A DNA stretch of 64,000 nt from Tubulanus polymorphus (taxonomy: Eukaryota; Nemertea; Palaeonemertea; Tubulaniformes; Tubulanidae), in NCBI RefSeq assembly GCF_964204645.1, contig NC_134032.1, forward strand, positions 5,947,175 through 6,011,174. Reading direction: 5' to 3'. Shown here in pieces: positions 1-64,000 of the stretch; position 1 is the stretch's first letter, and each line of letters starts with the position of its first letter. The notes beneath the pieces were generated by a model, which worked only from the letters and a program-made list of their open reading frames with translations, did no database searches and was not told where the DNA came from. The position numbers and the translations under genes are program-made.

Positions 1-984
1 CTCAAAGTTTATTGGCATAAACGAATTTATGTAAATTAATTAACAGACTCACTAGAATGTTTTCTACCCTTGGAATTGTATTTTGTAGAAATGTGTGAAT
101 ATTATTCGTCGTATATTTGTCGTGTCGTAGTTGTCGAGTTTTTCATAGAAAATGCACGCATAAGTGAGAAATTTGGACTTCGTTTGTCATACGCAGCAGT
201 AGTGCTAACACGTGTAGACAATTTAGTACTTATACGTGTAGAATTTAATATTAACACTTCGTTTTAGACTCCATGGGCTACTATTGTTATTGAAGTGTAA
301 CGATGATATTTTTATACACATCAATCCACCCCCCCTCCCCGTCGATGACGGGTATCTTGCTAGTAACAAATAACATAAATTGTACACATCTCACGCAAAG
401 CGGCATACGAGTAGCGATTGAGGTAGTTTTGCGGTTGTCAGTTTTGTGCGGAATTAAGTCATGTTCTCGGGATTAGCCTACACACAATCTATTTGATTAT
501 ATCATTATTGTTGTCAAATCCGTTGGCTATTCGTTCTGTTTCTCTCCATACAAATTCATATAGGCGGCAAATTGCCCTTAAGGCAATGAGCGAATCAATT
601 AGTTCGATTGGTCTACGAATGTATTGGTATTTTAATGTGTCGAATGCATGCACTGTGCGCATCGCCCACAATATGACTGTTCAGTCCCTAAATAAAGTAG
701 TACCTTAGTAAACACCAAAATTTGGCATAAAACCCCTCTAGTCGCATACCATTACACAATATGAACCCATCATCTTATTCGTCAATTACATTTATAGTTT
801 AGCATCCAAAAACTCTCTTAAGATATCGGTGGGCTGAGGTAATACACCAGATGGTGAAAAAACGGTGAAAATAAGTTCACTATTGTCGACATTATCGACA
901 ATTTTAGACAAGATTGACATTTCCCTTCAGTCACTGAAAATCGATTTCATCAGGAAGGTTGATTCGAATCATCTAACAACCCGT

Positions 985-1140
985 GACCGTGTAAGCCCAT
1001 TTTGGTTTCATATAGTCAATCTAACAACTTAGACTAGTCTAGTACCAGTCTAGACTGTTGGTTTTATAACAAATCTAACAAAAGACCAGTCTAAGCTCAT
1101 TTTGGTTATATAGGTAATCTGACAACTTGGGAATAGTCGT
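985..1140. repeat. Degenerate 'GACTGGTCTTAAG' dispersed minisatellite, copy 1
   Basis: Two to three imperfect units carry words such as CAATCTAACAACTT, ACCAGTCTA and CTCATTTTGGTT. This is the reverse complement of the motif GACTGGTCTTAAGTTGTTAG that recurs at 12000-12350, 15410-15640 and 29992-30130. The unit is about 50-60 bp and highly diverged. At 29992-30130 the same motif lies between short inverted repeats, so the family is probably a non-autonomous foldback transposon whose interior has expanded. Confidence 0.6.
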
Positions 1141-1794
1141 CAGATATAGAAAAACTTTTGAGAGTGGCGGAACGGGGACATGGAGGGAGGTCTGCAGTAG
1201 TTTTATACCCACGAGCGAAAAATACATCGTCGGTGTCTAAATCAAATCATTGCGCTTCCAACAATTCATCATACGCCGAGCCCCTGCTCTCAACTATAAT
1301 GAAAATGGAACGGTTCGTCGTGTAACTACAAATTAACGCGGTTTCATTGGCGTTCACTTCACCGCTTCTGTGTTACGTCTAACATTGTTAGAAGAAACCG
1401 AGATTTACATTAATTTCTCGCACTTCACTCCGAGCGCGCGGTAACGAGCTATTTTCTCTTTTTAAGCGGGCGCCTAATTGTTGATGAATTTTATGCTGGT
1501 ATCTCCTCGAAAGGAAATAATGATGGAACCCTGCCTTAAATGAATGAACCTACCGTGTTGCTGGTGGTTTCCACTATAGTCGGAAATAGGAAAAGAGATG
1601 TGACGAATAGAACACGAGTGTTAAACCCGCTATGAAAATAAAAATCGACATTTAAAACATCGGAAATTTCAAAAATGTTATTTATTCAAAACTCCCAATA
1701 TTAGCTCAAATAGAGTGTCGAACCCACAATTTAAAACTGTGCGGTTTTTTCTATAAAAAGCCACAATGAAGGAAGATATGTCACATGCTTGATT

Positions 1795-1875
1795 TTGATT
1801 ATTGTCAATATTATTATCATTTTGTTAATATTATCATCATTATTTTTATCATTATTGTTATTGTTAGTTTATTAC
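1795..1875. repeat. TTATT/ATCATT low-complexity tract
   Basis: Imperfect trinucleotide-like sequence built from ATTATT, ATCATT and GTTATT words. An ordinary decayed microsatellite. Confidence 0.6.
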
Positions 1876-2233
1876 ATCAAAAAACGTTCATTGGTAAGTA
1901 TATACAAGTATATACATAACACCGTATGATGATGCCTGAAGATTATTCAAGTATATAACATATAGTACATGATTGGACTTACCTGTAAGCATTTCCACAT
2001 AGAAATATCAGATACATGGCGTATATCGATGTAGACACACTTTTACACAATTGCCGATCAAAAACTATAACTTGTGGTCATGTTGTCGAATCGAATATGA
2101 ATTATTGAAAAATCCCCTTGGAAAAAAGAATGTTATTCAAACTGAGAACGATTGGTGGGATAGGCGTTGAGCCTTGGAGCTGATTGGATCCCGCTCGCCC
2201 TTTGTTGGTGGACAATGTCTAAAGCCTAGTACC

Positions 2234-2800
2234 AAGGGCGGATTCAGGACTGCTCCCCCTCAACATTTCGAAGTACCCTAAACAAATTTCAAATTTATTT
2301 TTTTCTAAAGTAAAAGTAAATTTTTTTTTACATTTGTTCGTAAGAAATATCATAAACTTGTATGAACTGCTTGAAAATTTAACAATTCTATTCTCATAAC
2401 TAATCTGCCTGTGTATATTTTGGAAGTATTACAAATCATAATAAAAAACCTGAAGCCTGGAATTTTGTCCATGATAGTTTGTGCAACTAGAAATGATACT
2501 TAAACTGAATAAAATCTACATGTATTCGTCCTCAGTTAATTGTAATCAATACATGATCTCCTAGTTGATTAATTTTCTGACGACTCATCCACTTCTATCG
2601 TTATCTTTGGCTATTACGTGTCTAGAATACAGCATTTGCAAAGCCTCCCAGGTGCCACCAGAAAAGCCCAGATAGCTCTAAAATTTAGAAAATTTTACCG
2701 TCGACACCGCCTTTGCGACGCCCTTAGAGTGCCCTTATTTACCAACATTTGCCCTATTTTTTCCTGCCCCCTCCTCAATTAAACCCTGGATCCGCCCCTG
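2234..2800. mobile_element. hAT-like non-autonomous DNA transposon (candidate)
   Basis: The left end reads AAGGGCGGATTCAGG and the right end reads CCTGGATCCGCCCCT, so the two termini are imperfect inverted repeats of an AGGGGCGGATCCAGG-type end, which is common on hAT-superfamily elements. There is no transposase frame inside, so it would be non-autonomous. I could not find a clean 8-bp target duplication, so the family assignment rests only on the ends. A similar right end (CCCGGATCCGCCCCTG) occurs alone near 22430-22446. Confidence 0.45.
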
Positions 2801-4739
2801 AGCACATACATCAAGAAATAAACAAGAAGCAGTTCGCGTGTTTGATTGTTCTCCCGCAATTAACGACAGCGAAAGAAGAAACATTCGATTCATTGAAGAG
2901 TTGTTTTTTTTTTGCTTTATGTTGTTTGGATCTTGATTTCCCAAGGCTAACCTTTATGGATTGTTCATTTAACCCCGCGACGGAAAACCCGCTTCATGTC
3001 ACTGATGCACTGATAGTAAAACCGCTTCGAAGTGGTGAGAATATTGCATACGACGAACAGGTGATAGAAATACAAAGGGAAATGAAACACTGGTGAGATA
3101 TTGCACGATAAAAGGGCAAGTATTGAGAAAAGAAAGTCTGACTAATGTGGCGTTCACAAGAGATTCATGGCTTGAATGACGTTTTTTCTTTAATAACCAC
3201 GTTTTTGAAGAAATTAAGTCAATTCGCCGCGGCAATATTAAGAATCTGTCCAAAATCGGCATTTGGCTGCAGCAATAAAACATTGTTTCCAACGCGTCTG
3301 CTTAGGTAGTACCGTGGTTAAGTGGTGACGATTTTTGACACAATACCACACTCCGAAAAAATACGATTGTTAGATTTTACGTACGTGTTGACCTGGTCTC
3401 AAATGAATGAACCCGAAAACGGATTTCGTTTGAAATCATTTGCTTTCGCCACCACAGTGTACGCACATAAGCCCCATCAGCTAAATGAGCGAAGCAAAGT
3501 TAAATCAGGAAAGCCACCAACCGTGGTAAAATGGCCCAATTTTGATTTTGAATATCCGTATATTTGATATCAGTAAAGACAGTCAAAGGTTAACTTGATT
3601 TTATCAAAAATGCGAGCTCTCGCGCTACTAACTAGGATAGCTTCATCATAGTATGTTATCGAATTGAAAAGTAATTAATAAGTTTTGAATTGAGCACTAG
3701 TAATTTAGTAACCTTTGCTATATATAAACATGTAGTTTTCATTTCATTCACATTTATATCACAATAGTGGGGATATGTACCCACAAAATATGTAAACTGT
3801 TTATACGCCTACCCATTAGAAAATGATGTTCTTGCTTGTTGGATTTTACAACAGAATTGATTTTGTTATAAAGTTTATCAAAAATTCCAGACTTTTTTTG
3901 TTCTTGGTGTTGAATTATGTATCATATATCTAACATATCGAACTGCCATATTGCCATACTGCCATATCTGCCATGGCTGAAGTTTGATTGGCTTCGACTA
4001 TAGAATCGTTTACGGGCTGAATTACGACACTATTCTCTCCTCTATCGACGTGACAACCGACGCGGTTGAAATCTACTATACGCCGTGAATTAGTCATCAT
4101 ATTATTCAACCGGAGGTCATACAGCGGAAAGCGCTCGTTTATAAGTCACATGGAGATCCATTGACTTCCGGTGTTTGACGCCATTCTGGCACGCATTTCA
4201 GGATGTGGCGATATAACGGTCATTAGACTGACAACTGCCAGCGTGTTCTCAAATTGCCAGTCTCAGCCCATATCGACGATTGCTAAATTATACGCGATAA
4301 AAACACAGAAGTTAGAATTCATGAGGCTTAGGAACCATTAGAATATTGTTCGTTGGCCTGTTTTCACTGATTGATCCTCGTAATTAGTGTTTGTGTGCTC
4401 TAAGCAGTTGTAATTGCAATGGACAATGAATTTCTAATTCAAAGATTCACCCGCTGGTAATATAACTCCGTAATTTACCTCAGAAAGATAAGATCAAAAG
4501 CTGTAAAAAGCTGTGACTGATCCGGATTAAGCGGCATATGGCATACGTATCTGTAGCTTGTGTGTGTGGAGAGCCTGCATACCCCCAAATTCTTACATCA
4601 GCGCCGTGTGTCAAAGACGGTATAAAATCTTCGTCAGAAAATGGCAGATTTTAGAAGAAGGTTTCGAGATTCTCGTTCTACAAATCTGTACTGTTTTGAT
4701 GATTAAAAGGCGGCCATGAATGTTACTTGAGCTGTACAT
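2801..4739. other. Non-coding, no gene seen
   Basis: Open frames at 2749-3096 and 3322-3567 (plus strand) match nothing I recognise and lack splice or initiation context. A small GCCATATT/GCCATACT cluster lies near 3946-3975. Otherwise unremarkable AT-rich DNA. Confidence 0.5.
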
Positions 4740-4860
4740 ATTATTTCGTATAAAAATGGTCCGAAATTTTCCTTGAGCTCGTAGTAATTCGTAAGTTTCG
4801 ACTATAATCTAATTGTCAATTTGAGGAATACCAAGTGTTACAACGAAATTAGGAGATATA
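4740..4860. repeat. 'GTTTCGACTATAAT' dispersed repeat, copy 1
   Basis: Shares GTCCGAAATTTTCCTTGAGC, then GTTTCGACTATAATCTAAT, then a GGAATACCAAGTGTTACAAC block with copies at about 10065-10170 and 20100-20215. The order and spacing of the three blocks is conserved, so this is a real dispersed family of about 110 bp or more. The class of parent element is unknown. Confidence 0.6.
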
Positions 4861-5154
4861 CGTGATGAATATGTAATTACACATATTTCCGATTCAGATT
4901 AGACACGATACTATGAAATTCCCATACTAAGGACAGAATAATGATAAATTGACATGTGATGGAAACTATGAAACATATACATCATAAAACAGTTTATGTG
5001 ACATCTGATGACCCTATAGCCTTACTTGGTTATGTTCTGAACAAGTTGATAATGAATATCCTTGTAATTTTCCATGTTATAATAACCATTCAAAATTAAG
5101 CGCGAAAGCATTTTACCTTTATTAGAAGGATACGTTAACAATGAGGTAACCAAG

Positions 5155-5352
5155 AGCCGCGATCACACGTGCATTTTCAAATTTGGAACAACTGTTCACA
5201 CGGGTGCCAAATGGGCCGAGCCTGTTGCAACTGTCACCGGAAATGATCCTCTTCGCTTTGTTTGAGCATTGTTTTGTATCGAGTGAATGGTTTGCGTGTG
5301 AACGCACTCTCTAATTTGGCCCGGGCCAAATCGTCTCCGTGTGATCGCGGCT
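5155..5352. mobile_element. MITE, 'AGCCGCGATCACACG' family, copy 1
   Basis: Terminal inverted repeats AGCCGCGATCACACG at the left and CGTGTGATCGCGGCT at the right enclose about 200 bp. The interior contains CGGAAATGATCC, GTTTGAGCATTG and GAGTGAATGG blocks and a GGCCCGGGCCAAAT palindrome, shared with the copies at about 27965-28235 and 37842-38119. There is no coding capacity. Short open frames crossing the element (for example 5122-5307, minus strand) are accidental. Confidence 0.8.
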
Positions 5353-8300
5353 AATACTTCCAAACACAAGCTATACACGTATATCAGTAAATAGAGCCCT
5401 TCGAATACCGCAGTGTAACTACCTCAATATATTGGAGTACTTTTGAGGTAAATTTAGGGTTCAAGTTTAATACTCATGTGCCATAAACCCTTTTGAATGA
5501 CTGGGGTCCTATAGGGTATGACGGGATACTTGGAGTCACTTTATAGCGTGTGTCATACCCTAGAGGTAAGGGTTAATTAAATAAATATTTCATTCCATGA
5601 ATATTATATACCGTACCAATGTATTTCTACCGATCTACAAAGAGCTTTTCATCAATGATTATATTGATGACAGCATCAGTATTCCTGAATATGACCCATT
5701 AGGAATCAGTATTCCCTAATATGTCCCCTAAGTAGAAACGTCCAATTAACTACTAGCTCAATCAAACATTTACACTCTTTTTATTCTTAGTGTGGGATTT
5801 TACATCATCTTAACAACACAAACTGAGAGCGGAGGCAACAACAGTATCCTTGCAGCTAACTGTAAGGATTTACTTCGAAACGCAGGATAAACAACTAGCT
5901 TACGGAAACATTTCGGACTCTGGCCCCGGTACTCTGGCCGTTTACTTACCCACGAATAGTCCTTATGAAATACTGAATTTGTGTCGTGGTTAATACAGTA
6001 CGAATCCATCATACAAAAGGAGAGCCCGAAAGGTTCCCTCCAGCTATAGTTTTTTTTTGTCGTCAGCATATCAAACCAGGTCTTTGTCTGCAACTTGCGT
6101 CGTTTTTATGCTTAATTCGGTTTTATGCTTAATTTTTGCTGTCTGATGCTTTAATTATCCGTTAGAATTCGAGAATATGCCTTTGCGTCAGAGGTTGTTT
6201 TTGTTCGTCGTCGAGCGGTGTGTTACTAATGAATCTGTTTCGGGCGGAAATTGAGCACCTACACCCGAGAAATAGATTATAATAATGCGTACATACGAGC
6301 CGGGCCGGAACCGGCACACGGCAGATACAACACGAGCAATCATGTAAATGTAAACGCAAGCGACCGTAAACTGCTTCGATGCGTCGTAATTAACGTGAAC
6401 GTCGTGCTAATTACTCATCAGGCGCATACATTACATAGGTCTTGGAGCCGTGTGTTTCATTCAAATCACACCGCCGAATTGGTGGTCAAACCGTGGACTC
6501 GAAAGGAACCTCAAAAACTATTTACATGACAGATCCTCGAAGTTTCCGATCCTTGTAACCAGTTTCACGGTTTTGAGTTAAGATTTCACTCGCAGTTACT
6601 TAACTCATTGAAAATGAACTGATTTAAACTTAGAGTCAACACTTTAACTCATTACTGTGAATAACCGTAGAACTGGGCTGTTTAAGTAAGATTTCTAACT
6701 TCCATGTTAATCCTAGTTTTAAACTTAGCTTCGTTGTTCTCGTGGCCATTTGCTTTTCGACGTGAACTTATTGGGGTTGGAACGAAATACGCGATTTATA
6801 TGACAGATTTATATGAAGTTTGTAAATCCCCTGATTATTTTGTGTTGCATTAAATGAGTGCAAGTCTCCAGCACTGGTGGACAAACATACTATGACGTCA
6901 CATCCAAGATCAAGTCGACCCCCTGGAGCTGAAATTAGATTATGAAACCATTTTAATATGTCTCGTTAGACCAATTTGCACCAGTTAATGCGAAATTTAC
7001 TATCGTGAACTGCGATACCAGCTTTCCCATCAGGTGGAGTGACGAGCGCTTAAATTGCCTGAATTTGTTCACTACAAATCAGTTTTGAACTGAATTTTTA
7101 GTTGGACCCACCAGATGTACATTGGGTTTATTTTTCTACTGAGAGATTGGTATAGCTTCATTGATATAATTGATTCAAGTTTATTCGGTTTTAACTGAAA
7201 TGAACATGAAATTGACCACAGAAGCAACTATGCAATAGTAGCGAAAGCTCTTATTTTCATCAATAAAATCAAGCAAACCTTGAAATACTATAATTTTCTG
7301 TATACGTTTCTCAAATACTGAGTTCTTGTAAAAAACGCGTTCATTATTCGCTGAATGACGGACGGAAAAAAAGATCTGTCTCTATAAAGGCGATAATCGA
7401 CCTGAACAAGGTGAGTTAGGCTCTTTGGAGATATCACCCCACCTACGTTAACGTTCCTATTGCCATATTAAATATACTGCAAAGTGTCGAGCGAACGTTC
7501 AATTTGATATGCGCGATTGGTGATTATATCGTTTTTAAGTTACTCCGCGAGAGGCGTCATTATACCATTCACTCTGAGTGACATGATAATCTGTTGAAAA
7601 GTCATTCCTTGTCATAGATGGATGGGACGATGCTCGAAGCAAACGAGGTGAAAGAGAAAATGGATTTTATCTCAGTCAAATTAGCTCTACGTCTATACGC
7701 GTATACGTGTATTAGCTCTTTTTCGTGGGAAATTTCAGGTGGGAAATTGCAGGTTTACTCCTGTTGATCTGTATAGCCTACCGAAGCGTTTTGTCAAAAG
7801 CCCTTTTCACGAAATTAAAAGCTAATTGCCAAATTAATTGAAAAGGGTACACAATTTCGGCTAGTTTGATGAAAAAAGGCGGGAATTACATATCTAAGAG
7901 TTTACATTACATTTTCGAGTTATGACTTAAGATTCTGAGAGCCATACGAGAGTTCTGACCACTTTTGTCTTAAGTAAACATCACGCTACCACTGCACCAG
8001 TACTGACAAAAAGCAAAAGGGGTTAATTAAATTCATAGTGTAATCTATAGCCATGTCTATATGTATTTGTGTAATTCATATTATTGTCCACCATACATAT
8101 ATATATATGTATTAACGCATAAAGTAAACTTTTTCTGAGCTCTAAGCGAATGTCTTCTTTTAGAGCAAAATAAATACACTAAACTAAATTACTCAATTCT
8201 CAAGCCCGTAGCCAGCCATGTCTTTGGGGATCCTGGGAGTACTCGCGAAAATCCCAGATAGAATTTATACGGGCTATTTTCAAAAACTAAGAAAGAAGTG

Positions 8301-9977
8301 ACGTTTAGACTCAATCAAGTCATTTTCACCAATGTTTCTACGTAATTGAAGGCTTCAATCGACATTCATATTCACGGTGCCCACTCTTGATTCTCTTACA
8401 CGATTCGAACTCGTTCATTTGCGACGTAAATGACAGATACGCGCTACAAACGTGACGCCGAGCGTTACAAACATCAGCAAACAAACATAAGTCGCATCAG
8501 TAGCCGCCGATCAGCCGTACATTATAGGCAGTAACATCCGGCAACAAGTAGCAGCCGTCTTTAGAACCGGTCCTATTACTGAACACCCGAGATACGTTTG
8601 GCATTTTTGATAAATCTGCGGTGCGTCTATAGTTATTTTGTGATATTCGAACTTCACTCCATATATATATATATAAAGGTAAGTAGATCGTACTTTATTG
8701 GATTCGTAATTTCACGCTACTGTGAAAGGTACTGTGCTGTTTAAATAGAAAGTAAAGTTTTCCCTACTGGTGTATATATAGTAGCTTTATCTGGTAAATA
8801 AGAAAACAGGTAGAAAGTACTGTGTAGGTTTTATGATTTCATTAGAAACGATTTTATCAGAAATCTTATCACGGATTTTCGCTACTTAGTTTCATATTAG
8901 ATTCATCCGGTAAATGAATAAACAGCATTCGCTAATGCGTAGTTTTCAACTTTTGGATACTTGACATGAACATGGACTCTAAAATCTAGTTTTAGAGTTC
9001 ATGATATGATTAAGGTCTAAGTGAAGGATATTTTCCTTTAATGACAAACGCGATGTAGTGTGGGCCGGTTTTAGGAAGATGGTTTTCACAAAAGCATTAA
9101 TTCCTAAGCCAATCTCAAATTTGCTGAAAAGGAGTCCGAAATGTTTCTTTGAGCATTTATGCCACGTTTTGGAGATAAACAATAGATACGAGTTAAATCT
9201 TTTTTTTTTTGTTAAACTGGGTCCAGTATCAATATTCTTACCGTGCAGGTTTCGTTCATGGAGATTGAAGTTAACCCCCGGGTTAAAGTTGATAAATAAA
9301 GTCTTTGAAACCTGGCCTCGGGTTTTATGCATATACAAGTTCATTATTAGAATGGTCATAAAGTTGTCATAAGCCTCGACAGTGAGGATGCTTGGGCCTT
9401 TAAATTGATAAGTTATCTTTCTTATTTCACCAGTCGTCCGGCGATTTATTTTACAGTATTCTGTATTTCTTATTAGAACAACTAATTCTTTAGATTTTAC
9501 TTTCATTTGTCGCGTATGATTTTCTATTTTGGGGATTTTTATGTTTTAAGATGTTATGAATGGTGTGATTTTCATTATGTTTGTTGCTGAAATATTATAG
9601 CCGGGATTGGTGAAGGGAAATAAATGCAGTCACTAATATTATATGACTCTAGTCACCGATACAGTATGCAAAAGGTATGGAGACAATTAAAATTTGACGC
9701 TCCAGGTATAGAATTTATTAACACCTTGGTGCGGTTTGCAAATAAAACAATGCATAGATTTTTCAGACAAATGGAGTTTCCAATCTTTTACGACCATAAA
9801 ACTTCAATTCCAGTAGAATCTATCGGGTTTTTACATGCATTTATTGTACTATCTCTGCCCTATGGATTTAATATGATTGTACAAAAAGAATAATGAAAGG
9901 TATGTGATGCTACGAAGTACGTCGGAAATGTTTCATTGAGTCAGTAGTTCATTCGACGTTTCGACAATAGCGCGATA
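5353..9977. other. Non-coding, no convincing gene
   Basis: The largest open frame is 175 codons on the minus strand (8979-9506). It is K/N/F/I-rich, has no recognisable domain, and the plus strand is also open for 104 codons there, as expected by chance in AT-rich DNA. Fragments of dispersed repeats are present: a GTAACCAGTTTCACGG-type piece at about 6555-6680, and TTTATCTGGTAAATAAG-type pieces at about 8780-8925 that resemble sequence near 18590-18750 and 31700-31790. A short (AT)n tract lies at about 8096-8108. Confidence 0.5.
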
Positions 9978-10175
9978 CAGTGGAACCTCGTTATAACGAA
10001 CTTCACGGGGTCAGAAACAATCTCCGTGTTGTAAGGATGATATAAATAGCCACGCTTAAGCATAAAACGAGTTCGAAATTTTTCCTTGAACTTATGGTTA
10101 TTTGACGTTTCGACTATATTTTAACTATGATATTCAAGAATACAAGTGTTGTATCAAAATCATGAAAAGACTGAT
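9978..10175. repeat. Inverted-repeat end plus 'GTTTCGACTATAAT' repeat, copy 2
   Basis: Starts with a GTGGAACCTCGTTATAACGA-type terminus, itself partly palindromic (TCGTTATAACGA), and continues into GTTCGAAATTTTTCCTTGAA and GTTTCGACTATATT blocks shared with 4740-4860 and 20100-20215. It suggests the dispersed family is part of a larger non-autonomous transposon; the other boundary is not clear. Confidence 0.5.
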
Positions 10176-10707
10176 GAAGCAACGAGATGTGATATAAACT
10201 AGGGGTAATACACAACGTTTAAAGTGTCTGAAAGTTCCTTAAGCGTGAACTTTTACCCCAATAGCCATCTTCAAAAAAAAAAAAACGGAAAGGTCGGAAC
10301 GTAGAATGAAATTATAAGGAAACATCTACATCAGTATGCTTTAGGAATGCTAGTTTTATGACAATATCAAAATTCCACATCTGGTTTAAAGTCATCACTG
10401 TATCTATTTCAAAACCTTAACAAACAATTATCTTATATCTAAATCTGTCAGGTGCGTATAGCCCCTGTATTACCCAACTATATGCGTCGGATGCTTCCCT
10501 TATTAGTCGTGTCGGATTCTTAGACATCATCCTAGGCTGGCGAAGAATGGCCGTTAACACGCGAAATATCCCTACATTTTTAATTACAATTATTCTCGGC
10601 AATTGATGATTGTGGCGCTACATCACTGATACTGTAATTCAGTTTGGTGTTTGGTTTATGTATACATTGATATGGGTAGGGGTATCTCGTGATGAGCTAC
10701 GTCAGAT
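10176..10707. other. Non-coding, no gene seen
   Basis: Includes a homopolymeric A run near 10276. No recognisable protein or RNA gene. Confidence 0.5.
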
Positions 10708-10739
10708 CAGGGAGGTGGGAGTGAACTCCCACCTCCCTG
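10708..10739. repeat. Perfect 15-bp hairpin with 2-nt spacer
   Basis: CAGGGAGGTGGGAGT at 10708-10722 is followed by GA and then its exact reverse complement at 10725-10739. It is much more GC-rich than its surroundings and lies 10 bp before a MITE, so it may be a transposon footprint or remnant rather than a functional RNA hairpin. Confidence 0.8.
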
Positions 10740-10749
10740 GTCAGATATA

Positions 10750-11190
10750 AGCCGCGTTCACACGAAAACTAGTTAGATCGGTCTAAATGGGTCCGCATCT
10801 CGTCCGGTCCTAATTTAGACCGGACCAAAGTTTGGTCACATCGTTTTGACATGCGTTTATAAAATAGCTTTTCACCGGGCCCACAAGATGTCGCCATCTG
10901 CTAAATGATTAACTGGGCCTGGATGAAGTCTCGCTTTCAGATTCCAAGTAGAGCAAGACATTTTTCATTTGACCAATTCGATCCTCTTTAAGGTTTATTA
11001 GATATTTTTGCGAATTCGATTACATTCTATCACGCTGAAACTGTATGTGTCGATTAAACACGGTTCAAAACACGGAAGTAAAACGGATGATGATCGCGAC
11101 ATACGAATACTAATACGTGTGTTTGCCCGTTTGAACGCTTTGTCCGGATCAAATTTAGTCCGGTCTAAATTTCATCGTGTGAACGCGCCT
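10750..11190. mobile_element. MITE, 'AGCCGCGTTCACACG' subfamily, copy 1
   Basis: Left end AGCCGCGTTCACACG, right end CGTGTGAACGCGCCT: imperfect terminal inverted repeats. The interior carries GACCGGTCTAAAT/ATTTAGACCGGACC palindromic words and a CACCGGGCCCACAAGATG block repeated almost exactly in the longer copy at 46651-47398. Sequence is clearly related to the GATCACACG family at 5155, but the ends differ at two or three positions. The open frame 11008-11223 crosses the right end and is not a gene. Confidence 0.8.
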
Positions 11191-11999
11191 ATATGTTCTA
11201 GTTATCAACACAAAGCGAAATAAATCACAGGGTTCTAACGGGTTTTGAAAGTCATAAAAAGTTTGGAAAAATTGGTCATTTTTTCGAGGACCTTGAAAGC
11301 TTTGCTTTTTTCTCAATAGCTATTGAAAAGTTATAGAAAATCAGAAATAGACCCGAAAAAATGTTCCTTCTATTTCGAATTTTTGGCTATACGCTTAAAT
11401 GACACTTACAACTTTGATAAAAGCAGGGAATAGTCACATTCCAAATAACACATTGTTCATAGAAAGTACACATTTGATACAAAATCGTTAAGAAAACACT
11501 TTGTCTTGGAAATTGGCAGCTGTTTACTATGAGTGGGCCTTCATTGCCTACTTGTTCTAGGTTGGCGATAAATAACTTATGGAACATTCGTAATCTGGGT
11601 ATGGAAAATGAAACCAGCGAGAACCCTGTCTCCATATTTATTCATTCTTTTTCGATCGTTTGTATTTAGTTGCAATGCGAACGTTAGATACTAAAATTTA
11701 TTTATAAAATTATATTCAAGATTAAGAGCGGATATGCCACTACCGAAGTATCGGTTGACAGATAGAAACTAGTATGAAACAATGTCAATTATTATCCTCT
11801 TGCATCAATCTCTTTCGGGGCGGTATGGAATTCTAAATCCACGCGCTAAAAGCATTTCATCATATCGAATGATATGACCTTAACTATAAATTTACCACCG
11901 ATTTATAATTCATAATAGAAAAATCGGAAGGCATTGAATGCAAGAACTCAAAACAAACGATGCTTAATTAGTTATTCGGGTATTTAACGTTGCACAGCC
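11191..11999. other. Non-coding, no gene seen
   Basis: An 82-codon minus-strand frame (11387-11635) matches no family I know. AT-rich, no clear repeats. Confidence 0.5.
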
Positions 12000-12350
12000 A
12001 TTTCAGTCTAAATCTTCTCCTAAATCTTCTCTTAAAACTGGTCTCAAGTTGTTGGATTCGCTACAGAATTAAGATTAGCTTAGACTGTTCATAAGTTCAT
12101 ATAATGGTTATAGTAAAAACTAATGAGCTTAGACTCGTCATAAGTTGTTAGATTGGTCAACCAAAATGAGCTTAGCCTGGTCTTAAGTTTTTATAGAACC
12201 AAATTGTGTTGCGACTGGTCTGAAGTTGTTAGATTGGCTATAGAACCAAATTGAGCTCAGGCTGATCTTTATTTATTAGATCGGATATATAACCAATCGG
12301 TTATAGAACAAAAATAAGCTTAGACAATGGCTTGTTAGATTAGCTATTCA
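12000..12350. repeat. 'GACTGGTCTTAAG' dispersed minisatellite, copy 2
   Basis: Five to six degenerate units of about 50-60 bp, each with variants of GACTGGTCTTAAGTTGTTAG, ATTGGCTATAGAACCAAA and ATGAGCTTAGAC. Longest of the four copies in the window. Confidence 0.7.
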
Positions 12351-15300
12351 GTATGGAACAATATATCCGAAAATAACGGCCCAATTTTTTAAATTGGAAA
12401 ATATGTTAAAGCTATTGATTCAAAAATCTTCCAACTGTTGGCATTAACTCTGTAATTGAGGTAAATTCAGGAAGGAAAAACATCAGAAGGAACAATACTT
12501 CGTTGAAGTGTGTTCTTTAGGACTAACTCGCATTCTACCTCAGACATGGCAAACTTACGCTTTTGGCTTACTCGGACAAAGACGAAGTCATTTTCTTGCT
12601 TGCTAACGTATTGTCCGAACTTAACGTAGGCTAAGTCCAATGTTACTACGGTCAAAATATATTTTCAAGAATATAATTTTGTTTTTAAAATGGCTCATAT
12701 AATTGAGTTGAAATATCACTACCTGTATAGTTTTTCTCCCTAATTGTGGCATTGTTAGGGACCAGTCACTTTAGGAAAACCATGGTTCTATGTCATTCGG
12801 CACAATATTTGTGGGGGCGAATTCAAAGGAAATGTATTTGATAAATCGAAATAGGTCGATAGCCCCTGGAGACCTTCAGGTGTTAATATGAGCACACGGC
12901 CAAATTACCAAAGAGCATTGTCGGTGTTAGGTGGGTCTACTGGGTTTCACTTGGTGGGAATCGAGACTGAACCTTATTAACTGTGAAATTATTAAGCAAA
13001 TACTTGCAGTGATTGCAATTGTTCAATGGTCGCAGCGAATATGTTATGCGTTAATCCTAGATAGGCTTAAGCCGTAATGATGTATGCCCACATGAGTTTT
13101 ATAACTCATGTTGAGCCTACAACGCTACTCTGGCAATCGAGGATTCAACTTATCGTGAGCGATGATCCATCAGGTATCGTGGATTCCAATTATGGTGAGC
13201 GATGATCCACCAGGTATCGCTAGTAGTAACTCGGTCGTTCGCATTCGATTTCTTATGCTTTAAAGTCAAAATCGAATGAACATCTCTGTATAAATCAGCT
13301 AATGAAACGATACCAATCAATGAGTGAAAAAATGAATTCAATGTTATATTTGGTGGGTTCTGCGATTATGTATGGTTTCGGGAGCCTGTAAGTCTGCTTT
13401 AAGAGTAAAGACCGGGGTTGCTTCTGGGATGTTTTTTTTTGTGATAGCCGATTTTTCAGTCCTCACTGATTTGATTTATTGTTTCGATTTCCGTGATTTT
13501 TGGTGTTTCGCGGATAAGATCATCTGTGCCAGCGGCGTGCATAGCTACAACTGGTTAGTTTTCGTCGATAGCTACAGGGCCATGGTAGCTACAGAACTGG
13601 CTGGTGAATACAGGGATGGCTGGCTGGTAGCCACAGGGATGGTTAGAAGATAATCGATTATTTCACTCAAAATTTTGAAAAGGGTGGGTAGGCAATTATA
13701 TTTAATTCTGAAAATGATTATTTGAAACGACGGTCGGACCCGCGAAACAGGGTTTTCTTTCGGTGTGGCCTCAGTGTAGTTGTTTACTATTTAACATTCG
13801 AAGGCCGTTCATTTATATTTCTTTCTATAACACATGTGGACAACAATGGCTTCCCAATCAAGTGAAGGTATCAAGGCTACGTGGAGGTAGTCAGTCGAAA
13901 TAATTACACGGCTACTAAGTATAGAAGTGCTGCACGTGAGGCCATAATTTGTTTGCCCGTCAGTGCTGAAGACATGCCGTACATAACAACAAACGATAAT
14001 CAAGGGATTTACAAATTTCGAGGGTCTGTCATGTAAGTCACTAATTGTTAATATCCCAAGCCTTGAGAACCTACCGTTCGAAATCCGGTATACCTCTCCT
14101 TCCATTATGTCATTTAAGCAAACTATTTCGTCAGGTTATGCAATAGATAATATGAATTATCCTATATGCATATCAGATTGTCTGTATTTTACTGGGGTCA
14201 GTCCAACGAAGAAAATTAAAGATTAGTTGCTTATGGCAACCTTCAGATTTTTATTGTGTAAAATTGATGTGAAACTGGTCCTTGCTGGTGCTGCTTTTAA
14301 ATCCCTGTCACTTACGACACTTCACTTTGACCAACAATAGAGGGTGCTGCACTTTGACGGTATTGTTTTTCTGGCCGTCAGTGCCGGAGTATTCACATAC
14401 GTAAACAAAGTTTGTAAATTAGTTTTCTAGTTTCATTAACTATAACTCATAACCACCAACTAATTACTATCGATGCTATATTGTAATTAACTATTTTGTA
14501 CATGTATATGCATATTGTGTATCGTAAGTCTCTAAGAGGCTGTCTTAGTAAAAACGTAACACGTAAATATAGGGCATATAAATAAAAGCTAATCAGGAGT
14601 TTTAAAAACTTTTTAAGGCATGTCTCGGGCACTGGTTGGCTAAAAATGCCGCCATGCGCTACGTGCACGACCTCTATACTGTGATTCATTTGGTCGATGA
14701 CTAACAGCCTGGTTCTACGTTTGCCGTGGTATATTGTATTGTATGTATATACCCTAACGGTCTCTTCTTGTGCTCGTTTTTGTTTGTTTGTTTGTTTTTT
14801 GTGTTCTTTGTATTACACTTTCTATATTTTGTACTGTGTATTGCTTTAATTATTGTACTTCTTCTACCGATGATGTTATGTAACATTAAGGAACAATTAA
14901 GTTATTGAATTGAATTAGTATAAACAATCAATAAGACATTCTACGAATATTGACGAACAATACGAAACCGCAAAATCGATGAAGCCGCTCATTTTCGGAC
15001 GAGCGCCAGTAATATACATTACAACTTCGTCGAAAATATCGCTGATGTTGATTTCCTTTATTTAAGAAAAATCGCATTACGCCGAAATTAATATCGCATC
15101 GTATTTCGTTCGTTTCCGATATAGATTTCCAAAAACGGCTTAGTTTTGATCGTGGTAGTAAATAAATTATACGCGCTAGACGCTGGTTATAATCATTCCC
15201 CAGAGATTGCGATCGATAACACCGCGACGTCGTTACAGGTAAATCTCAAACGCTCGACTTCGACTATTGAGATGTTTAAAAAGAATTTCCGTGTAATGTA

Positions 15301-15409
15301 AAATAAGGATGGGCACGAGATACCGGATTGATATGGCCATTGTTTGAATAACGAGTCAAAGATTCTTCCTGAAGATGAAATTTATCAAATTCTATACTAC
15401 ATCCAGTCT
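12351..15409. other. Non-coding, minor tandem duplication
   Basis: No supported gene. A 40-bp unit with the words GTGAGCGATGATCCA and CAGGTATCG is duplicated in tandem at about 13136-13220. Short GGTAGC/GGGATGG words repeat near 13560-13645. A GTTTGTTTGTTT tract lies near 14780. Confidence 0.5.
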
Positions 15410-15640
15410 AAACTTGGTTAGTTCGTAGTAGTTTGGATGACCGGTTGTCTTAAATCTTAAAACTGGTATTGAGTTGTTGGATTTGATATAGAACCAGACT
15501 AAGCTTCTGGTCTTAAGTTATTTGATTGGCTATGGAACCAAAATGATCTTAGACTGGTCTTTAGGTTTTATATTGACTTGAACCAAATGAGCTTACACAA
15601 TTTTAAGTTATTGGAATGGGTAATATGATGCAGGAGAAAT
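15410..15640. repeat. 'GACTGGTCTTAAG' dispersed minisatellite, copy 3
   Basis: Units with TTAAAACTGGTATTGAGTTG, GATTGGCTATGGAACCAAAA and CTTAGACTGGTCTTTAG, homologous to the copies at 985, 12000 and 29992. Confidence 0.65.
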
Positions 15641-18600
15641 ATAATGATATGAATTGATACGCAGTGTGACGTGGGATCAAATACGTATTAACATTGAACG
15701 CATTGATCAGAAACTGTCGATAGTTGCGCCATATCGTTTACACCATTTGACTTCTGATTAGCGCTACTGAGTCTACTATCATTCTCTTTTAAAGCATATT
15801 ACTTCATGCCTTATAAACCGCTAATTTTCTACCTACTCACCTAACATGCCCCTCCCTGAATATGATAAATAACGATAATATCTGTATTGTCATAGTTGAT
15901 GACACAAATATATGCTATGAACGAATGAATAATAAGTTTCAACGTAATTATAAATGCTATACGTGAGAGCTGAATTATTGAAGATTAGATTTGCAGCATT
16001 CATAATACTAATCTTAAAATAACGTTTATGCTGATGGTATTGCTATGTAATACAGTAAGTCGAATACACAACTAAAAAATCCCTGTAGGTAAAAATCTAT
16101 TCTACACCAGTTAACACGGCTCCTCTATGAATCTTTTCATGTTGAATATGTAAAAGATTTGCTTTATTTTAATTGTACTACCTTATCATCTCTACATGAC
16201 TGTAATTCGTTCAATTATAATCACCGAAAACATAATAAACAATAATTACTTTTAAGTACGTATCTGTGATGATTTTTACTTGAATCTGAAATTTTTGTCC
16301 CCGCCAAAAATTATCTTTATGTATTTAATGTGTTATGTATATGTGTTGTATCTGAAGAAATTGACTCTTTTTATATGATGAACAGAAAATGATAATTAAC
16401 CCTCCAGCGGCATTCTGTCTTCGACGCGGCGCCCTTGCTGGTCCACCTTACAGCCAAACATTTTTAGATTACTACTCAATTTACTCTTTGTAACTCAACA
16501 AATACATTGTATTGTATTGCATCCCCTTTGTAAATCTATTCATTGGGGCGGGGAGTATTATCAGGTGCGGATAATTCTCCCGGAGATTTTCTTAAATGTA
16601 TAATCATTGCTAGAATCTTACAGGAGAATTGCTATTAATTCGAAAACTATAGTTATCAAGGTGATTCGTGACTTGCTAGTAAACTTATTTCCTATATTCA
16701 TAAGTACGTGGTAAAATTTGATCTATCTGTAAATAGATAACATCATGAACATAACAATAAGTATCATCGTTATAATAAAACTTTGATACATAATGATACA
16801 GGTACTGGGGCGGCTAGCCATAAGCCAAAAGATAGGTATTAAAAGCTGATCCAAACTGCTTGGAATTGTCTATATATTTTTCTAACTATCATGTAAAAAA
16901 CATTTAAAAAGGCCACACTTGAAAAAAGATCGGATGCGATAGTTAGGTTTTCTAAACATCATGCATTTTGCAGCATGCTTAAAGTTACCTATGTCGTCTA
17001 TTAGCCGAGCTACTTCCTGCTTGGTAACGTATTAATCCCCAGCCAGAAGTGTTAATTGCTTCATCAATAAACCGGCGGTCGCTAATTAACCAGTGTCGGT
17101 CATTTACGTGTAACCGTTGCGACATCGTAGGTTGTTTCTCACTCGAGCTCACAACTTCACCGCGAGCGAATCCTCAATATACAACATACTAACTACGAAA
17201 AAGACAGGTTGCTGCTGATTTACACACAAATTTCATTGATGGGTAAGAACTTGTTTTACGAATACACATAGACGATTTGAATGGACCCAGTTCAACTGTG
17301 CTGCGCTTATATTTGAACCAGAGTGAACTCATCGATAATGAAGCTAATTTCAAATCAGAGTTCCCTCTAACTCACAACTCAAGAGCTGGATCCATTTCTT
17401 TTTTTCATTTCATTCATTGTAACTTTGTACGAAGAGCAGTAAACAAATCTCGCACATCTGTGCACTAAAAAATGTCAATTATGATTAAAAGTTGATAAGC
17501 TTTTTAGAGGGATAGATTTATTTAGGTTCAAAAGCTAAGTTCAGGAATTAACATACTTAGACAGTAATCATGGGCGTATGCAGCAAGGGTGTTGTAGTAG
17601 TCGCATATTCTAAAAAGTTCTGTTCTTAAGGCAATACCGAGAAGAAAATATTGAGGTATTTTTCGTTATCACTCCTATATCATTTCACCAAAACTGTATT
17701 TAGATTTTATCAGATAGATAGCTAGTGTTTCATCCAGATACTTGAAATACGCCTTGATCTAAACACGGAGCTGGTGCATGTACCAAGGAGGATCCAAAGC
17801 ATCGCCAGAACGTTGTTTTTTCCTAATGACAGGAGCGTGATAGATCTAAAAAAGGGCAAATTAATTTTCCGCATACTGCAAACTGCACAAATTGACAGGC
17901 ATGTTGAGAACCTTTCATAATCTTGTTACTTGTTTACGTGCATGGAGTATAAGTTAGGATCAGACGACTTTTAAATGACGACCTATACGTAGAGGAATTA
18001 TTCAGCTACTGTAACCAAGAATACGAATCCGATGATATTTGATAAGTTTTAAAAATCCAGCTCGAATTTCATTGAAAATGAACTAATTTTTACTGCGGAT
18101 AGACAGGTAAAAATAAACAGAATAAAACGCAGCGTATTGCAACCGGCGGGTGAGTGCCGGTACCGAATAAAAATTTAGGAGAGTTAACCCGCCGGTTAAG
18201 TCGACACCAGTTTAGAAAATCGTCCGATGATGTTTAACCACCGGCAAACTCTATCCAACTTCCAACTTGCAAACATTCGTAGTTTATTGTAAAGTAAGGT
18301 GCAGAGCATCTCGTATCCAGTATGTGGGGGTATACCGATGAAGTGTATTTAGCTTCATATGTGGCCTAATTTTCCGATGACATGCTTTTGAAGTTATGAA
18401 ATTTTAATCATATACCGACGGAATTGTTGACGTGAAATATTCGATATAAAATCTATATCTAGATATATGATGAGTTGCATGCAGAGTAACCGTGTGTACC
18501 TGGTGTCAAATCGGTAAGCGTAAACAAGGGTAGTACTTTGGTGGTTAACACGATTTCATTTGAAGTACAAGTTTTCACTACCAGTGCATATAGTAGCTTC

Positions 18601-19100
18601 ATCAGGTGAATAGGAACCGCGCTCACATTATGGTCAACTTCCATGAAACATAAGTAACGAGACGAGTAGTACTGTATAGGTTAACTATTTATTTGACGCA
18701 CGAGCTTTCGTTTCTGATGAATAGAAGTTTCATCAGGTGAATGAGTTCCATGAAACATAGTTACTATAACAAATACAAAGGTAATGGAAAAGTTTTCAAC
18801 AATAATTTTTTCCGATCCGATTTTGAGTCACACGGGCTTAATGGGCTATATTTTATATATTTCGAATATCATCACGAATGTTATATATATTCATTAAATG
18901 GTACTTGCCACAGTTAATTCACATTTCCGAGCTCGAAATATTCTATCTTACAAAACGAAAAGAACGAGTCGATATACTAGGGCTTGCGACAAGGATAAAA
19001 TTGTCCAAAAGTGCAAAGAAAAATATAATTACTGTTATTAATACTTAGAACGACGTTTGAGTCGTGGTGGCAGATGGTAGGCGTCGCATCGCTCGTCGAC
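15641..19100. other. Non-coding, no gene seen
   Basis: Only short frames without recognisable domains. About 17290-17400 and 18540-18770 contain pieces of dispersed repeats (GAACCAGAGTGAACTC; TAGCTTCATCAGGTGAATAG). A CACCTGATGAA-type word recurs at 18600 and 18735. Confidence 0.5.
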
Positions 19101-19199
19101 ATAAGCCAGCCTTAAGACGTGCTGTCTGATTAGGTTGTACGACCCAAATTTGACTCGTGTGTCTGATTCGGGCCAAATCATCACCGTGTGATCGCGGCT
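19101..19199. mobile_element. MITE fragment, 'GATCACACG' family
   Basis: Only the right end is convincing: TTCGGGCCAAATCATCACC followed by GTGTGATCGCGGCT ending at 19199. It is therefore a truncated or solo-end copy of the family at 5155 and 37842. Confidence 0.55.
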
Positions 19200-20898
19200 T
19201 CAATTAAATTCTAATCGTTTGGCGTAATCGCGGTTGTTGGTAACATCATTTACTTAATGCCGACAACAATTCAAACGTTTCCATTTTAAGGTTACATTTA
19301 TTCGTGTAACTCCACCTGGACACATTCTTCTTGTAGACGCTTTCACTGATAATATTTATCTCTAAGTTCGGCGATTTATGACGTCGTTAGCCGATCTCGT
19401 TCAGATACGTAGAAGATACGTAATAATAATCATGATGATATTGCTAATAATGCTAATAATAATATATACGTTATTCTTTAGAAGCCATAAATGCAATTTT
19501 AATTCGGAACATAATTTCAACACATCGCATGCGACATCAAAACGTCATGGCGTGTACTATCATGGCGTCATAAACAATCACGATAGCGGTGTCCAGAATT
19601 CCGGTAGCTAGTGGTCGCAATATTCTAATTTCTTTTATTAATGGCTGGCATGAGAAGAGTTGGGTAACTTTTGATAACAATTGTGAGTCGCACGTTGAGA
19701 AATGACATGTGCTTCAGTAAACCTCACTTACTTCAAAAATAAGATTTGATCAAATAAACTGATTTCAAATTTCTGACTCACAACACTGTAAAACGATTTT
19801 AAGAATCCAATGTCATTGTTTTAAGTAAAGATTTGACAAAGCAGATGATAGTAGTTTTTCAAGTCCTGTTAAAGCAAAAATTCCTTTATTATATTTCTCC
19901 AGCTGCGGTATCCCAGGACATTCTCACAACGTCGACAATGCTTAGGTTTTAATTTTGATTCACTACGTAGGTAGATCGATGAGGCTTTTTGCGGATAGTG
20001 GATTTAATGCGCAGTTCCACAAAGTTTCGGTCATCTTACGTTCTTCTTAACTTAATCCTGACGAAACACTCTGAGTCCGCGTTGTAACGCTAATACGGTT
20101 TAACGAGTCCGAAAGGTTTTCTTCGGCTGCAGTTAATTCAACGTTTCGGCTATTATCCTAATAGTCATCTTCAGGGTCACTGAGTTTACAAAAATATGAG
20201 ACTTTTGTATTCCTGAACATGACTATCAAGCCTGGTTTTCGCCCGGGAAAACCAGCCTTTAGGCTATTGTATAGATATAGATATAGTTATTAAACACAGC
20301 AATGGCTACATTTGCCCTTTTAGAAAAATACTGCTTAAGCTAGCAGTAAAAGGCAGATAAATGTAAGATTAAGCATGTCAACGCTTTTTTCCATTTTCGT
20401 ATAAACGCAAAGCTAATTACAATCCCATTTTGACGAAGTCATTGGAAATGAGACAGCGGCGTTAAGTTACTAATCGTAATTTACATTATAAAACTGGATC
20501 AGTTCGTAGACATGAATAGTTAAATACCTATTTAAACCTTTTGACAGAGCAATTAACAAAACGAGTTTTCACAATTGAAGATAGATTTCGTATTTTTTTT
20601 TCATTTAATCTTAAATTAGTTATCACTGGATCTTAATGGGGAACTGCAACACCGGCTATTCCGCCAGACGGCGGGACGAGAATTGATGACCGTAGTATAC
20701 AAAACGCATAAATCTAACCGTTTTTATATTACCTCCTCGATCGGATCGCCGAGTTGCTCACTGAACAACGATAAATAGGGCGGTGGAAACTATGAGAACA
20801 GCTACGTAGCAACTCAATCTGTGACGTCCCATTTCAACAAAATAGCCAATGTGCCTTAAATTAACAAAAAAATCAGTTCATTATCAATCATAAACTTT
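19200..20898. other. Non-coding with one dispersed repeat
   Basis: An open frame at 19378-19611 has a hydrophobic I/L/M stretch from repeated ATAATA sequence and is not credible. Bases 20100-20215 carry copy 3 of the GTTTCGGCTATTAT repeat, with TCCGAAAGGTTTTCTTCGGC upstream and CTAATAGTCATCTTCAGG downstream, the best preserved of the three copies. Confidence 0.5.
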
Positions 20899-21119
20899 GG
20901 CTAAACAAAAAATGATACCTTGTTTCTCCGCAACGGCCGGGTCATTTTTGTAAAATATGATGAAATTTGTAAACAGTTCATTTCTATAGCGGCCGGGTCT
21001 GTTATGGTAAAATTGATCACGATTTGAAAAAAAGTAATGTATAGAGTAGATAGGTGGCCGGCCGTGTCAACTTTTAAGCTCAGCAGAGCGGAGAAACAAG
21101 GTATCATATTTTTTTAGCC
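20899..21119. mobile_element. Harbinger-like MITE, copy 1
   Basis: A 221-bp element beginning GGCTAAACAAAAAATGATACC and ending with the matching inverted repeat (GGTATCAT...TTAGCC). The subterminal palindrome ATACCTTGTTTCTCCGC / GCGGAGAAACAAGGTAT is perfect. It is flanked by TTT on both sides (20896-20898, 21120-21122), a possible 3-bp target duplication. The interior has three GGCCGGG-type blocks. A second copy in the opposite orientation lies at 38336-38555. It has no transposase; the Harbinger assignment comes from the 3-bp TTA/TTT duplications and is inferred. The ORF 20901-21107 is a shadow of the element. Confidence 0.8.
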
Positions 21120-24119
21120 TTTGATCTGCATTTTCTAGGCTCCGAATCCATATACATTTTACACGGGACCATCCGAATATACGCTGAATTTACTCAGTAA
21201 TTGGTAAGCTCTTCATCAATGATTAAGAGAAAAGTACGGTTTTAACTGAAATGTAGAAGAAATTGAAGTGCCTGGCAGATCCTCATTAAAGGAATCACGA
21301 TTGCAAGAGTGGCGTTGGCAGTTCTTCGCTATAACAGCATAGCTATAAAAGTTTGACAGAGCTGGAATTTCCATCGCAATTGGAAATACCATTCGTTATG
21401 TTAAAAAGCAAGTTTCAGTCACTGGTTCTCATCGAGTGCAGCAAATACGATGTACTCTCGCATCGGTAGGTTCTGATCGGCTGCCAATTCCTTTTAGATC
21501 GCTGCTTTCTTCCTCAGGAACGCGTCGACCGACTAAATCAACCACCGCGTTGTTTCCTTCCGGTCGCAATATTGCGAAGAGACTGCTGTAGATCAAGTTC
21601 TACAGTTGTTAGAGTTAGAATTAATTCCTAGTTGATATCGGTTCAAATCTATACGAGTCAAAACCGTGGAACTGGATCCAAAACCACACTTAAACCATGG
21701 TTTTGGATTCTGTTCCACATTTGTAAATTAGAGTTTATTCCGAGTTGAGATTAGTTCATTTCCAAATAAGTTAACTGTGAGTCATATCTTATCAGTGTTT
21801 CGGTTTGTTGTGAGTTTGAGTTCACGCTGCAGGTTTAAATTCAATTTGTTTCAAATCTTTACCCAGGATTCAGTTCTACAGTGAGCTTAGCTTTGGCGCG
21901 GAATTAGAAATCCTCATTTCAACTCCGAAGTAATCGCAATTATCATAAAACGTACGTTATTTTACCTCACAAAAGCGTCGGTATTGTGTATAGGCAAGAA
22001 CAGCAATTTCATTGGTGATTAGACCAACGCGGTGCCTCATGATAGCGGGTTATTCGCGTGTTGAAACCTATGTTATACCTGGTACCGAACATGCCGCGGT
22101 TACGTGTCATGCCACTTGTGCGGACGACCATAAAACACACGCAGAACTTTCGTACTTTAAGAGTTTATTACTTATATCAAAAATCTAAAAGAGGAAACGG
22201 TCAGTTTAAATTCAGACACATTATTTGAATTTTGGGTCTTTAGATTGTCTCAGAATGAGTCTGAGAAGAAGAACTTTCGAAAATCTCCGAATGCGATGAG
22301 AGGGGTACATCCCCCTCCCGCTCTCTCTTTGTTCGTTCCTGCCCGTTTTTTTTTCGGCCGAAAACGAAGCCGAGCGCGCTTCGGCAGGTAAGGATATTAT
22401 TGAGATGGGCGCCCCCTCTTTCCTAGAATCCCGGATCCGCCCCTGTGAATTGTAGAACTGAATCCTACCTTATTAATATCAACACTTGTGACAGAATTGA
22501 CTAGTGGTTGGCATCAAATGTGGCGAATTTGGCGATCGGGGATCCAAGTTCGGTGATAATACGTATCTAGCACGTGTGATTTGTGCGAGTTGATTCCCCG
22601 AATAGCTATAGAAAATTCGTGTCCCATCGAAAGTGATTATTCGGCGACAAACCGGTCTGAGCTCCAATTCGTCTTATTATGCCAACCTTCGTCTCCCGAA
22701 TTCAATCTAAGCGCAACATGCGGCGAACGATTCGTCGATGAAATTCGCCTGGTCTGTCACGCTGTCTATTTCGCTTTCGGGTTTGAGCGAAAATTCACGT
22801 GAAAATGGCACCTCGCCGGTACAGCGTCATTCGCACAATATCACTCGATTATAAGCATTGCAGCCGACCGTTCACATGAAATCAAGCGAAATAATTTTCA
22901 CAAAAACAATTTATCATTTCGTCATGCAGTAATATTATCGGCAAGTTCTGTTTCTTGTTTATTCGCTCTGTGATTCGCTGTACGTTTCCTTAAGCGTAAG
23001 CGAGGGGATTGTGCCAAATGCTATACAGGTGTTTTGCGCAGCCTTAAGCGTAATATCAAGAACTGCACTGACCTATGTTCGATTTACTTTATTCTGGAGA
23101 TTTAAAATACGTACACATCTGAATAGCCAAAAGCTTTCTATTTTTGAGATAAGGATCCAGTTCCACAGCTTATTCTAACTCGTAGTCAACTCTTTCATCT
23201 ATGGAAATGGATCCCGACATTCAGAGTTATCAGTACACTGCTGATGAATCGCTAATGAAATAATCATTACTCTAACTTTTAAACGAATTTAAGAATTAGC
23301 AAAAAATGAATTAAATCCGATATGAACAAAAGATCAATCATCTTCTTCACCGATGTAAAATCTCATACTCTGTACTGATATAACTTTTAGTCCTTCGTCA
23401 AATGTAAGTCTCTAATGATGCAGCCGATGACCCACGATGCCCACGGGCACGGATAGCATAACATTTTTATATTCTAAATGACCGGAAGAAAATGAATTGC
23501 AAAGCCTGAAGCTCTCGCTAGTAAAACATCCAAGGACGAATTTTGGAGGCCTATGGTATCAAAGTGGATGTGACTTCATTTTTGACATTTACTTATCGAT
23601 CCGGCAACATATTCTAGACTCAAGGGCGGAGAAGTAAATAATATCCTTGGTCATTGGGTTTCCAGACGTTAGTTAGAGTCTTTTTTACGGCCGTATAAAT
23701 GGGATGGATCATTCCGAAATAGAAAATGGATCATTCCGAAATAGAAGTCTGTTTGAATAGGAACGAATCGATGAGCCGATGTGAACCTGGATCAGGCACC
23801 ATGAATGGATTTTTATACGAAATCTAGAATACCTTTTTAGTCGCTTGGAGACGCTATATCGAATGAACCATCAGTTGCAGATAGACAGAACATGATACAG
23901 TCGGTCCCTTAAAATCGCTGCCTGTTTCAGGTGTGTTCAGTATCGCGAACGTTAAATCAATAGATGCATATTTCTCCGTGGTATGTTATATGCCTTAATC
24001 CGGAATTTACGCACATCCGGAAATTATGCTCTACCATGTGATAACGAAAAATAATACGTCATTGAGAGACCTGATTGAATATCTGTTCAAAATGTTTCCA
24101 AGGGTCCCTTGATATAGAT
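21120..24119. other. Non-coding with several old foldback pieces
   Basis: Bases 21600-21900 contain inverted and direct copies of GGAACTGGATCC, GAGTTAGAATTA and GAACCATGGTTTTGGAT words, related to pieces near 6555, 17290, 23150 and 36370. About 22430-22446 matches a hAT-type end. About 22510-22800 carries GGCGAAT / ATTCGCC words also found near 26165-26215 and 31935-32010. A 22-bp unit beginning ATGGATCATTCCGAAATAG is duplicated near 23710-23755. No gene is supported. Confidence 0.5.
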
Positions 24120-24530
24120 TTTTGGTTTTGTGGTTCATATTCAATCAGAAATGCCTCATGTGAAGTTCTGAAAAGTGGGTGACCAGTTTTTGAAATTGTG
24201 TGATAAAATGTATAATATGTTGTGTTTCTAGTTCATGTTCAATTAAAGATAACTCACGTGACGTTCTGAACACATGTGAGGTGTATGCGATTAGTTTTTG
24301 AAATTGTGACGATAAACGTCTAACGTCTGGTCTTTGTAGTTCAATTTAAGTGACCCAGGTAATGTTCTGAAACATGTGAAGAGTGGATAATTAGTTTTGG
24401 AAATTGCACTGATAAAAAGTCTAATGTCTCATCATTTCAATCAGAAATGTCTCTGGTGAAGTCTGGACACGAGTTAAGTGTGGGCGGTCAGTCTTAGGTA
24501 GTGCGCTGATGAAATGTCTAATTTCCGGCT
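24120..24530. repeat. Degenerate tandem repeat, about 100-bp period, four units
   Basis: The word GTTCTGAA or its variant recurs at about 24165, 24263, 24364 and 24461 (spacing 98, 101, 97). Each unit also has TTCAATCAGAAATG, AGTTTTTGAAATTGT and GATAAAATGTCTAAT variants in the same order. No protein is encoded. Confidence 0.75.
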
Positions 24531-24604
24531 ACTATTGTTCACTGAAAATATATTTACTGAAAAAGGTTACAGTAGAGGAATAAAATGGCAGGTTTTTAAA
24601 CCTT

Positions 24605-25045
24605 AAGCTCCCCGCACAAAGTGCGCAGCGCAGTTTTCGGCTCGTGTGCCGGTGATTTTTTGACGCGCATTTTGCCATTCGCCAAATATATACGTTTCAT
24701 ATTTTCGACGCAGCGCAAAGTACGCTCTAGTGTGCGGGCAACTCAACGCATTTTGCGCTGCTTTCATCGTCAATGCGCATGCGTCATTACTCAAAAACTG
24801 ATGAACGTTGATTTATGACATGAATATCACTTTCTGAATGCTTTCATCCCGATGTTGATGTAATTAGAACAGAAAAATGACTTCATATTCAAATAGATTT
24901 GGCAAAGACAAAAAAAAGTCGCGTTTTAATGGTGCAGATATGTAATTAAATTTACAGCGCATTTCTGGCTCGTGTTCGGGAGCCTATATTCTGCGCTACG
25001 TAAATGAGTACGCAGCGCAAAATGCGCTCGTGTGCGGGTGCCTTA
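24605..25045. mobile_element. Foldback / MITE-like element with CCGCACA ends
   Basis: The left part has CCCCGCACAAAGTGCGCAGC and the right part GCGCAAAATGCGCTCGTGTG followed by CGGGTG. Internal palindromic words (GCGCATTTTGCGC, CAGCGCAAAG, GTGTGCGGG) occur at 24615-24780 and again at 24955-25042, so two related pieces lie around a unique 170-bp middle. This could be one element with inverted ends or two insertions. Confidence 0.55.
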
Positions 25046-26039
25046 GCGATTTAGGTTGTGATGTTGTGACTTTTCTTTTATCAGATTCCGTCATTTGGCC
25101 TATGCTCAATTTGGTAAGCAACTAATTGCGTAGGCTGATATGACAATGCGTCGACATAAAAACCCATCAATTTTCTCGAAAGCTTCTACTAATTGATCAT
25201 TCTGTGATAGTACTGGTACTACCTATTAAGCTGGTGACTCCCCGTTCAAAAAACGTGTAGATTCCAATTATCGAAAAATGGCGAGTTGTAGGAAGTCTCG
25301 ATTTAATTCGATTCACTCGATCCTTTCAAATTTCGCGTTCTATTCAAAGCGAATAATCTTCTTTCAGTTTGATGGGCGCTTGAAGTGTTGCGTCTTTTCT
25401 ATCGCATGGAGAATAAGCGAAAAGAAAAGATCGGTATTCGAGTATGAAAGGCGGTATCACGCGCCTCGGTGAACATCGTCTAAATAGGTAGCTTTTCAAT
25501 TCGAAAGTGATGCGTCTAGTCGATGTAAAGGATACCGCTTGGAGATTAAATTACAATTAGATTATAGAGTTTCCGCGAGATCTTTTTAATTAGGTTGTCG
25601 GGGAGTCGGAGTAATCGGGTTGATCACGTTTTTTATTAATTAGTTTATTAGCGTGTCGGTTTTTTAAGCCCAGATTTTCGACGAATCTTTCAAACAACAA
25701 GAACTTTAAACTTAGCTTAGCTTGATCGATATCCCTTATTTGAGTAAGTCCAGAATCAGATGTTGGTTAGAATTGAATAGTAGTTTTGTTGACTGTCAAC
25801 CGCTGTACCGGCTTTCCCTCTTGACTCGAGTCTTAAGATATCTTAAGAATCTGAACTATCTATTCTTGAAATACTTGCCGACATAGTAGTAAACACTAAC
25901 AAAAAAATTAAAGTTTTTACGTATATCTTAAATAACGTATTCACGAATTCGAAATTTGAAAAAAAACAAAAAAACGCGATGATTGGATTCAAATTTAATG
26001 TGGAGAATTTTGAGAAAATGCGTGTATGTTTCCATAGTT
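25046..26039. other. Non-coding, no gene seen
   Basis: Frames here (for example 25278-25472, and 25843-26214 on the minus strand) do not resemble known proteins; the latter overlaps the SINE-like sequence. Confidence 0.5.
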
Positions 26040-26215
26040 TTTGCTTCGTGGCTTGATGGATACGGTGTAGACTCATTAATGAAAGGTGGTGGGTTCGAAT
26101 CACGCTGAACACAAGCTTTTCGGTCACGGCATATATCAGTATTTCCCGACTCACTGATGTAGGCGAATCGCACGGCGAATGATTCGCCGCAGAAATTCGC
26201 CTAGTCGGTCTCAAG
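26040..26215 (+). mobile_element. tRNA-derived SINE-like element
   Basis: An A-box-like TGGCTTGATGG (26049-26059) is followed 33 bp later by a strong B-box GGTTCGAATCA (26092-26102), the internal RNA polymerase III promoter arrangement of tRNA-derived SINEs. The cloverleaf is not good enough for a functional tRNA (a T-stem mismatch, no matching acceptor stem). The 3' part contains CGGCGAATGATTCGCCG, a palindrome shared in part with 22730 and 31960, so the body is a dispersed repeat. Confidence 0.5.
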
Positions 26216-27964
26216 CTTTAAGATCCTATGAAGTTAAAAAAACATTAAAATTGGAAATGAACCACTAATCTAACTGAGGCAATTTCAACTCGCAATGGAA
26301 CTGAATCCTGCCTTCCAAGATTTTTATAATCGGTGAAGCTCGTGCGTTTGTATAACTACATGTACGGGGCTAACTAATCCAATTAACCTATTTGTAATTG
26401 AAATGAGACTCTATTAATTCGTGTGGAGAATGTGGGCCCATATCCGCAGTGTATACCATTGGTAACCATCGGATGATACAAGCTGATTCCGTGTTGTAAA
26501 GATAATATGAAATCCAACACTGAATAAAACTAGTCTCATATGTTTCCTTCAGCTGATAATGAGTACTCTACTGTCGTTTGTGGCAATCGTTGATTCCACT
26601 TTTGGCAAGCGGTTTCTAGAATTCAAGATGTAATCTAAATCTATCAATTATTCTCAAATTCCACGAATGATTAACGAATTGCGCTATATATGTGAACCTT
26701 AAAATCAATTTGAGTTTATCAAGGGACGTGGTTTGCCTAATTTCTAATTTGGGATGCTAAAAATCAAGATGAAAATTCATTGAAAATCAACTAGACTTGG
26801 ACGAAATCGTCGTAATGAGACGCACGTCATCCAGCGGGATATCTGGTGGCGTGGGACTTCTCATTTATTCGCCGTTTCAACATCGGTTAATACACGTAAT
26901 TAGTTACTGCGAAGAGTCACGGAAATCACAATCATCGGATCAAGGTTTTCTTACCTTCTAACATTATCGTTTAAAAAGGTATAATGGCCGTTAGATCATT
27001 CGCCCGCTGTTTTAAGAAATTGCGTTCCATGTAACATTAGGCAGGCATTCAGTTGGATTAATGCGGATTTTTAAGCGTGCTTTCAAACTTATCTTAAGAA
27101 ATAAGTTATATGTAATGATAAGTTAAGTATAATGAAATTATAATGATATTAATTGGGGATTTTTTAGTGTTGGATTATTCAACATCAGTGACACAAGTTT
27201 ATCTTAGAATCACCAGTTTATTACAACCAACCAAACGCGGGGAAAACGTTCTGCGAACGACACAGCCTTTTATGTAGTGACTTTCCACCTCGATCTATTC
27301 ACTATACCGCTGTGAGTTTAAATATGATTTGAAAACGGTAAACTTTGACAGCATCACAGGTTTTCGGCTCGGAGGTATCCTATCAATTATTTAATCATCT
27401 ACATTACAACCTATATACGTAAATATTGATGAAATAACTATTATCATCACTATACCAATTGCCCCCATATTCATTACTCGGTCTTATCAAAGTATCTACG
27501 GTTGACCAAATTTTATCGAATAGCATAATTGTGGCCTCGGCTCAATTTATTTCGTTCACATTTCTGGATTGGATTAAGATAGAAACAAAGTAAGAATATC
27601 GATGAACTCTCAGCTGATTATTAACTTATTTATGATATCACTCATTCATGACTTAATGCAACTAAGCGCGCTAGTGAAGTTATAAACATTGATATCGTCT
27701 TCCTGATAATTCAACTTAAATTAATGCTCATCTCATTCAAAAAATGATCATAAATCAGAAATGATCTTTAAAAAATTCAGAAAGTTCTTAATTAGTGCTA
27801 AAATGCCTTAAAGTGCACGACTGAATTGTATATATAATATTATAAAAAGGGCAGGCTACAAAATGTCCAAAAAGTCCTACGAAGGGCATTTTCATACTGC
27901 TTTTTGGATATGTGCTACACCCTGGATTTGGGAATGGATCTGCCCTTCTGTATAAACTCGAATA
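26216..27964. other. Non-coding, no gene seen
   Basis: A piece near 26485-26590 resembles the GTGTTGTAAGGATGATAT... repeat at 10025 and 20080. Nothing else stands out. Confidence 0.45.
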
Positions 27965-28235
27965 TAGTATAGCCAAATTAGTCAAATTTGACCCGTGCCT
28001 AATTAGAGTGCGCTCCAAGCAGACCACTCACTCGATACTAAACAATGCTAAAACAAATAAAAGCGAAGCGAGTCATTTCCGGAACCAGTTGCAATTCAAA
28101 CGCACCATTCATCCCGTGCTAAAGTTTATCCCCAGCCTTGTCCGCCGTTTCTTGTCGCGCCAGATTGGTACCCATGTGAACAGTTGTTCCGCGCAAACAT
28201 TGGCACGAACCAAAAACGCTCGTGTGATCGCGGCT
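27965..28235. mobile_element. MITE, 'GATCACACG' family, inverted copy
   Basis: The right end CGTGTGATCGCGGCT ends at 28235. Internal blocks (CTCGATACTAAACAATGCTA, CATTTCCGGAACCAGTTGC) are the reverse complement of blocks in the copy at 37842-38119. The left terminus is truncated or too diverged to place, near 27965. The open frame 27912-28277 spans this element and is not a gene. Confidence 0.7.
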
Positions 28236-28503
28236 TATGAATACATATATATTACTCTTACTGAAGCTGTCGTATGATTAACACTTCATTATTTCATCCT
28301 CAGATGTAACAGATTTTCCTTGTCAGTAGATGCCAATTGATTAACGCATTCGCCACCAAATCAACGCGTATTGTGTTGTTTCCACTACTTAAGCATAGAG
28401 GCTCAAGTCTATTATACCATTAAATAGTTCCAGTTGGGACTAATCGCATCGGACAGGTATTTGAAATTAATCCGCCAATATTGGACTGATTTTAATCGTC
28501 GAT

Positions 28504-28637
28504 GATTTTACTCGTCGAAAATGTCTACAATCTTGTTTCAAATATTCCCCTCTGTAGAGTTGTAGTAAAATCGTTAGACAATCAGGATTGTATAGTATAG
28601 TATAGTATAGTTGTAGACATTGTCGACGAGTAAAATC
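28504..28637. repeat. Inverted repeat with TATAG microsatellite loop
   Basis: Arms of about 28 bp (GATTTTACTCGTCGA... at 28504-28532 and its complement ...TCGACGAGTAAAATC at 28611-28637, two mismatches) surround 78 bp that end in four TATAG units (28591-28610). It is probably a small foldback element. Confidence 0.7.
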
Positions 28638-29991
28638 GGGGTGGATATAGAGTCTAAGAAAGGGTGCATCCCCAAAATTGAGTATATCCCTGTAATCAAA
28701 AACCCCTCCATGAGAAAGCTCATCGGAAAACATCAACTGATCTGCCAAAATACAGTGAACAAGCTTAATCAAGTTGATTAGTTAAAAGAAACATGGAAAC
28801 GGTAACAACACCAATAAAGCCAATCGCGATATCAATGGTTCCATGCGAGATTCTTCAAAAGGTTCTGACTACTTATCATTCAAAAGAAAGATCCACATGA
28901 AGCCTGCCAATGGATAAAAGAGTAATGTTCACGAATTCTAGAAACATGGCTCACATTTTTCAAATATATTTGTTAGTTTCTTACTATTTAAACGACAACA
29001 ATTTTACAATCATACTTATGATTAGCGGTGGTCAGGCGATTGTGCTTATGTGTGTATATTTTGACCTAAGATTGATTTTATGTCCATAACTACTGTGCAA
29101 CTATATTGAATTTGCGACCCTTGCACGATCATAGTTCTGGTTTTCATTGAATTCCGGCGCTGGCGTTAGTGTCTTGGCTATAGATATGCGGGTGACCTAA
29201 ATTTGCATTAGGGACGGACTGCAGGATAGATTATCTTGATCAATGCAACATCAGATGAAAACACAGTTGGCAAAAAAACTCCCCAATGAGAACAATTGCA
29301 TGACCCCCAATAAAACCCCCAAACATATCTCAGGCCTAATGCAAAAATGAATCATAACATCAGTTGCAGTACCTATCTTTTTCCCATCAATTAACACTGT
29401 TCTCTGCGGTACCGAGTTCTGTTACCTGTGGACCCCAAGTTTCCGAGGGGGACAGGCAAAATCCAATTTCCCGAAATTCCACGCCTACCGGCCCAAGAGC
29501 GCATACTGCGTATTCATTACGTGTATCATGAAACAAATCGAAAATCGGGAAACTTTGTCACGGGCGCTCGGCCTGTGTGTCTGGTATCAAAATGGAAGAG
29601 AATAGCCGTGGTTTCCTTGAATCAAGTCAAGTCGTATACCAATTTCAAGATAACGATTACCCGTGGCTTCCACCCGAGAAGCAACATTATCAATTCAATC
29701 AAACCCGTCTTTGGACGGGTGATTTGCTAGTATTGATAATAATGTCTTTATTTTCAGACAATATTCTCGTATGGCATGTAAAAATATAAGTAATACGTAC
29801 ATATAAGACGGATTTACACATACATACATACATACACACATACCCTCCGTATCATGTGTTGTATTAGTGCTGGAGCTGTGTTAACCTGATGCAAAATCAG
29901 TAATTAAGTGATTACATATGAAAATTAGATTAGATAAACTAGATTGATTAAAGTGATTTGAAATATATTTGACTCGTTTCGATACTATTCA
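28638..29991. other. Non-coding with an (ACAT)n microsatellite
   Basis: ACATACATACATACATACAC lies at about 29818-29842. The frame 29428-29730 (100 codons) has no recognised family and no clear signals. No gene is supported. Confidence 0.5.
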
Positions 29992-30130
29992 GGGCCCAGT
30001 TCCATAGTCGGAACTTAAGTCCCAAAGTGGTCTTAAATCTTAAGACTGGTCTTTAGTTGTTCGATTGGCTATCGAACTAAGTTGGTCTTAGACTGGTCTT
30101 AAGCCGAAGCCATGACTATGCAACCGGCCC
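29992..30130. mobile_element. Foldback MITE with GGGCC ends carrying the 'GACTGGTC' repeat, copy 4
   Basis: It starts GGGCCCAGTTCCATAGTCGG and ends CATGACTATGCAACCGGCCC; the ends are imperfect inverted repeats. The interior is two GACTGGTCTTTAG / TTAGACTGGTCTTAAG units, so this compact copy shows where the minisatellite at 985, 12000 and 15410 probably came from. The same terminal type (GGGC...CCGGGCCC) is seen at 46572-47478. Confidence 0.65.
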
Positions 30131-32784
30131 AAGGGGTTTCTCATAAATTTGGCAACTTTATATGTGTTTGGGGTGAATAGTGACATTAGTCTTGGAATGT
30201 GAATTTGCGACCATCGAAAAACCAAGTCTAATTTGACTTGAGTATGAGTACTGGCAAAAATAATAAAGCTCTTTATGTATTTTTGGCACTGGGAATAACT
30301 ATCCTGGTAGATCCTTCGTACCGGTAGATCTCACGTCTGCGTACATGATATCTTGCGAAGCGGAATACCAGCAGTGTGAACACGCACCACAAACGGGTAC
30401 CTTAATATTATGGTGCAGAATAGACATAACGATTGCGTGACTTATCACAGCCACAAATATGGGTGTAATTTAATCATACAAGTACTCCTCGGGTTGAGAG
30501 ACTTGTTGAGAGCTTTTTAATCATATTGCTGCGCCCACCCTGAACAGACGAAATCAATGAATGTCACTTTTTCGTATTTGACGTAAACTAAACGTCATCT
30601 TTTACCTACTTCATATCGGTGACGTCTAATTTGTCTTGTCGGGTTTCCCCTATTTCCTAAGCTAAAGGCTGCCCGGCCATTCCTCCAGAAATCACGCTGA
30701 TCCGTTAATTATATTTTTAGCAATGGTCGCTCAACGTTTTTTGAATTTTTTCAAGACGATGTTTTGAGGCATATCCTGGCTAGCTATTTCTACGTGCATC
30801 ATTGTCTTGCTATGAACTAGAGACTGCCGGTTCAATAATAATCAGTTAAGATTTGATGTATATGACTCATTTTAACTCAAGGCTTTCTCTGACTAAAGTT
30901 CGTGTATTGTAATTTTCAATTTTTATTCTTGATAAGAATCTTTTGTAATGTGTCGATAATGTTCCACGTCTGAGTCTGACTAATTTTCTGTCCCAAAATA
31001 GGTATGATTTCCCATCTTATCTATTTGATATAAGGTTTTCCGTTGATTGGTGTGTCCCTTTACACTCCATCACACCTGCCGGGTAAAGGGATACCGGTGT
31101 CCCAGTGAAGCTGTTTATATGATAGAATCATCAGGTTCAAATTTGGTCAGTCAAACATCCCACGAAACGCCAGTGCACGTGCATATTATGTACACGCCAT
31201 CTACTGCCAATTTCAGGAATATACTGGGGTTTTTAGGATTTATATTCGGGTGAAATGAGACCCTGGATCCGAATAAAATTGTTATCTTTACCATAAGAAA
31301 CCATTCCTCCGTGTACACGCCAAGTTTTATGACCGAACAACGAATAGATTTCGTTCGCACAAACTGGTTATAAAAGACGACAGTTCCCCCTTTATAGTAT
31401 AGATTAACATAGAACGTATATGATGCTATATTCACAATGTCTATCATTGTTTGGTTGTATATGTATTATTGAAGGAGTCATTCAGTTTACCCGGAAGCCA
31501 CTACTACGCAGAGTTCAGATTTAATTTATTGCTCCAGAAATTATACAATTTTTTCGAGCACAGGATACAAAAAATAAACAATTTACAGTTATTCAATCAA
31601 GGTTACTCCAGTTACATTTATAATGTACAGTGACAGTTTCTTCTTCTATACGTATCATTATACACGCAATTAAAACGTGTGTGCACAGCGATGACTAGTA
31701 GCAAAAATCATTTACCCGATAAAGCTATTTATCATACACCAGTTGTGAAAGCTCTCTTGGTTTCTAACGATTTCGGGTAACCTTTTATGGCAAATACAGA
31801 ATTTTTGTCCACCCAGTTTAATGTACTAAATGAATTCGGCGAAAAATTACATACTAAATCACGTGATTATTCTAAACGGCGAATCAGTGTCCGCACTGAA
31901 ACCGCCTAAAATGTGTCACCCCATGGTCTCCAGAATATTATCGCTGGCGAATTATACGACGAACGATTCGCCGAATAAATTTCGCCTTCTCTATCACGGG
32001 CTTAAGCCAGAAAAACATATTTCTTTTGACTCCCGGCGTGGCATGATATAAACAATATTACAAAGTTTTTGCGGAGATATCGATGATACATCGAAGTTCG
32101 AGTAGACATCGGCAATATCCTGTCCGCGCTCGCTTAACACGAAACACTAAAACAATAACTCGATATTCTTTAAGAGCGCCATAAATATTAGAAGGAACGC
32201 TTAATTTGATGTGTTCGCGTTGTAATGAAATAGCGCAAGTGATCATCCAGCGATACAGTCAATGTTTGTTACATTGAATCCATGCCGTACGTAATTTCAT
32301 TCGAAAATTTATGGCAAGTGATTGCATAAACGCCGGAAATTAGTCGTAATTTCAAATTATGGTGCGTGCTTCTATGTATAATCGATAAAAACGTACCTTT
32401 AATCACGATTATTTGTTGCTACAAGCGCAAGTGCTCCATAGTTTTAATGAGAAAAGTCAATGGAGAAACAAAAGTATCTGTATGACAGGGAAAGGCGTTG
32501 TTTTTCCATTGACATTACTTATTTACGGGAAGAAGCTACTCCATGTGGCAAAAGCTCGTGAGATCCGCTATCCTACGCAGTACTCACTCCGCCCGTTTAC
32601 TCATATTTTACCCGGTGAAGCTCTATTCACTAACAAAAGCTCATGATTTCTTACAAAATCGGTTAATCTACAGAATACTACTTGTTTTGACGTTCATTGA
32701 TTTGATACCAGGTTAACACGGTTCCTATACAACTATGACCTATAAATGCAGTCAAATTAGTTTAAGTCTTCGTGCGAAAAGTTG
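30131..32784. other. Non-coding, no convincing gene
   Basis: The frames of 60-98 codons overlap on both strands and match nothing known. About 31935-32010 contains GGCGAATTATACGACGAACG and ATTCGCCG words shared with 22510-22800 and 26165-26215. About 31700-31790 and 32590-32770 contain TTTACCCGATAAAGCTATT-type pieces shared with 8780 and 18590. Confidence 0.5.
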
Positions 32785-33150
32785 TAACATTAGTGAAGTT
32801 GTCTTTTTTGAGTCGCTATGTATATTTTACATTTGCAATCCGATTCACTGTCAAAATGTGAGTGATTTTTTGGTTAAATCGTCACATTACTGAAAGTCGT
32901 CTCTATTTTAAAGTCAATTTGTATTTCCAATTTAACTTACTACTTGTAGGGGTAAGTTGACATTGTGAAAAGACGTCACATCATTGAACTCGTATCTTTT
33001 TTGAGTCTGAATTTGAAATGCCAACTCACAATTCACTATGTATGTGTTAGTCGTCATTTGGATGTCATCGCATTGCTGGAGTCCCAATTCGTATTTCCAA
33101 ATTAATTTACTGTTTGTGTAGATCGTCATTAGTTGCCAACATAATGATTG
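32785..33150. repeat. Degenerate tandem repeat, about 95-bp period, four units
   Basis: Four units start near 32785, 32880, 32976 and 33067 with variants of GTCACATTACTGAAAGTCG, then TTTGTATTTCCAATTTAACTT, then a GTGTAGGTCGTCA-type tail. They are strongly diverged, with no coding capacity. The array lies about 0.7 kb upstream of the neuropeptide coding exon, possibly in its 5' intron. Confidence 0.65.
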
Positions 33151-33850
33151 TCCAAACTACGACGACTTGAATTTCACTAGGAGTTAGATTTCGTTACAAA
33201 AAAATTTCTATTCTACATTCTCAATGCGTTGTGCAGTTTTTACTTTGATAACGAATAAGTTAGAAGAAACGTTGAGCTAATTGAAATAAGTGCCTTTGCA
33301 CGAGGGTAAGGCAGTTATACCGTCATTACTCTATAGCCGTGAGGCATATTTTATTAAATTCTAGAACAAGAAAGAACCACGCTTGGTTGTGTATTCGTTT
33401 GTTCTCTTCGGGTATTTCTGCATTTGAAAACGTGATTAAACACAGAAGACCCTTACGCACTTTTTTAAAGAATGTACAAAATATATGGTGTATCAGATAG
33501 GTGGGTGTAGAAAACTTTCTTGTTTCACACCAATGTGAGTTAGGTGGAAAAAAAACACATTGAAACCCAATTTTCGCAAAACTTTTCTTTCTGAAGATAC
33601 TGTGCATGCTGTTTCATTTTACGCATTCGATTTCTATATCATAGAGAATTGATCTCTATATTAAAAGGATCTGACGTGTTCTAACAGATTGGCAAATTTC
33701 TTTTAGCATTCTCAATGCGTTTTAAGTCATAATTGAAATGAGAGGGATTTTACAAACGAAAAGGATTAGGTGGAAAAATGTAATAACAATAATCAAGGAG
33801 GTTTCTGAATTGGCAGGAAACCCTTATGATAGACTCAATATTAACAATGG
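33151..33850. other. Non-coding, presumably 5' flank or intron of the neuropeptide gene
   Basis: It ends in the splice acceptor at 33871, so at least its right part is probably the 5'-UTR intron. No upstream exon can be identified from sequence alone. Minus-strand frames at 33326-33607 and 33750-34190 are chance frames. Confidence 0.45.
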
Positions 33851-33871
33851 TTTTTTCGTTTAATTTTTCAG
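33851..33871 (+). promoter_or_regulatory. 3' splice acceptor of the 5'-UTR intron
   Basis: A pyrimidine-rich tract with long T runs is followed by CAG (33869-33871). The first in-frame ATG of the neuropeptide (33874) follows two bases later. This implies that the short in-frame extension upstream (from 33826) is intronic and that the coding sequence starts at the very beginning of an exon. Confidence 0.75.
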
Positions 33872-33873
33872 GT

Positions 33874-34263
33874 ATGTATAGCAAAAACAGAGTGCTTACT
33901 TCACTGACAGCTGCCGCATGCATTTTACTGATGTGTCTCGTCTCGGGCGAATCGAAGCCCGTCGCCGGGGAATTCTTCGAGTTGCTACCCCCGGAATTCA
34001 AAGCCGGCTCGTCTGGGAATGGTCCGTCTCCGGACTTGTACCGCCAGGTGGCGCTTCTAGCTAAAGTCCTATTGAACGACAACAAACTGCGGAAGTCGAA
34101 TAACGATGACGTAAAACGGTCAGACGGTAGTTTATCAATTGTCGGTTCGCTAGATGCCTTGGCGGACATGATTTCAGCGCAAGAAGCCAAGAAACTGCAA
34201 AATCAGTTAAAAGCAAACAAAATGAGATTGATGAGATTGGGCAAGCGAAACATCGGCGAGTAG
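33874..34263 (+). CDS. DH44 / CRF / egg-laying-hormone-type neuropeptide precursor
   Basis: A 129-residue secreted precursor of a neuroendocrine peptide hormone. Residues 1-25 are a signal peptide (a basic start, then the hydrophobic LTAAACILLMCLV core, with cleavage likely after VSG). Residues 26-80 are an acidic/neutral spacer. Lys-Arg at 81-82 releases a 40-residue peptide (83-122), followed by Gly123 (C-terminal amide donor), Lys-Arg at 124-125 and a four-residue tail NIGE. The peptide begins SDGSLSIV and ends KANKMRLMRL-amide; SLSIV near the N-terminus and KANK near the C-terminus, with an amphipathic helix between, are features I know from insect DH44, and the layout also fits molluscan egg-laying hormone and vertebrate CRF. 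Such peptides act on class-B GPCRs. The start was chosen because an acceptor lies two bases upstream; a single coding exon after a 5'-UTR intron also matches CRF genes. There are no frameshifts. The exact family name (DH44 versus ELH) is inferred. Confidence 0.88.
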   Translation: MYSKNRVLTSLTAAACILLMCLVSGESKPVAGEFFELLPPEFKAGSSGNGPSPDLYRQVALLAKVLLNDNKLRKSNNDDVKRSDGSLSIVGSLDALADMISAQEAKKLQNQLKANKMRLMRLGKRNIGE

Positions 34264-34532
34264 CTGCAGAGAGCAAGTGCACTGCTCTTCATTAGGTCTG
34301 GAATTCGGATATTTTAAGCGATTTGGATATTATGGTTTTTCAAGTACAAAAAAAGTTCTAAACGCAATATTATAACGAGATATTTAAGAATAGACTAACG
34401 GATGGACTGGAAAGAATTGATGAACAAATTGAACACGCTTTATTTTAATCGCTTTTTGTATTACCATTTCGATAAGAAATACAATTCGTATCATGATCCT
34501 TTTTATTATTATAATCGTTTTGTCGGGAGCGA

Positions 34533-34538
34533 AATAAA
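34533..34538 (+). terminator. Candidate poly(A) signal of the neuropeptide gene
   Basis: AATAAA lies 270 bases after the stop codon, in AT-rich DNA, and is the first canonical hexamer I see downstream on this strand. A MITE begins about 110 bases further on, so the transcript probably ends before it. Confidence 0.5.
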
Positions 34539-34644
34539 CGATTGAAGATTAACCTCATTATATAACTCAATGTCATTGTACCGTCTAAGATATTCTAAGT
34601 TAAGTTGTGGGGGTGATGCACAGAGCTGCGATCTGAACGAACGG

Positions 34645-34882
34645 AACCGCGTTCACACTGGTGCTAAATGGGTACTTGCCAAATTTGGGCTACAAGCCCC
34701 TGCAAATGATTGTATGTGTATATTTTCTGGTTCTGGAAGTGACTTACCTCACTTTCCACGGCGTCGTTTAGATAGCGTTCAGCATCGAGTGAGCGATATG
34801 CGTGTGTACGCGCAATTTATTTTGATTTGGCTCGGGTCTGATCCAGACCCGAGCCAAATCACGTCTCCGCGCGATTGCGGCT
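34645..34882. mobile_element. MITE, 'GTTCACAC/GATCACAC' family, diverged copy
   Basis: The left end AACCGCGTTCACACTGG and the right end CCGCGCGATTGCGGCT form diverged terminal inverted repeats. The interior has GCTCGGGTCTGATCC followed by AGACCCGAGCCAAATC, a near-perfect palindrome, and AGCATCGAGTGAGCG shared with other copies. It sits just downstream of the neuropeptide gene. Confidence 0.65.
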
Positions 34883-36544
34883 GTAGACTCCCCCTTACCC
34901 GGTACCGGGCAAATCGGTAAACCGCTCTCAAGCTGGAGCGAGTTTTGCTATGATTGTTTTGGAAAAGACTTCCTTCGCCCTGATTCTGATCACGATAAGC
35001 GGTCAACCCTACCAACCATGTGAGGCGGAGTGTATGTACATGACCTTGGAAACCTATTGGCTAAGCGAAAATAACTAAAATGACGACTCATTTTTTTCGA
35101 TCCCACTATTATGGTTGTAAGCTTCTCATGAAATAAAAGAAAATATCTCAATCCGACCCCACTATTCGATTTAAGTTTCATCTAAAAGATATCACGATTA
35201 TGATCACGGTATGATTATTATCGGTATTCAATAAGGAAACATCAATTAACTACCTGTTTATTTTTCAACGATTCAATCTGAAATCAAACATTCAAAAATT
35301 TTCCCAAATTATCTGGAATTCTACAAGAGAATCAATTGTTAAGAAGAACGATTATGAAGTTGCATTGAAATTACGCGCAATCGTCGTGGATCGATTTTTA
35401 CATAGAGACCTTTATACAACTTGATTACGTATTCGTAACTTCAGTAAAAAAAACATTATACGCATAGTAGACCAAAGTGAAAATTTCCAAAAATGATGAA
35501 AACGTTACAAACCAATACAACCATTTTTCATGCATTTGATTTCACGAAACCTCTACGAGCAACATTAATTCAATCGCCGTGAACGCCATCAACGACATCA
35601 GCGGCTTTGAACCTTCACTATCGCCACTGTCCCTATAAGTCTTTTAAATATTTCTATAATAATCTTTTCCCGAGAAATTGAAACAATTTTTATGTAAATA
35701 CATTTATAAATACAAGTAAAATATGTGCCGATATCAATTGAAGGAACCCAGAGAAGCAAATTGCTTGTAAATTGGCGCACGCACATACGCACACTCATTC
35801 GTTACAAGCATACGAACATTCACACACAGACACATGGACACATAATATAGGAAAACATTACAGAAAAAATTGTGTGAGGATGTACCGAAGGTTCATTGCA
35901 TTGGTTAATTTAATTCTATTTTCACTAATCTTCAGCACGATACCTAGCCGATGAAACAAGGTATCATTTTGTTGCCTTGGCCACAGTCCCATTCTATCCG
36001 AGTTAGACGAGGTTTCTTATACCTGAACCGAATGTGCAAAACGGAATTTTCAATCATGTGTTTTAAACGGCGTGTGATGAGATTGATGATGAATTTGTAT
36101 CGTGCGGTTAGGAGTTAATATAAGACGGCAGTATTACGCCCGCGGCGTTCAGGAATAACAAGAGCGTTTCAGACAAAACATCAAAACACTCAACTTCAAA
36201 TAATTAAGGGTACGGACTGAACATGATAACATAATGCATTTTATACCGTGTTCATAGTCGGATCCAGACGATAGCACAAGGAGCACGTGTTACCGTTGCA
36301 ATTTTCCCGTGCCCGTGCAATTTCATCTGTTATCTCTCGCTCCAGTGCCTGGATGTTGTATTAAAGAATGCAACGCAGATCTGAGTTAGAGTTGGTTCGG
36401 AGTTAAGATTAGTTCATCAGTTATTGTTAAGTCAAATATCAACCTACAGCAACGACACTAGGACCTGTTTTGGTTTGGCGCTAGCTCGGTTTGCCCCTTT
36501 TGATTTATTGTGCTCCTGTCAAATATTGCCCCTAAATCCACCGC
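34883..36544. other. Non-coding, no gene seen
   Basis: CA-rich stretch with CACACACAGACACATGG-like words near 35775-35850. At 35953-35977 a fragment GAAACAAGGTATCATTTTGT resembles one end of the Harbinger-like MITE at 20899 and 38336. About 36370-36470 has a GAGTTAGAGTTGGTTC-type repeat piece. Confidence 0.5.
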
Positions 36545-36620
36545 TTCCATCCTCTCTCGGCTGGGATTCGAACCTGATGGCATCGAGACTCGCCCGAACC
36601 TGATGGCATCGAGACTCGCC
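36545..36620 (-). mobile_element. tRNA-like SINE fragment with 26-bp tandem duplication
   Basis: On the minus strand it reads CAGGTTCGAATCCCAGCCG, a good B-box followed by a tRNA-like 3' half. A 26-bp unit (36569-36594) is duplicated exactly at 36595-36620. No matching A-box is clear, so this is a partial copy. Confidence 0.4.
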
Positions 36621-36744
36621 ACGGTATGAAACCTGCCACTATTGACCGAATGCGTAGCTACACGCGCAGCTTAGATGATATCATTATTAGCAATCCAGGT
36701 TTATTTCAGCCCGGAATTTTCCATTTATCTACCGTGAAACGCGC

Positions 36745-36910
36745 CTAAGCGATTATATAACGAGCAATCTGATTGGTGTCGCAAGTTTTCGTGCGGGAAA
36801 CACGCATGCGCCTGTGCACCCGGTCTAGTGTGGTAGGGGTTCGTGCCGTGACTGAGTGTATCGAAATAATCAGGTTCGAATCTCTGCCGGGGAGAATGGC
36901 TGTGTGTTTT
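36745..36910 (+). mobile_element. tRNA-derived SINE-like element
   Basis: Plausible A-box GGTCTAGTGTGG near 36823-36834 and B-box GGTTCGAATCT at 36873-36883, about 40 bp apart. Downstream is a CTGCCGGGGAGAATGGCTGT body. Minus-strand frames across it are spurious. Confidence 0.45.
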
Positions 36911-36984
36911 GTCATCGAGTCTGATGTTGACATAAATTAACAAATGTATGTGAATACATCGGAACCTCGTTAGAACTGTTAGGG

Positions 36985-37450
36985 AGCATTTATAAATTGC
37001 GTACCTCTATTGGGGGAGGGGGGTTACTGAATTTTGGTACAAAGTGGTACATGGGGAGGGGGTCAGCAAAAAAGGCACGTACTTTGAGGGAGGGGATATT
37101 AATCAATCTTGGTACCTACTTTATGCACCAAACTCAAATGAAAGTAGCTGATACTGGTGTTTTATCGGCTTTTAGTACTAGGTATATAAAATCAACATAC
37201 AACAATGCTTGCTAATTAATTCTTTTGTTGTGTCATTTATTTCATATCGGTCATTTGTTCTATGTGTGCATCGTATAACCTACGAGCAATTATCTAAACA
37301 ATTATGATAGGTTTAGATAATTGCTCGTAGGTATAACAAGATGTCGAGGTACTAGGAGTTTATATCGGTTTCTGGTACCGGTATCGATCTTTCACGCACA
37401 AGGGTGGTGCAAGGGGGAGGGGGTCAGAAAAAATCTCCACCTATAATGTT
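36985..37450. mobile_element. G-rich non-autonomous element with internal palindrome (candidate)
   Basis: It begins GGGAGCATTTATAAATTGCG and contains runs such as GGGGGAGGGG and GGGGAGGGGGTCAG near 37010-37070 and again near 37410-37430. A perfect 22-bp inverted repeat (37278-37299 and 37311-37332, ACCTACGAGCAATTATCT... and its complement, 11-nt loop) lies inside. The AGCAATTATCTA core also occurs near 50980-51010. Ends and class are uncertain. Confidence 0.4.
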
Positions 37451-37841
37451 GTGGGCATTATCCACCCGTGTCGCGGTAACTATATGTCATGTACCAGTGT
37501 TGGCCTTGTCGGGGGGGGGGTTGTCTGGGGGTCCCCCAAGAAAATTTTGAAAATTTATGTTAAATTTAATACAATTTTAGTGCATATTACAGCTTTAAGT
37601 TCTCGACACGCGCCTGTCGTTGTTCCATTCTGACTGTTCGCCAGTGTTGAACTGTGGGGGTTGTCTCGCCGGTTCCTCGGCCTGCTTCTTCCTCAAGTTA
37701 GATATTAGATACAAACAATTCTTTCTAGTATTGATCACGCTCTATTGCTCGATACGTTCTTAAGACTCGTCGTATTAGTGAGGTTTTCATTGTAACTAAG
37801 TAATACGATTCGTGCTAACTTGGTTCGACTGTAACAAATAT
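37451..37841. other. Non-coding, no gene seen
   Basis: GC-rich patch with a nine-G run near 37510 (37451-37633 open frame is low-complexity). Nothing recognisable. Confidence 0.45.
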
Positions 37842-38119
37842 AGCCGCGATCACACGAGCATTTTTGGCCCGGGCCAAATTTGGCCCGACCAAAAACGTCG
37901 GACCAGGACGGTGCCTAATTTTAGCACCAGATTAATGATTGCGTTTGAATTGCAACTGGCACCGGAAATGATCCACATCGCTTTGTTTGAGCATTGTTGA
38001 GCATCGAGTGAATGGTTTGCGTGTGAACGCGCTTTCTAATTAGGCACAGGCCAAATTTGGCCCGAGCCTGATTGGTGCCAATTTGGCCCGAGCCAAATCT
38101 TCCCCATGTGATCGCGGCT
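37842..38119. mobile_element. MITE, 'AGCCGCGATCACACG' family, full-length copy
   Basis: A 278-bp element with terminal inverted repeats AGCCGCGATCACACG and its near-complement ending ATCGCGGCT. The interior has GGCCCGGGCCAAATTTGGCC palindromes, GGCACCGGAAATGATCC and GAGCATCGAGTGAATGG. It is the best reference copy in the window; 5155-5352 matches it in the same orientation and 27965-28235 in reverse. Flanked by TAT/TAT, a possible short target duplication. Confidence 0.8.
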
Positions 38120-38335
38120 TATATCGTCAATCCTAGACGAATCAGCTCCGTCACGTCTTTTAATATTTGATTTGATAGATAACTTTCTTTTTGATATCTT
38201 AGATTTGTATAAAGTGGGTTTTGATTCTACTTTCTATTCCCAACGTCTGGGTATACTGTTCTATAGGACTGTATTTAACATTTTGACAAACTAAAGCGCT
38301 CCTCGATCTTTAACGATTTAATGCTATCACAGTTA
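38120..38335. other. Non-coding spacer between two MITEs
   Basis: Contains the 3-bp TTA (38333-38335) that forms the left target duplication of the next element. Nothing else seen. Confidence 0.5.
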
Positions 38336-38555
38336 GGCTAAAAGAAGTTGATACCTTGTTTCTCCGCTCTCTTGAGCTTAAAAGTTGACCCGGCCGGCCG
38401 TCTATCTACTCCATACATAACCTTTTTTTTAATCGTGATCAATTTTACCGTAACAAACCCGGCCGCTATAGAAATGAACTGTTTACAGATTTTATCATAT
38501 TTTACAAAAATGACCCGGCCGCTGCGGAGAAACAAGGTATAATTTTTGTTTAGCC
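38336..38555. mobile_element. Harbinger-like MITE, copy 2
   Basis: A 220-bp element, GGCTAAAAGAAGTTGATACC to the inverted match ending TTTAGCC, flanked by a perfect TTA duplication (38333-38335 and 38556-38558). It is the reverse-orientation copy of 20899-21119, with the same ATACCTTGTTTCTCCGC subterminal inverted repeats and three CGGCCGG-type blocks. The two open frames of 64 and 83 codons crossing it are not genes. Confidence 0.85.
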
Positions 38556-39314
38556 TTATAGTTAAATCAAGAAGAACAGAACACATCACTGCTGCTAAAA
38601 TATATCACAACTGGAAAACTAACGTCGCGTCCTAGATGGCTTTTCATGACTTGTGGCTAAACAGGAAAGAAAAGAAATAAAAAGAATAAGTGCAATAAAC
38701 TATACGAAGATCCTCGGTACAAGACAATTCGAGATAATTCAATTTCGAAATAAAACAAGGTGAAGAACAGAAAAAAGTCCTGTGATATCACAAATCATAC
38801 GAAAGGTCCAATGTCAGATTCGTTATAGAACAATAATGGTTAGACAGGTCTAATTAACGTATGTCGGCAATACAAACAAAATGAGCATAAACTTGTAAGT
38901 TGTCCCTGTCGCGAGTCTCGTAACTGTAACTTAAGACACTTGAAATTCCATTGCGCCGAGAAAGGACTTGTGATATTTTAAGAAACAATGTCTGTAAGGA
39001 AGATCAATAATCGCACATTTTCGACGTTCGAAACGAAAATCTATGCAAAACACGATAAAACATCGGATGAACTTGAAACCAGCTTACTTGTGAAGCGCCA
39101 GCACGCCGGTGAATGGATAAAGTATCGCCTTAGAATATGCTGCAATAAGATTACGAAATGAAAACAATAGAGCCTCAAAAAGACAGAAGTCTCGAGCGAG
39201 TTTTGAAACACAATCCCAATTTTCCATTGGTCACTTGATAATAAATCTGTTGTGTTGGCAACATACAGACACAGTATATAACAATCCTCCTCAGAGTTAT
39301 GCTATAAGCCCGGT
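38556..39314. other. Non-coding, no gene seen
   Basis: Purine-rich AT DNA (many AAGAA/AAAGA words); no recognised repeat or coding frame. Confidence 0.5.
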
Positions 39315-39440
39315 TTCGATAGGTCAATGCCATCTTAGCCCGCCAAGGGATTCGAACTCACTAAGCTAAAGCCATGCTTGACCTCGCGAGTCGCTGGAGT
39401 CGATACTAGCCGACCAGAATCCGGTCGTGCCAATCACAGC
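39315..39440 (-). mobile_element. tRNA-derived SINE-like element (minus strand)
   Basis: On the minus strand a B-box-like AGTTCGAATCCCTTGGCGGG (39341-39360 region) follows an A-box-like GGCTAGTATCGACTCC (about 39395-39412). Spacing is longer than in a tRNA, so it is not a functional tRNA gene; a SINE or tRNA pseudogene is likely. Confidence 0.4.
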
Positions 39441-41032
39441 GATTGTAACGAACGACATTAGGCTTCTGTAGGATTCCCCGTTTAATGGACCAATCATCGA
39501 ACGTTTTACCGAACAAGGAAGTTTTTTGGAAGTCGATATATGACGTCATGCGCAAAAGCGTCAGTAATGAATCGTGCGTCGTGAGGCCAGGGGGCTGGTG
39601 GAAGCAAAATTACATTGGTAGGGCCCATCCCATATTTTCCCAAAATTTGCCCTTAAATGCCCGGAATTATAATATTCAGGATTCTAACTTTTTTTCTACA
39701 AAAAGCATCGCCAGAAAACTCTTGGAAATAACAAGATTTTATAAACATTACTGATGAGCATGATCACCAGCAATATCGGGGGTTTTCAATTTAATTCCGA
39801 GGAATTTTGACAGTGCCAGTTAATAACTTCGAGGATATATCCTTTTTGAATGCATTTCAAACTCTTTTTGTAAATTTATGTTGGTTTAAAGAGCGCCATC
39901 CGTTTACTTAAGTAAAGAAGCCCTTAACAATGTTTGTGTGTGCATGTCAACCAAATTAATTTGAAACTACAACGGAATTTGATATTCCGGGTCTCCAATT
40001 CAAATTGTTGTTACTCGGTCTCTATTAAAATATAGATATGAGGATTCGTTTCTCTATATATTTATATTACAAATTTACTTCCACTGAATGGCCCATTTTC
40101 TTATGTTTTAAATGTGCAGGGTACACCTTGGATAATCCGGCCTGGGACCAGTACGGCAGTAGCCTTAGTCTAGATCCTTTATTATATGAATTCTATGGTA
40201 TAGATATACTGTTCAAAACTTTTATATTGTCTTAAACATGTTTTACTACGCAGCTAGCATATACGTAAATGTAAAATCCTGTTATTTGCGATGAAGAAAT
40301 GTGACGAGAAAGTAGAAAATAGCAGTATGAAGAATTTAAACGTCTCCCCGTCAACCAACCCGTCGAAGACGCGTATGCTGCTAGTTGACTATAAATAACT
40401 TATCGTTTTGTTAGTCTTTTACATCCTAGACCGGTGTGATATACCAATAAGGTCTGCGGACAGGGTTTGTGCCGGTATGAGCTTCGACAGAAGACAATAC
40501 GCCCCCTGCTAGCGAGGATGCTTTAGGATACTCAAGTTACTGAAGAAATGTAACAACAATCGCATATTTTGGCTATCATATTAAAATCAGCATGTATTCA
40601 ATATGTATCTATTTCTTTAAATTTGAGTAAGAACAGAATTCTGGGTGGAATAGGCGTACAAAAAGCAGTCAAGGCGCTGTTGGGAATCGACAGATTCATG
40701 ATGAATTCCGTGAAATAAGCAATTCGAACTAGTCATAGCGTTCTGCAGGAGGGAAGTCCTAGGAGTGATAAGTCGGTCCGGCGAGTCACGGGAACATCAA
40801 TTCACATATGAAATTGACGTCCAATGATTATTATAAAAACAATACCACCAACAAGAACCATCGCTTTTTATGACATCAGTTGCAGTCAGTCTTCATTGAT
40901 GTATTTGGTAGGTCTTTTCAATTGACTTAATCGGTTTACTATCGGCAACGACGAGATTCGTCTAAGTAGTACATTACTTGTATATAATGACAGTATATAA
41001 GACAGCTAAATAATACACGAAATTAAAGGTGA
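39441..41032. other. Non-coding, no convincing gene
   Basis: Frames at 39485-39754 (89 codons) and 40038-40235 match nothing known. Nothing else seen. Confidence 0.45.
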
Positions 41033-42063
41033 TCAAGCGACGCGATCCACGATTCTGGTTGTCACGTAGTAACTAAAAATGACACCAAAACACGCAAACA
41101 TAGAAAGTTTCGAATTCCTGGCGTTTACAAGAGGAAGTGGGTTTCTAGACCTCAGAACGAACATAACAACTAGCTTGTTGCTTTCTTCTGCAATTTCTAT
41201 CCCCATAGACCGGTTCCATTCCATAATTGATAGGCTATTTAATAAAAGTCTTGACTTAAAACTAAAATACTGGTCTTTATGGGCGAAGCAGCGTCAATAC
41301 AAATGGACGAGATTAAATTCATGGATGGATAACGTTGAATTAAGAAACATCGAGTTTCCAACGATACGCGTGGCGTTGACAAATCGAATGTATCTACAAA
41401 TTAGGCATTATTGTGAACATCACTTGTTATAATTACTTTGAAATAAACCCCAGATAATTACAAGATTTTCTTATATGCCTCAAAGAATATAAGACGGAAC
41501 GAATCAAATTTGAAATACCGATGCTTATGAATACCTTACATATGGTTGTATGGAAACATCTAAAGCGAATATTGTCTCGTAATTTTCTGATCTGCAGCAA
41601 CTGAAAACCAGGAATAATTGAATTCACCGCACAGATTTTGTGCTAATGCATGAATACTAATTTCTGTACCGAAAGCTTGCCTAAAATAATACTAATAAAC
41701 GCATAAGATAACATTGAAATTATTAGATTAATCCATCGATAGTTTCTAGTTTTAGACGCAATAAATCCAAACATATTTGTTGCAATAACCAGGTGAATTG
41801 ATGATGACAGTCTTACAGTCGCTAGTTGCCACATCGCCATCGTAAAACTGTCCATAATCCATGACGGTTACAACGTGCAATATGTAAGATACAGGAGGGC
41901 GTCCATGAAAGTTCGAATCAGTATCGTTAGCCATAAAGCAGCAAAAGCAAAAGGGTACAAATTGGAATTTCGCAGCCGATCCATTGATCACCGTACAAAG
42001 CAACTGCAAAAGAAATGGTAAGGCATCTATCGAACCGTCAATTCTATATACCGCATATGCCAC
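41033..42063 (-). pseudogene. Possible multi-pass membrane protein remnant
   Basis: Three minus-strand frames (42063-41752, 41855-41643 and 41224-41033) together contain several hydrophobic segments such as WINLIISMLSYAFISIIL and ACFGVIFSYYVTTRIV. The last frame, NPLPL...NSKLSMF followed by GVIFSYYV near its C-terminus, is faintly like the TM7 end of gustatory-receptor-like chemoreceptors, where a TY or SY motif precedes the end. An in-frame stop lies upstream of that segment and no good splice sites join the pieces. The plus strand is also open for 117 codons at 41079-41432. This may be AT-driven chance; treat it as a weak lead only. Confidence 0.15.
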
Positions 42064-42470
42064 AATTTTTTTAACAGCACTTTAAGTTTCAACGCGAAAT
42101 GTCACCTGGAATTTAAGATAAAATTGTTTGGTTTTTTTTATTCAATAAAATACGTTTTTAAATGACGGACAACCAATATGGCGGCTGACCGCTGGTCGAT
42201 TCATTTTCGAGCTCCGAAAAAAACGATGTATCACAGATGCAACTCAATCGCGATATGTGCTATTTGCGTTAAAAAAAACTCAGCCACCAGGATATAATTA
42301 ACAGATTGAAAAATCGAATCAACGTGAGTATAATTCATGCAATACTGAAAACAAATGTTTCATAACTGCGAAGGATGAATAGACGAGCAAGCAAGTCACC
42401 CGATCGAAATTCTGGGGCTTTCAGTATCATTACAAGATGCAAATCTACAAGTGATTAAAATTTCAAGATC
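42064..42470. other. Non-coding, 5' flank of LINE-like remnant
   Basis: Possibly the 5' untranslated part of the retroelement that follows. No signals recognisable. Confidence 0.4.
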
Positions 42471-42970
42471 GTGGATGCCCCGATTGAAATGTCCGACCAA
42501 ACTATTATAGCATTCATATCTAAATTTGGTATTTATGTGCACGGTTCTATCAAACGCGGACTCATCAAGGACACCGAAATTTTCACTGGAACTCGATACC
42601 TCCAGTTAAGTGAGATAACTGGAACAATCCCTAACTACAAATATTTGGAACTACAACGCCAGAATCTTTTATGATTATCAAGCCAAAAGATACATTCTGC
42701 AAGAGTAGTGATCACCCGTCGTTCAGGTGTCAACAGAGACCATCGAGGCAGAAAAAGTATTTTAAATGTGACGCGCTCGATCACATGCAGCGTGATTGTC
42801 CGCAGACCAACGCGCTTCAACCGAATAAACCGGACGACAGTTCACCGGATGGCACACCAAAGCTGACCAGTGAACCGGCACCTGTAAACACAAATGAAAA
42901 GCCGGTATCGAACGTCCTAATAGGTGATTCAAATCTACAAAGTTTGTTCAATAAAATTTTATTCAATTGA
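42471..42970 (+). pseudogene. LINE ORF1 / Gag-like zinc-knuckle remnant
   Basis: Two overlapping open frames (42471-42674 and 42671-42970) in different phases. The first has an RNA-binding-like segment (VHGSIKRGLIKDTEI, GTRYLQL). The second begins with CKSSDHPSFRC and then a zinc-knuckle, YFKCDALDHMQRDCPQ, that lacks the first Cys pair spacing of an intact CCHC (the usual Cys-x2-Cys-x4-His-x4-Cys is reduced). This order, RNA-recognition-like region followed by zinc-knuckles, is typical of ORF1 proteins of non-LTR retrotransposons, which coat the element RNA. A frameshift breaks it. The endonuclease-RT remnant 0.9 kb downstream is a natural partner, with a 660-bp repeat inserted between. Confidence 0.55.
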
Positions 42971-43141
42971 ATTGAAAATCTGTAATTAGTTTAAATTTTG
43001 GAACTACTACCACCACGTAGTGGAAGGGTCACCCAAACTGCAGTTAGACCTAGATCAGTGTATTAATTTATCAATGTACAAATAGTGCTGGTGGCATATA
43101 AATTGTATAATGTCAAAAATCAGCGTTGGCATTCAACCGCT

Positions 43142-43801
43142 AGACGTATCGGCCCCACTCCGCGCGACTGCGCGGGATTTACGCGAAGCAGCAGAACACA
43201 AACATGGCCACTCTCTCAATTTTCAATGATAGAAATCGTGTGTGCATTTCAATTATTTCGGCTGTTAGGGTTTTAAGGCACAATATAAGTTGATGATGTG
43301 ATATGGCAATGTTAACTAATGATAATTCCGCAGTGAAGCTAGTCACAAACGGTGCCGATTGAGTGTACAGCTGCCAAAAACACTGAAATGTGCGTAGTTG
43401 CGTAACTATTTGCAGTGAATTGCAGACGAAACATGAAGCCTTAACGGCCGTTTAAAAAGAAAATATACCAATCGCAATTGTAAAATAAAAAATGAGATAA
43501 AACCTAAGTTAAAATTCTGGCCATTTCTAAAATGTCATTACTAATCTTAAGTCAGTGCGGAACGTTTAGTTTTCCAACAATAATGAGGGGTGGTAGGTAG
43601 TCATGCAATTCAAGTCATCATTTATTACACGTTACTTCCGTGTTGCTGAAAATCTCGCGAGTCCTGGACCAAACCCCAATGAACAATGTGATCTGTGTGC
43701 TGGCCACAAATGCACACAGATCACACTACACTACCCATTACACACTCCAGCACCCACAGCTTTCATATATCCATCCAAATATTTAGTGTCTTTCTTCCTG
43801 G
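43142..43801 (+). repeat. 660-bp dispersed repeat, forward copy
   Basis: Begins GACGTATCGGCCCCACTCCG, ends TTAGTGTCTTTCTTCCTGG. It is nearly identical over its full length to the reverse complement of 51158-51815. Inside is a hairpin, TGATCTGTGTGCTGGCC... with its complement GCACACAGATCA (about 43689-43723). Open frames (43603-43833, 43085-43276) are mirrored in the other copy and encode nothing I recognise. It seems to have split the LINE between ORF1 and the endonuclease. It may be a solo LTR or a non-autonomous DNA element. Confidence 0.8.
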
Positions 43802-44660
43802 GTAGCAGCGAACGTACTGTTCGTCTTCCTTAAGTTTAGTACATATTAACTGTAGGAGCCTAACAGCTAATTTCGATAAACTATCATATTTGCCAGATTC
43901 TTTAAATTCATATCCAACGATTATAGCGGTTTCTGACACTTGGACGAAACCTGAAAATGATAACGACATCTTGTACAATCACCATACGTATAATAATGTA
44001 TTTTTAAGCGGAGATTACTCTGTCAGTGGTGGTGTCGGTTTTTATTTAGAAAAAAAATGTAAATTTTAAATTACGATCGGATCTTATCTCAGATAATACG
44101 CATATGTTAGAATGTTTATTTATTGAATTACCCTGTAAGAATAAGAATATCATACTGGGTACGATAATATTTTGATACCGAATTTGAGAGATTACTGCAA
44201 CTTTTTAAGCAACTAAGTGCTATTTACGAGGCGATTACAACATAAATCTTTAAATGAGTGATCAATGCCACCAGACCTCCAAATTTCTAAACGGAGTTTT
44301 ATCCGTAGGATTCACCACTTATTCATGTATCCACTAGAATAACTGATTATACAGCTACTCTCATCGACAATATTTACACAAATTCTATCTCCGACTAGAA
44401 CACATCGGGGTGATCATTTCAGATATATCTGACCATCCACCTATATTTACACTAATACCGACTAAAATGAGCAAAACAAAATATAAAATAACTAATCGTT
44501 TGAAAAACGAAATTAGTATGGCTCACTTTGAAAGTAATCTAGCCGCGACTAGACTGGTCTGACGTCTTAGATGAAAATGATACCGAAACTGCTTATGACG
44601 CATTCCTTGACATTCTTAGCGGATTATTTGAATCTAGTTTTCCACTAGAAACGCATAATT

Positions 44661-45930
44661 GTGCGGGATCTTATAATAGTTGAATATTCTACTATTCTAC
44701 TATTCCACTTCCCTATTCTACTATCCTTACATTTCTTTTAGAAAAGTTAACTATTCTACTATTCTGCCAGTTCAGTTCAACGCACTGTAGAACTGTGTAT
44801 CAACCGTGTATATAGATTTATGTGTGAATAATATTAGTTATATTCAAGTTAGATTGTGAACCATGATCCATGTAAATTGTATTGTGACTGACTTATGTAT
44901 ATAATAAAGTTTGAACAGTATTCAGCACTGTGAGCAAGTCATTCCTGTAGTTTGTTTCGTACATTCTGGACAGAAGCCCTCGAGGATACAGTCAGGTCCG
45001 TCGCTGTCAGGACACTATCCTTACATTACTTTTAGAATAGTTAACTATTCTATTATTCTACTATTCTACTTCCCTTTTCTACTATCCTTACATTTCTTTT
45101 AGAAAAGTTAACTATTTTACTATTCTGCTATCCTTACATTTCTTCTAGAATAGTCAACTATTTAACTATTCTACTATCCTTACATATCTTTTAGAATAGT
45201 TAACTATTCTACTATTCTACTATCCTTACATTTCTATTAGAATAGTTTACTATTCTACCATTCTACTTCCCTATTCTACTATCCTTTCATTTCTTTTAGA
45301 ATAGTTTACTATTCTACTATTCTACTTCCCTATTCTACTATCTTTTCACTATTTTGACTATCCTTTAGAATAGAGAATAGTAACTATTCCATTATGATCG
45401 TACTCGATCGTAACGATCGTTAGAATAGTGATGGTCATAGTGAGAAAATCATAGAATAGTTAAGTAGTTAGGTATTTTCAAATCCTACTATTTTGACTAT
45501 CCGTTAGATAGTAGAATAGTAGATTAGTAACTATTCTATTACGATCGTACTCGATCGCTAGAATAGTGATAGTCAAAATGAGAAAAATCTTAGAATAGTA
45601 ATTTTCAAGTCCACTATTCTGACTATCCTTTAGGATAGTACAATAGTAACTACTCTAAAGGATAGTACAATAGTTACTACTCTATTACGATTGTACTCAA
45701 TTGTAACGATAGTTAGAATAGTGATGGTCATAATGATAAAAATCTTAGAATAGTAAGATAGTTAAGTATTTTCAAGCCCACTATTCTTTAGGATAGTAGA
45801 ATAGAAAAAACGTTTTGGATAGTGATAGAATAGCGACTTTTACGATCGTATATGATTTACATAGAATTGCATTGTAGAATAGTTTGAATAGTTATCTGCG
45901 TACTATTCTTCTATTTATTAGATCCCGCAC
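44661..45930. mobile_element. Foldback element filled with ACTATTCTA-type repeats, inserted in the LINE
   Basis: Ends are GTGCGGGATCTTATAATAG at 44661 and CTATTTATTAGATCCCGCAC ending 45930, a terminal inverted repeat of about 19 bp. LINE coding sequence continues on both sides. The interior is hundreds of bases of ACTATTCTACT / TAGAATAGTTA words; the left half is mostly one strand sense and the right half (45380-45830) mostly a 130-140-bp unit with CGATCGTACTCGATCG palindromes, so the two halves can fold back. Tandem expansion inside a foldback transposon explains its size. Confidence 0.75.
44772..45020. mobile_element. Unique insert within the ACTATTCTA array, perhaps a solo LTR
   Basis: About 250 bp of non-repetitive sequence starting near TGTAGAACTGTGTATCAACC and ending near CTGTCAGGACA, with AATAAAG at 44904-44910. 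TG...CA-type ends plus a poly(A) signal are LTR-like, but no target duplication is visible, so this is a guess. Confidence 0.3.
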
Positions 45931-46571
45931 CGATCCGTTCACAGTCAATAGTAGTAAACCCCATAATCCCTGTTTTACGTCGGTACTTTTGAAGTCAATT
46001 TCTACTAAACACAGATTATATAAGATACGTATTCTTAAAAAGCAAATCCAATAGGGATAAGAATAAATATCTAAATTACAAAGATAAACTCAATAATACA
46101 CTTGAAACAGCGGAGAAAAATTACTACCATCGAAATCTCCTAAACCAGAAGAATAATATGAAAAACACATGGAAAATCATTGCTTGAAAATCATTGAGTA
46201 ATCATTGATTTAGTTCGAACACTCAAAAGCTCTAACACTTCTGGCACCGATGGTATACCCAAGATAATTATTAAATATGTCATACCAGAAATTGTAGCCC
46301 ATTTATGCCTTCAATAGGTCATTCAATTCTGGAATTGTTCTTTGTAAGCTCAAAACGGCCTATCTTTAAGTCAGGTGACACATGCGAAGCAAAATATTAT
46401 CGTCATATCTCAATTCTCACTCTGTTTCCAGAATTCTAGGAAAACTTATGTATAATCGACTATCGAACTTCTGTACTAAACATGCGATTCTCTCCTACAA
46501 ACAATTTGGCTTTCGGAAAAAATATTCAACATAGCATTGATAACATTACTAGATAAAATCACTAAAAACCT

Positions 46572-47478
46572 GGGCTGGGTTTCATATGTGGAGAAAAATA
46601 GTCCCTGGGAACATTTTGAATTTTGTCAGTTATAACCATGGTTTCTCATCAGCCGCGTTCACACGACAGCTAGTTAGACCGGTCTAAATGGGTCCGTACC
46701 TGGTCCGGTCCAAATTCAGACCGGACCAAATTTTGGTGAGCGTTCACACGGCGTTTTGACACGCGGTGATAAAATCGCTTGTCACCGGGCCCACAAGATG
46801 TCACCATCTGCTAAATAATTAATTGCGCCTGGATGAAGTCTTGCTTCCATATTCCAAGTAGTGCAAGACATTCTTCATTTGACCATTTCGATCCTCTGTC
46901 AGGTTTATACATTTTTGCGAATTCGATTTTATTCTATCATGCTGAAACTCTAAGTGTCGTTTAAACACGGTTCAAAGCATGGCAGTAAAACGTATGATGA
47001 TCGCGATATACGAATACGAATTACGCTGCAAACATTTCCATTGAATAGGGAGGAAAAAGAGAACTTAAAAATAATTACATAAACGGTAATAAAAGCATTT
47101 AAAACTTAATAAACTGGACTCACACTCTACCGCAGAGGTTGCGACATCTACCGCAGAGATTCAGAATTACGGTTTAGACCGGACCTGGTACCAGTTTCTG
47201 TCCACACACGCATATTTAGACCGGTCCGAAATTTGGTCCGGACCTGGTCCGCTCTTTTCGACCGTGCCAAATTAGACCGGTCTAAACTAGACCGGTCTAA
47301 TTTGGAACGGCATTTTTGCCCGTGTGAACGCTTGGTCCGGTCTAAATTGGACCGGACCAAATTTAGACCGGTCTAAATTTCGTCGTGTGAACGCGCCTAT
47401 TGTTACTATGGTGGTTATTACCCAGATTGAGGATTTACCCCCAGATAACTTTGATACTCAGTCTATGTAACCGGGCCC
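46572..47478. mobile_element. Foldback MITE with GGGC...GGGCCC ends, inserted in the LINE and itself invaded
   Basis: Left end GGGCTGGGTTTCATATGTGG, right end TCTATGTAACCGGGCCC: imperfect inverted repeats like those at 29992-30130. LINE reading (ITKNL on the left, DDG...TALILLDL on the right) resumes directly across it. A second MITE (46651-47398) sits inside, leaving about 80 bp on each side of the older element. Confidence 0.7.
46651..47398. mobile_element. MITE, 'AGCCGCGTTCACACG' subfamily, long copy
   Basis: Ends AGCCGCGTTCACACGA and TCGTGTGAACGCGCCT. It shares GGTCTAAATGGGTCCG, CACCGGGCCCACAAGATG and ATTCGATTTTATTCTATCA blocks with 10750-11190, but is about 300 bp longer because of extra GACCGGTCTAAAT / ATTTAGACCGGTC palindromic units near its right end. 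The minus-strand frame 47148-47360 is made of these units and is not a gene. Confidence 0.8.
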
Positions 47479-47973
47479 TGGATGATGGTTAAATTACAGC
47501 ACTAATTCTACTTGACCTTAAAAAGGACAGCTGCCAGATTTTTAGGTGTTATAATTGATGAGAAGATTACATGGGAACACCATATACATCAAGTTAAAAT
47601 TAAACTAAAATATAGACTACCCAATTGTTGATAATTGAACGTATTATCTATTGTGGTTTTCTGTCGCCTCTGGTGCTTAATTCCAGTTGTGAATTTTCAA
47701 AACATTTAAGCATTCGGCATTCAGTGTATGGTATGTGATTCTCAGTTTACCTGAGCTCTGAAAATCCTTTATTCTGGGCATTCGCCACTTGGACTTCATA
47801 CCCTTCGCATCGATATAGAGTTGTAAGTAAAATTCTTATAATTGTCAAATCTTGCCTACATAATCCAGAAGCCCGAGTTTATTATGTTTATCATAATTTA
47901 TCACATTTAGCAAAATGTTAAAACTCTATCGTTAGTTCATTTTGTTATCTGTTGTGTCACCAGAATCGTCTTT

Positions 47974-49295
47974 GATGTCGAAAGCGGGTGACGATAAGAG
48001 CGATATTCACTCTTATGTGTTGCCATGTTGCAAAGTTTGAAAGATTCTCGTTCTGCTCTGGCTGGTTGGGTCAGCCGTGCCCTCAAACCTGTAATGAGAC
48101 TCGTGAATCAAGTAGTATTGATGCCCTCAAATTATGCAAACAGAAGTTGATGCGTGCCTTTGATAAGTTGCAGTCTACTCATCTAAAATACATCGAGCTA
48201 GTTGATGAACAGCCGGTTGTCGATGAAGAGTCATGGTTTGATTTGTATAATGACTCAGTTATCCGTAAATTAGATGCAATTGATTCTAAAATTCAAAATC
48301 TAATAGATTCCAGTAGTTCCAGAAGATCCGTAGCGTCACAGAAGTCTGCCGGTCCGAAAAAGACTTATCCATACACATTGGCTAAGTTAAGCGTTAGTCA
48401 AGCGCGGCGACGAGCCGTAGATGCTCAGGAAGCAGTGGAGAAAGCAGAGATGCGAGTCGACTTGTTGGAATGTTTTGCGGATGAATTGCCGGTGGAAAGG
48501 GCGCTCGGTGTGCATTGGGACGTTGGATCAGACAGCTTTGTCTTCAAGCAAGTGGGTAAAGGGGGCTTTCCAACCACAAAACGTCGTATCGTGAGTTTAG
48601 TTAGTTCGATTCTTGACTCCCTGGGATTTGTTTCCCCCTTTATCTTGAGGGCAAAAGGCATCACTCAGGAACTTTGGCGTCAAGGAAACGACTGGGACGA
48701 CCCGATAGATGGGGACTTAGCTGATAGATGGCAGAACTGGGTCCAAGAGTTGAAGTGTTTGGCTGGATTTTGTGTTAATCGACATCACATCGACTTGGTA
48801 GTCAGCGACACTGCGGTCGAACTTCACGTATTTGCCAATGCTTCTGAACAGGGATTTGGAGCTGTTGTTTATTTACGTATCATCATACCTAATGGTGAGT
48901 TCCATTGTTCATTTCTCGCTTCCAAAACTCATATAGCACCTGTGAAGTCCCTGACTATCCCTTAGTTAGAGCTAGAGGGCGCTGTCTTAGCTGTCTTAAT
49001 ATGCAACATCTTGGAGGAAGAGCTGCACGATCAGCTGAAATTTCAACGTATTCTCTTCTGGACGGACTCCCTGAATGTCCTCCGTTACATTAATAATAAG
49101 ACTACGAGATTCAAGAAGTTAGTCGCAAATCGGCTGACGAAGATTATGCAGAGCTCGGAGGTTGAGCAGTGGATGCATGTTTCATCTACCATGAATCCGG
49201 CAGATGCATGTACACGTGGTTTGCGTGCGGATGAAATAGCGCAATCTCGTTTTCTAAAAGGGCCTGAAATTTTGTGGTATGACATTGATCAATAG
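47974..49295 (+). pseudogene. Internally deleted BEL/Pao retrotransposon remnant (Gag fragment joined to RNase H)
   Basis: The main frame (47988-48965, 325 codons) starts with a Gag-like acidic and coiled-coil region (residues about 35-165, SIDALKLCKQKLMRAFDKLQ; ARRRAVDAQEAVEKAEMRVD) and passes without a break into a BEL/Pao polymerase segment: ERALGVHWDV, LDSLGFVSPF, WRQGNDWDDP and the RNase H start HVFANASEQGFGAVVYLR. The first catalytic Asp of RNase H is Asn here. A TAG at 48963-48965 interrupts PQLELE-type sequence; the same frame region continues at 49011-49295 with FWTDSLNVLRY and NPADACTRG. Most of Gag, protease and the RT fingers/palm are missing, so it is a dead deletion copy. Confidence 0.8.
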
Positions 49296-51157
49296 CCCGG
49301 TCAAGAAATTGTTCGAGGCCCTGTTCGAAATGAAACTGAAATAAAAAGAGCCATTGTAAATACTTGTGACAGTACAATTGTTGAAAATTCTGTAAATACT
49401 ACAGATTATTTTCGTCACATTTTCATGGGCTTGCATGCTTGCAAGCCCATATTGCTATCACACGGATTGATAAGTTGCTTGGGGAGTCGATAACTTTCGT
49501 TAGAAACTTTCTTGGGCTCTGATATTTACACACATTTAATGCAGTAATAAAATCTAGGTTCCTTCGTATATTGGCTATATCGGTTGTCGTTTTCACTGTC
49601 TTATGATTTAGTTTAATCGTTTTTTGTTATTTCAGCAGCGCATACCGACCTAGGTTGAGCGTGCGTGATAAGTGTTGTAATTGGTATTCATGCGCGGCAT
49701 AGTGCTGCCGACAATTCAATTCATTCTTTACTGACACAATAAAAGATTTACTTTCACGTTTTTGAAAAATTCTTTTAATTTTCTTTTACTTTCATTGGGT
49801 GCTTGCGTTAGCATTTGAAAAATCTCTGTATGAACATTTATATTCTTCATTTTAAGTATCTAAAACTAATTAAAACCCGCTTTTCTATAAAATAAATTCT
49901 GAATTGAATTGAAGACTGGTTCCCTGTCTCTTCCAAGAGCCAGGGGGCGGTAGTCTATGGTGGCAATAAACTTTAGGAGTAAACTTTATCGGATGATCGT
50001 AGTGGATTGTCGTTTGCAACTTATTCTTGCTTAATGTCTTTATTATTTCAAAAAGAAAAATCGTGGCTCCTATCTATTTTCGAGTGCGGCTTCTATGCAA
50101 AATCATTTCAACAAATCCGATACGTAATCTAGCAATTATCTACACGATGATAGATTCCGTCAAGACACTGCAATATTAAAATATAAACTATCCAAAAGCT
50201 TGCACTAACTTGGTCCACGTCTACACTAAAAACATTCTCCGATTCCCAGTCCCCGTGTGTAACATTTGATGTACGATGTACGACAACACCGATCTCTTGG
50301 CTCTTTAAGTAATCAGTTCAAAGTTCGATTAATTCTACTACAGAAATACAAAACCACCAAGCAAGCTTTCAGTACAACCATGTCAGCAAGCCCATTATTA
50401 GGATCTCTTTCTTGTTGTTTCTGATATTGTCGAGATTGAGAAGTTTTCTAGTTGGATGAAGTTACAGCGACATACTGCTTTGGTTCTTAGAGCAGTTACA
50501 AAGTTTGTGAAACATATTCCACTTTTGAACAGGGTATATGGGAATGATATTTCATCCAAATTCTTGCTGTACTCTTTAATGAAGCCCGCTTCATATTTTC
50601 TCGTAAAGGATGCTCGTATGCGGTATTTTTGCCCATGAGATTGATTCACTAAGCTGTGATAATGTCCTTTCTAGGAAAAGTTCTCTAGTGTCGCTTTTTC
50701 GATGGAAAACTGCTACGGGTTGGGGGCAGGCTGAGTAGGGCTAACATCCCCTAGGAAGCAAAATATCAGATTATTCCGCCATACGGTGACTACATAACTC
50801 GCCTCCTAATCACGTTCACTCGTGATATCTTATAACACTCAGGTACTGAACACGTAATTGCCGAGTTACGTCAAATATATTGGCCATTGATAGCACGATG
50901 CGCTGTGAATAGCGTCATTCGTAAGTGATTAGTGTGTCGTGTATGGCCACTTAAACCTGCGGTCACACGAATGGCTGATCTAAGAGCAATTGTTAGATAA
51001 TTGCTCGTAGGGCTGATTTACCAGTCGCCAGGGTAAGTGCTTACACCCGTCGTTTTTTTGTACACTTGGGTCGATTATTTTGGCCCTTTGTTTGTGAAAC
51101 GTTGCAGGAGTACGGTCAAACGTTGGGGTGTCTGCTTTCATTTTTAGTATCCAGGAA
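49296..51157. other. Non-coding, no gene seen
   Basis: A TTGCATGCTTGCAAGCC palindrome lies near 49430-49446. Near 50975-51010 an AGCAATTGTTAGATAATTGC hairpin resembles the 37278-37332 palindrome. Short frames are not recognised. Confidence 0.5.
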
Positions 51158-51815
51158 GAAAGACACCCTAAATATTTGGATGGATATATGAAAGCTATGG
51201 GTACTGGAGTGTTTAATGGGTAGTGTAGTGTGATCTGTGTGCATTTGTGGCCAGCACACAGATTACATTGTTCAATGGGGTTTGGTCCAGGACTCGCGAG
51301 ATTTTCAACAACACGGAAGTAACGCGTAATAAATGATGACTTGAATTGCATTACTACCTACCACCCCTCATTATTGTTGGAAAACTAAACGTTCGGCACT
51401 GACTAAAAATTAGTAATAACATTTTAGAAATGGCCAGAATTTTAACTTAGGTTCTATCTCATTTTTATTTTACAATTGCGATTGGTATAATTTTTTTTTA
51501 AATGGCCGTTAAGGCTTCATATTTCGTCTGCAATTCACTGCAAATAGTTACGCAACTATGCACATTTCAGTGTTTTTGGCAGCTGTACACTCAATCGGCA
51601 CCGTTCGTGACTAGCTTCACTGCGGAATTATCATTAATTAACATCGCCATATCACATCATCAACTTGTATTGTGCCTTAAAACCCTAACGGCCGAAATAA
51701 TTGAAATGCACACACGATTTCTATCATTGAAAATTGAGAGAGTGGCCATGTTTGTATTTGCTGCTTCGCGTAAATTCCCCGCGGTGGCGCAACCGCGCGG
51801 AGTGGGGCCGATACG
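51158..51815 (-). repeat. 660-bp dispersed repeat, inverted copy
   Basis: Reverse complement of 43142-43801, with small indels (an A/T run near 51491-51500) and scattered substitutions. The 123-codon minus-strand frame 50980-51351 starts in it and shares its first 60 residues with the frame at 43603, reflecting DNA identity rather than a protein. Together the pair encloses about 7.4 kb. Confidence 0.8.
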
Positions 51816-51922
51816 TCCAGGGCCATTCACATATATATAGAAGTCGCGGATGATTTGGAAACCGATGCTTTCATCCTCAGGCGGAATAATTTAGCGATAA
51901 CGGTAGCAATTTTGTCGGCGCA

Positions 51923-52466
51923 GAAAGAGAATTGGCTCGGGCCATCCGTAATTTCAATCAAACTGTAATTAACAATTTCCTTCAACAGAAGCAAATTTTG
52001 TGGCACTTTTCACCACCATCCGCCTCACACTTTGGGGGTGTATGAGAGAGATTAGTTAAGTCAGTAAAGAGATCGTTGAAAGCCGTTTTAAAAGAACAAC
52101 AGTGTCACAAACCGTTTGATCAAATCTGTCAACTAAGGGTTTAGCTCGTAGCTCTATTGTTGTCATAGTGTACTGTGCTGTAATCCCCTTTTTACGCTAC
52201 GAATTTCCTGCTATAAACTCGTTCGTATACCTTGTTCTCGTCGCAATACGCCACCAGCCTACTTGACGGACGGATCTCGATGCATAGTTCGCAAACGAAG
52301 TTGTAAGTAATGTAATACATAGATTAATATTTGAATAATTAGACGTCATCTGTTTGTTGTTTGTCTGATATGTAATTTGCATTTTCAGTTAACGGAAGTT
52401 CAATAAAGTATTCCTGTTAAAACCGTTTCGCAGTTACTTCTATGTTATCGCGAGGGCTCTGTCCCT
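51923..52466 (+). pseudogene. BEL/Pao integrase C-terminal fragment plus probable LTR
   Basis: 51923-52074 encodes ERELARAIRNF...LWHFSPP.ASHFGGV then a stop and ERLVKSVKRS; the W-F-x-PP-x-A-x-H-x-GG-x-x-ERL pattern is the end of the BEL/Pao integrase core, where E of the D-D-E triad lies in the ERL motif. About 52075-52130 continues it, and 52190-52466 looks like LTR sequence with AATAAA at 52402-52407. The stop just before the catalytic Glu and frameshifts make it non-functional. Its first 152 bp recur at 58536-58687. Confidence 0.65.
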
Positions 52467-52473
52467 GACAAAC

Positions 52474-52614
52474 AGTAATAGGGAATATGGGGGTTCAGAT
52501 CAAAGGTCGAGTTCATAAAAATGAAAAATAAATCCTCGCACACTCAAATTTATTTTTCATTTTTATGAATTCGCCCTCTCAACCTTTAATCTGAACGCCA
52601 TATTTCCTATTACT
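52474..52614. repeat. Long AT-rich hairpin, copy 1
   Basis: AGTAATAGGGAATATGGGGG... on the left and ...CCATATTTCCTATTACT on the right pair over about 60 bp with few mismatches (other paired words: TTCATAAAAATGAAAAATAA / TTATTTTTCATTTTTATGAA; AACCTTT / AAAGGT). The loop is about 18 bp (CCTCGCACACTCAA). A near-identical hairpin is at 58688-58828. Each one lies 60-70 bp before a zinc-finger ORF. Confidence 0.85.
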
Positions 52615-52661
52615 CTTAAAATATTAATCTAATAACTTCTAAAATCAATTTTAATAAAAAA

Positions 52662-52922
52662 TTGGATATTAAAATGGAAGCAAATAAGTACTACTGTTCA
52701 ACATGTAAAATTGATATAGATAAATCTCAAAAAGCAAGACATAATAAAACTAAAACACACTTAGAAAATAAATTAAAGTTAGAATATAAAGATAATATAT
52801 TAGAAACTAAATTAGATGAATTAGAGAATGAAAAAGAAATATATAAATATGACACATGTAATCAATCATTCAGTAACAAAAGATATTATAAAGAACATTT
52901 AAAATCTAAAAAGTCATATTAG
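52662..52922 (+). CDS. AT-rich C2H2-like zinc-finger ORF
   Basis: An 86-codon frame whose more likely start is the second Met (52674, MEANKYYC), because the other copy at 58893 also starts there. Residues from that Met: a zinc-finger-like CSTCKIDIDKSQKARHNKTK then TH (C-x2-C-x11-H-x5-H), a K/E/N/L-rich charged linker (ENKLKL...LDELENEKEIYKY), and a second, decayed finger (YDTCNQSFSNKRYYKEHL.SKKSY) in which one Cys and the last His are lost. Codons are almost all A/T-ending, unlike the BEL genes next to it. The finger style and composition recall Polinton/virus-like or giant-virus-type mobile elements, but no marker gene supports that. Possibly already a pseudogene; function unknown. Confidence 0.5.
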   Translation: MDIKMEANKYYCSTCKIDIDKSQKARHNKTKTHLENKLKLEYKDNILETKLDELENEKEIYKYDTCNQSFSNKRYYKEHLKSKKSY

Positions 52923-52965
52923 AAATATGAATAATGATATTTTAGGTGAAGATTATTTTGATAAT
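52923..52965. other. Short AT-rich junction before the BEL element
   Basis: Continuation of the zinc-finger module without repeat match in copy 2, then the BEL left edge. Confidence 0.4.
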
Positions 52966-53000
52966 TGTCGTGACTCGCAGAAGAGAGCGCTGCAAAAGGT

Positions 53001-53666
53001 ATGTCCACCTTACTTACCTTACATCATAAATTCGGTAAACTCGAAGAAATTGAGCGAGATCTTGTCAGTGAGTGTACGTTAAAGGGCGCAGCTTTGAGCG
53101 AATTCGTTTCAGCCGGAGACGATGAATTGAATGATAAATTGACAGATATCAATTTTCTCGAATTTGCGTTTAACGAGCTTTTGTCGAAAAATAGGTCCGA
53201 TTCGAACAATGCGGCAACCCATCAAAGGTCGAGAATTTCGTTGCCAAAATTGCAATTACCGAAATTTAGTGGCGATATCCTAGAATGGTCGCCCTTCTGG
53301 GATTTGTTCGAATCTACAGTCGACAACCAACATTCGCTGAGTGACGTCGAAAAGTTCGGTCATCTGAAATGCCATTTAGGCGGTGACGCAAGGCTCGTTA
53401 TTGAAGGTCTGCCTTTAACTTCCGTTAATTATGTTAAAGCTAAACAACTCTTGAAGGATAGATTTGGCGTTTCTCATAAGATAAGCGAGGCCAATTTGAA
53501 CCAACTAGTTGATTTAGAACCTCCAGTCTACAGTTTAAATTCGTTGCGTCGTTTTTATGATAATTTAGAGCTGCATATCCGAAGTCTTGAATCTTTGAAG
53601 GTCGGGGCCGAGTCCTATGGTACACTTCTAGTTCCTATTACCATGAATAAATTGCCCGTGAGGTAA
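53001..53666 (+). pseudogene. gag: BEL/Pao Gag, N-terminal part
   Basis: A 221-codon frame. Residues 81-91 (LPKLQLPKFSG) followed by W96, FWDLFES and LKCHLGGDARLVIEGLPLT are the hallmark of the BEL/Pao Gag core (DUF1759-like). The start, 20 bp after the putative LTR word, is plausible. The frame ends early after NKLPVR with a stop, and homologous Gag continues in another phase at 53708. Gag forms the capsid-like particle that packages element RNA. The frameshift means this copy cannot make full Gag. Confidence 0.8.
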
Positions 53667-53707
53667 AGCGGAACATTGCGCGTGCGAATGGGAGTTGCGA
53701 ATTTGAA

Positions 53708-54255
53708 TTGTCTGTGTTACGTTCTGCGATATTAGATGAAATTAATATTCTCGAGTTCTGCGATACGTCATCAGCCGGAACGATGACGTCACTTCTCGTC
53801 GACAATAATACCGCAAAGAATGTGCATGATTATAATCGTGTGAAGTTTAAATGTCGTTTTTGTCAGTCGAATGACCATTACCCACGGCTTGTGGGCTATA
53901 CGTTGAACCGCAGGCTAGGCTGAATTTTGTTTTACGAAACAAGTTATGTTTCAATTGTCTTGGTGCTCATAGAATGAATAAATGTTCGTCAAAGGGTTCA
54001 TGTAGAGTTTGTAACAAACGACATCATACTAGTATTCATGGGGCGGAATTTCCGGGGCAGTTGAAAGTTCAAGTTCATTCTGTTAATTCGAAAGCTGGGC
54101 CCTCACATCCACCGGTAGCTAAAACTCCACGTGAATTACAACATGGTAAAACGTCTAATAACGTTTCTAATTCAGATTCAGGGTCTTCAGATAAGGCTGG
54201 CATTGATGATCCACCGCCGCCAGTTTCTGAATTTAATCATCTTTCCGTGGTTTAG
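53708..54255 (+). pseudogene. gag: BEL/Pao Gag C-terminal zinc-knuckle region, frameshifted
   Basis: Two frames, 53708-53923 and 53974-54255, in different phases. The first ends with FKCRFCQSNDHYP, a Cys-x2-Cys-x4-His knuckle; the second carries KGSCRVCNKRHHTSIH, a Cys-x2-Cys-x3-His-x4-His knuckle of the type seen before the BEL protease, followed by a Ser/Pro/Asp-rich linker. These knuckles bind nucleic acid. A deletion or frameshift lies between 53923 and 53974. Confidence 0.7.
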
Positions 54256-54569
54256 GGTGGTGTTTCCTCTACTATATATCTGAAGACTGCTGTAGCACCG
54301 GTGGAGAGTGAAGGTACTCACATCGTACTTTCGTTACGTCGGCATTAGTTCGCCAGCTAGGTGTTAAACCTCATAGATTTGAATCCGTTGATTTGAGTGG
54401 GTTCGGTGCTGTCAGTACTGGGTCTAGAGTAGTTGACGTCGTGTGGATCAGTATTACGTGTACTGTTGATAAATCAGTTGTTTCTGTAGAAGCTATCGTT
54501 GTATCGGAGATAACCAGACCACTCAGAGTTTCTAACAGTTCAGTTAATTGCATACCTGAATTTTAAGGT
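54256..54569 (+). pseudogene. BEL/Pao aspartic protease remnant
   Basis: Reading shifts through ALVRQLGV and then a beta-rich segment ending NCIPEF. In this family ALVRQLG follows the active-site loop D-S/E-G. Here only a SEGT remnant with no Asp is visible, and a frameshift lies immediately after it, so the protease that would cut the polyprotein is dead. A stop (TAA) lies at 54564-54566. Confidence 0.6.
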
Positions 54570-55499
54570 TTGAATTTTGCCCATCCGCCGGGGTACAGTT
54601 CTAGTTCCTTTGATATCTCATTACTCATTGGATCTGATTATTACTACCTTTTTGTTCTTGGTAATCAGTTCATTAAATCTGCATGTGGCCCGGTTGCTGT
54701 TCCGTCGAAATTGGGTCATTTAATTGCGGGTCGGTATAACGGTGATGACTTAACCAATTCTGTTCAATTGTCTATAATTGCTGAACCTGACACTTTCGAT
54801 CTCAGACGTTTCTGGTCTCTAGAAACGTTGGGTATAGAGTCACCTACTGACCGAGATACATATTTTCTGGATGAGTTCTGTAGTAAGTCTATCATGTTAG
54901 TAGACGGGAGATACAGGGTTAATTTGCCTTGGAAAGATAATCACGGCATACTACCCACAAATTATAATGTTTCCAAAGCCAGAACTCGCTCTACGGTTCG
55001 CCGCATCGCTAAAACCGAAGGTTTGTTGGAGAAATATAGTGCTGTAATTACTGATCAATTGTCACGTGGGTTTATTGAGCCTGTTGAAATTCCCTCCGTT
55101 TCTAGCACTCGTGAGCATTATATTCCTCATCACCCGGTTTTCAGGCAGTCATCTACTACTCCGATTCGTATTGTTTTCGATTGCAGCTGTCGACAGTCGA
55201 AGTCTTCCGTATCTCTTAATGACTGCCTGGAAGCTGGGTCACCGTTGCTGAACGATATTACTTCTATTTTGATGCGTTTCCGTTTGTTCAATTATGGGAT
55301 TGCCACCGATATCGAGAAAGCATTCTTGCAGATTGAATTAAGTCCTGATGATCGTGATTCAACCAGATTTTTTTGGTTGAGTGACTCTAGCGATCCGGAG
55401 AGCGAGTTTACTATATATAGATTCAAGCGTATCTTGTTCGGGGCTACATGTTCACCCTTTTTATTGAATAGTTGCATTATAAACCATGAGAAATCATGA
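54570..55499 (+). pseudogene. pol: BEL/Pao reverse transcriptase, N-terminal two-thirds
   Basis: A 309-codon frame. Residues 15-90 are the protease-to-RT linker (LLIGSDYY, FWSLETLGI). RT motifs follow: LPWK (119-122), HHPVFR (187-192), RIVFDCS (200-206), TDIEKAFLQIEL with catalytic Asp247, and FKRILFGATCSPFLLN (285-300). The frame stops after NHEKS, and the second catalytic motif, YVDN, is read in another phase at 55534-55545, so a small indel separates the two halves of the active site. The start Met is arbitrary because it is polyprotein internal. Confidence 0.85.
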
Positions 55500-57251
55500 G
55501 AGTGAACTTTCTCAACAACTTCTGAGAGACATATATGTTGATAACATTGTATCTAGTGTTCCTACTGAGTCAGATGCTTTGCGTTTTTTCCACGGTTCTA
55601 GACAAGCTTCTCGGAAGTCAATTTGAATTTACGTTGTTGGTCCTCTCACTCGAAAGAGCTCCAAAAGTTTGCTACTGATCATGGGTATATAGAAAGCTCT
55701 ACTGTCGTGAATATTTTTGGTATCAGTTGGGATGTTGAAAAGGATGAATTGTCTTATGTTCCCAAAGTTTTATCATCTGTTTATCCATGCACAAAACGCC
55801 TTGTCCTACAGAGAGCTGCAACAGTTTATGATCCACTAGGTCTCCTAGCTCCAGTTACGATTCGAACTAAAATGCTATTGCAGGATATTTGGAAGCAAAA
55901 CTTTGACTGGGATGAACCCTTGTCCGTAGAGTTTCGAACTAAATGGCAAACTATACTTGTTGATATTCGTGAGAGTTTAGAGTTGAGTTTCCCTCGTATT
56001 GTAAATTGTCATTTACTGGACGGTACAGATTCACCCGTTGAGTTACATGTTACATGTTTTGTGACAGCAGTATCTCCGCTTATGGAGCCGTTGTTTATAT
56101 CCGTTGTGGAAATGAATCAAGTAATTTTGATTGCAAAAGCTAGGGTCGCACCTGTCAAGGAACTCACGGTTCCTAAACTTGAACTTATGGCCGCGTTAAT
56201 TGGTTCGCGATTGATTAAACATGCTTATGATTCTATATCTGTTGTTATTGATTTACCTGTTGGACTCTTTGCGTGGTCCGACAGTCAAATTGTACTTGGC
56301 TGGCTTTGTTCGAACAAGAAGTTGTCTGCTTTTGTTTCTAACCGTGTAAAAGAGATCAAGTCTCTCGTATCAGTTGAAAACTGGCATTATTGTCCTACAG
56401 CTTTCAACTCGGCTGATTTGTTAACAAGAGGTGGTTCAGTTCAAAATTTGAAGTCCGATTTGTGGCTCCATGGTCCGGATTGGTTGGTCAACGATTTATT
56501 TCGTCCTACTCTTGTTGACACGTCAGCGTTGTTACATTCTGATGTAATTAATGATGATTCTATTCATACGAATCCTATCATAGATGTTCCTGGTTCTATT
56601 GATCAAGTGATCAACATTGATGATTACTCGTCTTTGATTGTATTGTTGAGAGTTACGGCTTATGTCCGTCGTTTTATATTTAACCTGAAGTGTCGTGGTG
56701 ATGGACGCGTCACGCATCAACTTCATGCTTCTGAAATCGACGAAGCGGAATGTTTGTGGATTAAACGGCTGCAAGATGTATCGTATCATGACGTGAAAAC
56801 TAACCTTCTTAATGGTTCGAAGAAACGTTGTTCATTAATCGGTCAACTCCATGTGTTCCTTGATGAAAGGGGTATAATTCGTTGTAAGGGACGCATTCAA
56901 AATTCTTCGTTACCTTCTGATATGAAATGTCCTATTCTTATTCCAAAACATTCTCGCTTAGCCGATTTGATAGCACATGACGCACATTTGAGAGTATTTC
57001 ACCTCGGTGTTCCTGCAACGGTCGCTAAGATTAGAGAAAGGTATTGGATAATACAAATTCGTCAGTTCATTAAGTCTCATGTGCGACGTTGCGTGACATG
57101 CCAAAGGTTACAATCTTTGTCATATCGACGGCCTGATTCTCCTGCGTTACCAGAATTCAGGGTGTCTGAACTACCAGCATTTAGTTATACGGGACTGGAT
57201 TACTGTGGTCCTTTTATTGTTAAGGGCAATGTGAAATGTTGGGTTTGTTAA
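55500..57251 (+). pseudogene. pol: BEL/Pao RT end, RNase H and integrase zinc-binding domain
   Basis: 55500-55622 carries YVDN in one phase. From 55623 a 542-codon frame has the RT tail (YDPLGLLAPVTIRTK, FDWDEPL), RNase H (KLELMAALIGSRL, FAWSDSQIVLGWL), and the HHCC zinc-binding part of integrase (His452/455/460 and Cys490/Cys493), then the first integrase Asp in GLDYCGPF (Asp526). Between about 56046 and 56140 the RNase H stretch that should hold the first catalytic Asp is readable only in another phase, so two compensating indels flank it. A TAA at 57249-57251 ends the frame; the same frame resumes right after it. Confidence 0.85.
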
Positions 57252-58205
57252 TTCACATGCGCGGTTTCGCGCGCTGTGCACATTGAACTTGTTTATAGTA
57301 ATTCTACCGAAGATTTTCTTCTCTCTTTCAGACGTTTCACAGAAAGACGCTCCATACCAAGGCTTCTAATTTCTGACAATCAAACTGCTTTTATTGGAGC
57401 GAACGCTGAACTACGGCGAATTTATCGCGACACCAAAGTACACAATTTTCTTTCTCGGAAAAACGTCGATTGGAAGTTCATAGTGAAACGCGGACCTTGG
57501 TATGGAGGCTTCTGGGAACGGCTGATTGGGCTTACGAAGAGTAGTTTGATGAAGGTACTCGGTAGAACGTCTGTAACTGGTGTCGAGTTGTACACGGTAT
57601 TGTGTGAGATAGAAGCTTGTCTCAATGATCGACCGTTAGTTTACGTATCCAGTGATCTGGAGTCTGAGTCACTGACTCCTTCCCATTTGATGTGGGGACG
57701 ACGCATCACCGCATTGTCAAAATTATGCCCGATCGATAATTTGGAGGATGATGCCGAGTTTGGAAATGATGGGTCAGTCCTAGCCAAAAGGTACTTGCAT
57801 TTAAACAGGCTTCTTGATCATTTTTGGTTGCGTTGGCGCAAGGAGTACTTAACGAACCTTAGAGAATATCATAGGTTTACAGGGGACAATCGTGAGATTG
57901 CTAAACCTGGCTCTGTTGTCATCATACATGATGAAAACGTCCCTCGACTAAGGTGGAAATTAGGAATAATTCAGAAATTGCACAGGGGTAGTGATGGTTT
58001 AGTAAGATCCGCCACTGTCAAAACCGCTACTGGTGTAACTAGTAGGCCCATTTCAAGGTTATATCCACTTGAGATTGATACCACCATTGAAGAGAACAAA
58101 GCTTGTTCAGATCCGGTTGACACAGATCAAGTAGCTTCTAGACCTGTCCGTAGAGCTGCAGAGTTAGCTAAACTTAAGATCAATCAGTATTTTGCTAATA
58201 ATTGA
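57252..58205 (+). pseudogene. pol: BEL/Pao integrase catalytic core and C-terminal domain
   Basis: Same frame as 55623-57251, separated by one nonsense codon. From the Met at 57276, SDNQTAF holds the second catalytic Asp (Asp34) and GGFWERLIGL the Glu (Glu81), so with Asp526 of the upstream part the D-D-E triad is complete. LNDRPLVYV and LTPSHLMWGR (residues about 117-150) and the later LDHFWLRWRKEYL...REYHRF, VVIIHDEN...RLRWKLGII and SRPISRLYPLE are the DUF5641-type C-terminus. Integrase would insert the element DNA. This is the best conserved part of the element. Confidence 0.88.
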
Positions 58206-58301
58206 TAACTAGAGACTATTTTGTATTTGTATGTATTTGTTTGATCATGTTTATATAATGCTCAATTGTTAGTCTATTTCTAGATTTCTTCGCTGGCGGA
58301 G

Positions 58302-58470
58302 TGTCGTGACTCGCACGATAGTGTTTAAGCCCCGTCAACACACATTGAGTTCTCAGTCACAAATCTCAATCGCTGTCACATATCGTTGAATTTCTATAGA
58401 TAAATCAAGATATATCAAGTCATATGTTATGAATAAAACTCAGATCGTGTCTGTATTCCAAGCAGTACTG
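58302..58470 (+). repeat. Probable right LTR of the BEL element
   Basis: Starts TGTCGTGACTCGCACGATAG; it contains AATAAA at 58432-58437 and a following CTGTATTCCAAGCA, where the LTR may end. Only the first 14 bp are matched on the left (52966), so length and end are inferred. Confidence 0.5.
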
Positions 58471-58535
58471 TGTTTCTCTCTATCTCTCTTATGTGGTGTC
58501 GGCGATCTCATACTGGCATGTATTTCACCACATAC

Positions 58536-58687
58536 GAAAGAGAATTGGCTCGGGCCATCCGTAATTTCAATCACACTGTGATTAACAATTTCCTTCAACA
58601 GAAGCAAATTTTGTGGCACTTTTCCCCACCATACGCCTCACACTTTGGGGGTGTATGAGAGAGATTAGTTAAGTCAGTAAAGAGATC
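58536..58687 (+). pseudogene. BEL/Pao integrase fragment, second copy
   Basis: A direct repeat of 51923-52074, with the same premature stop after HFGGV. It then jumps directly into the hairpin module at 58688, skipping the LTR-like 400 bp present in the first copy. Because both copies share the stop, they descend from one already dead element. Confidence 0.75.
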
Positions 58688-58828
58688 ATAGGGAATATGG
58701 GGGTTCAGATCAAAGGTCGAGAGGTCGAGTTCATAAAAATGAAAAATAAATCCTCGCACACTCGAATTTATTTTTCATTTTTATGAATTCGCCCTCTCAA
58801 CCTTTAATCTGAACCCCATATTCCCTAT
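58688..58828. repeat. Long AT-rich hairpin, copy 2
   Basis: Paired arms GGGAATATGGGGGTTCAGAT... and ...ATCTGAACCCCATATTCCC, better matched than in copy 1, with the same TTCATAAAAATGAAAAATAA inner stem and loop CCTCGCACACTCGA. The left arm carries a 9-bp duplication (GGTCGAGAGGTCGAG). Confidence 0.85.
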
Positions 58829-58892
58829 TACTCTTAAAATATTAATCTAAATAACTTCTAAAATCAATTTTAATAAAAAATTGGATATTCAA

Positions 58893-59069
58893 ATGGAATC
58901 AAATAAGTACTACTGTTCAACATGTAAAATTGATTTAGATACATCTCAAAAAGCAAGACATGATAAAACTAAAACACACTTAGAAAATAAATTAAAGTTG
59001 TAATATAAAGATAATACATTAGAAACTAAATTAGATGAATTAGAGAATGAAAAAGAAATATATAAATAT
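58893..59069 (+). pseudogene. AT-rich zinc-finger ORF, truncated second copy
   Basis: Begins MESNKYYCSTCKIDLDTSQK and keeps the first finger (C-x2-C-x11-H-x5-H), but TAA follows ENKLKL at about 58998-59003 after 36 codons. DNA homology to 52674-52850 continues to 59069 and then ends abruptly at a LINE-like segment. Confidence 0.65.
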
Positions 59070-59400
59070 AGCTGCAAAGCAGCGATAACGGGTTTTCTGC
59101 ACAGTCTTTGAATCCTGTTCAACGGTGGATTTTGACGAAGCATTTGATAAGGCACAACATCAGCCATTACTTAACAGGCTATTAGGAAACAGTTTCAATG
59201 ATAGGTCGCGCAAATGGCTCAGCAGTTATCTCTGAACGAAAACTTGTAGCTGATATCAACGGAACGCCTCATCTTGGAATAAGTCGGTCAAACTAGTGGA
59301 GTCACGCAAGGTAGTATCCTAAGTTGTCTTCTGTTTATTGTCCTGGCAAATGGCATACACAGTAATCCAACATATACCAGACCGCGTAAATTTCCAAATC
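59070..59400 (+). pseudogene. LINE reverse transcriptase fragment
   Basis: From about 59125 reads VDFDEAFDKAQHQPLLNRLL and FNDRSRKWLSSYL, then after frameshifts SGVTQGSIL and LLFIVLANGI. These match the RT palm (DFxKAFDxVxHxxLLxKL) and the SGVPQGSxLGPLLF motif of non-LTR retrotransposons. The first catalytic Asp is present but stops and indels follow; no full domain remains. Confidence 0.75.
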
Positions 59401-59940
59401 GACCTTAACACGCTGTACGACCAAAAAACTTAATGTTCCAACAAGAAAATCTTGTTCGAATGAAAATAATTCTGTTTGATCGAACAATACGCTTTTTGCT
59501 TGAACCAAAAATTTTCTTCATTCTGACAAAAAATGTGTTCGAATAAAAAGCTATGTTATTGTTGAAATGAAAAAAAATTTGGTTGAGCGAAAACAATTTT
59601 TTTCGAACGAATGTTTGAATGAAAACAATTCTGTTCGATTGAACGAAATACTTAATACTTTCGGTTCGGAGAAAAAACTTTTTTCAATATACTTGTTCGA
59701 ACGAAAAACTTAATGTTCTGACAAGAAAATTCTGTTCAAATTAAAACGATTCTGTTCAATCGAATGATTGTTCGAACGAAAAACCTTTCGTTTGGACAGA
59801 AAAAAGTTTGTTCAACTTTGTTCTAACGATTTTTTCAAATTGGTTCAATTGTATAGAATATTATTGGTTCGAACGAAATAAATTTTGTTCCGACGAAAGA
59901 ATTTTCAAGCGAAAGGTCTTTTGAACGAAAAAAAAAGATA
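59401..59940. repeat. TTCGAACGAAAA-type low-complexity repeat
   Basis: A dense series of TTCGAACGAAAA, GTTCGAATGAAAA and TTCTGTTCGAT words. No fixed period is clear; it resembles a degraded microsatellite or minisatellite with self-complementary TTCGAA. Confidence 0.65.
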
Positions 59941-60174
59941 TTTCTGGTGCTCCGCAGTAACTTAAAGCCAGACGTAGGTTGTTCTTGTGACACGATGCGA
60001 TCCTCGCGTTGCATCGCAAAATTCGATGCAAGTCACTTGCAATACGATTGTGTGCGACTAGTTTCTGCCAGTCGCAAGAGCGCGTCGGTTGGTTGTGACA
60101 GTCGTGTCGCGTCGCAGAAAGTAGAACACGTACGACTCCATGTGACTGGCGTTGTTGAAAGATGAGGACTGAGT
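59941..60174. other. Unique GC-richer DNA with GTCGC/GCGAC words
   Basis: The 72-codon frame 59947-60165 is Ser/Cys/Arg/Val-rich with no recognised domain. GTCGCAAGAGCG, TCGTGTCGCGTCGC and similar words suggest an old foldback or repeat remnant. Confidence 0.4.
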
Positions 60175-60812
60175 TTCAAGTCGTCAAAACGTCACGATAT
60201 GTCGACATATTCATGACGAATTGATGCGATATATCGACATAAATATGGCGACTTGTCGAGTTGGAACGCAACAACTCGAGGCCCTTTATCGCTTCCGTAG
60301 ATCTTTCATTAAGTAGGATCACTTGAATGATCGCTTTAATATCACTTTAAAAAAAAGGGATCTGCCAAAATGACCTTAATATTCGACACTATATCTACGG
60401 AAGCGATAAGGGGCCTCGAGATGACGCGTTCCAACTCGACAAGTCGCCATATTATTGTCGACTTGATGCGATATATCGCGTCAAGTCGACATGAATATGT
60501 CGATATATCGTGACGTTTTGACGACATATTTCGTTTTCTCAACCATTTTCCTCGCGACAAGTCGACATATTCATGACGACTTGAAACTCAGTCGTCATAT
60601 TACTGGCGTCCTCATCTTACATTTAGACATGTCTTCAAATGACGGCTTGTCCCGTGGAAAATGAGCAAATAAGCGAAATTTGTCGTGAAAACGTCACGAT
60701 ATGTAGACATATTCATGTGGACTTGACACGATATATCGCGATATATCGACATAAATATGGCGACTTGTCGAGTTTGAACGCGACGACTCGAGGCCCTTTA
60801 TCGCTTCCGTAC
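60175..60812. mobile_element. Large foldback with TCGACATA-rich arms and a third partial copy
   Basis: Left arm about 60175-60303 and right arm about 60391-60600 are reverse complements with gaps (CTCGAGGCCC...CGCTTCCGTAGAT versus ATCTACGGAAGCGATAAGGGG; GACTTGTCGAGTTGGAACGC; ACTGAGTTTCAAGTCGTC). About 85 bp separate them. A third, direct copy of the left arm is at about 60685-60812. Words such as GATATATCGACATA and GTCGACATATTCATG repeat inside each arm. No coding sequence. Confidence 0.75.
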
Positions 60813-60927
60813 TATATCAGATTAATCGACTTATAGGCGAAAGATAGGCTATATCAGACTAATAGGCGAAAGCATAAGTCTTTATTACGTTATTAATTGG
60901 CCTAATTATTCAAAAGCTAATAATGTA

Positions 60928-63650
60928 GGCGACAAAACCAAAAAAATTAATTGTCGCGGGCGATAAAACCAAAATAATCAATTGTCGCGGGCGATAAAAC
61001 CAAAATAATAAATTGTCGCAGACGATAAAACCAAAATAATGAATTGTCGCAGGCGATAAAACCAAAATATTGAAGTGTCGCAGGCGATAAAACCGTGACA
61101 AAAAGAAGAAAAAAAATTGTCGCGGGCGATAAAACCAAAATAATGAATTGTCGCGGGCGATAAAACCAAAATATTGAATTGTCGTGGGTGACAAAACCAA
61201 AATATTGTTTTGTCGCGGTGATAAAACCAAATTAATGAATTGTCGCGGGCGATAAAACCAAAATAATGAATTGTCGCGGGCGATAAAACCAAAATAATGA
61301 ATTGTCGCTGGCGATAAAACCAAAATATTGAATTGTCGCGGGCTACAAATCCAAAATCATGAATTGTCGCGGGCGACAAAAACAAAATATTCAATTGCCG
61401 CAGGCGACAAAACCAAACTAATGAATTGTCGTGGGCGATAAAACCAAAATAATGAATTGTCGCAGGCGATAAAACCAAGATATTGAAGTGTCGCAGGCGA
61501 CAAAACCGCGACAAAAAGAAAAAAAAATTGTCGCGGGCGATAAAACCAAAATAATGAATTGTCGCGGGCGATAAAACCAAAATATTGAATTGTCGTGGGC
61601 GACAAATCCAAAAAATGAATTGTCGCGGGCGATAAAACCAAAATCTTGAATTGTCGCTATTGTCGCGTGCGACAAAACCAAAATAATGAATTGTCGCGGG
61701 CGATAAAACCAAAATATTGAATTGTCGTGGGCGACAAAACCAAAATATTGTTTTGTCGCGGGTGATAAAACCAAATTAATGAATTGTCCTGGGCGATAAA
61801 ACCAAAATAATGAATTGTCGCGGGCGATAAAACCAAAATATTGAATTGTCGTGGGCGACAAAACCAAAATATTGTTTTGTCGCGGGTGACAAAACCAAAT
61901 TAATGAATTGTCGCGGGCGATAAAACCAAAATAATGAATTGTCGCTGACGATAAAACCAAAAAAATGAATTGTCGCGGGCGATAAAACCAAAATAATAAA
62001 TTGTCGCAGACGATAAAACCAAAAAAATGAATTTTCGCGGGCGATAAAACCAAAATCATGAATTGTCGCGGGCGAAAAAAACAAAATATTCAATTGTCGC
62101 GGGCGACAAAACCAAACTAATGATTTGTCGCGGGCGATAAAACCAAAATAATGAATTGTCGCAGGCGATAAAACCAAAATATTGAAGTGTCGCAGGCGAT
62201 TAAACCGTGACAAAAAGAAAAAAAAATTGTTGCGGGCGATAAAACCAAAATAATGAATTGTCGCGGGCGATAAAACCAAAATATTGAATTGTCGTGGGCG
62301 ACAAATCCAAAAAATGAATTGTCGCGGGCGATAAAACCAAAATCTTGAATTGTCGCTATTGTCGCGTGCGACAAAACCAAAATAATGAATTGTCGCGGGC
62401 GATAAAACCAAAATAATGAATTGTCGCGGGCGATAAAACCAAAATATTGAATTGTCGTGGGCGACAAAACCAAAATATTGTTTTGTCGCGGTGATAAAAC
62501 CAAATTAATGAATTGTCGCGGGCGATAAAACCAAAATAATGAATTGTCGCGGGCGATAAAACCAAAATATTGAATTGTCGTGGGCGACAAAACCAAAATA
62601 TTGTTTTGTCGCGGGTGACAAAACCAAATTAATGAATTGTCGCGGGCGATAAAACCAAAATAATGAATTGTCGCGGGCGATAAAACCAAAATAATGAATT
62701 GTCGCTGGCGATAAAACCAAAATATTGAATTGTCGCGGGCGACAAATCCAAAATCATGAATTGTCGCGGGCGACAAAAACAAAATATTCAATTGTCGCGG
62801 GCGACAAAACCAAACTAATGAATTGTCGCGGGCGATAAAACCAAAATAATGAATTGTCGCAGGCGATAAAACCAAAATATTGAAGTGTCGCAGGCGATAA
62901 AACCGCGACAAAAAGAAAAAAAAAATTGTCGCGGGCGATAAAACCAAAATAATGAATTGTCGCGGGCGATAAAACCAAAATATTGAATTGTCGTGGGCGA
63001 CAAATCCAAAAAATGAATTGTCGCGGGCGATAAAACCAAAATCTTGAATTGTCGCTATTGTCGCGTGCGACAAAACCAAAATAATGAATTGTCGCGGGCG
63101 ATAAAACCAAAATAATGAATTGTCGCGGGCGATAAAACCAAAATATTGAATTGTCGTGGGCGACAAAACCAAAATATTGTTTTGTCGCGGGTGATAAAAC
63201 CAAATTAATGAATTGTCCCGGGCGATAAAACCAAAATAATGAATTGTCGCGGGCGATAAAACCAAAATATTGAATTGTCGTGGGCGACAAAACCAAAATA
63301 TTGTTTTGTCGCGGGTGACAAAACCAAATTAATGAATTGTCGCGGGCGATAAAACCAAAATAATGAATTGTCGCGGGCGATAAAACCAAAATAATGAATT
63401 GTCGCTGGCGATAAAACCAAAATGTTGAATTGTCGCGGGCGACAAATCCAAAAGATGAATTGTCGCGGCAGAAAAACCAAAATCTTGAATTGTCGCGGGT
63501 GACAAAACCAAATTAATGAATTGTCGCGGGCGATAAAACCAAAATAATGAATTGTCGCGGGCGATAAAACCAAAATAATGAATTGTCGCGGGCGACAAAA
63601 CCAAAATTATTGATTTGTCGCGTTATTTTAGTTTTGTCGTTTTGTCATAA
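60928..63650. repeat. 31-bp satellite array with 699-bp higher-order repeat
   Basis: About 86 head-to-tail units of 31 bp, each AATTGTCGCGGGCGATAAAA followed by CCAAAATAATG or CCAAAATATTG. Variants (GTCGTGGGCGAC, TTTTGTCGCGGGTGA, AAATCCAAAA) recur in fixed order. A marker junction, TTGTCGCTATTGTCGCG, occurs at 61651, 62350 and 63049, exactly 699 bp apart, and a GACAAAAAGAAAAAAAA insert at about 61508, 62210 and 62909, with a shorter-spaced one at 61101. Because 31 is not a multiple of three and the minus strand of the unit has no stop in any frame, long minus-strand frames (up to 382 codons) arise without being genes. Confidence 0.92.
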
Positions 63651-64000
63651 TGTCGCCCTCATTTGCATATACGTGTTTTTTTTTACGCATGGCCCTTATC
63701 AGCCACCATACTAAAGCCTTAAGGTCGCGTATCGAGTTTTACGCTAAAACTCGATAAACACTTCAAGCGACACAGCGAACGATCTCCTTTCCCCCACAGC
63801 GAAAGCTAAACCTAGTAGAGGCTACTAGCCTATGTAGGCCTATGTATATGCGTAGGCCTAACATCCGGACAGATTGGTCGTAGGCCTATTGAATTTAACA
63901 ACCCACCTAAATATCTTTTTTTTAAATAATTAATTTTGTTTTGAAGTTCAATCCAATGAGTCCGTTAATAAACGCAACAATTGTACTGTGTTTGTTTGAT
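63651..64000. other. Non-coding end of window
   Basis: Contains a CGAGTTTTACGCTAAAACTCG palindrome near 63735-63755 and several GTAGGCCTA words near 63830-63890. No gene seen. Confidence 0.5.

Follow-up and report, generated by a model that had tools for sequence, protein, structure and literature searches.

The 64,000-nucleotide stretch of DNA analyzed here (the window) very probably contains a neuropeptide gene of a lophotrochozoan that belongs to the DH44/ELH/CRF family and is present as a single copy. CRF is the vertebrate stress hormone, and DH44 and ELH are its invertebrate cousins. The reading frame, its cleavage-site motifs and its sequence similarity to this family are present, and the same genome holds exons of a CRF-type receptor and of a CRF-binding protein.

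A precursor of 129 amino acids is encoded at positions 33874-34263 of the plus strand and reads from ATG to TAG without interruption. The first-pass annotation had described a complete precursor; indeed, the start, the KR site, the 40-residue peptide, the GKR site and the four-residue tail were all located, and a signal-peptide-like N terminus was judged by eye only. The features are as follows:

33859..33871, + strand: candidate splice acceptor TTTAATTTTTCAG (consensus only)
33874..34263, + strand: precursor coding region, 129 amino acids plus stop; single genome match
33874..33951, + strand: signal-peptide-like N terminus of about 26 residues with the hydrophobic core LTAAACILLMCLV (by eye)
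33952..34113, + strand: spacer (propeptide; frame translation)
34114..34119, + strand: KR (residues 81-82), dibasic cleavage site preceding the peptide (sequence)
34120..34239, + strand: predicted mature peptide of 40 residues (83-122), DH44/ELH/CRF type (Pfam, shuffle and ORF-background tests, predicted helix)
34240..34248, + strand: Gly 123 (amide donor) and KR cleavage site 124-125 (sequence)
34249..34260, + strand: C-terminal tail NIGE, residues 126-129 (frame translation)
34533..34538, + strand: AATAAA, possible polyadenylation signal 270 bases past the stop (consensus only)

The candidate acceptor ends at 33871, two bases 5' of the ATG; if it is used, the entire coding region would be one exon. 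Without splicing the frame is open from 33793, with two further in-frame ATGs upstream at 33826 and 33847. Peptides of the family are expected to have roughly 36-46 residues, a dibasic site on either side and a Gly ahead of the second one; here, 40 residues were found from KR to GKR. An internal KK at precursor residues 106-107 lies inside this peptide and is presumed to be left uncut. The GC content of the frame is 0.49 and its GC3 is 0.58, as compared to 0.33 and 0.37 for the 500-base flanks. As background we used 4462 six-frame ORF pieces of at least 25 amino acids from the window and loci L002-L035; locus L001 was omitted because it repeats the window gene. The window precursor holds the sole KR-X30-48-GKR unit among these pieces.

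Additional features were observed elsewhere in the window. An inverted repeat, GATTTGGCTCGGGTCTG, lies at 34824-34860, about 560 bases past the stop; it is perfect over 17 bases and has a loop of 3 bases. An Rfam search of the window at the gathering threshold gave no match, this repeat included. The frames at 52974-58205 (+) are split into several pieces and resemble a retroelement, judged by eye to be of the BEL/Pao type, and a tandem repeat at 60910-63606 gives, also by eye, long open frames of repetitive sequence on the minus strand. A scan for sigma-70 promoters and terminators was run on the window as well and is irrelevant to an animal gene.

The peptide plus GKR, a query of 43 residues, was compared with the 24736 models of the Pfam library, and families were reported up to E=10. 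Three were reported, namely ELH (E=0.0083), CRF (E=0.023; under its cut-off and covering peptide residues 4-34) and a TPR model (E=0.13). ELH reached 16 bits against a curated cut-off of 20 and CRF 15.2 against 22.1, and the TPR model was likewise under its cut-off; these cut-offs are thresholds of the models and no biological feature. With the whole precursor as query ELH alone was reported (E=0.017). Furthermore, a family profile was built from eight DH44/ELH/CRF reference peptides with the window peptide excluded. It ranked the window frame first among the 4462 ORF pieces with E=0.0017, the runner-up having E=0.53. The first-pass annotation had proposed a profile search of residues 83-122; in the Pfam comparison ELH and CRF came first, both under their cut-offs. 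A phmmer search of the PDB with the whole precursor returned no family match; two fibritin matches (E 0.71) were dismissed as chance.

Pairwise comparison was carried out with the eight reference peptides, two of them from gastropods (Aplysia ELH and Lymnaea CDCH). None of 2000 shuffles matched the local-alignment score obtained with Locusta DH (Z 8.2, the highest of the eight), Lymnaea CDCH (6.9), Aplysia ELH (6.7) or Drosophila DH44 (5.8). Results were weak or null for Manduca DH41 (137 of 2000 shuffles reached the score), Tenebrio DH37 (76), CRF (88) and urocortin (543). Therefore, the window peptide resembles some insect DH44s and gastropod ELH, and its direct similarity to vertebrate CRF and urocortin is weak, if there is any. 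Identity to the eight reference peptides ranges from 17 to 37%.

The peptide begins with SDGSLSIV; SLSIV occupies peptide positions 4-8 and KANK positions 31-34. An SLSIV start and an amidation signal are shared with Locusta and Drosophila DH44, and KANK is found in Locusta DH too. Between these conserved ends the middle of the Locusta and Drosophila peptides is four residues longer, and an LRQRLLLE-type middle, a feature of insect DH44, is missing from the window peptide. Aplysia ELH can be aligned without gaps from SI to the amide, with 10 of 35 residues identical over the 35-residue core. From lophotrochozoan DH44 and gastropod ELH, for which Aplysia ELH and Lymnaea CDCH were the sequences compared, the window peptide differs by its insect-like SLSIV start and by KANK near its end.

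AlphaFold2, run on the single sequence, predicted one helix spanning residues 7-39 with a mean pLDDT of 90.5. The predicted structure thus has the layout of the family, in which a long helix comes after an extended N terminus. No excess hydrophobic moment was found at 100 degrees over 32 residues, where 2563 of 5000 shuffles reached the value of the peptide and amphipathicity was not evident. This test, run on the window peptide alone, is crude because one angle across a long helix averages out.

The genome searched (G000) comprises 267.8 Mb in 77 contigs. Searches with the precursor and with the peptide gave one match each, in both cases the window gene. The single copy presumed in the first-pass annotation is borne out at this level of sensitivity, at which distant paralogs could be missed. 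Using the Pfam CRF model, five candidates were scored over the genome and no match was returned; this run is silent on paralogs because it missed the window gene itself.

In the search for class B receptors 150 of the 177 candidates were scored, which gave at least 103 matches to 7tm_2 with E no higher than 0.001. Of these, 39 lie in twenty stretches that were retrieved because they had the appearance of multi-exon genes; the remaining 64 are for the most part long frames of a single exon and were not included. Two receptor genes were picked by eye from the 39 matches for homology search. One of them, a CRF-type receptor, has all its exons on the same strand at G000:C10:11331185-11337324. Its two 7TM exons (C10:11333276 and 11337184) scored 92.2 bits with CRF receptor 1 as compared to 55.6 bits with the calcitonin receptor, the best non-CRF match. 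The two ectodomain exons (C10:11331185 and C10:11331562) scored 59.3 bits with CRF receptor 2, against 35.1 bits for the glucagon receptor as their best non-CRF match. The hormone-receptor domain was matched at C10:11331185 with E=4.4e-7, 2 kb upstream of the first 7TM exon. The other gene picked (L033) was not taken as the CRF receptor; calcitonin receptors came first with 43.9 bits versus 39.5 bits for CRF receptors. Additionally, a CRF-binding-protein (CRF-BP) exon was identified at C12:1589911 (E=2.4e-9), and a second CRF-BP match at C1:20777076 remained under the cut-off (E 0.19). A CRF-type receptor and CRF-BP exons are thus found here as in the vertebrate CRF system.

Several observations were made on these gene groups. 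Contig C10 carries 12 of the 28 hormone-receptor-domain matches, and class B1 hormone receptor genes seem to be concentrated on it. Dozens of single-exon frames with a class B 7TM domain, mostly of about 700-950 residues, are often clustered on C4, C6 and C9 (e.g. C4:21996872-22022454 and C9:3590651-5191731); apparently, they constitute a large intronless receptor expansion. Short repeated motifs in the introns of the CRF-BP gene (L014), CTAGGTGGCAGCAC and CACTAGTGACACCTGGTGGA among them, resemble a CTCF core motif. A scan with four motif strings matched L014 three times and L026 and L035 once each; the window and the other loci examined had no match.

A frame arisen by chance, in which the dibasic sites would be accidental and a helical stretch would merely look like DH44/ELH, might be expected to yield Pfam scores under the curated cut-offs, as were obtained here. 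However, it would also have to account for the only KR-X30-48-GKR unit and the first rank among 4462 pieces, for GC and GC3 values distinct from those of the flanks, and for CRF-type receptor and CRF-BP exons that are independently present in the genome; we consider it highly improbable. That the frame is instead a decayed copy of a DH44/ELH gene deserves almost no credence: frame and processing sites are intact, the codon-position contrast in GC is kept, and the genome searches with precursor and peptide gave no other match, while the genome keeps a CRF-type receptor.

The gene could also encode a real secreted helical peptide of another family which has converged on DH44/ELH, the true DH44 being located elsewhere in the genome. 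An identity of just 17-37% to the reference peptides is in line with this, and so is the insensitivity of short-peptide family searches, the genome-wide CRF run having missed even the window gene. On the other hand, the peptide matches at both ends, has the length of ELH and carries the C-terminal Gly, and neither the precursor nor the peptide as query revealed a second genomic match. Such convergence is very unlikely in our view. We thus retain the reading as a DH44/ELH/CRF gene, in agreement with the first-pass annotation: Pfam ranks ELH and CRF highest, though under their cut-offs, and a CRF-type receptor exists in the genome.

The lineage was examined by a homeodomain search, in which 22 matches had an E of 1e-10 or lower. 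Ten of these form one run at C6:5318228-5634747, all on the plus strand; loci were extracted and inspected for 14 of the 22, the ten-gene run corresponding to L037-L045 and L048. Judged by eye, we take the ten homeodomains to be, in order, Post2, Lox2, Lox4, Antp, Lox5, Scr, Dfd, Hox3, pb and lab. The homeodomain of the Lox5-type gene is followed by KLNGP, presumably close to the Lox5 parapeptide. The presence of Lox2, Lox4, Lox5 and Post2 types points to Lophotrochozoa, and the protostome origin previously regarded as probable is supported by these genes, whose types were named by eye. The run is compact, apparently collinear and on one strand, and ParaHox-like Cdx and Gsx types (L046 and L047) lie 20 kb apart on C5. 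Models for arthropod cuticle, annelid linker and molluscan haemocyanin gave no genome match; these searches do not show absence because the controls were silent as well. A COX1 search of the genome also gave no match, while controls matched in 8 bacterial or archaeal genomes; hence, the mitochondrial contig is probably absent from the contigs searched.

ELH, DH44 and CRF are handled as one family in the excerpt of PMC3890597, and that of PMC6425005 describes ELH, DH44 and CRH as homologous, with ELH in the narrow sense confined to gastropods. The latter excerpt lists a single motif for the nemertean Tubulanus polymorphus, Drosophila and Bombyx; one peptide per precursor is thus common to this nemertean and the window gene. 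In contrast, 13 and 16 copies are described for Platynereis (PMC3890597, excerpt; compared by description). According to the excerpt of PMC8557429, DH44/ELH precursors were detected among nemerteans, brachiopods and phoronids solely in nemerteans, and DH44/ELH of Lineus longissimus is backed by mass spectrometry. The strings SLSIVG, SLSIVGSLDALADMI and LDALADMI had no occurrence in the literature main texts searched, a scope that leaves out figures and supplements. The first-pass annotation had suggested that the motif mix of the peptide may help link DH44 and ELH. DH44-like ends combined with an ELH-like length are real in the alignment with the reference peptides, but the linking role is out of date, as PMC3890597 and PMC6425005 already unite the family in print, and the window gene adds one member. 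If the phylum is one lacking reported DH44/ELH, such as brachiopods or phoronids, the gene would be the first record in its phylum and near the ancestral lophotrochozoan form, which we regard as rather unlikely.

In this family, the standard route leads from secretion through cleavage at KR and GKR and then amidation to action on a receptor. From the sequence we infer that the window gene is transcribed and that its peptide is processed, amidated and paired with a receptor along this route. The signal peptide would take the precursor into the secretory pathway, where prohormone convertases would cleave it at KR and GKR; after trimming of the basic residues by a carboxypeptidase, the Gly left at the end would be converted to a C-terminal amide, and the product would be a helical peptide of 40 residues. 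The most likely target of this peptide is the C10 receptor of CRF type (class B1), probably with signalling via Gs/cAMP, and the CRF-binding protein is a possible extracellular buffer. Members of the family serve osmoregulation or stress in insects and vertebrates and egg laying in gastropods; by analogy, we infer that the window peptide may function in water balance, stress or reproduction.

The published view of ELH, DH44 and CRF as one family is unchanged by the window gene, which provides one more data point on the origin of gastropod ELH from a DH44-type ancestor. A clean single-copy ligand gene is present here together with a likely receptor and a binding protein in a compact lophotrochozoan genome; thus, ligand-receptor testing would be simple in this organism.
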